From contig OMXA01000015.1 of assembly GCA_900314905.1 (NCBI GenBank), positions 1 to 61,394 on the forward strand: a stretch of 61,394 nt of DNA, given 5' to 3'. The notes below the pieces were generated by a model that worked only from the letters and a program-made list of their open reading frames with translations, made no database searches and was not told the DNA's origin. A program made the translations under genes and the position numbers. Position 1 is the stretch's first letter; the number at the start of each line of letters is the position of its first letter. Shown here piece by piece: positions 1-61,394 of the stretch. The stretch comes from an uncultured Erysipelotrichaceae bacterium. GTDB lineage: Bacteria > Bacillota_I > Bacilli_A > Erysipelotrichales > Erysipelotrichaceae.

Positions 1-130
1 TCTCCAATGAGATTTTACCGTTACGACCTGGGCGCAGCGACCCTAGGAAAGTCCGCGCACAGTCTGTAATTCCCTTCAACTATCGCTTTTCTTAAGCGAC
101 TTCATTATAACCGATAATCCGGCTTACAAG
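1..130 (-). mobile_element. Probable left end of an IS200/IS605-type element (partial)
   Basis: Read on the minus strand, this stretch begins near a GTCAAC motif, has a TCGCTT-AAGA-AAGCGA hairpin, and runs out of the window toward position 1 through a GC-rich segment with no long open frame. The opposite window end (61258-61394) carries the matching kind of terminus in the same orientation, also starting at GTCAAC. Single-stranded IS200/IS605 elements have subterminal hairpins and no terminal inverted repeats, which fits. No transposase is present inside the window, so the assignment rests on overall look and the paired occurrence. It could be another repeat that broke the assembly. Confidence 0.35.
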
Positions 131-175
131 TTGACATCCCATAGTTTTTTCATAATGCCCGCCCATTCAATCTCG

Positions 176-215
176 AAAAAGGTCTACAGAATACTGTCAG
201 TTCCTTCTGTAGACC
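176..215 (-). terminator. Rho-independent terminator downstream of galM
   Basis: An 11-bp perfect stem (GGTCTACAGAA at 181-191 with its complement at 205-215) is followed on the minus strand by five T residues (180-176). A TCTTTT run on the other side could let it act in both directions. Confidence 0.85.
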
Positions 216-255
216 TCTTTTCTAACTTAATGACGTTGGGAGCGATCCTCTTTTT

Positions 256-1257
256 TTAACGTCTGTTCAGTTCCATCCGGATTACCCAGCTTCTTGATTC
301 TCCGGCACGGAGAATCGGTTTCGGACTGATCGGAAGATTGATTGCATCCGGAAAAAACTCTGGCTCAAAGCAGACTGCTTCATGATCCTTCATGACTTCC
401 TGATGCTTGCCGATTTCTCCATCCAGATAATTTCCAGTATACATGTGCATTCCTGGCAGATCAGAAGATATTCTCAGATCCAGCCGATCGGTACGGCATT
501 CAGCAAATGGACGGAGGCCTGTTCCAGGTACTGCATAATGATGATCAATTCCTCTGTTTGCCAGAATCTGCGGATCTGCAGAATCAAAAGCCTGTGAAAG
601 AGGATGGAACTCTCTGAAGTCAAAATCAGTTCCTGAAACGGATTTCAGCGGCAGCAGCGCAAGCCCATCCGGATCATCATCGGCATATTCTGATGCATTC
701 AGCTTCACTTCATGATCACAGATGATGCCCGTGCCATTGAGATTGTAGTAATTGTGATTCGTGAAGGCAAAGATCGTATCGGCATCGCAGCATCCGGATA
801 CCTTCATCTCAACCCCATGAGGAAGAAGCGTATATGTGACAGTGACATTCAGATTTCCAGGATATCCTTCTTCCTGATCTTTGCTGATGCGATGGAAGGA
901 GATCGACTGATCTGCTGCGCTGACTTCATAAAGTCTGCGATCAAAGCCCCAGCCGCCATGGAGATTATGTTTTCCCTGATTTGCCGGAATATGATATTCC
1001 TTACCATTCAGGAGAAATCTTGCATTCCTGGTCCGGTTTGCAGTCCGTCCGATAAAGCCTCCCATATGACTTCCAGAGGAGAGATATCCTTCCGCCTGAT
1101 CATGGCCGAGCAGAATATCAATTCCTGTGCTTTTCTCGATCAGAGACACCATCGTAGCACCTAAATCAGATACCTTCAGAACCAGATTGTCATTTTCCAG
1201 CGTATAAAGAGAAACTGGCTGCTTTTCTGCATCCATACCAAATGAGATTTTATCCAT
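256..1257 (-). CDS. galM: Aldose 1-epimerase (mutarotase)
   Basis: Cytoplasmic enzyme interconverting alpha and beta anomers of glucose and galactose, the entry step of the Leloir pathway. The 333-residue length is usual. Expected catalytic residues are visible: His97 and His100 in HNLHGG, His168 in NHNYYNL, and the general base Glu298 in CFEPEFFPDA. The start ATG at 1257 has a GAGG-type ribosome site upstream, and a TATAAT-like -10 lies at 1284-1279 on the minus strand. The gene is transcribed away from oriC as a single unit ending at the terminator at 176-215. No other galactose gene lies beside it in the window. Confidence 0.93.
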   Translation of the reverse strand: MDKISFGMDAEKQPVSLYTLENDNLVLKVSDLGATMVSLIEKSTGIDILLGHDQAEGYLSSGSHMGGFIGRTANRTRNARFLLNGKEYHIPANQGKHNLHGGWGFDRRLYEVSAADQSISFHRISKDQEEGYPGNLNVTVTYTLLPHGVEMKVSGCCDADTIFAFTNHNYYNLNGTGIICDHEVKLNASEYADDDPDGLALLPLKSVSGTDFDFREFHPLSQAFDSADPQILANRGIDHHYAVPGTGLRPFAECRTDRLDLRISSDLPGMHMYTGNYLDGEIGKHQEVMKDHEAVCFEPEFFPDAINLPISPKPILRAGESRSWVIRMELNRR

Positions 1258-1320
1258 TGCTGTTACCTCGTCAGCTTTATTATACCCATCTCTGCATGAT
1301 TCCGTCTTCTGTTAAGTGCA

Positions 1321-1726
1321 TGTAATTTTTCCACAATTCCTGCATGATCTTATGAATATGCCTGATTTTCAGCATTGATAATCCTGTTTTCCATGTCTTT
1401 TCCAGCAGTTTTCAACATGATATCCGCCATGTTCAAGTTTTAGTTTTCCACAATTGTGGAAAACTGTTACTTTTTAAAAAAATGGCATAACAATAGGCTT
1501 ATTCAATGTGTATAAGTTGTTGAAATATTTTTAATTTTTCTGACTTTTCAACATTTTCATCAGTTTTCAACACCGTGGATAGATTTTCCACAAAACTTTC
1601 CACTGCAAAAGATGTGGAAAAGTGTTGATAACTTCAGAAAAGCCTTATTTATGCCTACTATTTTACCTATATTTGATTGTGGAGAAAAAAGTTATACACA
1701 TTTTCGCTGTGGATTTTATCCACAGC
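1321..1726. other. oriC: Chromosomal replication origin (oriC), DnaA-box cluster
   Basis: The intergenic region before dnaA holds many DnaA boxes. TTTTCCACA occurs at 1327-1335, 1444-1452 and 1584-1592, its complement at 1455-1463 and 1613-1621, TTATACACA at 1692-1700, its complement at 1507-1515, and a perfect TTATCCACA at 1716-1724. The last sits in an 8-bp inverted repeat (1706-1713 and 1719-1726). AT-rich stretches around 1520-1560 and 1640-1690 are candidate unwinding elements. Several TTTTCAACA variants add to the density. The dnaA-dnaN gap (3166-3325) holds only weak matches, so initiation most likely occurs upstream of dnaA. Confidence 0.9.
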
Positions 1727-1785
1727 CGGGACTAAGATAGATCTGCACCAATTCCATTCAATTGATACGCAAGAAGGATTTTTTT

Positions 1786-3165
1786 ATGAGCAGAAGCCGT
1801 GATCAGTATCTGAACGATCTCTGGGATCAGACACTGAATGTTCTGATAGCAAACCAGAAAGTCGAACCGGAGATCATCAATGCATTTTATCGTACCGGGC
1901 ATCTGGCTGAATTGAATGATACGAAGGCAATCATTGTCGTTGCCAATATCATTGCTCAGCAGATTGTCTCGCAGTCTTCCGATCTGATTGGATCTGCATT
2001 GATAGAACAGCTGAATCTGGATCATCCTCTGACAGTTGAAATCGTTCAGGAGTCTGATTTCCAGCGTCATTCCCAGGTTACCGATGATGATATCGCTGAG
2101 GTTACGAATGATGAAGAATTTGCCTCCATGCCGATTCAGCCGGATCGTACATTTGATAATTTCGTGGTCGGTGACTGCAACCGGGAATCGCAGGCTGCTG
2201 CACTTGCCTGTGCCTATAATCCAGGCAAGTATTTCAATCCTCTTTTCATCTATGGAAATTCAGGTCTTGGCAAGACGCATCTGCTGATGGCAATCGGCAA
2301 TTATGTGAAGAAGAATGATCCGGGAAAAAAGGTCTATTATATTGAATCCCTGAAGTTTGTCGATAAGGTTGTAAAAGCAATTCAGAATAATAAGATCGAT
2401 GCATTCAAGCAGTACATGAGCAGTATGGATGTGCTTCTGGTCGATGATATCCAGTTTCTGGCAGGCAAAGAGAAGAGCCATGAAGTCTTCTTCTCCATCT
2501 ATAACGAGCTCGTCAATAACCGCAAGCAGATCTGCATCGCTTCTGATCGGCAGCCGAAAGAAATCAAAGGACTCGAAGATCGTCTGATCAGCCGGTTCTC
2601 AAGCGGTCTTTCCGTCGGAATTGATTCACCGGAATTCGAGACAAGCCTGGCGATCCTGAATATGAAGATCAAAAACAGCGGTAATAATATTGAGGAAGTC
2701 GATGAACGAGGGCTTGCTTATATTGCCAGCAATTTTTCCGGAAATGTCAGAGATCTGGAAGGGGCATGGAACCGGGTTCTGTTCTATGCCATCATGTTTC
2801 AGGAAGATAAGAGCTGCATCAAGTTCGAAACAGTCGTCAATGCCCTGAAAAATCAGGCAGTCGTATCAGACAAGACCGGTCTTTCTCCAGGAAAGATCAT
2901 AAAAGCTGTTGCAGATTACTATGGTCTGACACGGCAACAGATCACCGGCAAGACCAGGACCAAGAATATTTCAAATGCGAGACATATCTCTATCTATCTC
3001 TGCCGGAAGCTTCTGGATCTCTCTTATATCAAGATCGGCGAAGAGTTCGGCGGCAGAGACCATAGCACAGTGATCAGCGCCTGTACTAAAGTTGAGAAGC
3101 AGATTCGAAAAGACACCGCAATGGCCACGGCAGTAGAAGAAATACGGAAGCAGTTAGGAAGCTGA
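1786..3165 (+). CDS. dnaA: Chromosomal replication initiator protein DnaA
   Basis: AAA+ ATPase that binds the boxes at 1321-1726 and opens the origin. The ATG at 1786 is chosen because AAGAAGG (1771-1777) precedes it at good distance; an in-frame TTG at 1762 has no such site. The 459-residue product shows the N-terminal interaction domain (about 1-80), a linker, Walker A GNSGLGKT (157-164), Walker B VLLVDDIQFL (about 216-225), and the C-terminal DNA-binding domain with the signature GGRDHSTVISA. DnaA boxes upstream imply autoregulation. It heads the dnaA-dnaN-pepF segment. Confidence 0.97.
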   Translation: MSRSRDQYLNDLWDQTLNVLIANQKVEPEIINAFYRTGHLAELNDTKAIIVVANIIAQQIVSQSSDLIGSALIEQLNLDHPLTVEIVQESDFQRHSQVTDDDIAEVTNDEEFASMPIQPDRTFDNFVVGDCNRESQAAALACAYNPGKYFNPLFIYGNSGLGKTHLLMAIGNYVKKNDPGKKVYYIESLKFVDKVVKAIQNNKIDAFKQYMSSMDVLLVDDIQFLAGKEKSHEVFFSIYNELVNNRKQICIASDRQPKEIKGLEDRLISRFSSGLSVGIDSPEFETSLAILNMKIKNSGNNIEEVDERGLAYIASNFSGNVRDLEGAWNRVLFYAIMFQEDKSCIKFETVVNALKNQAVVSDKTGLSPGKIIKAVADYYGLTRQQITGKTRTKNISNARHISIYLCRKLLDLSYIKIGEEFGGRDHSTVISACTKVEKQIRKDTAMATAVEEIRKQLGS

Positions 3166-3325
3166 TTCTCCACGTTTCCGTCCACTTTATATCAACTGCC
3201 CGGAATGCTAAAATAAGCCCATCGGACCGTCATAATTGCAGCTTTCCCACAATTTCCACAGTCCTAATAATGATGATTTACCAGAAAAGAATATATATAA
3301 ATACGCGAGACATGGAGGCGAAACT

Positions 3326-4459
3326 ATGAGCGAGATGAATTTCCAGATCAGCAGGGACAAGTTCTACAATGCCCTGACTATTGCATCGAGAGCGATTTCT
3401 TCCAATTCACCAGTTCCTGCTTTGAATGGAATTCTGATTTCAGCATCAGATAATCAGCTAGTTCTGATTGCAAGCAATGCAGTGATTTCCATTCAGATGA
3501 AGCTGAGCAATGAGATGGATCCGGATCTTAACCTCAGCATTTCCGGAGAAGGATCGATTGTTATTGAATCCAGATTCCTGATGGACATTGTCAAGAAGAT
3601 TGACAGCGATCAGATCAAGATTGAGATCATCGATGGAACACTGACTCATTTCGAAGGCAATAAAGCAGAATACAAGCTTAACTGCATCCGTCCGGATGAT
3701 TATCCTTCTATCGATTTCAGCGAGCCTTCTACGAAGTTCGAGATCAATTCCGGAACTCTGAATGAATTCATCACTCAGACGGTCTTCGCTGCTGCTGTCA
3801 AGGAGACCAGACCTGTTCTGACTGGTGTGAACTTCAATTCAGATGGAAAGCAGATCATCTGTACCGGTACGGATTCCTATCGTCTTTCCAGAAGAACTGC
3901 GCCAATTGTTTCTGATCCGTTCATGGTCACAGTTCCTTCCAGAACCCTGAATGAAGTAAAGAACATTTTCTCGGAAGATCAGACCGTCAAGGTTTCTCTG
4001 AATGACAAGAAGATCCAGTTCTCCAATGACAAAGTGATGCTGCAGTCCACGCTCCTGGAAGGAGACTTCCCGGATACCAATCGCCTGATTCCGAGAGAAT
4101 TCACGCGGACGATGGTAATCAATAAGACGGTCCTGCTGGATGCACTGGATCGGGCTGCGTTCATCAAGACGGATAATATCTCGACGATGTATCTGCAGAT
4201 GACCGGAGCAGATGATATTTCTCTGTCCAATCGCAGCCAGGAGATCGGCGAATTCCATGAAGTGCTGAATGCTGTGAGCTATGAAGGTGATCCTCTGGAT
4301 ATCAGTTTCTCAGGTCAGTACATGATGGATGCCCTGAGAATCTTCAGAGGAGAGAATGTCAAGGTTTCCTTTACGGGTGTCATGAAGCCGTTTATTATCA
4401 CGGAAGAAGATGATTCCAGCGTGATTGAGCTGATTCTTCCGGTACGTACTTATATGTGA
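3326..4459 (+). CDS. dnaN: DNA polymerase III beta subunit (sliding clamp)
   Basis: Ring-shaped dimer that tethers replicative polymerase to DNA. The 377-residue length and three repeated clamp folds fit the family; the C-terminus ends in the typical LILPVRTYM. The ATG at 3326 follows GGAGG at 3314-3318, so the upstream in-frame extension from 3236 is unlikely to be translated. The 160-bp gap after dnaA carries only imperfect DnaA-box-like words (for example ATTTCCACA at 3252-3260) and presumably the dnaN promoter. Confidence 0.96.
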   Translation: MSEMNFQISRDKFYNALTIASRAISSNSPVPALNGILISASDNQLVLIASNAVISIQMKLSNEMDPDLNLSISGEGSIVIESRFLMDIVKKIDSDQIKIEIIDGTLTHFEGNKAEYKLNCIRPDDYPSIDFSEPSTKFEINSGTLNEFITQTVFAAAVKETRPVLTGVNFNSDGKQIICTGTDSYRLSRRTAPIVSDPFMVTVPSRTLNEVKNIFSEDQTVKVSLNDKKIQFSNDKVMLQSTLLEGDFPDTNRLIPREFTRTMVINKTVLLDALDRAAFIKTDNISTMYLQMTGADDISLSNRSQEIGEFHEVLNAVSYEGDPLDISFSGQYMMDALRIFRGENVKVSFTGVMKPFIITEEDDSSVIELILPVRTYM

Positions 4460-4474
4460 GAAAGAAGAAGGACT

Positions 4475-6280
4475 ATGAGTGAAGAACTGAAAGAACGTAA
4501 AGAGATGGATCCTGAATTTCAGTGGGATCTGTCAAGTTTCTTTAAAAATGATGAAGCATGGGAAACGGAATTTGCTGCATTTGAGAAAGATCTGGATCAG
4601 ATTTCTTTCTACCGCGGCAAAATGAATTCTGCCGAGAACATTGCAGCTTATCTGAAGATAGATGCAGAATTTGAAACCAGGCTTGAGAATCTGTTTGTCT
4701 ATGCCAGCTCCAGGCATGATGAAGACACGCGCGACAGCAAGGCGCAGGCGATGTACAGCCGGGCATACGGACTCTATGTGAAGACGATGTCTGCTGCTAG
4801 TTTTGCAGAGCCTGAAATTCTGAGTCTCAGCGATGAAGAACTGGAAAAAATCAGAACAGCAGAATGCCTGAAAGACCATGCGTTCTATCTTGAGAATCTG
4901 ATCCGCCGCAAGAAGCATACGCTTTCTGCAGCAGAAGAACAGCTGCTGGCCGGATTCGGAGAAGCGTTTGCGGCTAGTTCAAATGCGGCTGGTGCGCTGA
5001 TGGATGCTGATCTTGCATTTGAATCTGCTGAAGATTCTGCCGGCGTGAAACATGAGCTTACCGAGTCCAACTATATTCTGCTGGAAAACAGTCAGGACCG
5101 GGTGCTGCGCAGAAATGCATTCCGCAATTTCTATGCTTCCTATAAAGGACATATTCATACGTTCGCTGCTACTTATACAGGAGCAGTGAAGACAGCAACT
5201 GCAGAAGCTGCTGCCCGTCATTATTCCAGTTCCCGCGAAATGGCAATGGAAAGCGATCATATTCCAGTATCGGTTTATGATAATCTCGTGGATACGATTC
5301 ATGCCCGCATGGATTCCATGTATCGTTATGAACGGCTCAGAAAGCGTCTGCTTGGAGTCGATGAGCTTCATTACTATGATCTGTATGCACCGCTGGTAAA
5401 GGGGGATACGAAGCATTATACGTATGAAGAAGCTCAGCAGATGGTCCTGGACGCAGTAAAGCCGTTAGGTCAGGATTATTCAGATACGGTTGCTCAGGCA
5501 TTCAGAGATCACTGGATTGATGTATATCCGAATAAGGGCAAGCGCGGCGGCGCATATTCTTCTGGCAGCTATACGAGCAATCCGATCATTCTGACGAACT
5601 TCACAGGTACGCTTGACAGCGTTTCTACCATTGCTCATGAAATGGGTCATTCTATTCATTCCTGGCTTACCAGACATACTCAGCCGGTATGGTATGAAAA
5701 CTACACGATGTTTGTTGCAGAGGTTGCTTCTACTGTCAATGAAAATCTTCTGATCGAACAGCTGCTTGGCAGAGAAAAGGAACCGATGAAGCGCCTGGCT
5801 CTGCTGAATCAGTATCTGGAAGGATTCAAGGGAACTGTATACCGTCAGACTATGTTTGCGGAATTTGAGAAGGAAGCTCATGCGATGGCTGAGAGAGGTG
5901 AATCTCTGGATGCTGAGGCACTGAATCATCTTTATCAGAAACTGATCAGTCTCTATTTCGGAGAAGAATTGGTCATGGATGATGAGGTTCAGTATGAATG
6001 GGCAAGAATTCCTCATTTCTATTCTCCGTTCTATGTCTATGTCTATGCAACCGGATACAGCACCGCTGCAGCTCTTTCTGAAGGAATCCTGAAGGAAGGA
6101 AAGCCGGCTGTGAAAAGATATCTGGAGTTCCTTTCCATGGGCAGCAGCCAGTATCCGATTGATGAGCTGAAACATGCCGGAGTAGATCTGACGACGCCGG
6201 CACCGATCAATCAGGCAATTGATAAGTTTGATCGGATTCTGGAAGATGCAGAAGAGACAGCGGATAAAGCTGGCCTGTAA
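4475..6280 (+). CDS. pepF: Oligoendopeptidase F (M3 zinc metallopeptidase)
   Basis: Cytoplasmic zinc peptidase cutting short oligopeptides. The 601-residue product is standard for PepF. The zinc-binding motif HEMGH lies at residues 388-392 (His388, Glu389, His392) and Glu416 in the downstream helix is the likely third ligand. It begins 16 bp after dnaN behind AAGAAGGA, so it is probably cotranscribed with the clamp gene. Its position between dnaN and yaaA-recF is unusual, since these are normally neighbours; a strong terminator follows it and a new promoter serves yaaA. Confidence 0.95.
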   Translation: MSEELKERKEMDPEFQWDLSSFFKNDEAWETEFAAFEKDLDQISFYRGKMNSAENIAAYLKIDAEFETRLENLFVYASSRHDEDTRDSKAQAMYSRAYGLYVKTMSAASFAEPEILSLSDEELEKIRTAECLKDHAFYLENLIRRKKHTLSAAEEQLLAGFGEAFAASSNAAGALMDADLAFESAEDSAGVKHELTESNYILLENSQDRVLRRNAFRNFYASYKGHIHTFAATYTGAVKTATAEAAARHYSSSREMAMESDHIPVSVYDNLVDTIHARMDSMYRYERLRKRLLGVDELHYYDLYAPLVKGDTKHYTYEEAQQMVLDAVKPLGQDYSDTVAQAFRDHWIDVYPNKGKRGGAYSSGSYTSNPIILTNFTGTLDSVSTIAHEMGHSIHSWLTRHTQPVWYENYTMFVAEVASTVNENLLIEQLLGREKEPMKRLALLNQYLEGFKGTVYRQTMFAEFEKEAHAMAERGESLDAEALNHLYQKLISLYFGEELVMDDEVQYEWARIPHFYSPFYVYVYATGYSTAAALSEGILKEGKPAVKRYLEFLSMGSSQYPIDELKHAGVDLTTPAPINQAIDKFDRILEDAEETADKAGL

Positions 6281-6290
6281 CAAGTCCTGA

Positions 6291-6319
6291 GAAACCGGAT
6301 GACACCGGTTTCTTTTTTT
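6291..6319 (+). terminator. Rho-independent terminator after pepF
   Basis: GAAACCGG (6291-6298) pairs with CCGGTTTC (6305-6312) across a 6-nt loop and is followed by seven T residues. It ends the dnaA-dnaN-pepF transcript. Confidence 0.9.
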
Positions 6320-6433
6320 ACCGCTCAGAATATATGCATGCATGGTATTTCTGCGGAGCATTGGAAAAGTGCTTTCAAAGGCAGTTTACAAGGGCTTGAA
6401 AACCCCGTAAAAGCGCCAGTTCATGCGGCTTTT

Positions 6434-6443
6434 GTGATATAAT
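6434..6443 (+). promoter_or_regulatory. Extended -10 promoter for yaaA-recF-gyrB-gyrA
   Basis: A TATAAT at 6438-6443 with upstream TGTGA gives an extended -10 element 40 bp before yaaA; no good -35 is seen at 17 bp. It lies just after the pepF terminator, where a promoter is needed. Confidence 0.5.
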
Positions 6444-6484
6444 AGGAAAGGTCTTGAATGACCTGGAAATGAGTTCTCTGAAGC

Positions 6485-6685
6485 ATGGCTGAAATACATA
6501 CAGAATACATCAAGCTGGACCAGTTTCTGAAGCTAGCCGGCGTCATTAAAACGGGCGGAGAGGCTAAGCTTTTTATTGTGTCCAATGATGTTCAGGTGAA
6601 TGGAGTCTCTGAGGATCGCAGAGGAAGAAAGCTTTATCCTGGAGATGTGGTAACCGTAAATGGACGGAAGTTTTCAGTCGGATGA
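6485..6685 (+). CDS. yaaA: S4-domain RNA-binding protein YaaA
   Basis: Small (66 residues) S4-like protein of the YaaA/RlbA type, which binds structured RNA and is nearly always found just before recF in Firmicutes. The S4 fold is visible as the segment around LDQFLKLAGVIKTGGEAK through VQVNG and GDVVTVNG. Its stop overlaps the recF start (ATGA at 6682-6685), so the two are translationally coupled. Involvement in ribosome assembly is known only for related proteins. Confidence 0.9.
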   Translation: MAEIHTEYIKLDQFLKLAGVIKTGGEAKLFIVSNDVQVNGVSEDRRGRKLYPGDVVTVNGRKFSVG

Positions 6686-7767
6686 TTGTGACAGATCTTC
6701 ATCTGCGGAATTTCCGTAATTATGAGTCAGAGCATCTGACTCTGTCTCCTGGACTGAATCTGATTACCGGATGGAATGCACAGGGAAAAACAAATCTTCT
6801 GGAGAGTCTGGTTTATCTTTCTCTGACCAGATCACATCGGGTAAGCAGTGAAACCGAGATGATCAGAGATGGCTGCGCGTTTGCGGAGATCGGATGCACG
6901 GTTGCAGATGACAATGAGAAGAGGCTCCGGGCAGTGATTCATCATGGCGGTCATACGCTTTCTGTGAACCAGGTTCCGGTGAAGAGAAGCAGTGAGTTTG
7001 TAGGGCTTCTGAATGCTGTTCTGTTCAGCCCGGATGATCTTGGCGTTTTCTCTGATGCACCTAGAGAACGACGGAGAATCATGGATCAGGAGATTTCGAA
7101 GCTGAATGCATCGTATGTGTATCAGATGAACCGGTATCGGAATCTTCTGAAAGAGCGCAATACGCTTCTGAAGGCGTATCAGCCGGATCTTGCTTATCTG
7201 GATGTTCTGGATGAGCAGATGATTCAGGAAGAGATTCCGATTATCAGAGCTAGAAGGGCATTTGCTGCTGCGATCAACGATACGATCCGAGCGCATTATC
7301 AGGAATTGTCCATGGATGATGCCGAGGCTTGCATCGTGTATCAGAGCAGTTTCTCGGAAGAAGACCTGGATTCAGAGCTTCGATCGCTCTATCAGGATAA
7401 TCGCTCCAGAGATCTGGATAATCATGTGACCGGGATCGGGGTTCATCGGGATGATCTGGTTTATATGCTGAATGGAAAGAATGTGATCCTGGCTTCCAGT
7501 CAGGGGCAGAAGCGTCTGATGATGCTGGCATTCAAATGTTCCATTCTGGATTATATCCGGAGGGAAACCGGAAAGAGTGCGGTATTTCTGCTGGATGATG
7601 TGCTGAGCGAACTTGATGCAAAACGGCAGGTAAGGCTGATTGAGCGGATACAGAAGCCTTATCAGTGTGTGATAACGGCTACAGAGGTTCCGGTGTTTCT
7701 GAAAGATGGAACCCAGAAGGAATTCCGGATAGAACATGGCCATGTGCTGGATGGGAGGAATGCGTGA
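6682..7767 (+). CDS. recF: DNA replication and repair protein RecF
   Basis: SMC-like ATPase that with RecO and RecR loads RecA at gaps. The 361-residue product carries Walker A GWNAQGKT near residues 30-37 and the signature and Walker B region near the C-terminus ([14 protein letters not shown], then [11 protein letters not shown]). It starts inside the yaaA stop and its own stop shares one base with the gyrB start, making a tightly coupled yaaA-recF-gyrB unit. RecR, its partner, is encoded at 20063. Confidence 0.95.
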
Positions 7768-9767
7768 TGGATGAACAGGAAAAGAATGTGACAGTTTCCG
7801 AGGAAGGGGATAAGGACCATGCGATTCTCGGAGAAGAGCTGAATACCAAGGTGACGCATGAATACAGTGATAGTGATATTCAGGTTCTGGATGGTCTGGA
7901 GGCTGTCAGAAAGCGTCCTGGCATGTATATTGCGAGCACTTCTGCTAAAGGTCTTCACCATCTGGTATGGGAGATCGTCGATAACGGAATTGATGAGGCA
8001 ATGGCCGGTTATGCGGATACGATCCGTGTAACGGTAGATCAGGATAATATCGTGACCGTAGAAGACAATGGCCGAGGCATGCCGACGGGTATCAATGCCA
8101 AGACCGGAAAGTCTACGATTGAAACGATCTTTACTGTTCTTCATGCCGGTGGAAAGTTCGGCGGCGGTGCATATAAGGTTTCCGGAGGTCTTCATGGAGT
8201 AGGTGCTTCGGTTGTCAATGCGCTGAGCGAATGGATGGAAGTCTATGTGTATCATGAAGGAAAGATCTATTTCATCCGATTTGAGCATGGCGGACATCCG
8301 GTGGAACCGCTGAAGGTCATCGGAGAGTGCGATCCTGAAAAGCATGGGTCTACTGTTCGCTTCAAGGCTGATCCTCTGATTTTCAGGGAGACAACAGTTT
8401 ATGATCATAATACGCTGAGAGATCGTCTGAGACAGCTTGCGTTCCTGAATAAGGGAATCCGCCTCGTATTTATCGATGAGCGGGAAGAGGATCCTGAGAA
8501 GAGAAGCCATGAATTCATGTTCAGGGGAGGTCTGAAAGAGTATGTTTCTTTCCTGAATAAGAATCACACGGTGATTCATCCGGATGTGATCTACTGCGAA
8601 GGGCATGAGGACGGAATCGAGGCTGAAGTGGCAGTTCAGTACAATGATGGCTATCAGCCTGCAGTCTATACGTTCTGCAACAATATCAACACGGTTGAAG
8701 GCGGAACGCATCTCGAGGGATTCAATCTTGCCCTGAATCGCGTGATCAACAAGTATGCCAGGGATAATGGATTTCTGAAAGAAAAAGATGACAATCTTAC
8801 GACAGATGACTGCAAGGAAGGGATTACTGCTGTCATTTCCGTCAAGCATCCGGATCCGCAGTATGAAGGACAGACAAAGACGAAGCTCGGAAACAGTGAA
8901 GTGAGAAAGATTGTTTCTGATATCGTCGGTACTTCTCTGGAACGGTTCCTGATGGAAAATCCGGATCAGGCAAAAGCGATCATGGAGAAGGCTACGCTTG
9001 CTTCCCAGGCGCGTATGGCTGCGAAGAAGGCGCGTGAGCTGACCCGCAGAAAGAGTGCGCTGGAAGTAGGGTCTCTGCCTGGAAAGCTGGCAGACTGTTC
9101 CAGCAAGGATGCAAGTATCTGTGAGATTTATATCGTCGAGGGTGACTCTGCAGGCGGCTCTGCAAAGCAGGGAAGAGATTCTCATTACCAGGCAATTCTG
9201 CCGCTGCGAGGCAAGATTCTGAATGTTGAGAAGGCACGTCAGCATCGGGCATTTGAAAACAACGAAATCCGTTCCATGATCACGGCATTCGGGTGCGGTA
9301 TTCTGGATGAAGTGGATACGAGCAAACTTCGCTATAACAAGATCGTCATCATGACCGATGCCGATGTCGATGGTGCTCATATCAGAACGCTGCTGCTGAC
9401 ATTCTTCTATCGCTATATGAAGCCGATTGTAGAGCAAGGTTTTGTGTATATTGCGCAGCCGCCTCTGTATAAAGTGCAGAAGGGCAATGCGGTGAAATAT
9501 GCCTATACGGATCATCAGCTGGAATTGATCAAGGCTCAGATGGGTTCCGGTCTTGGAATTCAGAGATATAAGGGACTTGGTGAAATGAACCCGGAACAGC
9601 TCTGGGAGACAACCATGGATCCGAAGAACCGGACGCTGATCCGGGTCACGATTGATGATGCGGAGGCTGCAGATCAGAACTTCAGCATGCTGATGGGAGA
9701 AGAAGTGGAACCCAGAAAGAATTTCATCATTGAAAATGCGAATTTCGTAGAGAATCTGGATATCTGA
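7767..9767 (+). CDS. gyrB: DNA gyrase subunit B
   Basis: ATPase subunit of the type II topoisomerase that introduces negative supercoils. The ATG at 7767 follows GGGAGGAA (7754-7761) and gives 666 residues. A GHKL ATPase fold is seen ([21 protein letters not shown]), then the TOPRIM domain with [14 protein letters not shown] near residue 457 and DADVDGAHI near 530. The quinolone-relevant [12 protein letters not shown] segment is normal. It forms one operon with gyrA, 12 bp away. Confidence 0.97.
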
Positions 9768-9779
9768 GGAGGGTGAACT

Positions 9780-12296
9780 ATGGCTAGAGACGATTACATG
9801 GAGTTTGACGAGTCACAGTTTGACCCGGGTCACATTACTGAAACAGAGCTATCCAAGGAGATCCGGAGAGACTTCCTGGATTATTCAATGTCTGTCATTG
9901 TTGCTCGTGCACTTCCGGATGTAAGAGATGGACTGAAGCCGGTACAGAGAAGAATTCTGTATTCGATGAATGAGATGAACAACGGTCCTGATAAGCCATA
10001 TAAGAAGTGTGCGCGTATCGTAGGCGATACGATGGGAAAATATCATCCTCATGGTGACAGCTCAATTTACGGTGCGCTTGTTTATATGGCTCAGCCATGG
10101 AATATGCGTGAGGTGCTCGTAGATGGACATGGCAACTTCGGTTCCATGGATGGCGATGGTGCTGCAGCCATGCGTTATACGGAAGCAAGGATGTCGAAGA
10201 TTGCAGTAGAAATGCTGCGAGATCTCGAGAAGAATACCGTCGACATGCAGGATAACTATGACGGAGAAGAGAAAGAGCCGACAGTTCTTCCTTCTAGATT
10301 TCCGAACATTCTGGTCAATGGTTCTTCCGGTATTGCAGTAGGCATGGCTACGAATATCGCACCGCATAATCTCGGAGAAGTGATTGATGGCATCCTGGCT
10401 GTCATGAATAATCCGGAGATCACGGTTACGGACTTGATGAACTATATCAAGGGTCCGGATTTTCCTACCGGTGCGTACATTCTCGGCAGAAATGGAATTC
10501 GGAATGCATTTGAGACAGGCCGCGGAACAGTGATCATGCGGGCAAAGACCAGGATTGAAGATATGCCGAATGGCAAGAAGCGGATCGTGGTCTATGAGAT
10601 TCCTTACATGGTCAATAAAGCTGCCATGGTAGAACGCATTGCTTCGCTGGTCAAAGAGAAGCAGATTGAAGGAATCACTGATCTCCGGGATGAATCCAAT
10701 ATGGATGGTGTCCGTGTGGTCATTGAACTGAGAAAAGATGTGCAGCCAGATGTGCTTTTGAATCAGCTGTATCGGCTAAGTCCTCTTCAGTCCAATTTTG
10801 CGGTTAATAATGTTGTTCTGATTCATGGTGCTCCGAAGCAGGCTGGAATCATTGAAATTCTGAAGGAATATATCACATTCCAGGAAGAAGTGATTACCAG
10901 AAGAACGCAGTTTGATCTGGATAAGGCATCGGCACGAGCTCATATCCTGGAAGGATTGAGAATTGCAGTAGATAACCTGGATGAGATTATTCATACGATC
11001 CGGGATTCCAAGGACGCCAGCGAAGCAATGCCGAGACTGATGAATGGGTTCGGACTGGATGAAATTCAGGCAAAAGCAATTCTTGATATGCAATTCCGCA
11101 GACTGACCGGTCTCGAACGGGAGAAGATTGAGAATGAATATCAGGATCTTCTGATCAAGATTGCTGATTATCAGGATATCCTGGCGCACCACGAACGGAT
11201 TGAGAAAATCCTGAAAGATGAACTGACTGAGATCAAAGGAAGATTTTCTGATCCTCGGAAATCTGAAATCATCAATGCTCCTACTGACATGGAAGATGAG
11301 GATCTGATTCCGGTTGAGGATGTCATCGTCACGATTTCAGAAAATGGCTATATCAAGCGACAGACCAGAGACACCTATAAAGTGCAGAATCGCGGCGGCA
11401 AGGGAATCAAGGGCATGAGTCTGAATGAAGATGATCTGATTGATCAGTTTGTCGGCATGTCCACGCATGATAATATTCTGTTCTTCACCAGCAAAGGAAG
11501 AGTTTATCGGCTGAAAGGCTACAATATCCCGGAATACAGCCGTACCAGCAAAGGAATTCCGGTGATCAATCTGCTTCAGCTTGAGAAGGATGAGAAGGTA
11601 AGGGCTCTGGTTCCTTACAGCAAGGATTCTCAAGCGAAGTATCTGTTCTTCGCGACAAAGCTCGGGCTTGTGAAGAGAGTGCCGATTGAGGAATTCTTCA
11701 GCATCAACAGAAATGGAAAGATTGCCATCACCTTGAAAGAAGATGATGAGCTTGCCTTCGTGAAAGGAACTAACGGAAATGCAGATATCCTGCTTGCCGG
11801 AACGAATGGCAAGGCAGTCCGGTTCCGTGAAAGCGAAATCCGTCCTTCCGGACGTTCTGCAATGGGTGTCAGAGGATTCAATGTGGATGGCGGGTCTGTC
11901 ATCGGCATGGCTACTTCTGAAGAAGGAAAGAAGATTCTGACCGTTTCGGAACATGGCTATGGCAAGATGTCAGATCTGGACGAATATCGTCTGACAAGCC
12001 GTGGTGCAAAAGGCGTGAAGACCATGAACATCACGGAAAAGACCGGAAACCTGGTCTGCATGAAAGCTGTGAATGGCGATGAAGACTGCATGATCATGAC
12101 TGATGATGGAATTATCATCAGGATTTCCCTAGCTCCTCTTTCTACCACTGGCAGAAATGCAATGGGCGTAAGGTTCATCAAGGTCGCAGATGGATCCAGA
12201 GTTTCTACCGTTGCCATTGTTGAACCGGAAGCAGAAGAAACAGAATCGGAGTCTTCATTGAATCACGAATCTGAACATTCTGAAAAATCTGAATAG
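9780..12296 (+). CDS. gyrA: DNA gyrase subunit A
   Basis: Breakage-reunion subunit of gyrase. The 838-residue product has catalytic Tyr133 (AMRYTEARM) and the C-terminal DNA-wrapping beta-pinwheel containing a GyrA box (QNRGGKG, second position N rather than R or K), which distinguishes it from ParC. A strong GAGGAGGG site precedes the ATG. In the quinolone-determining segment GDSSIYGALVYMAQ the usual acidic residue four positions after the Ser is Gly98 (codon GGT, 10071-10073). A bidirectional terminator follows. Confidence 0.97.
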   Translation: MARDDYMEFDESQFDPGHITETELSKEIRRDFLDYSMSVIVARALPDVRDGLKPVQRRILYSMNEMNNGPDKPYKKCARIVGDTMGKYHPHGDSSIYGALVYMAQPWNMREVLVDGHGNFGSMDGDGAAAMRYTEARMSKIAVEMLRDLEKNTVDMQDNYDGEEKEPTVLPSRFPNILVNGSSGIAVGMATNIAPHNLGEVIDGILAVMNNPEITVTDLMNYIKGPDFPTGAYILGRNGIRNAFETGRGTVIMRAKTRIEDMPNGKKRIVVYEIPYMVNKAAMVERIASLVKEKQIEGITDLRDESNMDGVRVVIELRKDVQPDVLLNQLYRLSPLQSNFAVNNVVLIHGAPKQAGIIEILKEYITFQEEVITRRTQFDLDKASARAHILEGLRIAVDNLDEIIHTIRDSKDASEAMPRLMNGFGLDEIQAKAILDMQFRRLTGLEREKIENEYQDLLIKIADYQDILAHHERIEKILKDELTEIKGRFSDPRKSEIINAPTDMEDEDLIPVEDVIVTISENGYIKRQTRDTYKVQNRGGKGIKGMSLNEDDLIDQFVGMSTHDNILFFTSKGRVYRLKGYNIPEYSRTSKGIPVINLLQLEKDEKVRALVPYSKDSQAKYLFFATKLGLVKRVPIEEFFSINRNGKIAITLKEDDELAFVKGTNGNADILLAGTNGKAVRFRESEIRPSGRSAMGVRGFNVDGGSVIGMATSEEGKKILTVSEHGYGKMSDLDEYRLTSRGAKGVKTMNITEKTGNLVCMKAVNGDEDCMIMTDDGIIIRISLAPLSTTGRNAMGVRFIKVADGSRVSTVAIVEPEAEETESESSLNHESEHSEKSE

Positions 12297-12302
12297 TTTA
12301 AT

Positions 12303-12341
12303 AAAAGACAGAACACTATTTGATCAGGTGTTCTGTCTTTT
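12303..12341. terminator. Bidirectional terminator between gyrA and the DUF1848 gene
   Basis: AAAAGACAGAACAC (12303-12316) pairs perfectly with GTGTTCTGTCTTTT (12328-12341). The A and T runs at its edges serve both converging genes. Confidence 0.9.
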
Positions 12342-13282
12342 CAGAAGAGTCTTTCCTGATATGCTCTGATCCGATAGCTTATCTGCTTTCCTTCGATTAG
12401 TTCATCACCTTTCTGAAGATGTCCGATCAGCATGGTAGAGTACTGATCATGCATGGATCGATTTCGCATGATCGCATTGCGTGAATGGTTGGCATAGCAG
12501 TATCTGCATCCATTCGGGCATGTATCATAGGCACCGATCGCCCGCTGATCAATGCAAGTACAGCCAGTTCCCGGTCTTGCGTTGTGGCAGGGAATCTGTT
12601 TCAGAGGAATATCTTCCGCTTCGTTCAGGATTTCTGTGCTGAGGCAGCCGCTTTTCATGATTCCATACTTCGTATAGTCATCCATATCTCCGCAGGTTGA
12701 AATTGTCATTCCATAGGAGGCTGCTATTTTCCCGAACCCCTCTGCAAGAATCATCCGGTCTTTCCTGGAGACTGGCTTCAGATCCGGAAAGGTTTCCTTC
12801 AGTTTTTCATACAGATAGACAAATGAGAAAATGCATCTGGAAGTGAAAGGCGACAGTGCCGAAGCCAGTTCATTGAACTGCCTCAGATGGGATTCGACAG
12901 TATAAGGGCCATAGAGCATGACCGGATCATAACGCCAGGCGGTGCGTTTCTTCCCGACAATCTCTGATAGTCTTCGGAAGGTATTGACTGAAGCTTTTAC
13001 CGAGGGAACATTCGGTTCGATATCTCTTCCATAAGCAGTTATGGTATAGAAGCAATAAACAGGGTACTGACTCTGTATTTCCGGAAGGAAGGGAAGAATC
13101 GGCGTATAGTTTTTGGAACAGAATACGATGGTATCTACAATATCCGGATTGATCTGGTATCGATTTACCCGTTTTGGATAAAAAGGGTTTCGTACATCTA
13201 CGAAGCCCTCATGAAGACGATTCATGAACCATGGAGTATAGTACTGAACAATATCTGTTCTTTCTCCTGCAGTCAGAATCAT
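12341..13282 (-). CDS. DUF1848 family protein with Fe-S-type cysteine cluster
   Basis: A 313-residue protein recognised as DUF1848 from its start (ILTAGERTDIVQYY), the VFCSKNYTPILPFL segment, the YDPVMLY segment and the C-terminal cysteine cluster CPNGCRYCYAN preceded by GCTCIDQRAIGAYDTC. The clustered cysteines suggest an iron-sulfur centre, as in radical SAM-like enzymes, but the reaction is unknown. It converges on gyrA through a shared terminator and starts 5 bp from the end of the small upstream gene at 13288-13524, so the two are probably one transcript. Confidence 0.8.
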   Translation of the reverse strand: MILTAGERTDIVQYYTPWFMNRLHEGFVDVRNPFYPKRVNRYQINPDIVDTIVFCSKNYTPILPFLPEIQSQYPVYCFYTITAYGRDIEPNVPSVKASVNTFRRLSEIVGKKRTAWRYDPVMLYGPYTVESHLRQFNELASALSPFTSRCIFSFVYLYEKLKETFPDLKPVSRKDRMILAEGFGKIAASYGMTISTCGDMDDYTKYGIMKSGCLSTEILNEAEDIPLKQIPCHNARPGTGCTCIDQRAIGAYDTCPNGCRYCYANHSRNAIMRNRSMHDQYSTMLIGHLQKGDELIEGKQISYRIRAYQERLF

Positions 13283-13287
13283 TGTAA

Positions 13288-13524
13288 TTACTTTGCTGCT
13301 TTTCTGACAGCTGCCTTTTTAGCTTTCTTAGCTTTGGCAGCTTCCATGTCTGCCAGGATCAGATCCGTGATGTAGGCCTTAACCCCCGGCTGCTTCTCAA
13401 GCCAGCTGATGATCTTCTTCTCCGAGTCCTTGCTGTAGCGGATGGAGAAAGAACGGTAATTCTCGCGGTTGTACGCATTGTTGTAATCCAGTTTCTTTTC
13501 ATAAGTGTTCTTTTTTCTTGGCAT
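13288..13524 (-). CDS. Small basic protein, ribbon-helix-helix-like
   Basis: A 78-residue product (from the ATG at 13524 behind GGAGA) with the pattern MPRKKNTYEKKLDYNNAYNR, then YRSFSIRYSKDSEKKIISWLEKQ, and a lysine/alanine-rich tail. A short beta-strand followed by two helices is what Arc/MetJ-type DNA-binding proteins look like, and similar small proteins are common in gut Firmicutes; the function is not established. An in-frame ATG at 13536 is an alternative start. A short GC-rich hairpin sits in its leader (13538-13557), just before the ribosome site. Confidence 0.6.
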   Translation of the reverse strand: MPRKKNTYEKKLDYNNAYNRENYRSFSIRYSKDSEKKIISWLEKQPGVKAYITDLILADMEAAKAKKAKKAAVRKAAK

Positions 13525-13673
13525 ATTGTTCTCCATCGACGCTTCCCTTAGGGCGTCTTTTTGTGCTGACATTATAGCATGCATTTCTTTTCATCCATGC
13601 ATCCAGGGAGAAATAAAACCATTTTTTATTATTACGTATATTCAGAAAATGTTATTTTGAAGCCTGTTTCTGC

Positions 13674-14618
13674 TCAGTATACTTCCGGCAGGCGGAATCC
13701 TCCATCTATGCGTGCAAGCTGCACACGGTGGATGATCGGCTGCACTTCCCCGTTTACATCTGCAAGCATGTCCAGCTGTATGATGCCATTGTCCTCTTTT
13801 GCGGCAATAATGTAGCTTGGATTGAGGGAATAAGAAGACTTCTGTTCAGAAATAATGGTATCTGCACAGTATAATTTTCCGTTCTGCTCCAGAAAGGTTG
13901 AGCTATCACGATCGAATGCGGCTGGATAGTAGTTCTGTTCCAGATAGTCCTGCGTAAATACTTTCTCTGCGATCGCTTTGACATCATCAATCGTTCTCGG
14001 GTTATTGTCCCCCATTGCAAGAACTTCATGGTATCCTTCTGCGGGGCCTTCCTCTTCCGAGACCGTTACATTGATTCCCATCAGCCAGCAGAGAACATCA
14101 TTTTCTTGGGCAAGAAGATCTTTCAGTGCACTACGGTATTCTGAATACTGAGGATCATCTGCCATTACCAGAGAAGGATCTATTTCAAACTGAATTCCTC
14201 CGTTGAGCCAGAAGCTTCCGCCGGAAGGATTATAAATCATGAAATATACCTGATATTTATCGTTTACCAGGTACATGCCTGTGTAATAGATGTTGCTGAT
14301 GGAAGAATCTACCTCTACTTGTGTAAGGTCATTCAGAGAGGTGATTTCAGGAAGCGAGTCGAGCTCGAGGGGAAGATTCGGGAAATGGATTCCCTGGTTT
14401 TCCAGGCGTTCTTCTGCGTCTGTGATCGTATCTGCCTGATAATCAGCAATGCAGTTCTGGATCATTTCCAGTTCTTTTTCTTCATCTGTCCTGGTATCCT
14501 GACTTACAATCGGGCCATAATAATCGCTCTGGCTATCTGTTTCTGAGGCGCTGATCTGCCTGGAACATCCACTTAGAAATAGAATTACTGCAAGTATGAA
14601 TTTGAACTGTTTTTTCAA
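13674..14618 (-). CDS. Putative lipoprotein with C-terminal IseA/NTF2-like region
   Basis: Signal peptide with lipobox LFLSGC near residues 15-20 (from the TTG at 14618, preceded by AGGT), so the mature protein is predicted to be anchored outside the membrane. An alternative ATG at 14651 would add 11 residues without improving the signal. The middle is acidic and unrecognised. The last 100 residues (KVFTQDYLEQNYY through GKLYCADTI to GGFRLPEVY) faintly resemble the DL-endopeptidase inhibitor (IseA) fold; this is only a suggestion. It stands alone between the small gene at 13288 and the divergent serS leader. Confidence 0.6.
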   Translation of the reverse strand: MKKQFKFILAVILFLSGCSRQISASETDSQSDYYGPIVSQDTRTDEEKELEMIQNCIADYQADTITDAEERLENQGIHFPNLPLELDSLPEITSLNDLTQVEVDSSISNIYYTGMYLVNDKYQVYFMIYNPSGGSFWLNGGIQFEIDPSLVMADDPQYSEYRSALKDLLAQENDVLCWLMGINVTVSEEEGPAEGYHEVLAMGDNNPRTIDDVKAIAEKVFTQDYLEQNYYPAAFDRDSSTFLEQNGKLYCADTIISEQKSSYSLNPSYIIAAKEDNGIIQLDMLADVNGEVQPIIHRVQLARIDGGFRLPEVY

Positions 14619-14664
14619 TGAGATTACCTGCTTTCTGGTACATGATAGCATCTTTCTCCAGACC

Positions 14665-14693
14665 TTGACAAACCTGCTTGCCGATGCTTAAAT
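14665..14693 (+). promoter_or_regulatory. Promoter of the serS T-box transcript
   Basis: TTGACA at 14665-14670 and TTAAAT at 14688-14693 are separated by 17 bp, immediately before the leader. Confidence 0.75.
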
Positions 14694-14699
14694 GAAGCC

Positions 14700-14935
14700 A
14701 TAAACAATGATGGGAACAAGTAGTTTCCTGGTATTCTTTCAGAAAGTCAGCGGCTGATGTGAGCTGATAAATATCGGAATGAAATCCTTCCCGGAGTGAA
14801 ACCAATCCTTTCCGGCGGCAGCCGTTATCTGCCAGTTATGAGTGGTTCGAAATGTTTCACGTGAAACATTTCGGGCAAATAGGGTGGTACCGCGATCAAC
14901 ACATCGTCCCTTATCGGATGGTGTTTTTTATTTTT
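14700..14935 (+). promoter_or_regulatory. T-box leader controlling serS (serine-tRNA sensing)
   Basis: The conserved T-box sequence AGGGTGGTACCGCG is at 14881-14894, with the TGGT that pairs with the uncharged tRNA acceptor end. Stem I lies upstream (about 14710-14800), and the segment GAAATCCTTCCCGGAGTG offers a TCC serine specifier at 14785-14787. A terminator hairpin (about 14899-14924) with a T-rich tract follows, then the serS ribosome site. Uncharged tRNA-Ser should favour antitermination. A 26-bp perfect palindrome containing parS (14848-14873) occupies the position where stem III normally lies. Confidence 0.88.
14853..14868. other. parS: parS centromere-like site 1
   Basis: TGTTTCACGTGAAACA is a one-mismatch match to the Bacillus parS consensus TGTTCCACGTGAAACA and here is a perfect palindrome. 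It is embedded in a larger perfect palindrome, 14848-14873. ParB (29393) is expected to load here. Confidence 0.88.
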
Positions 14936-14947
14936 CAGGAGGACTAT

Positions 14948-16252
14948 ATGATTGACATCAAGCTTATTCGAGAGAATCCGGAACTCGTGAAAGAAAATAT
15001 CCGTAAGAAGTTCCAGGATGAAAAACTTCCATTGGTTGATGAAGTTGCTGAATTTGATAAGCAGTTCCGGGATGCAAAGACCAGAGGAGATGCACTTCGC
15101 GGCGACAGGAACCGGATCTCCAAGGAAATCGGACTTCTGATGCGTGAAGGAAAGAAAGAAGAAGCTGAAGCAGCTAAGCAGAAAGTTAAGGATCTTGAAA
15201 AGGAACTTCAGGATCTGGAAGACAGCGAGGAAAAGCTTCAGGATGAGATCAGAAAGAGAATGATGGTGATCCCGAACATCATCGATCCATCTGTTCCGAT
15301 CGGAAAAGATGATTCTGAAAATGTAGAAATTGAACGTTTCGGTGATCCTGTCGTACCGGACTTTGAGATTCCTTATCATACGGATATTCTGGAAGCTCTG
15401 GATGGACTTGATCTGGATAGCGCAAGAGAAACATCCGGAAATGGCTTCTACTATCTGATGGGTGATGTTGCGCGTCTTCATTCCTCAATTCTGAGCTATG
15501 CGCGTGACTTTATGATTAACAGGGGATATACGTATTTTATTCCTCCATTCATGATTCATGGCAATGTGGTCAATGGCGTCATGTCTTTCTCGGAAATGCA
15601 GAACATGATGTATAAGATCGAAGGGGAAGATCTTTATCTGATCGGAACTTCCGAGCATTCGATGATCGGGCGTTTCATGAATCGGACTCTGAAGAAAGAT
15701 CATCTCCCTTATAAACTCACTTCTTACAGTCCGTGCTTCCGAAAGGAAGTTGGTGCACATGGCATCGAAGAAAGAGGGCTGTACCGTGTTCATCAGTTCG
15801 AAAAACAGGAAATGGTAATTGTCTGTGAGCCGGAAGATTCCAAGAAATACTATGATGAACTCTGGCATAACAGTGTAGACTTTTTCCGTTCTCTTGATAT
15901 TCCGGTCCGCACCCTGGAATGCTGCTCAGGTGATCTTGCTGATCTTAAAGTCAAGAGCTGCGATGTTGAAGCATGGTCTCCGCGTCAGAAAAAGTACTTC
16001 GAGGTTGGAAGCTGCTCGAATCTCGGAGATGCTCAAGCTAGAAGACTGGGCATCCGTATCAAAGGAGAGAAGGGCAACTACTTCGCTCATACACTGAATA
16101 ACACAGTTGTCGCTCCGCCTAGAATGCTGATTGCTTTCTTTGAGAATAACCTTCAGGCTGATGGGACTGTCAGAATTCCGGAACCGCTTCGTCCTTACAT
16201 GGGCGGACAGGAAGTTCTGGTCCCTAAAAAAGACAAGAAGAACACTCTGTAA
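14948..16252 (+). CDS. serS: Serine--tRNA ligase
   Basis: Class II aminoacyl-tRNA synthetase charging tRNA-Ser. The ATG at 14948 is preceded by AGGAGGA and gives 434 residues. The N-terminal antiparallel coiled-coil arm (about residues 30-105) grips the tRNA. Motif 2 (FRKEVGAHGIEERGLYRVHQ) and motif 3 (NNTVVAPPRMLIAFFENN) are intact. Expression is governed by the upstream T-box leader and transcription ends at 16276-16304. Two parS sites flank the gene. Confidence 0.97.
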   Translation: MIDIKLIRENPELVKENIRKKFQDEKLPLVDEVAEFDKQFRDAKTRGDALRGDRNRISKEIGLLMREGKKEEAEAAKQKVKDLEKELQDLEDSEEKLQDEIRKRMMVIPNIIDPSVPIGKDDSENVEIERFGDPVVPDFEIPYHTDILEALDGLDLDSARETSGNGFYYLMGDVARLHSSILSYARDFMINRGYTYFIPPFMIHGNVVNGVMSFSEMQNMMYKIEGEDLYLIGTSEHSMIGRFMNRTLKKDHLPYKLTSYSPCFRKEVGAHGIEERGLYRVHQFEKQEMVIVCEPEDSKKYYDELWHNSVDFFRSLDIPVRTLECCSGDLADLKVKSCDVEAWSPRQKKYFEVGSCSNLGDAQARRLGIRIKGEKGNYFAHTLNNTVVAPPRMLIAFFENNLQADGTVRIPEPLRPYMGGQEVLVPKKDKKNTL

Positions 16253-16275
16253 TCTTCAGAGTTCTTCCCTACGAG

Positions 16276-16304
16276 GACAGGAGAGTCAGACTCCTGTCTT
16301 TTTT
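16276..16304 (+). terminator. Rho-independent terminator after serS
   Basis: GACAGGAG (16276-16283) pairs with CTCCTGTC (16291-16298), followed by six T residues. Confidence 0.9.
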
Positions 16305-16344
16305 ATTGAAAATGGAAGATATAATAATAAAGAATCAGAACAAT

Positions 16345-16360
16345 TGTTTCACGTGAAACA
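16345..16360. other. parS: parS centromere-like site 2
   Basis: An exact second copy of TGTTTCACGTGAAACA, extended to a 20-bp perfect palindrome (16343-16362). It lies 15 bp before the ATG at 16375, after a TATAAT at 16320-16325, so it is again inside a likely transcribed leader. Confidence 0.87.
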
Positions 16361-16374
16361 ATCAATTGAAAACT

Positions 16375-17124
16375 ATGAAGATACTGGAAATAGCGAGTCT
16401 GTTTGGAATCATGTGGTTTCTATGTACAGAAGGATTAGGATACTGGAATATAGGAACCAATACAGGCCTGATAATTTCAGTTCTGATATTCTGTGTAGTG
16501 AAAAACCGTGAAAGAATAAGGAAATGGAACACCAGACATCAGAGCAGAAGGGACTGTGTTCTCCGTTACACCATATATATAGCAATCACAGCGATACTAT
16601 CCCTGGCAGTCATTACTAGCGGGATGATACTATCCTCCCGAAGCAATTACAGCAATCAGAACCGTACTGTAATAATTCTGGGAAGCGGAGTCAATGATGA
16701 CGGGAGGCCATCAGATGTGATGAGAGAGAGATTGAACACAGCGCTGAAATACCTCAAAGATCATTCGGATTCATCAATCATTGTTTCAGGGGGTCTGGAT
16801 GATCAGGGAGGATATACCGAAGCACAGTCCATGCAGGAATATCTGATCGCTCATGGAATCGAACCTGAACGCATCTGGCTGGAAGATCAATCACATTCAA
16901 CCAGAGAGAATATCGCATACTCAAAGGAGGTTCTTAAGAACAATTTACTGAATCCTTCGGTCCTGATTGTTACTTCCGACTTTCATCTGTATCGTGCAGG
17001 ATATCTCGCAAGGCGCTATCAGATGGATTATGAATTGCTTGGCTCTCGGACTCCATGGTATGTTCTTCCATCCTACTGGATTCGAGAGATGTATGGAATT
17101 CTTCATGAATGGATTACGAACTGA
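16375..17124 (+). CDS. YdcF/SanA-type (DUF218) membrane protein
   Basis: A 249-residue protein with two or three N-terminal membrane helices (residues about 1-40 and 65-88) followed by a DUF218 domain: VIILGSGVNDDGRPSDVM, IIVSGG, EAQSMQEYLIAHGI, ENIAYS and VTSDFHLYRA. Relatives (SanA, ElyC, YdcF) affect envelope integrity and undecaprenyl-lipid metabolism; the exact reaction here is unknown. No clear ribosome site precedes either the ATG at 16375 or the in-frame TTG at 16366. parS site 2 lies just upstream of the start. Confidence 0.82.
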   Translation: MKILEIASLFGIMWFLCTEGLGYWNIGTNTGLIISVLIFCVVKNRERIRKWNTRHQSRRDCVLRYTIYIAITAILSLAVITSGMILSSRSNYSNQNRTVIILGSGVNDDGRPSDVMRERLNTALKYLKDHSDSSIIVSGGLDDQGGYTEAQSMQEYLIAHGIEPERIWLEDQSHSTRENIAYSKEVLKNNLLNPSVLIVTSDFHLYRAGYLARRYQMDYELLGSRTPWYVLPSYWIREMYGILHEWITN

Positions 17125-17203
17125 ATCCTCGAAGAACTCAGAAGAGGTCTTCAGAAATCTGCATCAGTCAGCAAATCAGGCAAGAAAACATGATCTGAAT
17201 TGA

Positions 17204-17289
17204 ATGCTGAAATAGCCTCTGAGCGAAAATGAGACAGGCAATGATACGTAAATGATAATTTCAATCGTGGAAAACGTGCATTTCAGCAT
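17204..17289. repeat. Long-loop inverted repeat before the SRP RNA gene
   Basis: ATGCTGAAAT (17204-17213) has its exact complement at 17280-17289, enclosing 66 nt. The 264-bp gap between the YdcF-type gene and the SRP RNA holds no gene I can recognise; this repeat could be the closing stem of a structured RNA or have arisen by chance. Confidence 0.3.
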
Positions 17290-17353
17290 AGAGCGTCAGA
17301 ATATGGCTTGATTATGCGGTTTCTGGAGCCAGCAATACAGGGCTTTCTGGAAG

Positions 17354-17382
17354 TTGATGAATGACAGCGTTTTGGGTATAAT
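17354..17382 (+). promoter_or_regulatory. Promoter of the SRP RNA gene
   Basis: TTGATG (17354-17359) and TATAAT (17377-17382) are spaced by 17 bp, ending 6 bp before the RNA's predicted 5' end. Confidence 0.8.
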
Positions 17383-17388
17383 CACTTT

Positions 17389-17463
17389 GGTACAGCAGAC
17401 ATGGTATACAACCTGGTCAGGTCCGGAAGGAAGCAGCCATACCTACTTATGTCTGCGTGTACC
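17389..17463 (+). ncRNA. ffs: Signal recognition particle RNA, small bacterial type
   Basis: RNA scaffold that with Ffh targets nascent membrane proteins. The universally conserved apical hairpin is present (GGTCAGGTCCGGAAGGAAGC, around 17416-17435). The long closing helix pairs GGTACAGCAGACAT at the 5' end with ATGTCTGC and GTGTACC at the 3' end, followed by a CTTTTT tail (to 17470). The length of about 75-80 nt marks the short form lacking an Alu domain. Its place between ydcF-type and tadA-dnaX genes is common in Firmicutes. Confidence 0.93.
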
Positions 17464-17476
17464 GCTTTTTATTTCT

Positions 17477-17977
17477 ATGAAAGATAAAACTCCAGAAGAT
17501 TATATGAGACTGGCACTCCGGGAAGCGGAGAAAGCCAGAGCAATTGATGAAGTCCCGGTTGGGGCTGTGATAGTCCGTGATGGCAAAGTGATTTCACGCG
17601 CTCATAATCTGAGAGAGAAAAATCAGAAGGCTGATGCTCATGCAGAGATGCTTGCAATCAGAAAAGCTTCTGCAAAGCTCAAAACCTGGTGCCTGGATGA
17701 TTGTGACCTTTACGTGACTCTGGAACCATGCATGATGTGCACCGGTGTCATCGGTCTTTCCAGAATACATGCATTATATTATGGAACTCCGGATCCGAAG
17801 GGAGGAACAGTGGATTCGCTTGTGCAGATCAAGATGATCCGGCATATCGGAACTTATCCGAGGGAGATTCATTCCGGCATTCTGCAGGAAGAGTGTTCCA
17901 CGATTCTCTCTGATTTCTTTCGTGAAAAAAGAAAGAAGAAGAAGAGAGACAGAAATGAATTCAGAAACGCTGAATAA
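17477..17977 (+). CDS. tadA: tRNA-specific adenosine deaminase
   Basis: Converts adenosine 34 to inosine in the tRNA-Arg(ACG) anticodon. The 166-residue product has the zinc-deaminase signature: His55 and Glu57 (HAE) and Cys85, Cys88 in PCMMC. The ATG at 17477 is chosen because the family typically begins with a short TPEDYMRLAL segment; it sits 7 bp after the SRP RNA tail and has no clear Shine-Dalgarno, so an ATG at 17504 with AGAAG ahead is an alternative. The C-terminus is strongly basic (REKRKKKKRDRN). Transcription may depend on read-through from the SRP RNA promoter. Confidence 0.93.
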   Translation: MKDKTPEDYMRLALREAEKARAIDEVPVGAVIVRDGKVISRAHNLREKNQKADAHAEMLAIRKASAKLKTWCLDDCDLYVTLEPCMMCTGVIGLSRIHALYYGTPDPKGGTVDSLVQIKMIRHIGTYPREIHSGILQEECSTILSDFFREKRKKKKRDRNEFRNAE

Positions 17978-17983
17978 CTATAT

Positions 17984-18014
17984 ATCCCGTGCCGTTTATG
18001 TGTACGGGATTTTG
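17984..18014 (+). terminator. Weak terminator after tadA
   Basis: ATCCCGT (17984-17990) pairs with ACGGGAT (18004-18010), followed by TTTGTT. The stem is short and the loop is 13 nt. Confidence 0.5.
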
Positions 18015-18021
18015 TTATAAT
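18013..18021 (+). promoter_or_regulatory. Extended -10 promoter of dnaX
   Basis: TGT directly before TATAAT (18016-18021) forms a TGnTATAAT extended -10, 24 bp ahead of the dnaX start. Confidence 0.5.
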
Positions 18022-18044
18022 TGTATTAGTTTGTGAGGAATTCC

Positions 18045-19757
18045 ATGAGTCGTTTGGCATTGTATCAGAAATATCGTTCTCAGACGTTTGATGAAGTCGT
18101 TGGCCAGGAATATGTGGTACGTTCCATCAAGAATGCGCTGAAAGAAAACAAAGTTGGTCATGCGTACCTGTTCTGCGGTCCTCGCGGTACTGGAAAGACA
18201 ACGATGGCGCGCTTGCTTGCGCGAGCAGTGAACTGCGAGAATCCTGCTGAGGCACCATGCGGACATTGTGAAGACTGCAAAGCGGCAATGGAAGGAACGC
18301 ACCCTGATATTATTGAAATCAATGCGGCAAATGAAACGCATGTAGAAGATATCAGAGACCTGATTGAACGGTCGCGGCTTGCACCGATGATGGGCAAGCA
18401 TAAAGTGTATATCATCGATGAGGTTCATCAGCTGAGTACCAGTGCAGCGTCGGCATTGCTGAAAACCCTGGAAGAACCGCCGGAACATGTGATCTTCATT
18501 CTGGCTACTACAGATCCTCAGAAGCTGATCAACACAATCATTTCCAGATGTCAGAGGTTTGATTTCTCCAAGGTTGATACGGTTCTGATCAGAGATCATC
18601 TGCTTGATATTGCCTCAAAAGAGAAATTTCACCTTGATCAGAATGCTGCAGAAAAGATAGCTGAGCTGTCAGATGGCGGAATGCGTGATGCTCTGAGTAT
18701 TCTTGAACAGGCAGCATCGTATTCTGCAGATAACATCACCGAAGAATCCATTGATGAAATCTACGGACTTGCCTCTTCCGAGGAAAAGATCGGTCTGCTG
18801 GATGATGTCTTTGCAAAGAATCTTGCCGGAGTACTGAATCGGATAACGAATGCAGAACAGCATGGAATAGACCTGAAACGTCTGACTTCTGATCTGATCA
18901 GTGCTCTGAAAGACGGCGTAATATGGAACTATACTTCTGACGCATCGCTGCTTCATGTGCTGACGGAACAGCAGGCTCGTCACGTGACGGAAGGGCATTC
19001 CTCCAGAGAGCTGCTGGATATGATCCGTACACTGATGGATGCTCAGAATCAGTATCGCAATGCTCAGAATACTGCACAGGTATTTGAGATTGCATGCATG
19101 GAACTCATGACTGCTTCTGAAACAGGCATGGAAAAACCTTATGAACCAGCATTGAAGGAAGAGACAAGGCCGGTGAGCATACATGCAAGCATGCATACAG
19201 ATGCCGTTAAGGAAACTGTCACAATTCAGCCTGAAGAAGAAAAACCAGAACAAGTTTCCAGGAGCGATTCCGGAAAGAAAATTGAATTGCTGGACCTGGA
19301 TCATCTGACGGCTTTCCTTGTTTCCTGCACGAAGGCAGATAAGAAAGCAGATGATGAGAATCTGAAAAGACTGACAGGCGGGGTCCAGATGAATCGATAT
19401 ATCGGAGTGCTGCGCCAGTGTGAGCTAGGTGCTTCGGGTACGGATCGGATTCTGTTTATCTGCAGAACTCAGGCAGTGGTGAATCAGATTTCTGAATCAG
19501 ATTTCAATCGCGGGTTCTATGAATATCTGAAATCAAACGGGATTGATAAGATGCCTTTTGCAGCATCATCTGATCTTTATGATGAAGTAAAAAGTCATTT
19601 TGCTTCACTGATGAGGAGTGGAGATCTTCCGGAAGCGATGGTGATCCATCGTTATGAAGAACCTGAAAAGACAGAAGAAAAAGAACTGACTCCGGAAGAA
19701 AAGACGATCAGATTATTCGGAGCAGAAAATGTGGAAATCATAGAAGGAGAAAAATAA
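18045..19757 (+). CDS. dnaX: DNA polymerase III subunits gamma/tau
   Basis: Clamp-loader ATPase. The ATG at 18045 follows GAGGAA and yields 570 residues. Walker A GPRGTGKT is at residues 45-52, zinc-binding cysteines are Cys64, 72, 75 and 78, and Walker B is VYIIDEVHQLS. The region after about residue 370 is variable and acidic, as in tau proteins. No slippery A-run for a gamma frameshift product is evident. ybaB and recR follow closely, the classic dnaX-ybaB-recR operon. Confidence 0.96.
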   Translation: MSRLALYQKYRSQTFDEVVGQEYVVRSIKNALKENKVGHAYLFCGPRGTGKTTMARLLARAVNCENPAEAPCGHCEDCKAAMEGTHPDIIEINAANETHVEDIRDLIERSRLAPMMGKHKVYIIDEVHQLSTSAASALLKTLEEPPEHVIFILATTDPQKLINTIISRCQRFDFSKVDTVLIRDHLLDIASKEKFHLDQNAAEKIAELSDGGMRDALSILEQAASYSADNITEESIDEIYGLASSEEKIGLLDDVFAKNLAGVLNRITNAEQHGIDLKRLTSDLISALKDGVIWNYTSDASLLHVLTEQQARHVTEGHSSRELLDMIRTLMDAQNQYRNAQNTAQVFEIACMELMTASETGMEKPYEPALKEETRPVSIHASMHTDAVKETVTIQPEEEKPEQVSRSDSGKKIELLDLDHLTAFLVSCTKADKKADDENLKRLTGGVQMNRYIGVLRQCELGASGTDRILFICRTQAVVNQISESDFNRGFYEYLKSNGIDKMPFAASSDLYDEVKSHFASLMRSGDLPEAMVIHRYEEPEKTEEKELTPEEKTIRLFGAENVEIIEGEK

Positions 19758-19759
19758 AA

Positions 19760-20059
19760 ATGGATATGCAGAGACTGATGCAGCAGGCGCAGCAGATGCA
19801 GCGCAAGCTTGCAAAGATTGAAGAAGAGCTGGACGCAACAATCTATGAAGGAAAAAACAATGGGGTCGAAGTCAGAGTCAATGGGAAGAATGAGGTGACT
19901 GAAGTTTCTGTTGATGAAGATCTTCTGGATAAGGAAAACAAAGAGATGCTCCAGGATATGATCATGCTTGCGGTCAATGATGCTCAGGCAAAGGCTAAAG
20001 CAGATCGCGAAGCAAAGATGGGCTCTGTAACACAGGGCGTGCGCATGCCGGGGATGTAA
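19760..20059 (+). CDS. ybaB: YbaB/EbfC nucleoid-associated protein
   Basis: A 99-residue DNA-binding protein of the YbaB/EbfC family, starting with the usual MDMQRLMQQAQQMQRKL helix and containing the central NGVEVRVNGKNEVTEVSVDE sheet. Dimers form a tweezers-like DNA-binding shape. It starts 3 bp after dnaX and ends 3 bp before recR. Precise function is debated; it is usually treated as nucleoid-associated. Confidence 0.93.
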   Translation: MDMQRLMQQAQQMQRKLAKIEEELDATIYEGKNNGVEVRVNGKNEVTEVSVDEDLLDKENKEMLQDMIMLAVNDAQAKAKADREAKMGSVTQGVRMPGM

Positions 20060-20062
20060 GGA

Positions 20063-20656
20063 ATGTATCCGGCTAGTCTGGAAAAACTGATTGAATGTTT
20101 CCGGAAACTCCCTGGAGTCGGTGCAAAGACTGCAGAGCGGTACGCGCTGCTGACCAGCGAGATGGATGAGGCACAGGTCAGAGAGTTTGCTGAAGCACTG
20201 ATTGATGTGAAGGAGAAACTGCATCATTGCAGGATCTGCGGAAATCTTTCAGAAGGAGAAGAATGTTCGATCTGCAGTGATCCGGAACGGAATCACAGTC
20301 AGATCTTTGTGGTTCAGTCTCCGAAGGATGTTATCGCCATGGAGAATGCGGGGGAATATCACGGAGTCTATCATGTGCTGAATGGATTGATTTCTTCTAC
20401 CAAGGGAATCATGCCGGAGGATCTGAACCTGGATTCGCTCGTGGAGCGTGCCATGCATGCAGAGGAAGTGATCATCGCTACCAATGCAACGATGGATGGA
20501 GAAACTACGGCAATGTATCTGGATCGTCTTCTGAAGCAGAAGTGCCCGGGTGTACTGGTAACAAGAATTGCCCACGGTCTGCCAGCCGGGGGAATGCTGG
20601 ATTACGCGGATGAGATGACGCTGAGTCATGCGCTGTCTGATCGCAGAAAAATGTAA
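20063..20656 (+). CDS. recR: Recombination protein RecR
   Basis: Partner of RecF and RecO in gap repair; forms a ring-like clamp on DNA. The 197-residue product has a helix-hairpin-helix (KLPGVGAKTAERYA, about 15-28), a zinc finger with Cys56, 59, 68 and 71, and a TOPRIM domain (residues about 78-175). Starts 4 bp after ybaB with little room for a ribosome site, suggesting coupling. Confidence 0.96.
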   Translation: MYPASLEKLIECFRKLPGVGAKTAERYALLTSEMDEAQVREFAEALIDVKEKLHHCRICGNLSEGEECSICSDPERNHSQIFVVQSPKDVIAMENAGEYHGVYHVLNGLISSTKGIMPEDLNLDSLVERAMHAEEVIIATNATMDGETTAMYLDRLLKQKCPGVLVTRIAHGLPAGGMLDYADEMTLSHALSDRRKM

Positions 20657-20677
20657 GGAAAGAAAGGGAGCTGAGTT

Positions 20678-22345
20678 ATGAACAATGATCTGAAAATTGC
20701 ACAGGCAGCTGAACTGGAAGATATCTTCACGATTGCAGATCGTGCAGGGATCGACCGGAAGTATCTGGAACCCTATGGAAATGATAAGGCGAAGATCTCT
20801 CTGAAGATTCATGAAGAAATCGGCTCCCGTCCTGATGGAAAGCTGATCCTCGTCACTGCAATCACGCCGACGAAAGCTGGTGAAGGAAAATCTACAACTA
20901 CGATCGGTCTGGCTGATGGTCTTTCGAAAATCGGGAAGAAAGCAATGGCTTGTCTGCGTGAACCATCTCTCGGTCCGGTATTCGGCCTCAAAGGCGGTGC
21001 AGCAGGAGGAGGCTATGCACAGGTTGTTCCGATGGAGGAGATCAATCTTCACTTCACCGGAGACATGCATGCAATCACGACGTGCAATAATCTCATTGCA
21101 GCGGTGCTGGATAACAGCATCTATCAGGGAAATGAACTGAACATTGATCCCGAGCAGGTGGTATGGAAGAGATGCATGGATATGAATGACCGCACTCTTC
21201 GTGATATCACGATTGCGCAGAATAAGAAGACGAATGGAGTTGAACGCCGAGATCATTTCGTGATCACGGTTGCGACCGAAGTCATGGCGGTTCTCTGCCT
21301 GTCTGAAAACCTGAAGGATTTTCAGGATCGCATTGGCAGATGCATCGTAGCATACACATATGATCATAAGCCGGTAACAGTAAAGGATCTGAAGGTTGAC
21401 GGGGCTGCAGCAGTAGTCATGAAAGAAGCAATCAAGCCGAACCTGGTCCAGACGCTGGAGCATACTCCGGTTCTGATTCATGGCGGGCCTTTTGCCAATA
21501 TTGCTCATGGCTGCAATTCCATCATTGCGACGAAAACGGCTCTGAAACTTGCAGACTATGTGGTCACTGAAGCAGGATTCGGAGCAGATCTGGGTGCAGA
21601 GAAGTTTTTCGATATCAAGTGCCGCACAGCTGGTCTCAAGCCAGATGCGGTGGTGATTGTTGCGACGATCAGAGCTCTGAAGATGCATGGCGGGGTTGCT
21701 CAGGAAGATCTGGAAAAAGAAAATGTCGAAGCCATGCTTGCAGGTGCTGGGAATCTCGAGAAGCATATCGACAGCATTCGCCAGTATCATGTGCCATTCA
21801 TTGTAGCAATCAACAAGTTTGCGAAAGACACTCCGGCAGAAGTGGATGCGCTTCTGAACTGGTGCAGGGAAAAGGGTTTCCCGGTCGAAGAGTCTGATGG
21901 CTGGGCAGAAGGCGGCGAAGGAACGAAAGAGCTTGCTGCGCATGTGGCGGAACTATGCAAAGAAGAGAATGCGTTTGCTCCGTTGTATGATGTGAATGAT
22001 TCCATCGAGAATAAGATTGCTCTGATTGCGCAGAAGATCTATGGTGCAGATGGGGCTGAGTTCTCTTCCGAAGCGAAGGAAAAGATTGCATTCTACAAGG
22101 AACAGGGATGGGATCATCTGCCGATATGCATGGCCAAGACACAGTCTTCGCTAAGTGATAATCCGGATCTCAAGGGCAGACCATCAGGGTTTGTCATTCA
22201 TGTCAGAGATCTGTCTATTTCTAAAGGTGCTGGTTTCATAGTTGCTTATACGGGTTCCATTCTGACGATGCCGGGACTCCCGAAAGATCCGGCAGCAGTT
22301 CATATGGGAATTGATGAGAACGGAAACAGCTACGGTATTTTCTGA
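20678..22345 (+). CDS. fhs: Formate--tetrahydrofolate ligase
   Basis: Makes 10-formyl-tetrahydrofolate from formate, ATP and tetrahydrofolate, feeding purine and formyl-Met synthesis. The 555 residues match the family. The P-loop-like TPTKAGEGKSTTTIG lies near residue 68 and REPSLGPVFGLKGGAAGGGYAQVVPM follows as expected. A GGGAG site precedes the ATG by 8 bp. It lies 22 bp after recR, so it may be read from the dnaX operon as well as locally. Confidence 0.96.
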   Translation: MNNDLKIAQAAELEDIFTIADRAGIDRKYLEPYGNDKAKISLKIHEEIGSRPDGKLILVTAITPTKAGEGKSTTTIGLADGLSKIGKKAMACLREPSLGPVFGLKGGAAGGGYAQVVPMEEINLHFTGDMHAITTCNNLIAAVLDNSIYQGNELNIDPEQVVWKRCMDMNDRTLRDITIAQNKKTNGVERRDHFVITVATEVMAVLCLSENLKDFQDRIGRCIVAYTYDHKPVTVKDLKVDGAAAVVMKEAIKPNLVQTLEHTPVLIHGGPFANIAHGCNSIIATKTALKLADYVVTEAGFGADLGAEKFFDIKCRTAGLKPDAVVIVATIRALKMHGGVAQEDLEKENVEAMLAGAGNLEKHIDSIRQYHVPFIVAINKFAKDTPAEVDALLNWCREKGFPVEESDGWAEGGEGTKELAAHVAELCKEENAFAPLYDVNDSIENKIALIAQKIYGADGAEFSSEAKEKIAFYKEQGWDHLPICMAKTQSSLSDNPDLKGRPSGFVIHVRDLSISKGAGFIVAYTGSILTMPGLPKDPAAVHMGIDENGNSYGIF

Positions 22346-22361
22346 GAATCAGAGGTAAGGA

Positions 22362-23273
22362 ATGAGTTCCATTGCGTATGCGACTGATCAGAAAATGATT
22401 GAATACCATCGTCTTTGCGGAAGCCGCAATATCAATTTCTGGCGGCTTTCTGCACGGACCGGTTTTTCAGATTTTCATAAGGGAGATCTGCTGTTTTTCT
22501 ATGCCCGCGGGTTGCGGGGAAAGAAAAAGGGACTGGTCGGATATGCGCATTTTGACAGCATGCATATGCTGAATCTGAAGCAGATGTGGAACCGTTACGG
22601 TACGCTGAATGGATATGACAATCTGCAGGATATGCAGAGGACCATCGAGAAGGCGTCCAGAGATCATAAAGTTCCGGAAAAGATGACCGGTCTTTATCTG
22701 ACGGATGTCGTGTTCTTTCTGGAACCAGTTTATCCGAAGGACATCGGCATTTCGATCAATGACAAGCTGGAAAGCTTCACGTATCTGGATCAGGATGATC
22801 CATCTGTTACCGTCCGGATTCTGCAGGAAGCAGAGAAGATCGGAATTGACGTATGGTCCAGTTCCCAGAGCCGGGAACGGGAAACAATTTTCCGCAAGGA
22901 TGAACTGCGTCAGCAGATGGCTTTCCTCCATTCCGAGATCCATGATCCGGTTCTGACCAGATCAGAAGAATCGAAAGCCAGGAGTCTTTCGAGAAAGTAT
23001 CTGGAAGAGCAGAAGGAGTTTGAGCGGATCCGGGGAAGTCATACGGATCTGATCCGCATTGATGAGAAGAAGATGATTGTTGCACTGCCTTTTGTATCAC
23101 AGGCGAAAGATCACTCTCAGCGGCTGCTCGAATTCCTGGGAAGAGTGACGTATTATAGACTGCGGATCTCAGCTGAGAAGCTGCGGATACCGAAGACGGA
23201 GTTCCGGGTTCTGGAAGAAGAGAGCCATCCGGAACTGGAGTCTTTCCTGGAAGAGCTGAACCATGAAGAATGA
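22362..23273 (+). CDS. Conserved hypothetical protein, EVE/PUA-like N-terminus
   Basis: A 303-residue protein I cannot firmly name. The first 150 residues (FWRLSARTGFSDFHKGDLLFFY, then GKKKGLVGYAHF and YLTDVVFFLEPVYP) have the strand pattern of EVE/PUA-like domains, which bind modified bases in nucleic acid. The C-terminal half is charged and probably helical. Its last 11 bp overlap the start of mnmG, implying translational coupling to a tRNA-modification gene, consistent with but not proof of an RNA-related role. Confidence 0.5.
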   Translation: MSSIAYATDQKMIEYHRLCGSRNINFWRLSARTGFSDFHKGDLLFFYARGLRGKKKGLVGYAHFDSMHMLNLKQMWNRYGTLNGYDNLQDMQRTIEKASRDHKVPEKMTGLYLTDVVFFLEPVYPKDIGISINDKLESFTYLDQDDPSVTVRILQEAEKIGIDVWSSSQSRERETIFRKDELRQQMAFLHSEIHDPVLTRSEESKARSLSRKYLEEQKEFERIRGSHTDLIRIDEKKMIVALPFVSQAKDHSQRLLEFLGRVTYYRLRISAEKLRIPKTEFRVLEEESHPELESFLEELNHEE

Positions 23274-25143
23274 ATATCAGGTAATTGTGATCGGCGGGGG
23301 CCATGCGGGAATTGAAGCAGCTCTTGCCTGTGCACGGCTGGGGCATCGGACACTGATGCTGACGCTGAGTATTGAGAATATCGGAAAAATGCCATGCAAT
23401 CCTTCGGTAGGAGGTCCTGCGAAAGGGATCGTCGTACGCGAGATTGATGCGCTTGGCGGGCAGATGCCGATTACGGCAGACCGTACTGCACTGCAGTTCA
23501 AGATGCTGAACAGTGCAAAGGGACCAGGGGTCCGTGCATTGCGGGTGCAGTCGGATAAGATTGCGTATAAAGCGATGATGCAGGACGTGTGCCTTCATCA
23601 GAAGAATCTGACCGTGATGGCCGGAATGGCAGTGCGGCTCAATGTGAAGGACAGCCGAGTGACGGGAGTCACGCTGAAAGATGGAAGTATCATCAGTGCT
23701 GATATCGTGATTCTGACGACTGGCACGTACATGGCCGGCTTGAATATGATCAGTGCAGAAGTTACGCCAGGCGGTCCGGATCGCGAAGAGACGACCAATG
23801 AGCTTTCGCAGTCCCTGCGGGATGCAGGACTGCGCACGTTCCGTCTCAAGACCGGTACTCCTCCGAGAGTGCTGACTGCTTCGATTGATTTTTCGAAGAC
23901 AAAACTAGAGCCGGGAACAGATGCGTTCCTGGCATTCAGCGAGACGACGGAGCACATCCGGCCATTCAGTGAGCAGGTACCTTGCTACATGACATGGACG
24001 ACTCCGGAAACTCATGAGATCATTCTGTCGAATCTGAATAAGTCTTCGATGTATTCCGGCGTTGTGAAGGGAGTGGGACCGAGATATTGCCCTTCGATTG
24101 AAGACAAGCTGGTCCGTTTCAAAGATAAGCCGCGGCATCTGCTATTCCTGGAACCGGAAAGCATGTCTCTGGATACGACGTATGTGCAGGGTTTTTCTAC
24201 CTCTCTGCCCAGAGACGTTCAGGAGCGCATGACGCATACACTGCCTGGGTTTGAGCATTGCGTGATCAAAAAATATGCTTATGCGATTGAATATGATGCG
24301 GTTGATCCGATTCAGATGAAGCCGTCATTTGAAAATAAGTATATTGAGAATCTGTTTACGGCAGGTCAGGTGAATGGAACTTCCGGTTATGAAGAAGCAG
24401 CCGGACAGGGAATTCTTGCAGGTATCAATGCAGCAAGAAAGCTGGAAGGCAAAGAACCTCTGATCCTCGGCAGACAGGAAGCTTATATCGGTGTCCTGGC
24501 AGATGATCTGACAACTAAGGGAACGCTGGAACCGTATCGTCTGCTGACTTCAAGAGCAGAATTCCGGCTGCTGCTGCGGCATGACAATGCAGAGCAGCGG
24601 CTGATTGAGAAAGGCTATGAGACCGGACTGATCAGTGAAGAACGTCATGATGCGTATCTGCAGAAACAGGCAAAGCTGAAAGAACTGAGAGATCATCTAT
24701 CAGATCTGACGGTAGAGCTCGATGATCCGAAGGTCATGGAATATCTGAAAGAGAAAGGATATGAGCCTGAAGGTCATGTGGGCGAAAATGCTGAAAAGCT
24801 CGTGAAGCGTCCTGGGGTAACCAGCAGAGAATTGCTGGAATGTCTTGGTGAAAGCCCGGATGAGCGGACTGCTCAGAAGGCGGATATCGAGATCAAATAT
24901 GAAGGCTATATTGCAAAGGCAGAGCGGGAAGCGAAAAAGATTGCAGCGATGGATTCTCAGAAGCTTGGCGTGAATTTCCATTATGAGGAAGTAGAGAATC
25001 TTTCCATTGAAGGAAGACAGAAACTGATGAAATACAAGCCGGAGACAATGGGCCAGGCTTCCCGGATCAGCGGAGTGAATCCGGCGGATCTGGCAGTGCT
25101 TGCAATTGCGATCCGGCAGGGAAAAGGAGCTGTGAATTCATGA
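23263..25143 (+). CDS. mnmG: tRNA uridine-5-carboxymethylaminomethyl modification enzyme MnmG (GidA)
   Basis: FAD protein that with MnmE (42110) installs the cmnm5 group at wobble U34. The 626 residues carry the Rossmann motif VIGGGHAGIEAALA at the N-terminus, NIGKMPCNPSVGGPAKG, and a helical MnmE-binding C-terminal domain ending SGVNPADLAVLAIAI. It overlaps the gene before (11 bp) and the gene after (4 bp), so all are in one operon. Unlike in many Firmicutes, mnmE is not adjacent but 17 kb away. Confidence 0.97.
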   Translation: MKNEYQVIVIGGGHAGIEAALACARLGHRTLMLTLSIENIGKMPCNPSVGGPAKGIVVREIDALGGQMPITADRTALQFKMLNSAKGPGVRALRVQSDKIAYKAMMQDVCLHQKNLTVMAGMAVRLNVKDSRVTGVTLKDGSIISADIVILTTGTYMAGLNMISAEVTPGGPDREETTNELSQSLRDAGLRTFRLKTGTPPRVLTASIDFSKTKLEPGTDAFLAFSETTEHIRPFSEQVPCYMTWTTPETHEIILSNLNKSSMYSGVVKGVGPRYCPSIEDKLVRFKDKPRHLLFLEPESMSLDTTYVQGFSTSLPRDVQERMTHTLPGFEHCVIKKYAYAIEYDAVDPIQMKPSFENKYIENLFTAGQVNGTSGYEEAAGQGILAGINAARKLEGKEPLILGRQEAYIGVLADDLTTKGTLEPYRLLTSRAEFRLLLRHDNAEQRLIEKGYETGLISEERHDAYLQKQAKLKELRDHLSDLTVELDDPKVMEYLKEKGYEPEGHVGENAEKLVKRPGVTSRELLECLGESPDERTAQKADIEIKYEGYIAKAEREAKKIAAMDSQKLGVNFHYEEVENLSIEGRQKLMKYKPETMGQASRISGVNPADLAVLAIAIRQGKGAVNS

Positions 25144-25757
25144 GATATCAGGATGTTGTTTCTTCTGTCTGCATTTATGGGCTGGAAGAGTCTGTGAAGG
25201 GAAGTGAAGGCCTGTCAGATCTTCCGGAAAAGTATGATGAAGTTGCAGAACGGAATCTCCGCCTGGCGGATGTCAAAGCCGGCAGAGACAGTTTTCTGAA
25301 TGGAGTGATCGTTCAGTTTGATCTGACATTGACGAATAAAGCATGGAAGGATGCAGAACGATATCATTTTCTGACACTTGTCAGCAGCCAGTCTTCCCTG
25401 CATCGGATCACGAAGTTTGATCTGGATTCTGCTTATATTGAATACGTGGATCCGCGCATCATCGAGATCATGAAGGAAAAGACAAAGGCTTACAATGAGC
25501 TGCAGTCAGATATTCAGAAGCTGAGCAAGGAGGGCAAGGATGTGTCCACGCTCAAGGATCTTGCCAATCAGCAGTATCTGGAGATCATGTATTCCAATCC
25601 GGATGGATTCAAGATGACTGCCCGCATGACGACGAGCTATCGGCAGCTTCGGACGATCTATGCGCAGCGGCGCAATCATCGTCTTCCGGAATGGCGGGCA
25701 TTCTGCGACTGGATTGAAACATTGCCGAATGCGGAGCTGATTACCGATGAAGCATAA
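25140..25757 (+). CDS. Conserved hypothetical protein in the mnmG operon
   Basis: A 205-residue soluble protein of unknown function. Notable segments are IVQFDLTLTNKAWKDAERYHF, SSQSSLHRITKFDLD and the C-terminal MTTSYRQLRTIYAQRRNHRLPEWRAF, rich in Arg, His and Tyr, which suggests a nucleic-acid or nucleotide ligand but is not proof. I recall similar sequences among Firmicutes and phage proteins without a settled function. It overlaps mnmG by 4 bp and the following lipoprotein by 11 bp. Confidence 0.65.
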   Translation: MRYQDVVSSVCIYGLEESVKGSEGLSDLPEKYDEVAERNLRLADVKAGRDSFLNGVIVQFDLTLTNKAWKDAERYHFLTLVSSQSSLHRITKFDLDSAYIEYVDPRIIEIMKEKTKAYNELQSDIQKLSKEGKDVSTLKDLANQQYLEIMYSNPDGFKMTARMTTSYRQLRTIYAQRRNHRLPEWRAFCDWIETLPNAELITDEA

Positions 25758-27009
25758 AGGACCCCTGAGAAAGCTGCTTCTTTGCAGCTTTCTTCTGCTC
25801 TCTGGATGCAGTCCGGAGGCTGCAGAAACGGCGAGTGCCTCTCCTTCTGCCTCTCTAGAAAGCACACCGACGCCGATGCCGGCTGTCAGTGCTGCTTATG
25901 AACCGCTGAATCATTCGCCGGAATATGGGGTGTGGTGGTCATACATCGAATATCGATCGCTCTGTGCGGATGAGGATGAAACCGCCTTCCGGGCTACCGC
26001 TGAAGCAGCGGTCCGGAACATGCAGGATCTTGGCATCAATACCATCTATATTCATGCGGTTGCTTTTACGGATGCTCTGTATGATTCGGAAATCTATCCG
26101 CGCAGCAGATATATGCCTGACACTTCCTATGATCCGCTGGCGATCTTTCTGGAGTATGTTCATGAGGCAGGGATGCATGCAGAGGCCTGGATCAACCCGA
26201 TGCGGTCTGTGGCAGTCGGAGAAGAAGATCTGCTGACGGGAAATAATCCCATCAGGGGGTGGATTGAGGAGAACAATGAACGAGTCCGCCCGGTATCCGG
26301 CAGATGGTATCTGAATCCGGCTTATCCGGAAGTCAGACAGCTGATTGTCTCCGTGGTGCAGGAACTGCTGTCGAAGTATGAGCTGGATGGCATCCATATG
26401 GATGATTATTTCTATCCTTCCGGAACCGAGAAGAAGTTTGATGCCTATGTGTATTCAGCGGCTCAGAAAGATCATCCGGATCTGACTCTGGAAGCATTCA
26501 GGGTTTCGAATGTGGATCAGCTGGTCAAGGAAATACATGATGCAGTGAAAGGAGTTAATCCTTCGATCCGCTTCGGAATTTCTCCGGCAGGAAATAATGA
26601 GAACAATCATTCTCTTTATTATGCTTATCCGGAAGACTGGGTGGCACAGGGAACGGTGGATTATCTGATTCCTCAGATCTACTGGGGATTCCTGCATCCG
26701 CTGAAGCCTTATGAAGCAACGCTTCAGGAATGGCTGACGATCACGGCAGGAACCAATGTGGTTCTGATGCCGGGACTTGCCGCATACAGTATCGGTGAAA
26801 AGTACGATCTTGGCAGCAAGAAGGCAAACCAGGAGTGGGTCGCGAATGATGATATGCTTGAGCGTCAGACAGCGATGGCTCTGGATACGTATGGCTGCAA
26901 TGGCGTGGTTTATTACAGCTATTCTTCCCTTTGGGCGCCAACCAAGGAAACAGAAGAAATTGTGGAAAATGAAATTGTCCACATAAAAAATTACATTTCG
27001 TCCCGCTGA
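25747..27009 (+). CDS. Lipoprotein, glycosyl-hydrolase-like 10 (GHL10/YngK) family
   Basis: A 420-residue secreted lipoprotein: basic start, hydrophobic helix and lipobox LLSGC (Cys21), then a Ser/Pro/Thr-rich spacer. From residue about 58 (YGVWWSYIEY) a TIM-barrel-like catalytic region resembles the DUF187/GHL10 family: NTIYIHAVAF, YLNPAYPEVRQLI, DGIHMDDYFYP and DYLIPQIYWGF. The acidic pair in HMDDY is the probable active site. Substrate is unknown, likely a cell-wall or host glycan. It is translationally coupled to an intracellular gene, an odd pairing. Confidence 0.82.
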   Translation: MKHKGPLRKLLLCSFLLLSGCSPEAAETASASPSASLESTPTPMPAVSAAYEPLNHSPEYGVWWSYIEYRSLCADEDETAFRATAEAAVRNMQDLGINTIYIHAVAFTDALYDSEIYPRSRYMPDTSYDPLAIFLEYVHEAGMHAEAWINPMRSVAVGEEDLLTGNNPIRGWIEENNERVRPVSGRWYLNPAYPEVRQLIVSVVQELLSKYELDGIHMDDYFYPSGTEKKFDAYVYSAAQKDHPDLTLEAFRVSNVDQLVKEIHDAVKGVNPSIRFGISPAGNNENNHSLYYAYPEDWVAQGTVDYLIPQIYWGFLHPLKPYEATLQEWLTITAGTNVVLMPGLAAYSIGEKYDLGSKKANQEWVANDDMLERQTAMALDTYGCNGVVYYSYSSLWAPTKETEEIVENEIVHIKNYISSR

Positions 27010-27013
27010 TGTC

Positions 27014-27042
27014 TTTCACCCGGGAAATAATCGTTGTAGAAT
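27014..27042 (+). promoter_or_regulatory. Promoter of rsmG-noc with Noc-box-like site
   Basis: TTTCAC (27014-27019) and TAGAAT (27037-27042) are 17 bp apart. Overlapping the -35 is CCCGGGAAAT (27019-27028), identical to the right 10 bases of the 14-bp Noc recognition palindrome ATTTCCCGGGAAAT; the left quarter is poorly matched. Confidence 0.4.
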
Positions 27043-27064
27043 GTCTGTACTGTGAGGTGAATTC

Positions 27065-27763
27065 ATGACTCTGGAAGAATTGCGTCAGAAGGCAGGAGAG
27101 CTCGGGATCTCTCTGACAGAGGAGATGCTTGGACAGCTCAGTCTGGACGCAGTTCTTCTCAGGGAATGGAATGAAAAGATGAATCTGACTGCAATCACTG
27201 AGCCGGAAGAGGTTTATCAGAAACATTTTCTGGACTGTCTGATTCCGTTAAGTGAGGCAGAGATCCATGGCACGGTATGCGATGTGGGGAGCGGAGCAGG
27301 ATTTCCAGGCATCGTCTGGGCGATTGCGCGTCCGGATCTGAAACTGGTTCTGCTGGAACCGACCGGGAAACGAGTTGTCTTTCTGAATGAAGTTATTTCC
27401 CGGCTGAAGCTGAGGAATGTCATCACGGCGAATGAACGGGCAGAAGACTATGCCCGAAAGCATCGGGAATCCTTTGATGCCGTTACGGCAAGAGCAGTGG
27501 CATCGCTTCCGATCTTAGCGGAATTGTGCATTCCGCTTCTGAAGAAGAATGGTCTTTTCATTGCGATGAAAGGGAGCCGGGGAAGAGAAGAAGCAGAAGA
27601 AGCGAAACATGCGATTTCTGTGCTTGGTGCAGAAAATGAGAAGATTGCTGATGCTTCTCTGGAATCAGGGGATCTGCGCACGAATCTGATTTACCGGAAA
27701 GTGAAGAGCACCCCGGCAGAGTATCCGCGTCCTTATGCCCGGATTCATAAGAATCCGCTTTGA
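27065..27763 (+). CDS. rsmG: 16S rRNA (guanine-527-N7)-methyltransferase
   Basis: SAM-dependent enzyme (also GidB) methylating G527 of 16S rRNA; loss gives low-level streptomycin resistance. The 232 residues show NEKMNLTAITEPEEVYQKHFLD, the SAM loop VGSGAGFPGIVWA, and a NERAEDYA acidic motif. A GAGGTGA site precedes the ATG. It is 13 bp upstream of noc, the conserved rsmG-noc-parA-parB arrangement. Confidence 0.96.
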   Translation: MTLEELRQKAGELGISLTEEMLGQLSLDAVLLREWNEKMNLTAITEPEEVYQKHFLDCLIPLSEAEIHGTVCDVGSGAGFPGIVWAIARPDLKLVLLEPTGKRVVFLNEVISRLKLRNVITANERAEDYARKHRESFDAVTARAVASLPILAELCIPLLKKNGLFIAMKGSRGREEAEEAKHAISVLGAENEKIADASLESGDLRTNLIYRKVKSTPAEYPRPYARIHKNPL

Positions 27764-27775
27764 TGGAGAGCAGTT

Positions 27776-28582
27776 ATGGCAAGAAAGAATCTGTTTGACT
27801 TCTTCGATAAGAGCCGGACTGGTCAGGTTGTCAGTCTGCCGGTGAGTGAGATTCGTCCATCCCGCTATCAGCCAAGAGTCCGCTTTGATGAAGAAGCGAT
27901 CAAGGAGCTCAGTGCTTCGATTCAGCAGAATGGTCTGATCACGCCGATCACGGTGAGACAGACCGAAGAAGGATATGAGATTATCGCCGGAGAGAGGAGA
28001 TGGCGGGCATGCCAGCTTGCTGACATGAAAGAGATTCCGTGCTATATTCTGTCTCCGGATGAAAACCAGGCCGCCGAGATGGCATTGGTGGAGAATATCC
28101 AGCGGGAAGATCTGACGGCGGTGGAAGAAGCGAAGGCTTATGTGCAGATCATGCGGCAGGCAGGTCTCACGCAGGAACAGGTTGCCGAGAGGGTCGGGAA
28201 ATCCCAGTCCTCTGTTGCAAACAAGATCCGGCTTCTGAATCTTCCGCAGGAAGTCCAGGATGCGGTGGCTGACCGGAAGCTTTCAGAGCGCCATGCCAGG
28301 GCATTGCTTGCATTGCCCGCAGAGAAGCAGACCAATGCATACCGCTATGTAGAGGAACATGGTCTCAATGTCAGGCAGACAGAAGCTTATGTAGAAAAGG
28401 TGGCAGGTCCTTCCAGAACGCACAGGCGTCAGAAGACCAGAGGATTTACGAGAAATATCCAGATCGGGGTCAACTCGGTGAACAAATGCGTGAGCATGAT
28501 CAGGAAAATGGGAATCGATGTCGTTACGGAGACGGAAGAAACCAGTACGGACGTCCGCATCATCGTGCGGTTCCCCAGGTAA
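27776..28582 (+). CDS. noc: Nucleoid occlusion protein Noc
   Basis: ParB-family CTPase that coats the nucleoid and blocks division over DNA. The 268 residues begin with a short amphipathic helix (ARKNLFDFF) as used by Noc for membrane contact. Then come the CTP-binding ParB motifs GERRWRA and ENIQRED, a helix-turn-helix (LTQEQVAERVGKSQSSVANKIRLL), SERHARALL, and the Noc-like C-terminus (NIQIGVNSVNKCVSMI). Position between rsmG and parA matches Noc. A ParB copy with altered specificity is the alternative. Confidence 0.85.
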   Translation: MARKNLFDFFDKSRTGQVVSLPVSEIRPSRYQPRVRFDEEAIKELSASIQQNGLITPITVRQTEEGYEIIAGERRWRACQLADMKEIPCYILSPDENQAAEMALVENIQREDLTAVEEAKAYVQIMRQAGLTQEQVAERVGKSQSSVANKIRLLNLPQEVQDAVADRKLSERHARALLALPAEKQTNAYRYVEEHGLNVRQTEAYVEKVAGPSRTHRRQKTRGFTRNIQIGVNSVNKCVSMIRKMGIDVVTETEETSTDVRIIVRFPR

Positions 28583-28601
28583 TGAATAAGGGGAAAGTGT
28601 T

Positions 28602-29393
28602 ATGGGAAAGATTATTGCGGTTGCCAACCAGAAAGGCGGAGTCGGCAAGACCACTACCAGCATCAACGTCAGTGCCGGGATGTCCTATGTGAATAAGAAG
28701 GTGCTTCTGGTGGATTTTGACCCGCAGGGCAATGCAAGCAATGGCATCGGCGCAGTCAGGACAGGGTTCGACCGGAACCATTCGGTGTATCAGGTTCTGA
28801 TGGGCAATGATCGCGTGAGCGATGCCGTAGTGCATCTGGATATGCCGCCGCTGGATCTTCTGCCGGCGACCATTGATCTATCCGGTGCGGATGTGGAGAT
28901 GGCGAGTTCGGAATATACGGTAGGCAGAGAGAACCTTCTGAAGAAGAAGCTGGATGAGGTGAAAGATCAGTATGATTACATCATCATCGACTGCCCGCCA
29001 AGCCTTGGTCTTCTGAATACGAATGCTTTGACGGCAGCAGATTCGGTTATGATTCCGGTGCAGTGCGAATATTTTGCACTGGAAGGACTGACGCAGCTAT
29101 TGAGCACGATCCGTCTGGTGCAGAAGCTCTGGAATCCGCATCTTTCGATTGAAGGAGTGCTGCTGACGATGTTTGATGTGCGCACGAAGCTGAGCGTGGA
29201 AGTGCAGCAGGAAGTCCGGAAATATTTCAAGGAAAAGGTATACCGGACGTATATTCCCCGGAATGTCAGGCTGAGTGAAGCTCCTTCCAGAGGCCAGAGT
29301 ATTTTTGAGTATGATACGCGTTCAGAAGGTGCGAAAGCATATATCAGCCTGGTTCAGGAAGTGATTGCCCAGAATGAGAAGGGAGGACACTGA
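28602..29393 (+). CDS. parA: Chromosome-partitioning ATPase ParA (Soj)
   Basis: Walker-type ATPase that drives origin segregation and modulates DnaA. The 263 residues start with the deviant Walker A KGGVGKTTT (residues 11-19), followed by VDFDPQGNAS and IIIDCPPSLGLL. Short N-terminus without a helix-turn-helix is typical of chromosomal Soj. Stop codon shares its last base with the parB start. Confidence 0.96.
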   Translation: MGKIIAVANQKGGVGKTTTSINVSAGMSYVNKKVLLVDFDPQGNASNGIGAVRTGFDRNHSVYQVLMGNDRVSDAVVHLDMPPLDLLPATIDLSGADVEMASSEYTVGRENLLKKKLDEVKDQYDYIIIDCPPSLGLLNTNALTAADSVMIPVQCEYFALEGLTQLLSTIRLVQKLWNPHLSIEGVLLTMFDVRTKLSVEVQQEVRKYFKEKVYRTYIPRNVRLSEAPSRGQSIFEYDTRSEGAKAYISLVQEVIAQNEKGGH

Positions 29394-30298
29394 TGGCGAA
29401 AGACAGGAAGAAGGAACCTGCTCTCGGAAGAGGTCTGGACTCGATATTCGGTCATGATGTGGAAAAGTTCCTGGATGATATCCAGAACAATGCGACGGAA
29501 GCACCAGGCAGAAAAGAAGTGGAGATTCCGGTCGGAGAAATCCGTCCGAATCCGTATCAGCCGCGGAAGGAATTTGATGAAAAAGCGCTGAATGAACTCG
29601 CTGATTCCATCAAGCTCCATGGCATCTTCTCGCCGCTGCTGGTGCGCAAGAGCGTTCAGGGCTATGAGCTGATTGCCGGAGAACGAAGATTGAGAGCAGC
29701 AAAGATTGCCGGTCTTGAAACAGTGCCTGCGATCTCAGTGGACTTCACGGAAGATCAGATGATGGAGATTTCTCTGCTGGAAAATATTCAGCGTGAGAAC
29801 CTTAATCCGATGGAAGAAGCCGCGGCGTTTGATTCACTGATCCGCCGGCTTGGCTATACCCAGGAAAAGCTTGCTGAGCGGGTTGGCAAATCGAGAGAAT
29901 ACTGTGCCAATATGCTGAGACTGCTGAAACTGCCCCAGCCAGTGCAGGAGATGGTGACTGCCCGCAAGCTGACGATGGGGCATGTAAGACCGCTATTGAG
30001 CCTTGGCTCGGAGGATCAGATGTATGAAGCTGCTCAGGTCATTCTGAAAAAGAAGATGAGTGTCCGGGAAGCAGAGGCTTATGTGAAGCAGCTGCAGGGT
30101 GATCAAGCTAAGGTTCATAAGAAAAAGGAACCGGATAAGGATCCGATGATTCTGGATCTGGAAAGCCGCATGAGCAGCAGGCTGGGAACGAAGGTCATTG
30201 TCAGCGGAAAGAATCTGAGCATTCATTTCACGGATACCGATGATCTGAATCGGATCCTGGAGCAGCTCGGAATGCTGGAAGAATCGAGGCAGGAGTAA
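29393..30298 (+). CDS. parB: Chromosome-partitioning protein ParB (Spo0J)
   Basis: CTP-dependent DNA clamp loading at parS and recruiting SMC. The 301 residues contain the N-terminal ParA-activating region (GRGLDSIFG), the CTP motifs GERRLRAA and ENIQRENLNPMEEA, a helix-turn-helix (YTQEKLAERVGKSREYCANMLRLL) and a C-terminal dimerisation region (MILDLESRMSSRLGTKVIV). Two matching parS sites lie at 14853 and 16345. Ends at a short terminator. Confidence 0.96.
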   Translation: MAKDRKKEPALGRGLDSIFGHDVEKFLDDIQNNATEAPGRKEVEIPVGEIRPNPYQPRKEFDEKALNELADSIKLHGIFSPLLVRKSVQGYELIAGERRLRAAKIAGLETVPAISVDFTEDQMMEISLLENIQRENLNPMEEAAAFDSLIRRLGYTQEKLAERVGKSREYCANMLRLLKLPQPVQEMVTARKLTMGHVRPLLSLGSEDQMYEAAQVILKKKMSVREAEAYVKQLQGDQAKVHKKKEPDKDPMILDLESRMSSRLGTKVIVSGKNLSIHFTDTDDLNRILEQLGMLEESRQE

Positions 30299-30310
30299 TT
30301 CCTGCCTTTT
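30288..30310 (+). terminator. Terminator overlapping the end of parB
   Basis: GGCAGGA (30288-30294) pairs with TCCTGCC (30300-30306), followed by TTTT. The stem begins inside the last parB codons. Confidence 0.8.
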
Positions 30311-30383
30311 CTGTCTGAGCAAACTTCTGATTCTTTGCCGGGAAAGTGCTATAACGACAATGGATCAGGAGGTGTGAATCCGT

Positions 30384-31274
30384 ATGAATGAGAAACAGCT
30401 GAATCGTATGCATAGCGGCCTCGGATTTGTTGCCGCACTGGATCAGTCCGGAGGATCAACGCCGAAAGCATTGAAGGCATATGGTCTGAAGGGAGACGAA
30501 TGGCATAATGACGAGGAGATGTTTGATCTGGTTCACCAGATGAGAACCAGAATCATCACGAGTCCTGTCTTTACCAGCGAGCATATTCTTGCAGCAATTC
30601 TGTTCGAGAACACCATGGACCGTAAGGTGGAAGGAATGTATACCGGTGACTATCTCTGGGAAGTAAAGGGAATTGTCCCGATCCTGAAGATCGATAAAGG
30701 GCTTGGCGAAGAAGCAGATCATGTGAAGATGATGAAACCTATTCCAGGCCTGGATGATACCCTGAAACGTGCTCATGCAGAGAGGCATATTTTCGGGACG
30801 AAAGAACGCTCCGTGATCTATGACTATGATGAAGCCGGAATCCGGAGCGTTGTGAATCAGCAGTTCGAGATTGCGGAGACGGTGTGCAGCCATGATATGG
30901 TGCCGTTTATTGAGCCGGAGGTAGACATTCATAATCCTCATAAGGAGGAGTCAGAGAAGCTTCTGAAGCAGTGCTTCTTTGAGCATCTTGCCAAGCTTCC
31001 GGATTCTGCAAAGGTGATTTTCAAGCTCACTATCCCGACGATCCCGGATTTCTATCAGGATCTGATGCAGGAGAAACATGTTGTGAGGGTCGTCGCATTA
31101 TCCGGCGGCTATACACAGGCGCATGCATGTGAGCTGCTTGCCGAGAATCATGGCATGATTGCCTCGTTCTCGAGAGCACTTGCGCAGGATCTGCGCCTGC
31201 AGCAGACAGATGAGGAATTCAATCAGACCCTGAAGACAGCCATCGAGAAAATCTATCAGGCTTCAGCTGCCTGA
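30384..31274 (+). CDS. fda: Fructose-bisphosphate aldolase class I
   Basis: Glycolytic aldolase using a lysine Schiff base rather than a metal ion. The 296-residue length is that of the staphylococcal Fda type. Recognised from LGFVAALDQSGGSTPKAL near the N-terminus, GIVPILKIDKGL, MVPFIEPEVDI and VIFKLTIPTIPDFY; Lys in the last two regions are the usual Schiff-base candidates. A GGAGGTG site precedes the ATG. It is flanked by terminators, so it is a single-gene unit. Confidence 0.95.
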   Translation: MNEKQLNRMHSGLGFVAALDQSGGSTPKALKAYGLKGDEWHNDEEMFDLVHQMRTRIITSPVFTSEHILAAILFENTMDRKVEGMYTGDYLWEVKGIVPILKIDKGLGEEADHVKMMKPIPGLDDTLKRAHAERHIFGTKERSVIYDYDEAGIRSVVNQQFEIAETVCSHDMVPFIEPEVDIHNPHKEESEKLLKQCFFEHLAKLPDSAKVIFKLTIPTIPDFYQDLMQEKHVVRVVALSGGYTQAHACELLAENHGMIASFSRALAQDLRLQQTDEEFNQTLKTAIEKIYQASAA

Positions 31275-31287
31275 GATGTTTCAGAGC

Positions 31288-31318
31288 AGAGAGAACTCAT
31301 GACGGGTTCTCTCTTTTT
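31288..31318 (+). terminator. Rho-independent terminator after fda
   Basis: AGAGAGAAC (31288-31296) pairs with GTTCTCTCT (31306-31314) and is followed by a T run. Confidence 0.88.
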
Positions 31319-31354
31319 CAGTTTTCAGCGATGTGTTTCTGATAAGATGAAGCT

Positions 31355-31747
31355 ATGCTGAAAGGAATCGGAACAGACCTGGTATATATTCCGAGAATCC
31401 AGAAGATTCTGGATCAGGGAGGAGAAGAAGATCCTTTCTTCCTGCATACCTTCACAGAGAAGGAGCGTATGGAGGCATCTCTGCAGGCAAGGAAGGCGGA
31501 ATTCTATGCCTCGAGGTTTGCAGTCAAGGAAGCAGTGTTCAAAGTGCTTGCACCGATTCTGAAGGATCAGTCTCCCGATCTGCGGAAGATCGAATCGCTG
31601 CATCGGGAAGATGGTTCTCCGTATGTAAATACGGAAGGGTATCTGAGACCATACCTGGAACAGGCAGGAATCAGAATGATTCTGATCTCAGTATCCGCAG
31701 ATCATGAATATGCCTCAGCGATTGCGGCGGGTGAAAGCGTACACTGA
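31355..31747 (+). CDS. acpS: Holo-[acyl-carrier-protein] synthase
   Basis: Transfers 4'-phosphopantetheine from CoA to acyl carrier protein. The 130 residues hold the two metal-binding motifs: Asp8 in GIGTDLV and Glu59 in SRFAVKEAVFK. The short length is typical of the trimeric AcpS family. It is separated from the ATP synthase operon by a 174-bp regulatory gap and no clear terminator. Confidence 0.95.
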   Translation: MLKGIGTDLVYIPRIQKILDQGGEEDPFFLHTFTEKERMEASLQARKAEFYASRFAVKEAVFKVLAPILKDQSPDLRKIESLHREDGSPYVNTEGYLRPYLEQAGIRMILISVSADHEYASAIAAGESVH

Positions 31748-31825
31748 TGCATTCCCGGAAACAAGGTGACATAATGGGGGTAATGTTGATTGATGGATTC
31801 CGGATTGCCAGTTAAACTCAGATTA

Positions 31826-31910
31826 TTCACGGTTGTGAACACTCACACTTGTGAAAAATGCTGAAACTTTGAAAATACAGATTGTGTAAACGCTTTACGA
31901 TGGGTAAAAT
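31826..31910 (+). promoter_or_regulatory. ATP synthase operon promoter with cre-like and palindromic operators
   Basis: TTGTGT (31882-31887) and TAAAAT (31905-31910) are 17 bp apart. Between them TGTAAACGCTTTAC (31885-31898) matches 12 of 14 positions of the CcpA cre consensus TGWAANCGNTNWCA. Upstream, TTGTGAA occurs twice in direct repeat (31833-31839, 31849-31855) and TGTGA-N4-TCACA forms an inverted repeat (31834-31847). These could bind a CRP- or Rex-type regulator, though the spacing fits neither exactly. Confidence 0.45.
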
Positions 31911-31921
31911 GGATTTTGGTT

Positions 31922-32269
31922 ATGAGTGACCGCAGCTGGAAACTTTGCTGGATTCTGACCGGGATCGGGATCCTGACAGGGCTCCTGGATCGGACATATG
32001 CGTTCGGATTTCTTCTGGGAGAAGCAGTCTCCATCCTGCTTTATCGGCATAATGAGTCTTTCTGGACAGAGATTCTTCATCAGGGAAAGACCGGGAGATG
32101 GACTGGTATGGGGACGTTTGCAATTCACTATGCCATCATGGCTGCAGTGCTGATACTATGTGCGAAGCTGCCGGGCATATTCAATATCTTTGCGTGTGCC
32201 CTGGGATTGCTGATCATCAAGTTCAGCATTCTGCTGGATGCAGCAGCAGGCAGAAAGAAGGAGCAGTAG
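31922..32269 (+). CDS. atpI: ATP synthase subunit I-like protein
   Basis: A 115-residue membrane protein with four predicted helices (about 8-24, 25-40, 62-80, 85-103), first in the ATP synthase operon. AtpI proteins help assemble the c-ring. Sequence identity within this family is low, so the call rests on size, topology and position. The ATG at 31922 is preferred to an in-frame TTG at 31916; the ribosome site is weak. It ends 2 bp before atpB. Confidence 0.75.
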   Translation: MSDRSWKLCWILTGIGILTGLLDRTYAFGFLLGEAVSILLYRHNESFWTEILHQGKTGRWTGMGTFAIHYAIMAAVLILCAKLPGIFNIFACALGLLIIKFSILLDAAAGRKKEQ

Positions 32270-32271
32270 AA

Positions 32272-32991
32272 ATGGAACTGACAGTGCAGACAGATGTATA
32301 TGTCATTATTCTGGAGACCATTCTTCTCGGAATTGCATTTGTTGTGATCGGGAAGAAGATTGATAAGCTGGATCCGATGCAGAAACCGAAAGGATTCCTG
32401 GGAGCGGTAATCCTGGGCTGCAATTCCGTATTCCATTCCGTGGAGCAGAATGTCGGAACCAGAACTTCAAAGAGACTGACTCCTTATATCCTGGTATTGT
32501 GGATTTATATCTTCTTTTCCAATATCATCTCGCTATTCGGGCTGGAGTCGCCGACGGCGAATCTGAGCGTCACGCTGCTGCTGGCGTTCATCACGTGGGT
32601 GCTGATCCAGATTACGGAGTTCAGATACGGCGGGGTGAAGGCTTATTTTCATTCGTTCATTGAGCCTCTGCCGGTGATGCTGCCGATGAATATTATAGGA
32701 AAGTTCTCTACGATGATTTCCATGTCGCTGCGTCTATTCGGAAATATCACGTGCGGCGGCATTATGATGCAGCTCATCTATGTTGGTGCGCAGCTGCTCA
32801 GCAATCAGATTGCATCGTGGTTCGGAGCATCTGGTTCCGTGTTCAATTTCATGGCGCCGGTGCTGACACCGCTGCTGCATGCTTATTTTGATCTGTTTTC
32901 TGGTTTCATACAGACGCTGGTATTTGTTACGCTTACGATGGTGCTGATCGGCAATGATATGCCGGATGAAGCAAAAGCAATCGATAGATAA
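32272..32991 (+). CDS. atpB: ATP synthase F0 subunit a
   Basis: Membrane stator subunit that forms the ion half-channels against the c-ring. The 239 residues have five to six helices; the essential arginine is in SLRLFGNITCG. The ATG at 32272 follows AAGGAG, so the longer open frame starting inside atpI is not used. Followed by atpE after 20 bp. Confidence 0.94.
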   Translation: MELTVQTDVYVIILETILLGIAFVVIGKKIDKLDPMQKPKGFLGAVILGCNSVFHSVEQNVGTRTSKRLTPYILVLWIYIFFSNIISLFGLESPTANLSVTLLLAFITWVLIQITEFRYGGVKAYFHSFIEPLPVMLPMNIIGKFSTMISMSLRLFGNITCGGIMMQLIYVGAQLLSNQIASWFGASGSVFNFMAPVLTPLLHAYFDLFSGFIQTLVFVTLTMVLIGNDMPDEAKAIDR

Positions 32992-33011
32992 AACTGAAGG
33001 AGGAAAAATCT

Positions 33012-33251
33012 ATGGATGGAAAGACAGTAGGAGATGGACTTGTTGCAATCGGTGCAGGAATTGCCGTTCTGACAGGTTTCATGACCGGCCGAGGCGAAGG
33101 TGAAGTTGCAGCGCATGCCTGCGATGCAATCGGAAAGAATCCGGAAGCGGAGTCCAAGATCCGTTCTACGATGATTCTCGGTATTGCTCTTTCTGAGACT
33201 TGTGCAATTTACGGACTGCTGGTCGCTATTCTTCTGATCTTCGTCTACTGA
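33012..33251 (+). CDS. atpE: ATP synthase F0 subunit c
   Basis: Rotor-ring proteolipid, 79 residues, two membrane helices joined by a KNPEAESK polar loop. The ion-carrying carboxylate is Glu62 (ALSETCAIY). Aligning the loop proline with the sodium-type Ilyobacter c-subunit puts Glu29 at the Gln32 position, Thr63 at Ser66 and Tyr67 at Tyr70. That is close to the two-carboxylate sodium site described for Fusobacterium. Streptococcal proton-type c-subunits also have a Glu at the first position, but not the Thr and Tyr. A strong AAGGAGG site precedes it. Confidence 0.95.
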   Translation: MDGKTVGDGLVAIGAGIAVLTGFMTGRGEGEVAAHACDAIGKNPEAESKIRSTMILGIALSETCAIYGLLVAILLIFVY

Positions 33252-33267
33252 TCGGAGTGAGTGACCG

Positions 33268-33772
33268 ATGCTAAATGTAGACATCATCGGCAAGCTTTTG
33301 CCGAATGTCCTGACGATGATCGTACAGTTATGCAGCACTCTGGTCCTGTTTCTGCTCGCAAAGAAGTTCTTATGGAAGTCGGTATCCGGATTTCTGGATA
33401 AGCGCACGGAGAAGATGCAGGCAGACCTGAATGCATCTGAAACGGCGCGCAGAGAAGCTGAGAGTGACCGCGAAGCTGCGGCAAAGCAGCTCAGCGATGC
33501 TTCCGGGAAAGCGGAAGATATTGTCAATGCGGCTGTGAAAGAAGCGCAGAGTGAGAAAGATCAGATTCTTGCTCAGGCTGCGAAAGAAGCAGATGCAGAG
33601 AAGCAGAAGGCTCATGAGCAGATTGAGCTGGAACGCACACAGATGTATGCAGGCATGCGGAAGGAAATGGTTGATGTGGCCATGGCTGCTGCCAGCAAGC
33701 TGATCAGTGAGAAGAGCGGTGCGGATCTGGATCGTCAGGCAATTGACGAATTTGTAAAGGAAGCTTCCGGCC

Positions 33773-33783
<11 letters not shown>
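33268..33783 (+). CDS. atpF: ATP synthase F0 subunit b
   Basis: Peripheral stalk subunit of 171 residues: one N-terminal membrane helix (about 10-30) followed by a long charged coiled coil (from FLDKRTEKMQADL to the end). It dimerises and links subunit a to delta. Its last 11 bp overlap atpH. Confidence 0.94.
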
Positions 33784-35841
<2,058 letters not shown>

Positions 35842-35842
35842 T

Positions 35843-36697
35843 ATGGCTACCTCGAAGCAGGCGCTGCGTTCCCGCATCAAATCCGTCAACAGCACGCGCA
35901 AGATCACGAAGGCAATGGAGATGATTGCCAATGCCAAGCTGTTCAAGCAGCGCAATGCGATGGAAGCGAACCGGGAATATTCAGAGAGGCTTCAGGAAAC
36001 CGTGAATGAGATTGTCGCAAGAAATCCGGACGTTGATGAGGTATTCATCACCCGGAAATCAGAGAATCCGAAGAAGTTCACGATCGTATTCTGCTCGGAT
36101 CTGGGTCTTTGCGGAGGATATAACTCGGCAGTGCTGAAGATGGCAAGAGAGACGCTGAACCCAGAGGATCCGATGATCCTGGTAGGCACTTCGCTGTTCC
36201 GGCAGTTTCAGGAACAGGGATTCCATCTGCTGAATGAAGCCCCGATCAGCTCTGATCGCCTGGACTTTGCAAAGCTCAAGGATCAGGTGAAGATCGGTGT
36301 TCAGATGTATCTGAACGAAGAAGTCGGCACAGTTCAGGTTCTGTATACGAAGTTCGTCAACACGATGAAGTTCGAGCCTGCTGAAGACGTGCTGCTTCCG
36401 TGCGAAGCGAAGCTTGATGAGAAAGAACCGGCTGGCGAACATCAGGAGACATTGTTTGAACCGGATCCGATCACGATTCTGGATCAGCTGATTCCGATGA
36501 TGATTGAAGATGTTGCCTATGCAGACTGGATGGAGTCCACGACGTCAGAACAGGGCAGCCGCAGAGTAGCGATGAAGAATGCGACAGACAACGCAGATGA
36601 TCTCAGCGAATCGCTGATGCTGGAATACAACAAGGCTAGACAGGCTGCGATCACGCAGGAAATCACGGAGATTGTCAGTGGTTCCAATGCAGTGTAA
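35843..36697 (+). CDS. atpG: ATP synthase F1 subunit gamma
   Basis: Central rotor shaft, 284 residues. Typical N-terminal helix (RIKSVNSTRKITKAMEMIANAKL) and C-terminal helix (TDNADDLSESLMLEYNKARQAAITQEITEIVSG) form the coiled-coil axle. The middle domain carries a short acidic insertion around DEKEPAGEHQETLFEPD. Confidence 0.96.
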   Translation: MATSKQALRSRIKSVNSTRKITKAMEMIANAKLFKQRNAMEANREYSERLQETVNEIVARNPDVDEVFITRKSENPKKFTIVFCSDLGLCGGYNSAVLKMARETLNPEDPMILVGTSLFRQFQEQGFHLLNEAPISSDRLDFAKLKDQVKIGVQMYLNEEVGTVQVLYTKFVNTMKFEPAEDVLLPCEAKLDEKEPAGEHQETLFEPDPITILDQLIPMMIEDVAYADWMESTTSEQGSRRVAMKNATDNADDLSESLMLEYNKARQAAITQEITEIVSGSNAV

Positions 36698-38495
<1,798 letters not shown>

Positions 38496-38499
<4 letters not shown>

Positions 38500-38612
38500 G
38501 CAAGGAAAAGAAAGAACCATTTCTGACCGCTGCAGCTGCAGTGATTCTGATGACTGCGGCTGGGTGGCTCGCTGGAAAACTTCAGAAGAATTCCGATCAG
38601 AAAGGAAAATAG
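38496..38612 (+). CDS. 38-residue single-pass membrane protein coupled to atpC
   Basis: An ATG overlaps the atpC stop (ATGA, 38496-38499) and opens a 38-codon frame before the operon terminator. The product has a charged start (MSKEKKEPF), an Ala-rich membrane helix (about residues 10-27, LTAAAAVILMTAAGWLAG) and a basic tail (KLQKNSDQKGK). The ATGA junction matches that of atpH-atpA and atpD-atpC. AAGAAA-like bases in atpC may serve as ribosome site. I do not recognise a family; it could be an assembly factor, a small ring-associated subunit, or unselected. Confidence 0.6.
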
Positions 38613-38620
38613 CAATCAGA

Positions 38621-38651
38621 AAGACCGATGCAGACAGGTATCGGTCTTTTT
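38621..38651 (+). terminator. Terminator of the ATP synthase operon
   Basis: AAGACCGAT (38621-38629) pairs with ATCGGTCTT (38640-38648), followed by T residues. The 246 bp from here to the CIRCE element holds no gene or clear site that I can see. Confidence 0.9.
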
Positions 38652-38897
38652 CATCTTCCGGAAGCTGCTTTGATAAACTCCATTCCGATTGCAAACCAGG
38701 CTTCCCTTCGTTCATTTTCAGCATTTTTTCCTCCATTTCTGCATTTTTCGATTTTCGGGAATTAGCAGAAAACATTTGCATCTGCTATAAAATAATCACT
38801 ATGAATGATGTGCAATTTTCGTGAATAGGTACTTTGATAATCGTGAAAAGTGGCTATATAAAGCCATAAAACTCACACGATAAATTTTCGAAAAGAA

Positions 38898-38939
38898 TTA
38901 GCACTTTACTATTGACAGTGCTAATAAAATGAATATAAC
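38898..38939 (+). promoter_or_regulatory. CIRCE operator and promoter of the hsp20 pair
   Basis: TTAGCACTT (38898-38906), nine bases, CAGTGCTAA (38916-38924): an almost perfect CIRCE inverted repeat, the HrcA repressor site. It overlaps a promoter with TTGACA at 38912-38917 and TATAAC at 38934-38939 (16-bp spacing). Heat-shock derepression via HrcA is expected. Confidence 0.9.
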
Positions 38940-38976
38940 AATAAGTGTAAGGTGAAAGACCTCGGGAGGCAATGAT

Positions 38977-39378
38977 ATGAGATATTTACCAAGAAAAAAT
39001 GTATTCGATGATTTCTTCGATGACAGCTTCTATGGAAACGGAAATCTGATGAAGACAGATATCCGTGAGAAGGATGGCATTTATTCCCTGGATGTCGAAC
39101 TGCCGGGGTACAAGAAAGAGGATATCAAGATCTCTCTGTACAATGGCAATCTGACCATCAATGCGGAGCATAACGAGACCAAGGAAGAGAAGGATGCCAA
39201 GGGCAATATTCTTCGTCAGGAACGTTATGCAGGCAGTGAGAGCAGAACCTTCTACGTCGGTGATGGAGTGAAGGAGTCTGATATCCACGCCAGCTACAAT
39301 AATGGCATTCTGACCGTTACGGTGCCTTCTGCAGAGAAGAAGGAAGAGGAAGAAAAGAAGTTCATCAGCATTCAGTAA
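38977..39378 (+). CDS. Small heat-shock protein, Hsp20 family (copy 1)
   Basis: ATP-independent holdase, 133 residues. Alpha-crystallin domain spans about residues 25-125 (MKTDIREKDGIYSLDVELPGY through GILTVTVP). The LPGYKKEDI and NGILTV motifs are standard. A GGGAGG site precedes the ATG. Directly behind CIRCE. A second, diverged copy follows after 46 bp. Confidence 0.94.
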   Translation: MRYLPRKNVFDDFFDDSFYGNGNLMKTDIREKDGIYSLDVELPGYKKEDIKISLYNGNLTINAEHNETKEEKDAKGNILRQERYAGSESRTFYVGDGVKESDIHASYNNGILTVTVPSAEKKEEEEKKFISIQ

Positions 39379-39424
39379 TCAGCGCATTTCATTGATTGAT
39401 GCAGATTGAAAAAGGAGATGACTC

Positions 39425-39847
39425 ATGATGATGTTTATGCCTGATGTCAGAAATGATTTTGATCTGTTCGATGATGTATTCCGTTCTCCGGTGTTTGATC
39501 TGGAGCCGGCAATGAAGACTGATATTTCCGAGAAAGACGGAAAGTATCTGATGAAGACGGATCTTCCGGGATTCAGCAAGGAAGATATCAAGGTTTCGCT
39601 GAAGAATGGTACCTTGACCATTCATGCACAGCATGATTCGAGCAAGGATACCAAGGATCACAAGGGCAGGCTGATCCGTCAGGAGCGCTACAGCGGTGCT
39701 TATACCAGAAGCTTCTATGTGGGCAGTCAGGTAAAGGATACCGATGTGCATGCGTCCTATAAAGACGGTACGCTGAGCCTGGAGTTCCCGGCTTATGATG
39801 AAACGAAGAAGCTCGAGAACAAGTCTGAACCGATCGCAATTGAATAA
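39425..39847 (+). CDS. Small heat-shock protein, Hsp20 family (copy 2)
   Basis: 140 residues with the same alpha-crystallin core (MKTDISEKDGKYLMKTDLPGF, ERYSGAYTRSFYVG, DGTLSLEFP). Clearly a paralogue of the gene before it; the N-terminal FDLFDDVF matches FDDFFDD there. The AAGGAG site and 46-bp gap without a terminator indicate cotranscription from the CIRCE promoter. Two different subunits may build mixed oligomers. Confidence 0.94.
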   Translation: MMMFMPDVRNDFDLFDDVFRSPVFDLEPAMKTDISEKDGKYLMKTDLPGFSKEDIKVSLKNGTLTIHAQHDSSKDTKDHKGRLIRQERYSGAYTRSFYVGSQVKDTDVHASYKDGTLSLEFPAYDETKKLENKSEPIAIE

Positions 39848-39883
39848 CTGAGATCTGCTCAGAGTGCGGCAGAATAGTCCATG

Positions 39884-40014
39884 CGTCCTGATAGGACGGG
39901 GTTTTTCCGGAAGAGTTCCGGTACCTGTGAAAACAGGGATATGAGCAGAAACAGCATCGTCTGAGATGATCAGACGCATCGTGCAAGCCAGGTGAAAGCA
40001 GCCTGGCTTTTTTT
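39884..40014 (+). terminator. Two successive terminators after the hsp20 pair
   Basis: A short hairpin (CGTCC 39884-39888 with GGACG 39894-39898, then GGGTTTTT) is followed by a stronger one (AAGCCAGG 39985-39992 with CCTGGCTT 40002-40009 and a T run to 40014). Confidence 0.7.
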
Positions 40015-40114
40015 CGTTCCCGCTTTAAGATTGTTCATAGGCCCATCTTCTTCTGGTACAGTTCTGAGAGATCAATGCCGGAGAAATGATCGGATTCGGT
40101 ATCCTCTTTGAATC

Positions 40115-40381
40115 ATGTCATGGAAAAAAAAACATATCTACTGTTTATACTCTGGTGTAGATAGCTATGTTGAAGTGGTTCATTTCAATCAGAAGAACAG
40201 CATCACTGTATATCATGCTATTGCAGAAGAATTCTATAACGAAAGATATGAAAAATATGATAAAAGCAGAGGCACTGATTCATTCAGAAGAAGTGTTTTT
40301 GAAGAAGATCAGGATAGATTCGTTAGAAAGGTGCAGATCATGCAGAAAATAAAAGAAACAGAGAGAAAGCCAGGAGGGTAG
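40115..40381 (+). CDS. Small hypothetical ORF in a degraded region
   Basis: An 88-codon frame starting right before an A9 run, encoding a charged product (EEFYNERYEKYDKSRGTDSF, EEDQDRFVRKVQIM). No family recognised and no ribosome site. A different frame continues with plausible coding after the stop (NYTEESYADVLPELK, ending about 40430), so this may be a frameshifted remnant. The minus strand of 40035-40111 also carries a short protein-like frame (DHFSGIDLSELYQKKMGL). Confidence 0.25.
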   Translation: MSWKKKHIYCLYSGVDSYVEVVHFNQKNSITVYHAIAEEFYNERYEKYDKSRGTDSFRRSVFEEDQDRFVRKVQIMQKIKETERKPGG

Positions 40382-40499
40382 TGAATTATACTGAGGAAAG
40401 TTATGCTGATGTGCTGCCGGAATTGAAGTGAGAAAGATTGGCAAAGCTGGTGATAATCACTTCTGACAGAATAACATGAGAAAGGAAAAGGAAAAGAAA

Positions 40500-41225
40500 A
40501 TGGATAATCAAACAGAAATCATGTTTCAGATGTTTGCGAAAAACCATAAGATTGCTGACAAGAGAACAGAGCATAAAGCTAAGATTCATGATGTCCTGCT
40601 TGCATGTTTTCCTTCAGAGACACGTATCTTTACGAAAGAAATCATGAATTATCCAAGAGCGATTGAAGAAAGCGAAAAGAGCTTTCAGATGATACGGCTC
40701 AGGTATGATGATGTTCTGGAAATGAATGATCATCTTGCACGGGCAGATAAAAAGCGCAGCTATGCTCATAATGCTGCGATTGATGCGGCAGGGCAATTAA
40801 ATGCGTTGTGCGATCAGCTTGACATTGATCATCTGTTCTTTTCTGAAATATCAAAGCAACCAGGAAAGCGCATCCTGATAGGGGAAGAAATGCTTTCTTT
40901 TGCGGGACAGATCAGGGCGGAAGCATCCGGTGGTCTAGAAGAAAAGAATAGTGCAAATCCGGAAGCGTGGATTACGCTGTTCAATTCCAGAAAGCTGGAT
41001 GCAGTTGAAAGGGCCTGCAAGAATAATGATCTGACGATTGTTTATACGTACTGCGAGAAGCCTGTGGATAATGACCTTACCGAAGAGATCCATGCATTCA
41101 ACCAGTATTCTGTCGAGAGAATTGGAAAGAATGTTTATGATGAAACAGTACATCCTCTTCAAAGCGGGGTTGAAGAAATCGATCAATATCTGATCGACAG
41201 GGGAAGATCAAGGTGGTACCAATGA
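40500..41225 (+). CDS. Hypothetical protein, DUF3232-like segment
   Basis: A 241-residue soluble protein from the ATG at 40500 (GGAAAAGG upstream; an ATG at 40476 is the alternative). Residues about 50-125 (RLRYDDVLEMNDHLARADKKRSYAHNAAIDA, GQLNALCDQLDIDHLF) resemble DUF3232, a helical domain of unknown function. The remaining C-terminal half is unrecognised. More AT-rich than its neighbours and surrounded by degraded sequence, so it may be acquired DNA. No function is offered. Confidence 0.5.
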   Translation: MDNQTEIMFQMFAKNHKIADKRTEHKAKIHDVLLACFPSETRIFTKEIMNYPRAIEESEKSFQMIRLRYDDVLEMNDHLARADKKRSYAHNAAIDAAGQLNALCDQLDIDHLFFSEISKQPGKRILIGEEMLSFAGQIRAEASGGLEEKNSANPEAWITLFNSRKLDAVERACKNNDLTIVYTYCEKPVDNDLTEEIHAFNQYSVERIGKNVYDETVHPLQSGVEEIDQYLIDRGRSRWYQ

Positions 41226-41258
41226 TGGGGTTTGCAAAAACCATATTTCGTCAGAGGT

Positions 41259-41459
41259 TTAACAGCTCAGATTCAGTACTTTCTCCATATCCTCAAAACG
41301 TTCAATTTTATTGATTGACGATGTCCATTGATCAGAGGTAAATAGTTTGATCCCATCCTGAAACAATGTTCTGAACTTAGATTTTTCACCTTTTGCTGCG
41401 GAAAGCAGCAATACAGTGTTTACTTTATTACCATCTCTTAGCAGAGGCTTTTTCAGGGC
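41259..41459 (-). pseudogene. Remnant of a PTS EIIA (type 2) domain
   Basis: A 66-codon minus-strand frame with no start codon, opened by a TGA and ending at 41259. It reads ALKKPLLRDGNKVNTVLLLS, then AAKGEKSKFRTLFQ and KIERFEDMEKVL. This is the C-terminal half of a PTS fructose/mannitol-type EIIA domain, as found alone or at the end of BglG/LicR-type regulators. The upstream half with the phosphorylated histidine is absent; the sequence before it is interrupted by stops in this frame. No PTS gene lies nearby. Confidence 0.55.
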
Positions 41460-41553
41460 TCAGTGGAATTCCAGGAATCGTCAGACTGGCAGTGTTTCAC
41501 TGCGACGCATGGTTCTGATGAAATTCAGATATAATGGACATGCCGGAGGGGTT

Positions 41554-42099
41554 ATGACCAGACGTTATATTCAGTCTTTTATTTCGATGAAATATGCAAG
41601 AATCCTGCCATTGCTTTCATTTGTGATCTTTGCCTGTGCGTTTATCTATTTCCGAAGAGGAACCAGTTCTGCTAAGATTGGTGCGCTGATTGCAGCTGTG
41701 ATTCTATTGGCAGTCATGTTTTTCTACTATCGTGCGAAATTCACCGTAAACCGGGAATGGAAGAAGATTCCGGATGCGAAGGAGTTTGATGATTCCGTGA
41801 TGCTCGGCTATGCGTTCTTCCTGGAAAAGCGGATGCTCGTATTTGACCGGAATCATCTTCATCTGTATTCCTATGAGAATCTGAAGAAGGTTTCTCTGCA
41901 GGAAGAAAGTCATGGAAAACTGATGATGCATGTTACAGATGGAAGCGATGATTCCGCGTTTGAGCTTTCCGCAAAAGAGCAGGCGGGAAGAGTTGCCGCC
42001 TTTCTGAAGTCGCATCACGCAGATCTGAAACTGGAAGGGGTAGAGGCTGCGGGAGATGGTAGTCTTCACAGCATTGACCCTTACCGGAATGAGAAGTGA
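41554..42099 (+). CDS. Two-helix membrane protein of unknown function
   Basis: A 181-residue protein from the ATG at 41554, preceded by GGAGGGG and a TATAAT at 41530-41535; the longer open frame from 41416 is not supported. Two membrane helices (about residues 17-33 and 43-60) are followed by a soluble domain of about 120 residues (MLGYAFFLEKRMLVFDRNHLHLYSYENL), resembling YcxB-like domains in layout. It ends 10 bp before the mnmE start, so it probably leads the mnmE operon. Confidence 0.6.
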   Translation: MTRRYIQSFISMKYARILPLLSFVIFACAFIYFRRGTSSAKIGALIAAVILLAVMFFYYRAKFTVNREWKKIPDAKEFDDSVMLGYAFFLEKRMLVFDRNHLHLYSYENLKKVSLQEESHGKLMMHVTDGSDDSAFELSAKEQAGRVAAFLKSHHADLKLEGVEAAGDGSLHSIDPYRNEK

Positions 42100-42109
42100 A
42101 GGCATGCAT

Positions 42110-43432
42110 ATGAATGAGACCATTGCAGCAATTTCCACTGCTCCGGGAACCGGGGCAGTATCCATGATCCGGATCAGCGGACCGGAGGCAATTGCGATTG
42201 CTTCTGCATTGAGCGGACAGGACTTCAGCAGCGTTCCGGGTTATACCATCAGACATGGAGAAGCAAGAGAAAACGGCAGGATCGTGGATGAAGTGCTTTA
42301 CAGTTTCTTCCGGGCCCCGAAATCCTATACGGGCGAGGATGTTGTTGAGATCAGCTGCCATGGCGGAGTGTATATCACGCGCCGTGTGCTTTCGCTTGTT
42401 TATGGGGCAGGGGCAAAGCCTGCCCGCAGGGGAGAGTTCACGGAACGGGCTTATCTGAATGGCAAGATGGATCTGACCGAAGCAGAAGGAATCAATGATC
42501 TGATCAATGCCAGGGATTCTTTGAATGCCGTTTCCGCAGTTCATTCGATGAAGGGAAGCGTGAAGCGGATTCTGGACCCGCTGGTGGAATCGCTGACGCA
42601 GATCCTTGCGCAGATTGAAGTGAATATTGATTATCCGGAGTATGAGGATGTGGAGCAGCTGAGGGATGAAGAAATTCTTCCGGAAGCAGAGAAGTGGCTG
42701 GAGGAAATCAATCGGCTGATCGATACGGCAGAAAAAGCAGTGAGGATCCGTTCCGGTATCAATACGGTGATTCTGGGCAGACCGAATGTCGGCAAGTCTT
42801 CGCTGCTCAATGCATTGCTGGAAGAAGATAAGGCAATCGTCACAGAAGTTGCAGGGACGACGAGAGACCTGGTCGAAGGCTCTGTCCGGGTCGGAAATGT
42901 GACGCTGAATCTGATTGATACAGCCGGCATTCATGAAAGCAGCGACCGGATTGAACAGATGGGAATTGAGCGTTCTCTGAAGGCATTGAAAGAAGCAGAT
43001 CTCGTGATCCTGGTCCTGGACAGCAGCCAGGGAATCACCGAAGAAGACCGGAAGCTGATGAAGCTTGTGTCAGATCAGGAGTATATTCAGATTTATAACA
43101 AAGCAGATCTGAACAGGATTCCCGGAACGCTTTCCATCTCGGCGAAGAATCATGAGATCCAGCCTCTGATTGAGGAGATCGAAAAGCGGTTTGCGGAGGG
43201 AATTGCGGCCGCTGGCAGCGATACGCTGAATAATGAGAGGCAGATCGGGCTTGCGATTCAGGCCAGGGAATCCATGAGTGCAGCGGTCAGAGAACTGGAG
43301 GAAGGAGCAGAACCGGATCTTGTTACAATGGATCTTCAGAATGCCTGGGAATCGCTGAAGGAGATCACAGGGGAAGCAGGCAGAGAGAATTTTCTCGATG
43401 AGATCTTCAGCCGGTTCTGCCTCGGAAAATAG
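42110..43432 (+). CDS. mnmE: tRNA modification GTPase MnmE (TrmE)
   Basis: Works with MnmG (23263) on wobble uridine. The ATG at 42110 follows GAAGTGAAGG and gives 440 residues. N-terminal tetrahydrofolate-binding domain (IAAISTAPGTGAVSMIRISG), helical domain, G domain with GRPNVGKSSLLNAL, DTAGIHE and NKAD, and the C-terminal catalytic cysteine in FCLGK. Stop is 2 bp before tatD. Confidence 0.97.
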   Translation: MNETIAAISTAPGTGAVSMIRISGPEAIAIASALSGQDFSSVPGYTIRHGEARENGRIVDEVLYSFFRAPKSYTGEDVVEISCHGGVYITRRVLSLVYGAGAKPARRGEFTERAYLNGKMDLTEAEGINDLINARDSLNAVSAVHSMKGSVKRILDPLVESLTQILAQIEVNIDYPEYEDVEQLRDEEILPEAEKWLEEINRLIDTAEKAVRIRSGINTVILGRPNVGKSSLLNALLEEDKAIVTEVAGTTRDLVEGSVRVGNVTLNLIDTAGIHESSDRIEQMGIERSLKALKEADLVILVLDSSQGITEEDRKLMKLVSDQEYIQIYNKADLNRIPGTLSISAKNHEIQPLIEEIEKRFAEGIAAAGSDTLNNERQIGLAIQARESMSAAVRELEEGAEPDLVTMDLQNAWESLKEITGEAGRENFLDEIFSRFCLGK

Positions 43433-43434
43433 CT

Positions 43435-44217
43435 ATGAGATATGTGGACAGTCATGCTCATATCATGAGCACAGAGTTTCAGGAAGACTTTGGTGAAGTG
43501 ATTTCGCGCATTGAGGAAAAGCATATCGATCGTGTGATGATCATCACGCTGAAGCCGGAGGAGACAGAACAAGCAATCGATTTTGCAAAGAAGGATCCTG
43601 TCCGGTATCAGGTTGCGGCGGGCATCTTCATGGATGATGTGCTGAACGTGGATGAAGAAGTATGGAACCGGTTTGTTTCCATTGCAGAAAAACCGGAAGT
43701 AACTGCCATCGGTGAAATCGGACTGGATTATCACTGGGAGAAGGATCCGGGAATTCATGAGCTTCAGAAAGAATTGTTTGTCCGTCAGATCGAGCTTGCC
43801 AATCGTCTGAAGAAGCCGATCCTCGTGCATAGCAGGGATGCGATGCAGGATACGTATGACCTTATGAAGTCACATCGGTCCAGAGGACTTCTGCATTGCT
43901 TTTCGGGGACGAAGGAGATGGCGGCTGAGTTCACGAAGCTCGGTTATTATATTGCGCTGGGCGGAGCTCTGACGTTCCATAACAGCAGGCATGCCAAGGA
44001 GGTATGCAGAGCAGTCGATGGGAAGTATCTGCTGACGGAGACGGATTGCCCGTATATGGCACCAGAGCCAGTCAGAGGTACCAGGAATGAGCCATCGAAT
44101 ATTCCGTATATTCTTGCATGCATGGCGGAGCAGCGAGGCGTGGATGCAGAGACGATGAGCGAACAGGTCTTTGCGAACTATGAACGGTTCCTGGGAGGTC
44201 AGGATGAAGAAGATTGA
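43435..44217 (+). CDS. tatD: TatD-family metal-dependent DNase
   Basis: Hydrolase with amidohydrolase fold, 260 residues. Metal ligands are visible: HAH in DSHAHIM (His7, His9), Glu in IGEIGLDYHW, His in VHSRDAM, His in LLHCFSGT and Asp in TETDCPYM. In Firmicutes it is usually just before rnmV and rsmA, as here; it overlaps rnmV by 14 bp. Confidence 0.95.
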   Translation: MRYVDSHAHIMSTEFQEDFGEVISRIEEKHIDRVMIITLKPEETEQAIDFAKKDPVRYQVAAGIFMDDVLNVDEEVWNRFVSIAEKPEVTAIGEIGLDYHWEKDPGIHELQKELFVRQIELANRLKKPILVHSRDAMQDTYDLMKSHRSRGLLHCFSGTKEMAAEFTKLGYYIALGGALTFHNSRHAKEVCRAVDGKYLLTETDCPYMAPEPVRGTRNEPSNIPYILACMAEQRGVDAETMSEQVFANYERFLGGQDEED

Positions 44218-44737
44218 ACAGGTGATTGTGGTGGAAGGCAGGCATGATACGGAGAATCTGAAGAAGTATTATGAATGCGAGACGATCGAGACGCATGGGA
44301 CCTGCCTGTCTGAATTCACGATCCGCCTGATCCAGAGAGCTCAGAGGGCAAGAGGCGTGATTGTGTTCACGGATCCTGATAGTCCGGGCAATCGGATCCG
44401 GCATGCGGTCAATGAGGCGGTACCGGGCTGCCTGAATGCGTATATCGATAAGGAGCTTGCAAAGACGGAACATAAAGTCGGTGTGGAACATGCTGGTCAG
44501 CAGGCATTGGAGGATGCGCTTGAGCATCTGGTTACAGAACGAAGAGATTCAGAAGGGAAACTCACGATGCAGGATCTGTATGAACTCGGCCTCAGCGGAA
44601 AAGAGAACAGCAGTCAGCTGAGAGAACAGGTCGGAAGAACGCTGCATCTGGGCAATGGCAATGCCAGGACGATGTGCTCAAGACTGAACAGTCTTGGCAT
44701 CACGAGAGAAATGGTTCAGGAGGTTCTGAATGGGTGA
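44204..44737 (+). CDS. rnmV: Ribonuclease M5 (5S rRNA maturation)
   Basis: TOPRIM-domain RNase cutting the 5S rRNA precursor on both strands. The ATG at 44204 follows GGGAGG and gives 177 residues: IVVEGRHDTENLKKYY (catalytic Glu), VIVFTDPDSPGNRIR (DxD) and HKVGVEHA. Overlaps tatD and rsmA, so all three are coupled. Confidence 0.95.
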   Translation: MKKIEQVIVVEGRHDTENLKKYYECETIETHGTCLSEFTIRLIQRAQRARGVIVFTDPDSPGNRIRHAVNEAVPGCLNAYIDKELAKTEHKVGVEHAGQQALEDALEHLVTERRDSEGKLTMQDLYELGLSGKENSSQLREQVGRTLHLGNGNARTMCSRLNSLGITREMVQEVLNG

Positions 44738-45515
44738 CCGTTATATTTCAGCTCCATCCAGGACGAAAGAGATCCTGGAGAAGTATCAGCTGCGCGCAAA
44801 GAAAGGATTCGGTCAGAATTTTCTGGTTGATCCGGTGATCGTGGAGCGGTGTGCCATGATGAGTCATTGCGAAGGTGCGGTGATCGAAATTGGCCCAGGC
44901 ATCGGTTCTCTGACGGAACAGCTGGCCAGATACAGCAGACACGTTACAGCGTATGAAGTGGACCAGGACCTGATTCCTGTTCTGGAGGATACGCTGTCCG
45001 CGTATGACAATGTGGAGATCATCCTCCAGGATTTTCTGACAGCGGATCTGGATGCCAAAGTGGAAGAGCTGAAAAATAAATATGGCAGTGTCTCCATCTG
45101 TGCCAATCTTCCGTATTACATCACGACACCTGTGCTGTTCCGGATCTTTGCGAACGGACAGATTCCGTATATCACCGTTATGGTGCAGAAAGAAGTCGGA
45201 GAGCGCTTTGCGGCAAAGCCGAATTCTGCGGAGTATTCTGCCTTGAGTGCGGAGGGCCAGTATCTTTATGAGATCCGCAAGCTGTTCACGGTACCAGGCA
45301 GGTCCTTCAATCCTTCTCCTTCCGTGGATTCGGTGATTATCCAGTTTTCCAGAAAAGAGATCAGTGATACTCCGGAACAGCTGAATGCATATTTCGATCT
45401 TCTGAATTCAGAGAAGTGTGCTGAGTCTCTGAAGAAAGCGGGCATCGATCCATCGAGAAGAGCGCAGTCATTAAGCGGAGAAGAACTGCGGAGAATATAC
45501 GAGGTGCTGCAATGA
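44730..45515 (+). CDS. rsmA: 16S rRNA dimethyladenosine transferase (KsgA)
   Basis: Dimethylates two adjacent adenosines near the 3' end of 16S rRNA. The 261 residues hold KKGFGQNFLVDP, SAM motif IEIGPGIGSLTEQL, catalytic NLPYY and PSPSVDSVI. Starts inside rnmV and ends in an ATGA overlap with ispE. Confidence 0.97.
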   Translation: MGDRYISAPSRTKEILEKYQLRAKKGFGQNFLVDPVIVERCAMMSHCEGAVIEIGPGIGSLTEQLARYSRHVTAYEVDQDLIPVLEDTLSAYDNVEIILQDFLTADLDAKVEELKNKYGSVSICANLPYYITTPVLFRIFANGQIPYITVMVQKEVGERFAAKPNSAEYSALSAEGQYLYEIRKLFTVPGRSFNPSPSVDSVIIQFSRKEISDTPEQLNAYFDLLNSEKCAESLKKAGIDPSRRAQSLSGEELRRIYEVLQ

Positions 45516-46366
45516 AAGAACGTTGTTATGCAAAGATCAATCTATGCCTGGATGTCGTGCGAAGAAGAGAAGATGGATATCATGATCTGAAGATGGTCAT
45601 GGTACCGATCGATTTCTATGATGTGCTTGAAATGGTTCCCGCAGAGGAAACAACGATTTCCCTGAATCGGTACTATCTTCCGGTGAATGACAAGAATACC
45701 GTAATCAAGGCAATTCATGTGATGCAGAATCGATTCGGGATCACGCAGCAGTATGCATGCGTGCTTCAGAAGCATATTCCGACCCAGGCAGGTCTTGCGG
45801 GAGGAAGTGCTGATGCAGCGGCGGCAATCCGCATGATTGCACGCATGGAACATCTGTCGGCGACACGGGAAGAACTGATTGATTGTGCCAGAGAAGTCGG
45901 AGCGGATGTCCCGTTCTGCCTGATCTCGAAACCAGCTTTGGTAGAAGGAATCGGCGAGAAGATCGAGCCATTCTCCTGTCATCCGGATTTCGGGATTCTG
46001 CTTGTGAAGCCGAAACGAGGCGTCAGCACGAAGACTGCGTTTGAGAAGCTGGATTTCAATACGATCGTGCATCCGGATGTGGATGCGATGAAGCGGGCAT
46101 TGGAAGAGAATGACTATGATGGCGTCATTGCAGCGCTTGGCAACAGCCTGGAAGAAGTATCTCTGACTCTCGTCAAAGAGATCCGGGAAGTGAAGGAAGC
46201 GATGGTGGATCTCGGATTTGATGGCGTGCTGATGTCCGGAAGCGGTTCAGCGGTATTCGGCATCACGAAGAGCCCGAGGCTGCTGAGAGATGCTTCAGAA
46301 ACACTCAGGGCAGATAACTGGTTTGTGCGAACAACCCGGATTCTTTCATCGGGTGCCGGCGTATAA
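45512..46366 (+). CDS. ispE: 4-diphosphocytidyl-2-C-methyl-D-erythritol kinase
   Basis: GHMP kinase of the non-mevalonate (MEP) isoprenoid pathway; phosphorylates CDP-ME. The 284 residues include ERCYAKINLCLDVV (catalytic Lys), HIPTQAGLAGGSADAAAAI (ATP loop) and GVLMSGSGSAVFG. Its presence indicates the organism makes isoprenoids by the MEP route. Coupled to rsmA by ATGA. Confidence 0.96.
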   Translation: MKERCYAKINLCLDVVRRREDGYHDLKMVMVPIDFYDVLEMVPAEETTISLNRYYLPVNDKNTVIKAIHVMQNRFGITQQYACVLQKHIPTQAGLAGGSADAAAAIRMIARMEHLSATREELIDCAREVGADVPFCLISKPALVEGIGEKIEPFSCHPDFGILLVKPKRGVSTKTAFEKLDFNTIVHPDVDAMKRALEENDYDGVIAALGNSLEEVSLTLVKEIREVKEAMVDLGFDGVLMSGSGSAVFGITKSPRLLRDASETLRADNWFVRTTRILSSGAGV

Positions 46367-46384
46367 TAGGTCGGGGGACACAAG

Positions 46385-47326
46385 ATGAAGAATGCAATTA
46401 TTCTGGCAGCAGGAAAAGGAACCCGGATGAAGTCGGATCTTCCGAAAGTGCTGCATCAGGTACTGAAGGTTCCGATGGTTCAGCTGATTCTGAACAGCCT
46501 GAAAGAAGCAGGGGCAGAGCGGATCATCACGGTGACCGGCTATCGGCATGAGCTTGTCGAGCAGGCACTGGCTGGACAGTGCGAGTTTGCGCTGCAGGAT
46601 TCGCAGCTTGGAACGGGGCACGCCGTCATGCAGGCCCGCCAGCTGGAACATGAGACAGGAACCGTGCTGGTCGTCAATGGCGATGCGGCAGTGATTCAGC
46701 CGGAAACTCTGAAAAAGCTGTACGAAGCAGTGGAACAGGCTGATATGGCTGTGCTGACCGTATCTCTGAAGAATCCTTCTGCATATGGACGAGTGATCCG
46801 GGAAGCGGATGGTTCTGTAGAGAAAATTGTGGAATACAAGGACTGCACGGAAGAAGAGAAGCAGGTTCATGAGATCAATACCGGCATCTATGCATTCCGG
46901 ACGGAGAAGCTTGAGGCTGGTCTGAAAGAGATCCGCAATGACAATGCCCAGCATGAGTATTACATCACGGATCTGGTTGAGATTTTCCGCCATCATGGCT
47001 GGAAGGTAACTGCCGTCGCAGCTGAGAATGCCGAAGAAGTGCAGGGAGTAAATGATTGCGCGGAGCTGGCGGCTGCATCAGAATGGCTCAGAAAGCAGAT
47101 CAATGCGAAGTGGATGAAGGCAGGAGTTCAGATGATGGATCCGGATACTGCATATATCGGACCGGAGGTTGAATTCGGGCATGATGTGATCCTTCATCCG
47201 TGTGTGGAACTCTATGGGAAAACCAGGATTGGAAACGGTGTGGAAATCGGGATGGGTACCTCGCTGACGGATGCGGAAATCCCGGATTTCACGAAGTTTC
47301 CGCCGGTAGACAAGAAGGCGTTTTAA
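46385..47326 (+). CDS. glmU: GlmU-type N-acetylglucosamine-1-phosphate uridylyltransferase, short form
   Basis: The 313 residues cover the whole pyrophosphorylase domain: LAAGKGTRMKSDLPKVLHQV, GTGHAVMQAR, VVNGDAAVI and EINTGIYAFR. The left-handed beta-helix that should follow is cut after about two coils (AYIGPEVEFGHDVILHPCVELYG through IGNGVEIG) and ends in an unrelated tail (DFTKFPPVDKKAF). Full GlmU has about 455 residues, so the acetyltransferase active site is missing. The next 79 bp lead straight to prs with no beta-helix remnant. It can make UDP-GlcNAc from GlcNAc-1-P only. Confidence 0.85.
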   Translation: MKNAIILAAGKGTRMKSDLPKVLHQVLKVPMVQLILNSLKEAGAERIITVTGYRHELVEQALAGQCEFALQDSQLGTGHAVMQARQLEHETGTVLVVNGDAAVIQPETLKKLYEAVEQADMAVLTVSLKNPSAYGRVIREADGSVEKIVEYKDCTEEEKQVHEINTGIYAFRTEKLEAGLKEIRNDNAQHEYYITDLVEIFRHHGWKVTAVAAENAEEVQGVNDCAELAAASEWLRKQINAKWMKAGVQMMDPDTAYIGPEVEFGHDVILHPCVELYGKTRIGNGVEIGMGTSLTDAEIPDFTKFPPVDKKAF

Positions 47327-47405
47327 GGGTAAACTACAAGACGCGGACGAAAGACTGGCATCTTCTGGTTCCGGCCTTTCCGATAGGGTAAAAAGGGAGA
47401 CTAAC

Positions 47406-48374
47406 ATGGTTAAGGAAACGGTCATCTTCGCTCTTACATCCAGCACTGATCTTGCGGCATCGATTGCAAAAGATCTGGGCTTGCCGCTTGGCAGAATCAA
47501 GGTCGAACATTTCGCAGATGGGGAGATCATGGTAACGCCGCAGGAGACTGTGCGCGGACGCTCTGTATTCATCATTCAGAGCACCTGCCCGCCGGTGACC
47601 GAACACCTGATGGAAGTACTTGTCTGCATTGATGCGCTCAAGCGTGCCAGTGCCGGAGAAATCAATGTCATCATGCCGTATTACGGTTATGCCCGTCAGG
47701 ATCGCAAGGCAGATGCGCATCAGCCGATCACATCGAAGCTGGTTGCAGACCTTCTGCAGACAGCTGGTGCAGACCGGATTGTCACGGTTGATCTGCATGC
47801 CGCCCAGATCCAGGGATTCTTCAATATTCCGATTGATGATCTGACGGCAATGCCGCTGCTTGGAAGACATTTCCGCAACAAGAATCTGGATCCTGAAAAA
47901 GTGGTTGTGGTATCTCCGGACCATGGCGGAGTGGTCAGAGCACGCAGAATGGCAAACATCCTGCATGCGCCGATTGCAATTGTCGATAAGCGCAGACCGC
48001 GTCCGAATGAAGTGGAAGCACAGAGCATCATCGGCGATGTGAATGGCAAGGACTGCGTGATCGTGGATGATATCTGCGATACGGCAGGTTCCCTGTGTGC
48101 AGCTTGCGATATGCTGAAGAAGAATGGTGCCGAGCATATCTATGTCGGCATCACACATGGCGTGTTCTCCAGAGATGCAATCGAGAAGATCGAGCGCTCT
48201 CCGATTGATGAGCTGGTCATTTCGGATACGATTCCGCTGAGCCCTGAAAAGAAGGCGAAGACGACCAAGATTGTTCAGCTTTCCATGGCAGATGTGCTGG
48301 CTGAGACGATTGATGCAATTCAGAATCATACGTCTGTGTCTCGCGTCTACGACATGTACGAAGATCAGAACTGA
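47406..48374 (+). CDS. prs: Ribose-phosphate pyrophosphokinase (PRPP synthetase)
   Basis: Makes PRPP for nucleotide, histidine and tryptophan synthesis. The 322 residues contain YYGYARQDRKA, VDLHAAQIQGFF, SPDHGGVVRAR, DKRRPRPN and the PRPP loop VIVDDICDTAGSL. A GGGAG site precedes the ATG. The glmU-prs order is conserved in Firmicutes. Confidence 0.96.
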   Translation: MVKETVIFALTSSTDLAASIAKDLGLPLGRIKVEHFADGEIMVTPQETVRGRSVFIIQSTCPPVTEHLMEVLVCIDALKRASAGEINVIMPYYGYARQDRKADAHQPITSKLVADLLQTAGADRIVTVDLHAAQIQGFFNIPIDDLTAMPLLGRHFRNKNLDPEKVVVVSPDHGGVVRARRMANILHAPIAIVDKRRPRPNEVEAQSIIGDVNGKDCVIVDDICDTAGSLCAACDMLKKNGAEHIYVGITHGVFSRDAIEKIERSPIDELVISDTIPLSPEKKAKTTKIVQLSMADVLAETIDAIQNHTSVSRVYDMYEDQN

Positions 48375-48383
48375 GACTGATAG

Positions 48384-48419
48384 AGGTGCGATCCCTGAAA
48401 GAAGGAATGCACCTTTTTT
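48384..48419 (+). terminator. Terminator after prs
   Basis: AGGTGC (48384-48389) pairs with GCACCT (48409-48414); a small inner stem may extend it. Six T residues follow. Confidence 0.7.
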
Positions 48420-48543
48420 GTCTGGAATCCTGCTCTCAGAAGGGCTCTGATTCTCTGCAGGTCTGCAATTGAAAATGATGCGGGTGCCAAACCATGTCCA
48501 TGATATACTGAAACAGACAAGAGAAAGTAGAAGGATCAGTCCG

Positions 48544-49773
48544 ATGAGCGAAACACAGGCACAGGAACAGAAAATCACGCTTACCCTGACTCCGGAAGAA
48601 GTGAAGGAAGACCAGCAGGCCCAGCTTCAGAATCTGGAAGAAGAAAAACAGGGAGAACAGAAAAAGGGAAAGACACTGGAAGAAATGTACCAGGATGCAC
48701 ATCTTTCCGATGCTGAGCGGAAAACCGTAGAGGATTTCTCTGAGAAGATCAATATCAAAGATACGAATACGATTCTGGAATATGGCAGTGCAGCGCAGAA
48801 GAAGGTACAGGATTTCTCGGATTCTGCCTTGAAGAATGTGCGCACCAAAGATCTCGGAGAAATCGGCGATCTGATGACGACACTGGTCCAGGAGCTGAAG
48901 AGCACTGCTCCGGAAGAAGAGAAGAACAAAGGATTCTTCGGCGGACTGTTCAGAAAGAGCAGTGATAAAGTATCGCAGTACAAGGCAAAGTATGACAAGG
49001 CTGAGGTCAATGTCGATAAAATCGCTTCGATTCTGGAGGATCATCAGATTCAGCTGCTGAAAGATATTGCTCTTCTGGATCAGCTGTATGACAAGAATGC
49101 GCAGAATACCAAAGAGCTGTCCATGTATATTCTGGCTGGCAAGAAGAAGCTTGCTGAAATCCGCGAGAAGGAACTGCCCCAGCTGGTGGCAAAGGCAAAT
49201 CAGAGCGGTCTTCCGGAAGATGCACAGGCAGCGAATGATCTTGCCCAGGCTTGTGATCGGTTCGAGAAGAAGCTCTATGATCTGGAACTGACCAGGCAGA
49301 TCAGCGTTCAGATGGCCCCGCAGATCCGTCTGCTGCAGAATAATGACACGCTGATGACAGAGAAGATCCAGTCTACGCTGGTCAATACGATTCCGCTCTG
49401 GAAGAATCAGATCGTGCTTGCTCTTGGCATCGATCACAGCAAGGAAGCCATGGAGGCGGAGCGTGCGGTTACGAATATGACCAACGATCTGCTGAAGAAG
49501 AATGCGGAAACGCTGCATCAGGCAACCGTAGATGTTGCAAAGGAATCCGAAAGAGGCATTGTCGATATCGAGACGCTTCAGCATACGAATGAGGAGCTGA
49601 TCAAGACGCTGGATGAGGTTCTGGAGATCCAGAAAGAAGGGCATCAGAAACGTCAGGCTGCAGAAGAAGAGCTGCAGCGGATTGAGGGAGAACTCAATGC
49701 AAAGCTGCTCGAGATCAATGTACAGAAAGATGTCACGAAGAACGGAAGCGCAGAAGCCCGGAAGCAGCAGTAG
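48544..49773 (+). CDS. TelA-like toxic anion resistance protein
   Basis: A 409-residue, mostly helical, acidic cytosolic protein of the TelA family (PF05816). The ATG at 48544 follows AGAAGGA. Family features: GFFGGLFRKSSDKVSQYKAKY near residue 135, LDQLYDKN, LTRQISVQMAPQIRLLQNND, and QSTLVNTIPLWKNQIVLALG followed by a long helix. Named from tellurite resistance, but members act more generally in stress or cell-envelope responses. Single-gene unit with its own terminator. Confidence 0.92.
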   Translation: MSETQAQEQKITLTLTPEEVKEDQQAQLQNLEEEKQGEQKKGKTLEEMYQDAHLSDAERKTVEDFSEKINIKDTNTILEYGSAAQKKVQDFSDSALKNVRTKDLGEIGDLMTTLVQELKSTAPEEEKNKGFFGGLFRKSSDKVSQYKAKYDKAEVNVDKIASILEDHQIQLLKDIALLDQLYDKNAQNTKELSMYILAGKKKLAEIREKELPQLVAKANQSGLPEDAQAANDLAQACDRFEKKLYDLELTRQISVQMAPQIRLLQNNDTLMTEKIQSTLVNTIPLWKNQIVLALGIDHSKEAMEAERAVTNMTNDLLKKNAETLHQATVDVAKESERGIVDIETLQHTNEELIKTLDEVLEIQKEGHQKRQAAEEELQRIEGELNAKLLEINVQKDVTKNGSAEARKQQ

Positions 49774-49782
49774 CAATCGTCT

Positions 49783-49808
49783 GCGGAGAGAGAACTCTCC
49801 GCTTTTCT
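49783..49808 (+). terminator. Terminator after the TelA gene
   Basis: GCGGAGAG (49783-49790) pairs with CTCTCCGC (49795-49802), followed by TTTTCTT. Confidence 0.85.
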
Positions 49809-49835
49809 TAAAAAGAAAGGTAAGGTCAGAAGCAT

Positions 49836-51044
49836 ATGAAGTACGATTTCACGAGCATAATGGATCGGCATGGCAGAGACAGTATCGCGGTAGATGTTCC
49901 ATCAGGAGCAGGACCTCAGGGCGAAACCAGAGAAGGATTCGACCGGATTCCGATGTGGGTGGCAGATATGAATTTCCCGACGGTTCCGACGATTCAGGAA
50001 GAGATGCAGAAGCGGATTGCACATCCTGCGTTCGGATATTTCAGCCCGACAGAGGAATACTACCATTCGATTATCCGCTGGCATTCTGTCCGCAATCATA
50101 TGGATGGCATCAGACCGGAGAATATCGGCTATGAGAATGGCGTGCTGGGCGGTGTCGTGAGTGCGCTGAATGTACTCTGTTCCAGAGGTGACAAGGTTCT
50201 GCTGCATAGTCCGACCTATATCGGCTTCACGCATGCGCTGACGAATAACGGCTATGATATGGTGCTCTCTCCGCTGGTGAAAGATCAGAACGGGGTCTGG
50301 CGCATGGATTATGAGGACATGGAAAAGAAGATTGCCGAGCAGCATATCCATGCGGCAATTCTCTGCAATCCGCATAACCCGTGCGGAAGAGTATGGACGA
50401 AGGAAGAATTAGTCAGGGCAATGGAGATCTTCGAGAAATACCAGGTCTGGGTGATTTCTGATGAGATCTGGAGCGATCTGATGCTGAATGGGCATGTTCA
50501 TACACCGACCCAGTCAGTCAATGACTATGCGAAGATGCATACTGCAGCAGAATATGCGCCGAGCAAGACGTTCAATCTTGCCGGGTTAGTGGGTTCTTAT
50601 GACATCATCTATAACCCATGGCTCAGAGATCGGGTCAATAAAGAGTCTTCGCTCTGTCATTATGATTCGATGAATGTTCTCTGGATGCATGCTCTGATCG
50701 GTGCTTATAAAGATGAGGGCATGGAATGGACGGATGAACTGAAGTCGGTGCTCAGCGACAATGTCAATTTCGCATATGACTTCATCAGAGAGAAGTTCAA
50801 GGGAGTGACGCTTGCCAAGCCGGAAGGAACGTATATGCTGTTTCTTCATTGCGAGGACTGGTGCAGGGAACATCATATGACCATTGACCAGCTGCAGCGA
50901 AAGGGTGTCGAATATGGGGTTCTATGGCAGGATGGCAGACCATTCCATGATCCTTATGGAATCCGCATGAACCTTGCCCTGCCGACCAGCCGCGTGAAAG
51001 AAGCATTTGATCGTCTGGATCGTTACGTCTTCAACGCAGAATAA
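49836..51044 (+). CDS. MalY/PatB-type PLP-dependent aminotransferase (cystathionine beta-lyase-like)
   Basis: Fold-type I PLP enzyme, 402 residues. FDRIPMWVADMNFPT, NPHNPCGRVWTKEEL, VISDEIWSDLM and the PLP lysine in APSKTFNLAGL place it in the MalY/PatB group, whose members cleave C-S bonds of cystathionine or cysteine conjugates. It is alone on its transcript, with no methionine gene adjacent. Substrate cannot be told from sequence. Confidence 0.92.
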   Translation: MKYDFTSIMDRHGRDSIAVDVPSGAGPQGETREGFDRIPMWVADMNFPTVPTIQEEMQKRIAHPAFGYFSPTEEYYHSIIRWHSVRNHMDGIRPENIGYENGVLGGVVSALNVLCSRGDKVLLHSPTYIGFTHALTNNGYDMVLSPLVKDQNGVWRMDYEDMEKKIAEQHIHAAILCNPHNPCGRVWTKEELVRAMEIFEKYQVWVISDEIWSDLMLNGHVHTPTQSVNDYAKMHTAAEYAPSKTFNLAGLVGSYDIIYNPWLRDRVNKESSLCHYDSMNVLWMHALIGAYKDEGMEWTDELKSVLSDNVNFAYDFIREKFKGVTLAKPEGTYMLFLHCEDWCREHHMTIDQLQRKGVEYGVLWQDGRPFHDPYGIRMNLALPTSRVKEAFDRLDRYVFNAE

Positions 51045-51168
51045 TAGGCAGGAAAGATTCTCTCTATGAAAGAAATGAAAATATCTTCCGAACTGAGAGA
51101 ATATGAAATAAGTTTCACATAATGCGATGTTGCGCGCTTACATTGCTTTATGTTAAAACTACTGTTGT

Positions 51169-51882
51169 ATGAAAAAGCTTCTGAAGACAATGATGGCGGC
51201 AGGAATTTCATTATTCCTCCTGGCAGGTACACAGCCTTCCTTTGCATTCATCAATGCAGAAGAAGGGGATGGAATCACTACTTATACAGCAGGCAATCCA
51301 TACTATGGCGGATGGTCCAACTGCACATGGTCCGCATGGCAGCTGGTATATCAGTCTGCAGGATATGCGCTTCCTTCTCTGGGCAATGCGGGAGAATGGT
51401 TCTACAACGCAATGATGATGGGCTATGAAGTCTCTCAGACGCCGCGTGCCAACAGCGTCGGTGTCTGGACGAACCACGTGGTTTATGTTACGCAGTATGA
51501 TCCTGAAACCAATATGCTGTATATGCAGGAAGGCGGATTTCTCGGCGGCTATAACGAGGGATGGATTCCAGCAAACAGCTCCAGAAGCGGTCAGGGATTC
51601 TTGGGATACATCTATATTCCGACGGATGGCTATACGCCGGTCGCAATCAGCTGGGATGATCAGGAAGCTATTGCCAGGGCATATCAGCAGGCGACGCAGC
51701 CGCAGGAACAGTCCGCAGTTTCAGTTACGGAAGATGAAGTGACGGAGATTGAAAAGGATGTTGTCCGTGTGGATGATGCGCAGTCTGATGAAACAGCCAA
51801 GAAAGAAGATCAGCAGGCGGCGGCAGAAGTCAAGGCAGAAGACAAGCAGCAGACTTCTTCCGAAAAGCTGAAGCTGTACTGA
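51169..51882 (+). CDS. Secreted CHAP-domain protein
   Basis: Signal peptide (MKKLLKTMMAAGISLFLLAG, cleavage after SFA near residue 26), then a CHAP amidase/endopeptidase domain: Cys52 in SNCTWSAWQL, His103 in WTNHVVYV, Glu121 in MQEGGF. It probably cleaves peptidoglycan peptides. The C-terminal 70 residues are acidic and low-complexity, with no wall-binding repeats. No Shine-Dalgarno precedes the ATG; a promoter-like pair (TTGCGC 51130-51135, TTAAAA 51153-51158, 17 bp apart) would start transcription a few bases before it. Confidence 0.88.
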   Translation: MKKLLKTMMAAGISLFLLAGTQPSFAFINAEEGDGITTYTAGNPYYGGWSNCTWSAWQLVYQSAGYALPSLGNAGEWFYNAMMMGYEVSQTPRANSVGVWTNHVVYVTQYDPETNMLYMQEGGFLGGYNEGWIPANSSRSGQGFLGYIYIPTDGYTPVAISWDDQEAIARAYQQATQPQEQSAVSVTEDEVTEIEKDVVRVDDAQSDETAKKEDQQAAAEVKAEDKQQTSSEKLKLY

Positions 51883-51900
51883 TCGGCATTCTGATGAATG

Positions 51901-51936
51901 AAAAAGGGCGGTGGATCCTGTATCCATCGCTCTTTT
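51901..51936. terminator. Bidirectional terminator between the CHAP gene and the minus-strand gene
   Basis: GGGCGGTGGAT (51906-51916) pairs with ATCCATCGCTC (51922-51932), allowing G-U pairs. AAAAA precedes it and TTTT follows. Confidence 0.82.
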
Positions 51937-51943
51937 AAGATTG

Positions 51944-52339
51944 TCAGTTTCCAGGGTTATGATCGAGGACGTCCGGTATTACATTCTTTTCGAGATCATC
52001 AATCGTCTCTTTGAACGCTTCCGGGATCACGACTGCAAGCGTCTGATCCTCCACTCGGTAAGTAATCATGATCGGATCTCCGTGATATTCCATGATTGCA
52101 GTGATGCAGGAAAGATCCATACCGGAATAGCGGGAAATGAATGTATCCCGCAAAGGCAGCACAGGAATTTCCATCGGGTGGTAGTGATTTCTCAGAAAGA
52201 GGATCACGCCATGGCTGCTGATATCATCATCCGTCAGAATATCATAGACACAGCCAAGCATGTCTGCGTGAGAAAGTCCTCTTGCGGGATACAGATACGT
52301 ATAGGAATCGTCTGTCTGAATGATTGATGCCTTTTTCAT
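51944..52339 (-). CDS. Hypothetical protein
   Basis: A 131-residue soluble protein starting MKKASIIQTDDSYTYLYPARG, behind a good AGGAGGA site. Segments HADMLGCVYDILTDDDISSHGVILFLRNHYHP and SCITAIMEYHGDPIMITY suggest an alpha/beta fold. No signal peptide, membrane helix or family is recognised. It is transcribed divergently from the ROK gene and converges on the CHAP gene. Confidence 0.65.
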   Translation of the reverse strand: MKKASIIQTDDSYTYLYPARGLSHADMLGCVYDILTDDDISSHGVILFLRNHYHPMEIPVLPLRDTFISRYSGMDLSCITAIMEYHGDPIMITYRVEDQTLAVVIPEAFKETIDDLEKNVIPDVLDHNPGN

Positions 52340-52411
52340 GGCAAGTAATCCTCCTGAATCTCATCCACATTGTAGCACGAGGAGTTCCTGGTTCCGTGGT
52401 ATGATGGAACC

Positions 52412-53326
52412 ATGAAGCAGATACTTGTCCTGGATCTTGGGGGATCATCCATCAAGCATGCGCTGCTGAGTGAGTCTGGCAGTTTTCTTTCAGAATACGG
52501 AAGATATGAGACGGATACGGAAAGCGCTGAAGGCCTGAAGGAGAAGCTGAAGGAACTTCGCAATCAGTACGCCGGGCAGTACGAGGGACTGGCCGTTTCC
52601 ATGCCTGGAAAGATCAATACCGCAGAAGGATACTGTGTGACAGCCGGTGCATATCGCATGCTGAATCATACAGATATGAAGGTGTTTCTGGAAGAGATCT
52701 TCGAGGTTCCTGCGGTGGTTGCGAATGATGGCAAATGCGCAGCCTATGCAGAAGCAGAATCCGGTGCATTGAAAGATACGGCAAATGGTGCTGTGATCGT
52801 ATTCGGAACCGGGATCGGCGGAGGGATTGTTCTGAATCATAAGGTCTGGATGGGAACCAGCTTCGGGGCTGGAGAACTGAGCTGGATGCCGACAGATTTC
52901 AGAAGCGTCTTCCGGAAAGAAGGGGATGTGTATTCCAGCATGTGGGGAGGCAATTGTTCCACGCATGCGCTTACCATGCATTTTGCGGAAAAGAAGGGAA
53001 TTCCGGATACGGAGATGGACGGCGAAAGGTTTTTCAGGGATCTCAGAGCTGGAGATGCAGATGCGTCGGAAGTCTTCAGCGACTTTGCGCGGCAGTGTGC
53101 GTCCGGGATCTTCGCGATGCAGTCGATGCTGGAGCTGGAACGGTTTGCGATCGGCGGCGGCATCAGTGCAGAACCGGAAGTGACCGAAGCGATCCGGACT
53201 GATCTGAATGAACTCTTTGCGGGGCGTCCCTGGATTCCTTTCCTGAAGCCGGAGGTTACGGTATGCAGATATGGCAATCAGGCAAACCTGATCGGGGCAC
53301 TTCATTTCTATCTTGATCAGCAGTGA
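52412..53326 (+). CDS. ROK-family sugar kinase
   Basis: 304 residues with the N-terminal ATP motif VLDLGGSSIKHALL, VANDGKCAAYAE (catalytic Asp), VFGTGIGGGIVLN and the C-terminal GGGIS. The zinc cysteine motif of repressor-type and many glucokinase ROK proteins is absent (WGGNCSTHAL instead), and there is no DNA-binding domain, so it is a kinase of the zinc-less group. The hexose substrate is unknown. The lipoprotein gene starts 8 bp after its stop. Confidence 0.9.
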   Translation: MKQILVLDLGGSSIKHALLSESGSFLSEYGRYETDTESAEGLKEKLKELRNQYAGQYEGLAVSMPGKINTAEGYCVTAGAYRMLNHTDMKVFLEEIFEVPAVVANDGKCAAYAEAESGALKDTANGAVIVFGTGIGGGIVLNHKVWMGTSFGAGELSWMPTDFRSVFRKEGDVYSSMWGGNCSTHALTMHFAEKKGIPDTEMDGERFFRDLRAGDADASEVFSDFARQCASGIFAMQSMLELERFAIGGGISAEPEVTEAIRTDLNELFAGRPWIPFLKPEVTVCRYGNQANLIGALHFYLDQQ

Positions 53327-53333
53327 GGGGGCT

Positions 53334-54338
53334 ATGAAAACTAGGCAGAACATCATCACGGCAGCAGCGTGCATCATGCTTGCTGGCTGCACTTCTGCGC
53401 CATCGCAGCGCGCAGAAGAAACCGAACAGCCGGTACTGACATCAGCACCGGTCGTGACGGTAGAGAAGACTTACAGTGATCTTGGCTATGATGAGACGGT
53501 CCAGGAAGGCCTGGATATCGATCATTCGCATTCCGTAAGTGATCTGGCACTGTCAGAGATCCGTTCATGGTCCGTGAGCGGCGGGCAGTCATCTGAGAAT
53601 GAAACCTGGTATGTGAAGAGCGAAGGCAATACGCAGACCTGGGTGAGCGAAAGCGGATATCTCACAAAGCTCATCTTTGATGAGCAGGGGAGGATCTTAT
53701 GCTGGTACAGCCAGATCGGCGAAGAGGAGAGTGAATCTCAGTATTATTACGCAGAAGATAAGCAGGTTCAGGTCTTTCTCGGAGCTGGCCCTGCTGTGGT
53801 AACGCTGAGCCAGGATTATGATTATCCGATTGTCTTTCCAATCAATTCCACGGATCGCAATGTTTCTTATACGAAGACGGCAGATGGTCTGATCATCGAA
53901 GCGGATTCCGAATCGAATCCGGCGTTCGGAAATTCGAAAAGCAGGGATGTGTATGAGTATTATCCGGATGGAACGGTGTACCGGCAGCTGACGTATGGTC
54001 AGGATGATCAGCTGGTATCGGTGGCAGTCTATATCTATGCAGATCAGGCGGAAGCGGAGTCTGATTATCTCGAACATGCGGACGCTGACGCGGTAAAGAA
54101 AGCGGAAGATCTCGGAGACAATCGCCCGGATCAGCTGCAGTATCTGGAAGTGCTGCTGAATGATACGCCGGTACGCTATCAGCCTTCTGATGAGGGCAGA
54201 ATCTATATGCAGTTCAATGCCGGAATCTATGTCTATGTTGCGGATACAGAAGACACCGATGGCACGACCTGGTATACCGATGGTACGTACTGGATCAAAG
54301 GAGATCAGCACGTACTGCTCAGGACTGCTGAGAAATGA
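53334..54338 (+). CDS. Putative lipoprotein
   Basis: Signal peptide with lipobox MLAGC (Cys near residue 19) from the ATG at 53334, behind GAGGGGG. The 334-residue mature region is acidic and rich in short beta strands (YLTKLIFDEQGRILCWYS, VYEYYPDGTVYRQLTYGQDDQLV), reminiscent of YD- or MORN-like toxin/antitoxin-type repeats, but no family is assigned. Probably cotranscribed with the ROK kinase. Confidence 0.72.
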   Translation: MKTRQNIITAAACIMLAGCTSAPSQRAEETEQPVLTSAPVVTVEKTYSDLGYDETVQEGLDIDHSHSVSDLALSEIRSWSVSGGQSSENETWYVKSEGNTQTWVSESGYLTKLIFDEQGRILCWYSQIGEEESESQYYYAEDKQVQVFLGAGPAVVTLSQDYDYPIVFPINSTDRNVSYTKTADGLIIEADSESNPAFGNSKSRDVYEYYPDGTVYRQLTYGQDDQLVSVAVYIYADQAEAESDYLEHADADAVKKAEDLGDNRPDQLQYLEVLLNDTPVRYQPSDEGRIYMQFNAGIYVYVADTEDTDGTTWYTDGTYWIKGDQHVLLRTAEK

Positions 54339-54346
54339 ATCAGGAC

Positions 54347-54369
54347 AGACCTCTTCATGAGGTCTTTTT
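54347..54369 (+). terminator. Terminator after the lipoprotein gene
   Basis: AGACCTC (54347-54353) and GAGGTCT (54359-54365) form a stem followed by TTTTT. Confidence 0.85.
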
Positions 54370-54410
54370 CATTCCTCTGGGTCTCGTGTGATATGATTCT
54401 TGCGTGACAC

Positions 54411-55676
54411 ATGAACAGAGCAGATAACCTGAGAATGGCGTTTGAGACCATTCAGAAATATAAGATTTCAGAAACGATCCGCAAAGCAGAGATACTCAGC
54501 AGGCTGGAAAAGCCGGATGATATATTTGACGAAGAAGGACAGATGAGCTATCACGGCTGGGGGATCATTGCAGTGTTTTCCTCAAAGCCGGAGCTGGAAA
54601 AAACGATGGGTGCTGATGCAGTTCCGGTTTCTGAAGAAGAACAGATGATTTCAGCATGCAGAAGCATTCAGGAAGAGACTTCTGAGGTCTCATTTGATGA
54701 TGCAAAGCAGCAGTATCAGACTGCGGCAGAAGAGTTCCGGAAGTGCGCCAGAAAGCAGGAGGAGAGCAGAAAGCTTGTTCATCGGCTGAAGGCGGCTCGC
54801 CGCAGCGTAAAACTGCAGAATGACTGGCTCGGCAGAGAGAATGCATTGCGGAAGCGCCGGGCAGAATCCAGTACCAGGATGCTGGAAGACTATGAACGGG
54901 CAAAGCAGGAAAATGCAGAAAAACAGAAAGAGCTGATTCGCCAGCTGAGGGAACTTGGAGAAGAAAAGTCCCGCAATCAGAGAAAGATCAGTGAGTGCGG
55001 TTTTTCTTCGAAAGCATATTCTGAGCAGCTGGATCAATATAAAGATGCGGTCCGTTTCCGCGACCATCTGTTTCATCGGGAGTATGTTTCTGAGATTGAA
55101 CAGCGCCGCAGAGAATTGAAAGAGGCGATGGCGGAACAGGAGCGGATCCGCGCTTTGCTGGAAGCAGAACAGCAGCAGCTGATCCGGCAGGAAGAAGATC
55201 AGAAACAGAAACAGGAAGCGCTGAAAACTGAGCAGGAAAACCTGAATCAGGAGCAGATCCAGGCCCAGGCAGCTCTGAAGTCAGCAGAAAGCGATCTGGC
55301 ATCCGGAACGGTCATGCTGCAGCAGAGCAGCGTGCAGACGGATTCGATGGAAGAGAAGATCATACGAGCACAGAAGAAGGAAGAAGCGGCAGAAAAAGCA
55401 CTTGCCTGCTCGCAGCAGAACCAGTATGCTGCGGCGGCGAGGCTGCTGAAGGCATGGCGGGATGAGTCAAAGACGCTGAAGTATCAGTTTTCCGGCATGC
55501 TTGCAACGGCAGAGATGACGGATTCGCTTTTCTTTGCTTCAGAAGTTCTCTGTGTTTCCGGAACGGCAGCTCTGAAATGGCTGAGGGGGATGGATTCCCA
55601 GGCAAAGTATGGAATTCTATGCACTTCTCTGTTCAGCGCTCCGGAAGAGTGTTTCCGGAAGATCATCCAGATCTGA
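54411..55676 (+). CDS. Coiled-coil protein of unknown function
   Basis: 421 residues; a globular N-terminus (1-95), a Gln/Glu/Arg-rich coiled coil (about 95-335), and a small hydrophobic C-terminal domain (LLKAWRDESKTLKYQFSGML to the end). No ATP-binding motif, so it is not a complete SMC protein. No clear ribosome site precedes the ATG at 54411; a TGATATGAT extended -10 at 54389-54397 would start the mRNA only a few bases upstream. An ATG at 54435 is an alternative. Confidence 0.65.
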   Translation: MNRADNLRMAFETIQKYKISETIRKAEILSRLEKPDDIFDEEGQMSYHGWGIIAVFSSKPELEKTMGADAVPVSEEEQMISACRSIQEETSEVSFDDAKQQYQTAAEEFRKCARKQEESRKLVHRLKAARRSVKLQNDWLGRENALRKRRAESSTRMLEDYERAKQENAEKQKELIRQLRELGEEKSRNQRKISECGFSSKAYSEQLDQYKDAVRFRDHLFHREYVSEIEQRRRELKEAMAEQERIRALLEAEQQQLIRQEEDQKQKQEALKTEQENLNQEQIQAQAALKSAESDLASGTVMLQQSSVQTDSMEEKIIRAQKKEEAAEKALACSQQNQYAAAARLLKAWRDESKTLKYQFSGMLATAEMTDSLFFASEVLCVSGTAALKWLRGMDSQAKYGILCTSLFSAPEECFRKIIQI

Positions 55677-55691
55677 TTCTCAGAAATACAG

Positions 55692-55722
55692 AAAAGAGAC
55701 TGCGTGATACAGTCTCTTTTTT
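55692..55722. terminator. Bidirectional terminator between the coiled-coil gene and csp
   Basis: AAAAGAGACTG (55692-55702) pairs with CAGTCTCTTTT (55710-55720), with A and T runs on either side. Confidence 0.88.
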
Positions 55723-55744
55723 CTTCTGCGCGATGTTTTTCTTA

Positions 55745-55945
55745 TTACAGTTTCACAACGTTGGAAGCCTGAGGGCCGCGGTCGCTCTGCGTGATGTCGA
55801 ACTGAACAGACTGTCCTTCATCGAGAGTCTTGAAGCCTTCGCCCTGGATTGCAGAATAATGAACGAATACGTCCTTGCCATCATCAGTTGTGATGAAGCC
55901 GTATCCCTTCTCTGCGTTGAACCACTTTACCTTGCCTGTAGCCAT
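55745..55945 (-). CDS. csp: Cold-shock protein (CspA family)
   Basis: 66-residue OB-fold single-strand RNA/DNA chaperone. RNP1 KGYGFIT and RNP2 DVFVHYSAI are intact, with GKVKWFN at the start and GPQASNVV at the end. The longer frame to 55999 is leader sequence; an AAGGAG lies further upstream than usual (about 13 bp). The long structured leader is described separately. Confidence 0.95.
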
Positions 55946-55992
55946 TACTTTAATAAATCTCCTTTTCAATTGTACTCGGCTTCTAAACAAAA

Positions 55993-56086
55993 ATTTCATG
56001 CTTCAATCGAACTTCGATTTCTGCATGAAATCTTGGTTGAGCTTGAATACAGTTATTAATTTAACATTTCTTTGAAAGACATACAA
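55993..56086 (-). promoter_or_regulatory. csp promoter and structured 5' leader
   Basis: On the minus strand TTGTAT (56086-56081) and TAAATT (56063-56058) are 17 bp apart, predicting a leader of about 105 nt. In it a nested hairpin (ATTTCATGC 56031-56023 with GCATGAAAT 56001-55993; inner AATCGAA with TTCGATT) is followed by a T-rich run (TTTTTGTTT), shaped like an attenuator. Long leaders that refold with temperature are known for csp mRNAs. Confidence 0.6.
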
Positions 56087-56151
56087 GTGTTTTTTCAGAG
56101 CGTGAAAGTGAAAGAAATTACATTCCTATGCGGTTTTCGGCGTCTCGTGTC

Positions 56152-56180
56152 TTTTCAAAGAGCTGTTTCTTTACTATAAT
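56152..56180 (+). promoter_or_regulatory. Promoter of the metG T-box transcript
   Basis: TATAAT at 56175-56180 with a poor -35 (TTTTCA at 56152-56157, 17 bp), directly before the leader and divergent from csp. Confidence 0.55.
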
Positions 56181-56186
56181 ATTTTC

Positions 56187-56407
56187 ACGAAAAGCGACGA
56201 AAAGAAGAGTAGTCCGGACGAGAGTCTCATAGAGAGCAGAATTGCGGTGAAAATCTGCGGCAGGAATCCGGATGAAGATGGCCTTGGAGCTGATTCTGTG
56301 AAGAGCAGAGTCCGGGGATTGCCCGTTAACGCGAATGGAGTGGTCTGAGCAATCAGGCAAGACAAAGGTGGTACCGCGTGCAAGGCGTCCTTTCGCAGGG
56401 CGTTTTT
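56187..56407 (+). promoter_or_regulatory. T-box leader controlling metG (methionine-tRNA sensing)
   Basis: T-box sequence AAGGTGGTACCGCG is at 56365-56378. Stem I (about 56200-56300) offers ATG as specifier at 56278-56280 in GAAGATGGCCTTGG. A terminator hairpin (CGTCCT 56386-56391 with AGGGCG 56397-56402) and T run follow. Uncharged initiator or elongator tRNA-Met should induce the gene. Confidence 0.88.
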
Positions 56408-56436
56408 CTTTTTGAAATTCCAGGGAGGTGGAAACC

Positions 56437-58386
56437 ATGGAGAATAAGGGACCTTATTACATTACTACTGCGATTGCCTATACGTCTGGCAAGCCGCATA
56501 TCGGAAATGTCTACGAAATCGTGCTGGCAGATTCCATTGCCCGCTATAAGCGGCAGATCGGCTATGATGTCCGTTTCCAGACCGGAACGGATGAACATGG
56601 TCAGAAAGTGGAAGAGAAGGCAAAGCAGGCAGGAGTCTCTCCGAAGGAGTTCGTGGACAAAGTGTCCGGAGAGATCCGCCAGCAGTTTGATGTCATGAAT
56701 CTTTCCTATGATAAGTTCATCCGCACCACGGATGAAGATCATGAGCGGTCAGTGCAGCATATCTTCAAGAAGCTGTATGACCAGGGAGATATCTATAAGG
56801 GCAAGTACAAGGGAATGTACTGCCAGGAGTGCGAGGCATTCTACACGAAGAGCCAGCTGACAGAAGATGGCAAGTGCCCGGTCTGCGGTTCTGATGTCAA
56901 GCCGATGGAAGAAGAGGCATACTTCTTCCGCATGAGCAAGTACGCTCCGAAACTGATTCAGTATATAGAAGACCATCCGGAATTCATTCAGCCTGAGAGC
57001 CGCAAGAACGAGATGATCAACAACTTCCTGAAGCCGGGTCTGCAGGATCTGTGCGTTTCGAGAACCAGTTTCACGTGGGGAATCCCGGTGTCATTTGATC
57101 CGAAGCACGTGATTTATGTATGGATCGATGCACTTTCCAACTATATTACCGGCCTTGGCTATGATCCGGAGGAGCCGTATACCGATCTTTATAAGAAATA
57201 CTGGCCGGCGGATCTGCATCTGGTCGGAAAGGATATCATCCGTTTCCATACCATCTACTGGCCGATCATGTTAATGGCACTTGGCGAACCGCTCCCGAAG
57301 CAGGTGTTCGGTCATCCGTGGCTTCTGACTGGCTCGGATAAGATGTCGAAGTCCAAGGGGAATGTCATCTATGCGGATGATCTCGTGAATCTCTTCGGAG
57401 TTGATGCAGTGAGATACATCATGCTGCATGAGATGCCGTTTGCCCAGGATGGCCATGTATCCTATGAGCTGATGATTGACCGCATCAATTCCAATCTGGC
57501 GAACAATCTGGGCAATCTTGTCAACCGCACGATTTCCATGCAGAACAAGTATTTCAATGGCAAGGTGACGAATCCTGGGGTCTATGAGCCGGTGGATGAG
57601 GAACTGAAGCAGAAGGCCATGGAAACTGTGAAGGCAGTCGATGCCAAGATGAGCGAGCTGCGTGTGGCAGATTCCATTGATGCGATTTTCGAACTGCTGG
57701 ATCGCAGCAACAAGTATATCGATGAAACGATGCCATGGAGTCTGGCAAAGGATTCCGAGAAGGTTTCCCGCCTTGCCACGGTACTCTACAATCTGCTCGA
57801 GGCGATTCGTATTTCTGCAGTTCTGCTGCGCCCGTATCTTCCTGAGACCAGTGAAAAGATTCTGAATCAGCTGAATACGCAGAAGCGCGATTATGATTCC
57901 GTCCAGGCATGGGGTCAGATGGAGACACTGATTTCCGTGACTCCGACTCCGGAAATTCTCTTCCGGAGACTGGATGAGAAAGAAGTCATGGCAAAGGTTG
58001 CGGTCATTGAAGAGAAGCAGCAGGAAGCAATGCGCAAGCTGAAGGCTGAGACTGAAAAGAAGCCGGAAATTGCCATGGAAGACTTCGGCAAGCTCGATTT
58101 AAGAGTAGGCAAGGTGCTCTCCTGTGAGAAGCATCCGAAGGCAGACTCTCTTCTGATCGAGAAAGTAGATCTTGGCAATGGCGATATCCGTCAGATCGTA
58201 TCCGGTCTTGCCGGAAGCTATACTCCAGGTCAGATGATCGGCAAGAGCATCGTTGTGATTGCCAATCTGAAGCCTGCAGTCATCCGCGGGGTAGAAAGCC
58301 AGGGCATGCTGCTGGCAGGAAAGAATGGCGACGAGATTGCTGTCGTTGAGGTGAATGGTCTGAAACCGGGAACCAGAATTCAGTGA
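56437..58386 (+). CDS. metG: Methionine--tRNA ligase
   Basis: Class I synthetase, 649 residues from the ATG at 56437 behind GGGAGG. HIGH-type motif PHIGNVYE near residue 20, zinc-knuckle cysteines CQECEAF and CPVCG, KMSKS in SDKMSKSKGN near 303, and a C-terminal EMAP/Trbp111 tRNA-binding domain (FGKLDLRVGKVLSCEKHPKA to the end) that dimerises the enzyme. T-box regulated. Confidence 0.97.
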   Translation: MENKGPYYITTAIAYTSGKPHIGNVYEIVLADSIARYKRQIGYDVRFQTGTDEHGQKVEEKAKQAGVSPKEFVDKVSGEIRQQFDVMNLSYDKFIRTTDEDHERSVQHIFKKLYDQGDIYKGKYKGMYCQECEAFYTKSQLTEDGKCPVCGSDVKPMEEEAYFFRMSKYAPKLIQYIEDHPEFIQPESRKNEMINNFLKPGLQDLCVSRTSFTWGIPVSFDPKHVIYVWIDALSNYITGLGYDPEEPYTDLYKKYWPADLHLVGKDIIRFHTIYWPIMLMALGEPLPKQVFGHPWLLTGSDKMSKSKGNVIYADDLVNLFGVDAVRYIMLHEMPFAQDGHVSYELMIDRINSNLANNLGNLVNRTISMQNKYFNGKVTNPGVYEPVDEELKQKAMETVKAVDAKMSELRVADSIDAIFELLDRSNKYIDETMPWSLAKDSEKVSRLATVLYNLLEAIRISAVLLRPYLPETSEKILNQLNTQKRDYDSVQAWGQMETLISVTPTPEILFRRLDEKEVMAKVAVIEEKQQEAMRKLKAETEKKPEIAMEDFGKLDLRVGKVLSCEKHPKADSLLIEKVDLGNGDIRQIVSGLAGSYTPGQMIGKSIVVIANLKPAVIRGVESQGMLLAGKNGDEIAVVEVNGLKPGTRIQ

Positions 58387-58435
58387 AGGTTCTGAACCTG
58401 GGGGCTGAATCAGGTGCCATCAAGCTGATGAAATC

Positions 58436-58479
58436 AGCCGTATCTGCAGGAATCAGGATTCCTGCGGATGCGGCTTTTT
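58436..58479 (+). terminator. Terminator after metG
   Basis: An interrupted long stem (GCCG 58437-58440 with CGGC 58471-58474, inner GCAGGAAT with ATTCCTGC) is followed by TTTTT. Confidence 0.85.
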
Positions 58480-58482
58480 CTG

Positions 58483-58540
58483 TTGACATCAGATCATACA
58501 GATGATACAGTTCAATCAGATAGTACAGATAAGACAAATG
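58483..58540 (+). promoter_or_regulatory. Promoter and probable operator of the YtrA-type operon
   Basis: TTGACA (58483-58488) is 17 bp from TACAGT (58506-58511). The region contains ATCATACAGATGAT, an inverted repeat, and repeated TACAGAT words around 58495-58532, as expected for autoregulation by the GntR-type product. Confidence 0.5.
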
Positions 58541-58556
58541 ATCGAAGGGAGGCTGC

Positions 58557-58922
58557 ATGTTCTTATTGAATATTCAGAGCAAAGTTCCGATCTTTGAACA
58601 GATTGAGACGCAGATCATGCGTTTCATTGAAACGGGTGTGCTGGCACCGGGGGATCGGCTGCCGTCAGTGAGGCAGATGGCAATTGATAATGGGATTAAT
58701 CCCAATACTGTTGCCAAGGCTTATGCAAAACTTGAACAGGATGGCTATGTCAATAACATTCCGAAGAAAGGAGTTTATGTGGCAGAAGTGAAGCAGAGGC
58801 AGAGGATTGATGAACGGGTAATGACTGTCATGAAACAGTGGAAGAGTGAAGGAATCACGAGAGATATGATTCTGATATGTGCAGATGCTGCGTATGGGGA
58901 GAAGACAGATGCTGAAAATTGA
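58557..58922 (+). CDS. GntR-family regulator, YtrA subfamily
   Basis: 121 residues: winged helix-turn-helix (APGDRLPSVRQMAIDNGINPNTVAKAYAKLEQDGYV, about 33-70) and a short C-terminal helical dimer segment, no ligand domain. YtrA-type proteins repress adjacent ABC exporters that answer to cell-wall antibiotics. GGGAGG precedes the ATG, and the ABC ATPase starts inside its 3' end. Confidence 0.93.
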   Translation: MFLLNIQSKVPIFEQIETQIMRFIETGVLAPGDRLPSVRQMAIDNGINPNTVAKAYAKLEQDGYVNNIPKKGVYVAEVKQRQRIDERVMTVMKQWKSEGITRDMILICADAAYGEKTDAEN

Positions 58923-59793
58923 GCATGTATATAAAAACTTCGGCACGACCGAGGTTCTGAAGGGATTGAATCTGGTCGTTCAGGAAGGTTCCGTCTTTGG
59001 CCTTGTCGGGGTCAACGGAGCCGGGAAAAGCACGCTGCTGAGACTGATATCCGGTGTCTATGAAGCAGATCAGGGAACCGTTTCCTTCGATGAGCAGGAT
59101 ACATTCCGTGATCCGAGTATCCGTCAATCCATTTCCTTTGTCAGTGATGAGCCGTATTATCCGATTGGTTCAACGATTGCATCGATGAAGAATTTCTATG
59201 CGTCGCTCTATCCGTTTGATGAGGCTGCGTTTGGAAAATACTGCGAGATCTTCGGACTGGCTCCATCGATGCGGATTCTGAACCTGTCCAAAGGGATGAA
59301 GCGAAGAGCAGCCTTGCTGTTTGCGCTGTGCACACATCCGAAACTGCTGCTTCTGGATGAGGCTTACGATGGCCTGGAGCCGATTGCCCGGCTGCATTTC
59401 AAGCAGATTCTTGCCGACCTGGTGGAAGAGGAGAAGATTACAGTCATCATCTCGTCGCACAATCTGCGTGAGCTGGAAGATATCTGCGACAGCTATGGCA
59501 TCCTGGAAGATGGTGTGATGCTGACATACGGGGATCTGATCGCTTCCCGGGAGAATATCAACAAATATCAGGCTGCCTTTGCAGGCAATGTATCGGCAGA
59601 TGCGTTCAGGGATCTGGATGTGCTCCATCTGGAGATTGAAGGGCGCGTCGTCAAGGCAGTAATCCGGGGAAGTCAGAGTGAGGTTCAGAAGAAGATTGAA
59701 GCGATGAAGCCGGTGCTGATCGATGTGCTTCCGGTGAGCTTTGAAGAACTATTCATCTATGAAGTGGAAAAGAAGGGAGGGCATCATGAGTAA
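58909..59793 (+). CDS. ABC transporter ATP-binding protein
   Basis: 294 residues from the ATG at 58909 (GGAGAAGA upstream). Walker A GVNGAGKST, signature LSKGM in place of LSGGQ, Walker B LLLLDEAYDGLEP, switch His in ISSHNLRE. In YtrB-like exporters this variant signature is common. Overlaps the regulator (14 bp) and the permease (8 bp). Confidence 0.93.
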   Translation: MLKIEHVYKNFGTTEVLKGLNLVVQEGSVFGLVGVNGAGKSTLLRLISGVYEADQGTVSFDEQDTFRDPSIRQSISFVSDEPYYPIGSTIASMKNFYASLYPFDEAAFGKYCEIFGLAPSMRILNLSKGMKRRAALLFALCTHPKLLLLDEAYDGLEPIARLHFKQILADLVEEEKITVIISSHNLRELEDICDSYGILEDGVMLTYGDLIASRENINKYQAAFAGNVSADAFRDLDVLHLEIEGRVVKAVIRGSQSEVQKKIEAMKPVLIDVLPVSFEELFIYEVEKKGGHHE

Positions 59794-61255
59794 GAGCTAT
59801 TTCCGATTCCTTGTGCGGTATCATCGGGTGCCGCTGGTGTTCTTCTTGATCTTCTACATGACGATTGCACTCTCTTCCTTCATGACCACTTCGTCTCTTT
59901 ATGCACCGGATCGCGGAATGTATTCGATTCTGTCAAATACGTTCACGGTCTGCATGGTCATGAGCATTCTGCTGACGTTCGGAATTCCGATTTATCTTTT
60001 CACCTGGATGCATGCCAAGAAGAGCTGTGATGTTTATGGGGCTCTTCCCTATACGCGGAAAGAAGAACTGGTTACCTCAATGGCCGCGGGCTTCCTTGTA
60101 TGCTTCGGATTCTTCTTCCTTGGCACCATCATCCCGGCAGCCATCGGCCTGGCCCGCGGGGAACTGTATCTGTCTGGCTATCTGATTGCATTAGCAGAGA
60201 TGGCACTGGGAAGTACAGTCCTGCTATTGTTCAATGCCGGGTTATATCTGGTTGCCAACAATGCGCTCGATGGCGCGGTCATGCTGGGAGCATATCATTT
60301 TCTGCCGGTGATGATCATGCTGACGGCAGGCAATGTGTTTTCGAGCCTTGTGGCAGGCCTCAGCACGCCTGACTTGGATAAGATCAGCTGGCTTTCACCA
60401 GTCTATACGACAGGCAGTCTGGTGAGCACTGCTGTTTCAATGGCGCTGCCGGAAAATCTGAATATGCTGGGAACGGATCCCTTATTGCCAAGGACTCTGA
60501 TCCTGATCGGGTTCCTGGTGGTTTCCATCCTTCTTCTGAAGACGAACTTTATCGATCGCAAGCTGGAGCGTGCGGAGCAGCTTTCAGATAACGCGCTGGC
60601 GTATCCGCTGGTGATCCGGATTTATACGGCCCTTTGTCTTCTGATCCTGGCAGCAGGCTCCTTCAAGGGCGATGTGGAATTCCTGCTGTTCGTCCTGATC
60701 TTTGCAGCATTTCTGGTATCGCAGTTTGTCTATCGTAGAACAATTCGGCCGAATTGGAAGATGGTCATTCAGTTTCTGATTCTGACTGCAGCTGCCTTCC
60801 TGGTTGCGGGCATTGGCTGGTGGACGAAGGGATTCTCCATAGCAGAGCGCCCGATTGACTATGAGCATGCACAGTCTATTTCCTACAGCGCATGGAATGA
60901 CAATGATACGTCGAGTATCAATCTGCATCTCGACTTGAAGGTAACGGCAGAAGATACAGAAGCGCTCAGACTTCTGGAACAGATGAGGCAGAAGAGTGTT
61001 GATTCATTCTACAGCCGGAGACAGGAAGGAAAAGAGCTTCCTTCTGCGGATGCGTTCAGCAGCAGCGGAAACCTGGCAATTGAAACCGATCATGCAAGCT
61101 ATTCCTATAGCCTGGATTCATCAGAAGTGCTTTCGCCGGATGATCTGCGTACGCTGGAGAAGTATGGAGAACTGACAATTGATCAGTATTCCTATGGTTA
61201 TGGAACCGACAAGCAGCTGACGCTGGATGAATATTGCAAACTGATTGGGCAGTAA
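59786..61255 (+). CDS. ABC-2 type permease
   Basis: 489-residue membrane partner of the ATPase, from the ATG at 59786 behind GGAGGG. Helices lie in two groups (about residues 12-32, 54-76, 96-122, 130-180, 228-245, then 275-335). A C-terminal soluble tail of about 120 residues (after GIGWWTKGFSIAERPIDYEHAQ) is probably extracellular. Substrate unknown; the neighbours suggest a peptide or cell-wall-active antibiotic. The stop lies 2 bp before the mobile-element end, so the native 3' end could have been altered by insertion. Confidence 0.88.
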   Translation: MSKSYFRFLVRYHRVPLVFFLIFYMTIALSSFMTTSSLYAPDRGMYSILSNTFTVCMVMSILLTFGIPIYLFTWMHAKKSCDVYGALPYTRKEELVTSMAAGFLVCFGFFFLGTIIPAAIGLARGELYLSGYLIALAEMALGSTVLLLFNAGLYLVANNALDGAVMLGAYHFLPVMIMLTAGNVFSSLVAGLSTPDLDKISWLSPVYTTGSLVSTAVSMALPENLNMLGTDPLLPRTLILIGFLVVSILLLKTNFIDRKLERAEQLSDNALAYPLVIRIYTALCLLILAAGSFKGDVEFLLFVLIFAAFLVSQFVYRRTIRPNWKMVIQFLILTAAAFLVAGIGWWTKGFSIAERPIDYEHAQSISYSAWNDNDTSSINLHLDLKVTAEDTEALRLLEQMRQKSVDSFYSRRQEGKELPSADAFSSSGNLAIETDHASYSYSLDSSEVLSPDDLRTLEKYGELTIDQYSYGYGTDKQLTLDEYCKLIGQ

Positions 61256-61257
61256 GT

Positions 61258-61394
61258 GTCAACTACCCCGCCTAAGTCCTAGCGGACTATAGACAGGGCT
61301 TGGAAAGGCTACTACAGCTTTTCGAGCCTGGTTGATTAGCCTAAGTGCTTCGGGCACTACGTTGCTGCTGTGCTACGTCTGGATGCTCCACAAG
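61258..61394 (-). mobile_element. Probable right end of an IS200/IS605-type element (partial)
   Basis: On the minus strand the sequence enters from 61394 with a short open frame (LVEHPDVAQQQRSARST, stop at 61343-61341) that could be the tail of TnpB. It continues through a compact GC-rich segment with hairpins AGTGC-CCGAA-GCACT (61343-61357) and GTCC-GCTA-GGAC (around 61280-61295), and finishes in GGCGGGGTAGTTGAC. An RNA-rich 3' end next to tnpB is where omega guide RNA is found in such elements. Identity with the partial end at 1-130 cannot be tested because opposite ends are present. Confidence 0.45.

Follow-up and report, generated by a model that had tools for sequence, protein, structure and literature searches.

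Can one stretch of sequence serve as a ParB loading site in DNA and, once transcribed, as a structural helix of a riboswitch? This question is raised by the leader of serS in the window, which is the whole stretch of 61,394 nucleotides analysed here. We describe the leader and its palindrome, follow both through related genomes, and then weigh the explanations that could account for them.

The serS leader

The leader is located between a minus-strand lipoprotein-like gene and serS (Table 1). The Rfam covariance-model match to RF00230 scores 117.2 bits against a gathering score of 93, and a riboswitch function of this leader is thus predicted from its sequence. The name serS itself is our assignment from sequence features and position, and the CCGUUA element is what we take to be the stem IIA/B region. 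The promoter-like hexamers upstream are missing from the consensus scan because its rule requires an A at position 2 of the second hexamer. The specifier codon in the window is probably a serine codon. A loose pattern finds a TCN codon in 82 of 101 parS leaders, with 19 unmatched.

Table 1. Positions of the features discussed, all within the window
Feature	Positions	Strand	Basis
Promoter-like TTGACA-17-TTAAAT, just 5′ of the T-box	14665..14693	+	read by eye
serS T-box leader	14698..14914	+	RF00230, 117.2 bits, E 2.7e-25
Probable serine specifier codon UCC	14785..14787	+	position by eye
CCGUUA element	14822..14827	+	sequence and Rfam alignment
Stem III RNA hairpin, 14 bp, ACGU loop	14845..14876	+	Rfam alignment, minimum-energy RNA fold; flanks covary across leaders
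26-bp perfect DNA palindrome, CGAAATGTTTCACGTGAAACATTTCG = CGAAA-TGTTTCACGTGAAACA-TTTCG	14848..14873	.	read from sequence
Leader parS TGTTTCACGTGAAACA, exact 16-bp consensus	14853..14868	.	window and assembly scans
T-box sequence AGGGTGGTACCGCG	14881..14894	+	sequence and Rfam alignment
Riboswitch intrinsic-terminator-like site	14901..14924	+	consensus scan
serS, seryl-tRNA synthetase (presumed)	14948..16252	+	ORF; homologues across the family
Intrinsic-terminator-like site 3′ of serS	16273..16301	+	consensus scan
Second exact parS, downstream of serS	16345..16360	.	window and assembly scans
Noc orthologue	27776..28582	+	best PDB matches Noc (7nfu, E 1.9e-55)
Soj/ParA (presumed)	28602..29393	+	ORF
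ParB/Spo0J orthologue	29393..30298	+	best PDB match Spo0J 6sdk, E 4.7e-62

A sequence-only reading of this DNA had placed a 16-bp parS inside a 26-bp perfect palindrome of the serS T-box leader, and had predicted that the same bases would fold into a strong RNA hairpin at the stem III position. Both claims hold. The 16 bp are the exact consensus given in PMC7383237, and in the RF00230 alignment the palindrome occupies the hairpin that separates the CCGUUA element from the T-box sequence, namely stem III. The minimum-energy fold agrees with this placement. The RNA stem exceeds the DNA palindrome by three pairs per side, two of them U-G. Compared with the Noc site NBS TATTTCCCGGGAAATA, the leader site of the window gives no match; the site is parS. 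The ORF finder's call for serS (14852-16252) runs back through parS and would begin MFHVKH; this extension is probably non-coding, since the likely start of serS is at 14948.

parS and T-box copies in the source assembly

At up to three mismatches the window contains two parS matches, both exact, against 0.17 expected by shuffling. In the source assembly (2.14 Mb, 76 contigs, 94.6% complete) exact parS occurs only at 14853 and 16345, so that the pair brackets serS with one copy per side; one additional place has two mismatches to parS. A chance origin was considered and ruled out on the shuffled expectation and on the position of both exact copies flanking serS.

The assembly has 18 Rfam T-box matches, nine of them over the cut-off. 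Among the 18, an exact parS is confined to the serS T-box: of the two exact copies in the assembly, one lies in this leader and the other after serS. Twelve of the 18 were inspected: eight were recognised by motif, and in the seven of these that do not belong to serS the closest 12-mer has 4 to 6 mismatches; four were not assessable. The window holds a second T-box (56188-56395) without parS, followed by a gene which we take to be metG-like, and a small SRP RNA at 17386-17469.

Conservation within the genus

The GTDB genus of the window was searched in 71 genomes, 61 of which gave a SerS match. Leaders were sampled by SerS and not by parS, one SerS fragment (G174) was left out of the fetched loci, and 58 leaders were readable (57 fetched and the window). 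All 58 keep parS in the stem III placement: 54 read exactly TTTCACGTGAAA, and four differ by one change. In these four (L090, L091, L092, L096) a single base of the hairpin loop is altered, which yields a parS/NBS hybrid. They come from related species; the leader reads TGTTTCACGGGAAACA or its reverse complement, and the downstream parS is exact.

Across the 71 genomes, 127 TTTCACGTGAAA sites were counted, against 11 for the reversed control. Two sites per genome is the commonest number (49 of 71); nine genomes have one, five have three and one has five. No SerS match was obtained in any of the seven genomes that have no site. Core starts fall 82-101 nt ahead of the serS ATG for the leader site (median 91.5, n=58) and 5-97 nt past the last serS codon for the second site (median 43, n=53). 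In 23 of 53 genomes a T run of at least four is found no more than 14 nt from the second site, and in many rows this run is apparently the tail of the serS terminator. At such a position the second parS, in contrast to the one in the leader, may be protected from transcription of serS.

Pairing beyond the parS core

Over 101 leaders, a set in which five loci of other families and L054 come from pattern searches and are not an unbiased sample, and in which L054, L178 and L181 lie off the stem centre, a mean of 3.97 contiguous pairs extend beyond parS. With partners re-dealt the mean is 1.45 (sd 0.16, maximum 2.05 in 1000). The excess persists when flanks are counted once (3.80 vs 1.42 shuffled, 87 unique flanks), elsewhere than in the genus (3.67 vs 1.27) and within it (4.19 vs 2.34). 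The identity of the pairs changes while pairing is kept: offset 9 is T-A in 53 leaders and A-T in 36, and offset 11 is A-T in 49, G-T in 14, T-A in 8, G-C in 7, and T-G and C-G in 4 each. A parS-like core that is fixed, with outer bases that change freely and covary, would fit a dual role of this sequence.

The second parS downstream of serS, which needs no stem III, was used as a control for these flanks. At offset 11, pairing amounts to 83% (genus) and 88% (others) in leaders vs 49% and 47% at the downstream sites. The latter are nevertheless palindromically extended, by 2.11 pairs vs 0.94 shuffled (111 unique) and, within the genus, by 2.11 vs 1.43, the extension being concentrated at offsets 9-10; a DNA-level preference may therefore account for part of the pairing of the flanks. 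The downstream stem exceeds that of the leader in length in 12 of 51 genus genomes.

The predicted stem III is stronger in leaders with parS: its median energy is -12.5 kcal/mol in parS leaders of the genus and -10.9 in those elsewhere, compared with -4.6 without parS. A stem III of at least five pairs is predicted for 58 of 58 genus leaders, 42 of 43 other parS leaders and 35 of 49 parS-free leaders; the parS-free T-box leaders looked at have a stem III of unrelated sequence or none predicted.

A second kind of overlap between parS and an RNA hairpin was observed after serS. In eight loci of several sister genera (L140, L158, L159, L163, L180, L183, L186, L198) as well as in L083 from the genus of the window, parS downstream of serS forms a terminator-like hairpin of 11-19 contiguous pairs, with a T run of at least four in eight of the nine.

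Distribution beyond the genus

A further 100 serS loci were fetched from other genera of the family; three rows were excluded as duplicates (L033, L209, L211, of L227, L230 and L242) and two had no leader (L079, L119). Outside the genus, 37 of 86 T-box leaders carry parS or a near form, 30 of the 37 exactly. In 17 other genera this lies in the stem III region (g10, g11, g18, g21, g26, g31, g32, g33, g34, g35, g37, g44, g46, g48, g53, g55, g58), whereas 26 other sampled genera have a T-box without a stem III parS; two of the 26, g16 and g56, have parS or a near form further upstream. At the serS loci of g4, g19, g24 and g41 no T-box motif was seen. The sequence-only reading had proposed to compare related serS leaders, and the outcome is divided: the palindrome is kept as parS in all 58 leaders of the genus, and stem III is an ordinary one in the 26 other genera. 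The ordinary form being confined to other genera, the arrangement stands and its distribution is bounded.

In total, the SerS-sampled T-box leaders of the family include 95 in which parS, exact or nearly so, lies in the stem III region. At other places in the sequence examined it was seen only in L128 and L144 (exact) and L145 (one change), at -294 from serS in the first and -264 in the other two; in L128 and L144 this is about 210-230 nt 5′ of the T-box sequence. Some positions deserve separate mention. In L054, parS lies near -101 from serS, at the stem II region as judged by eye. In L178 and L181 (g55), also by eye, parS is off-centre and the upstream arm pairs only with its right half (TTTTC..GAAAA), so that the RNA helix and the DNA palindrome differ in their centre. 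L187 (g19) has parS 97 nt before serS with no T-box found there, as if parS had outlived the riboswitch or never needed it.

The T-box status of most leaders was assigned by sequence pattern. Rfam was run on 29 of the 100 parS leaders besides the window, and 25 of the 29 reached the gathering score; L173, L203, L121 and L054 did not. A first T-box pattern, GTGGNACCGCG, found 0 of 139 genomes of other genera; it misses GGGTGGCAACACG forms, and wider patterns were then used. Among the 57 parS/T-box loci found by pattern, 53 have SerS downstream, two end right after the T-box (L018, L030) and two lack SerS. The last two, both actinobacterial (L020, L040) and candidates for a T-box parS outside the Firmicutes, gave neither a SerS nor a T-box hit and were treated as chance.

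In a sample of 392 genomes of the phylum, 21 have parS just before the T-box sequence, five of them outside the family (f7, f22, f27). All five are Rfam T-box hits, each preceding a SerS homologue that is only distantly related (33-34% identity); in f22 the arrangement is present in three of four genomes examined. Another family of the same order, f2, showed a leader parS in 0 of 16 sampled genomes.

On a SerS tree, the leader-parS label needs 12 changes, at least five of them forced by well-supported branches, vs 38.8 for shuffled labels; with 35 open forks in this FastTree tree of 117 rows the count of gains and losses is rough. Eleven rows represent the window's genus (12 were named, L125 being too short). 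The leader parS occurs in clusters on this tree and has been kept for long periods, having been gained or lost repeatedly.

Comparison of the leader word with other parS copies

Where the leader word departs from the consensus, do other parS copies of the same genome follow it? Other copies were sought only as places fitting TGTTNCAYRKGNAACA. In G103 (L202), stem III and both other matched sites all read TGTTACACGTGTAACA (three of three). In four genomes of g58 (L223-L226) the leader has TGTTCCACGTGGAACA, and the second matched site, some 0.8 kb past serS, has TGTTTCACGTGGAACA. G219 has its leader variant TGTTTCATGTGAAACA also at two of the three other matched sites, the remaining one being exact, and in G108, G129, G143 and G215 both sites are altered but unlike each other. 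An altered leader stands beside an exact second site in G069, G154, G196, G199 and G208; the second site is exact in G069 and in the genomes of the four hybrid leaders of the genus. The reverse is found in g34 (L157, L165), where an exact leader is accompanied by GTTCCACGTGGAAC immediately 3′ of serS, in a site that reads TGTTCCACGTGGAACA or something close to it.

A shared change of the leader and other parS copies is thus clean only in G103 and partial in g58, and it is absent in G069, the hybrids and g34. The parS word altered at more than one site near serS (L202, L223-L226) suggests a possible drift of ParB specificity. In several species, ParB binds half sites of either form, GTTCCAC or GTTTCAC (PMC7022226).

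ParB, Noc and the origin region

The window contains ORFs which we read as dnaA, dnaN, recF, gyrB, gyrA, serS, dnaX, recR, mnmG, rsmG, noc, soj, parB and ATP synthase genes. The gene named Soj/ParA in Table 1 is so called by position. The leader parS is accordingly placed in the origin region, as marked by the dnaA, dnaN, gyrB and gyrA ORFs, in a genome that encodes a ParB of parS specificity. The ParB and Soj genes lie 12-13 kb from parS, and Noc is separate. A ParB homologue with an E value of 1e-40 or better was found in 68 of the 71 genus genomes.

Jalal et al. (2020) describe R173 and G201 as conserved in all extant ParB orthologues, with Q and R in Noc (PMC7383237). In our mapping, the ParB of the window has the equivalents of R173 and G201, and on the numbering of the same paper its Noc orthologue has Q-K-N-R. 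ParB would be predicted to bind the leader parS in vivo.

Interpretation

The sequence-only reading had also suggested that one sequence acts as a ParB site in DNA and as a riboswitch helix in RNA, and the leader sequence together with the comparison across genera supports this dual identity. We consider it probable that the palindrome is dual-coded, a ParB loading site in DNA and stem III in RNA, and that the two roles mainly coexist. As double-stranded DNA it would be one of two probable ParB loading sites of the chromosome, located at serS within the origin region; as nascent RNA it would form stem III of a serine-class T-box riboswitch. Stem III is most likely a sequence-tolerant slot that accommodates parS: it is the part of a T-box whose sequence demands are loose, so that a perfect palindrome can serve as long as the arms pair. 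The inner 16 bp would then be held by ParB selection and the pairing of the outer bases by RNA selection, and cross-talk between the ParB and riboswitch roles would be unnecessary to explain the conservation. As parS precedes the decision point of the riboswitch, every RNA polymerase that transcribes the leader should pass over it, regardless of the state of the tRNA.

Each role could instead be assigned to DNA or to RNA alone. The leader parS may matter in DNA only and the hairpin be incidental, stem III being dispensable; in favour of this are the 14 of 49 parS-free T-box leaders that lack a predicted stem III of five or more pairs, and the flanks of the downstream parS, which are partly palindromic too. 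We regard this as unlikely: the leader flanks pair well past parS, covary above shuffles and exceed the downstream flanks at offset 11, and in the family's SerS-sampled T-box leaders parS, exact or nearly so, occupies the stem III region 95 times (off-centre in L178 and L181) and another position only in L128, L144 and L145. A T-box hairpin whose likeness to parS reflects chance or demands of the RNA, and which is no ParB site, seems highly improbable. Such an account has on its side a good hairpin within a conserved RNA and the genomes, several in number, in which the leader word and the second site differ; it is opposed by the ParB consensus, which 54 of 58 genus leaders match exactly though the pairs just outside change freely by compensation, by the altered word common to all three matched sites of G103, by the unrelated stem III sequences of parS-free genera, and by the second exact parS just after serS.

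A further possibility is compatible with the dual-coding reading and adds cross-talk to it: ParB at the leader parS regulates serS, either as a roadblock or pause inducer at stem III that alters read-through or by spreading and repressing the promoter. A proposed function of stem III is that of a stalling site which gives time for tRNA sensing (PMC6197855). ParB at the intergenic parS3/parS4 represses two neighbouring genes in Pseudomonas aeruginosa and one parS influences comCDE in Streptococcus pneumoniae, whereas in Bacillus subtilis genes adjacent to parS were unaffected by the loss of Spo0J (all PMC7022226). At our locus the probable promoter is on one side of the site and the terminator on the other, so that transcripts initiated at this promoter should run across it; both selective signals, however, can be explained without cross-talk, and we place regulation by ParB on the unlikely side. 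A more specific version is speculative and in our view distinctly unlikely: ParB at stem III would be a cell-cycle-dependent roadblock where T-box transcripts are thought to pause, the state of segregation would tune serS read-through, and riboswitch transcription would push ParB clamps off or along the centromere. If this were true, one DNA word would couple origin segregation to the charging of serine tRNA.

Relation to known systems

The T-box and parS are both of known kinds, and as far as our searches show their overlap is undescribed: among the open-access papers searched, no title or start of an abstract pointed to a parS/T-box/serS overlap. Our samples show the overlap of parS with a riboswitch helix in 18 genera of one family and in genomes of three further families. 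It would offer a naturally occurring case of one sequence under two constraints that can be separated, and a direct route to two questions, namely the function of T-box stem III and the behaviour of ParB clamps on transcribed DNA.

Compared with T-box riboswitches of the serine class (RF00230), the leader shares the Rfam match, the CCGUUA element, stem III, the T-box sequence, the terminator, the position upstream of serS and a probable serine specifier codon; it differs in that stem III is here parS. The parS3/parS4 sites of P. aeruginosa and the parS near comCDE of S. pneumoniae similarly lie near transcription units where ParB can affect expression, but the available part of PMC7022226 describes no RNA structure role for them. 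With the chromosomal parS/ParABS systems of Firmicutes, the locus has in common a consensus 16-bp site in the origin region, a ParB (R..G) and Soj encoded 12-13 kb away, and a separate Noc. The difference is that typically two exact sites bracket serS, one of them inside the riboswitch, so that it would be transcribed with the leader. In Neisseria and Haemophilus, uptake sequences form terminators. There, as here, an inverted DNA recognition word doubles as an RNA hairpin; the hairpin is a terminator in those organisms, whereas in our leaders it would be a structural helix of a riboswitch, with terminator-like parS after serS in sister genera.
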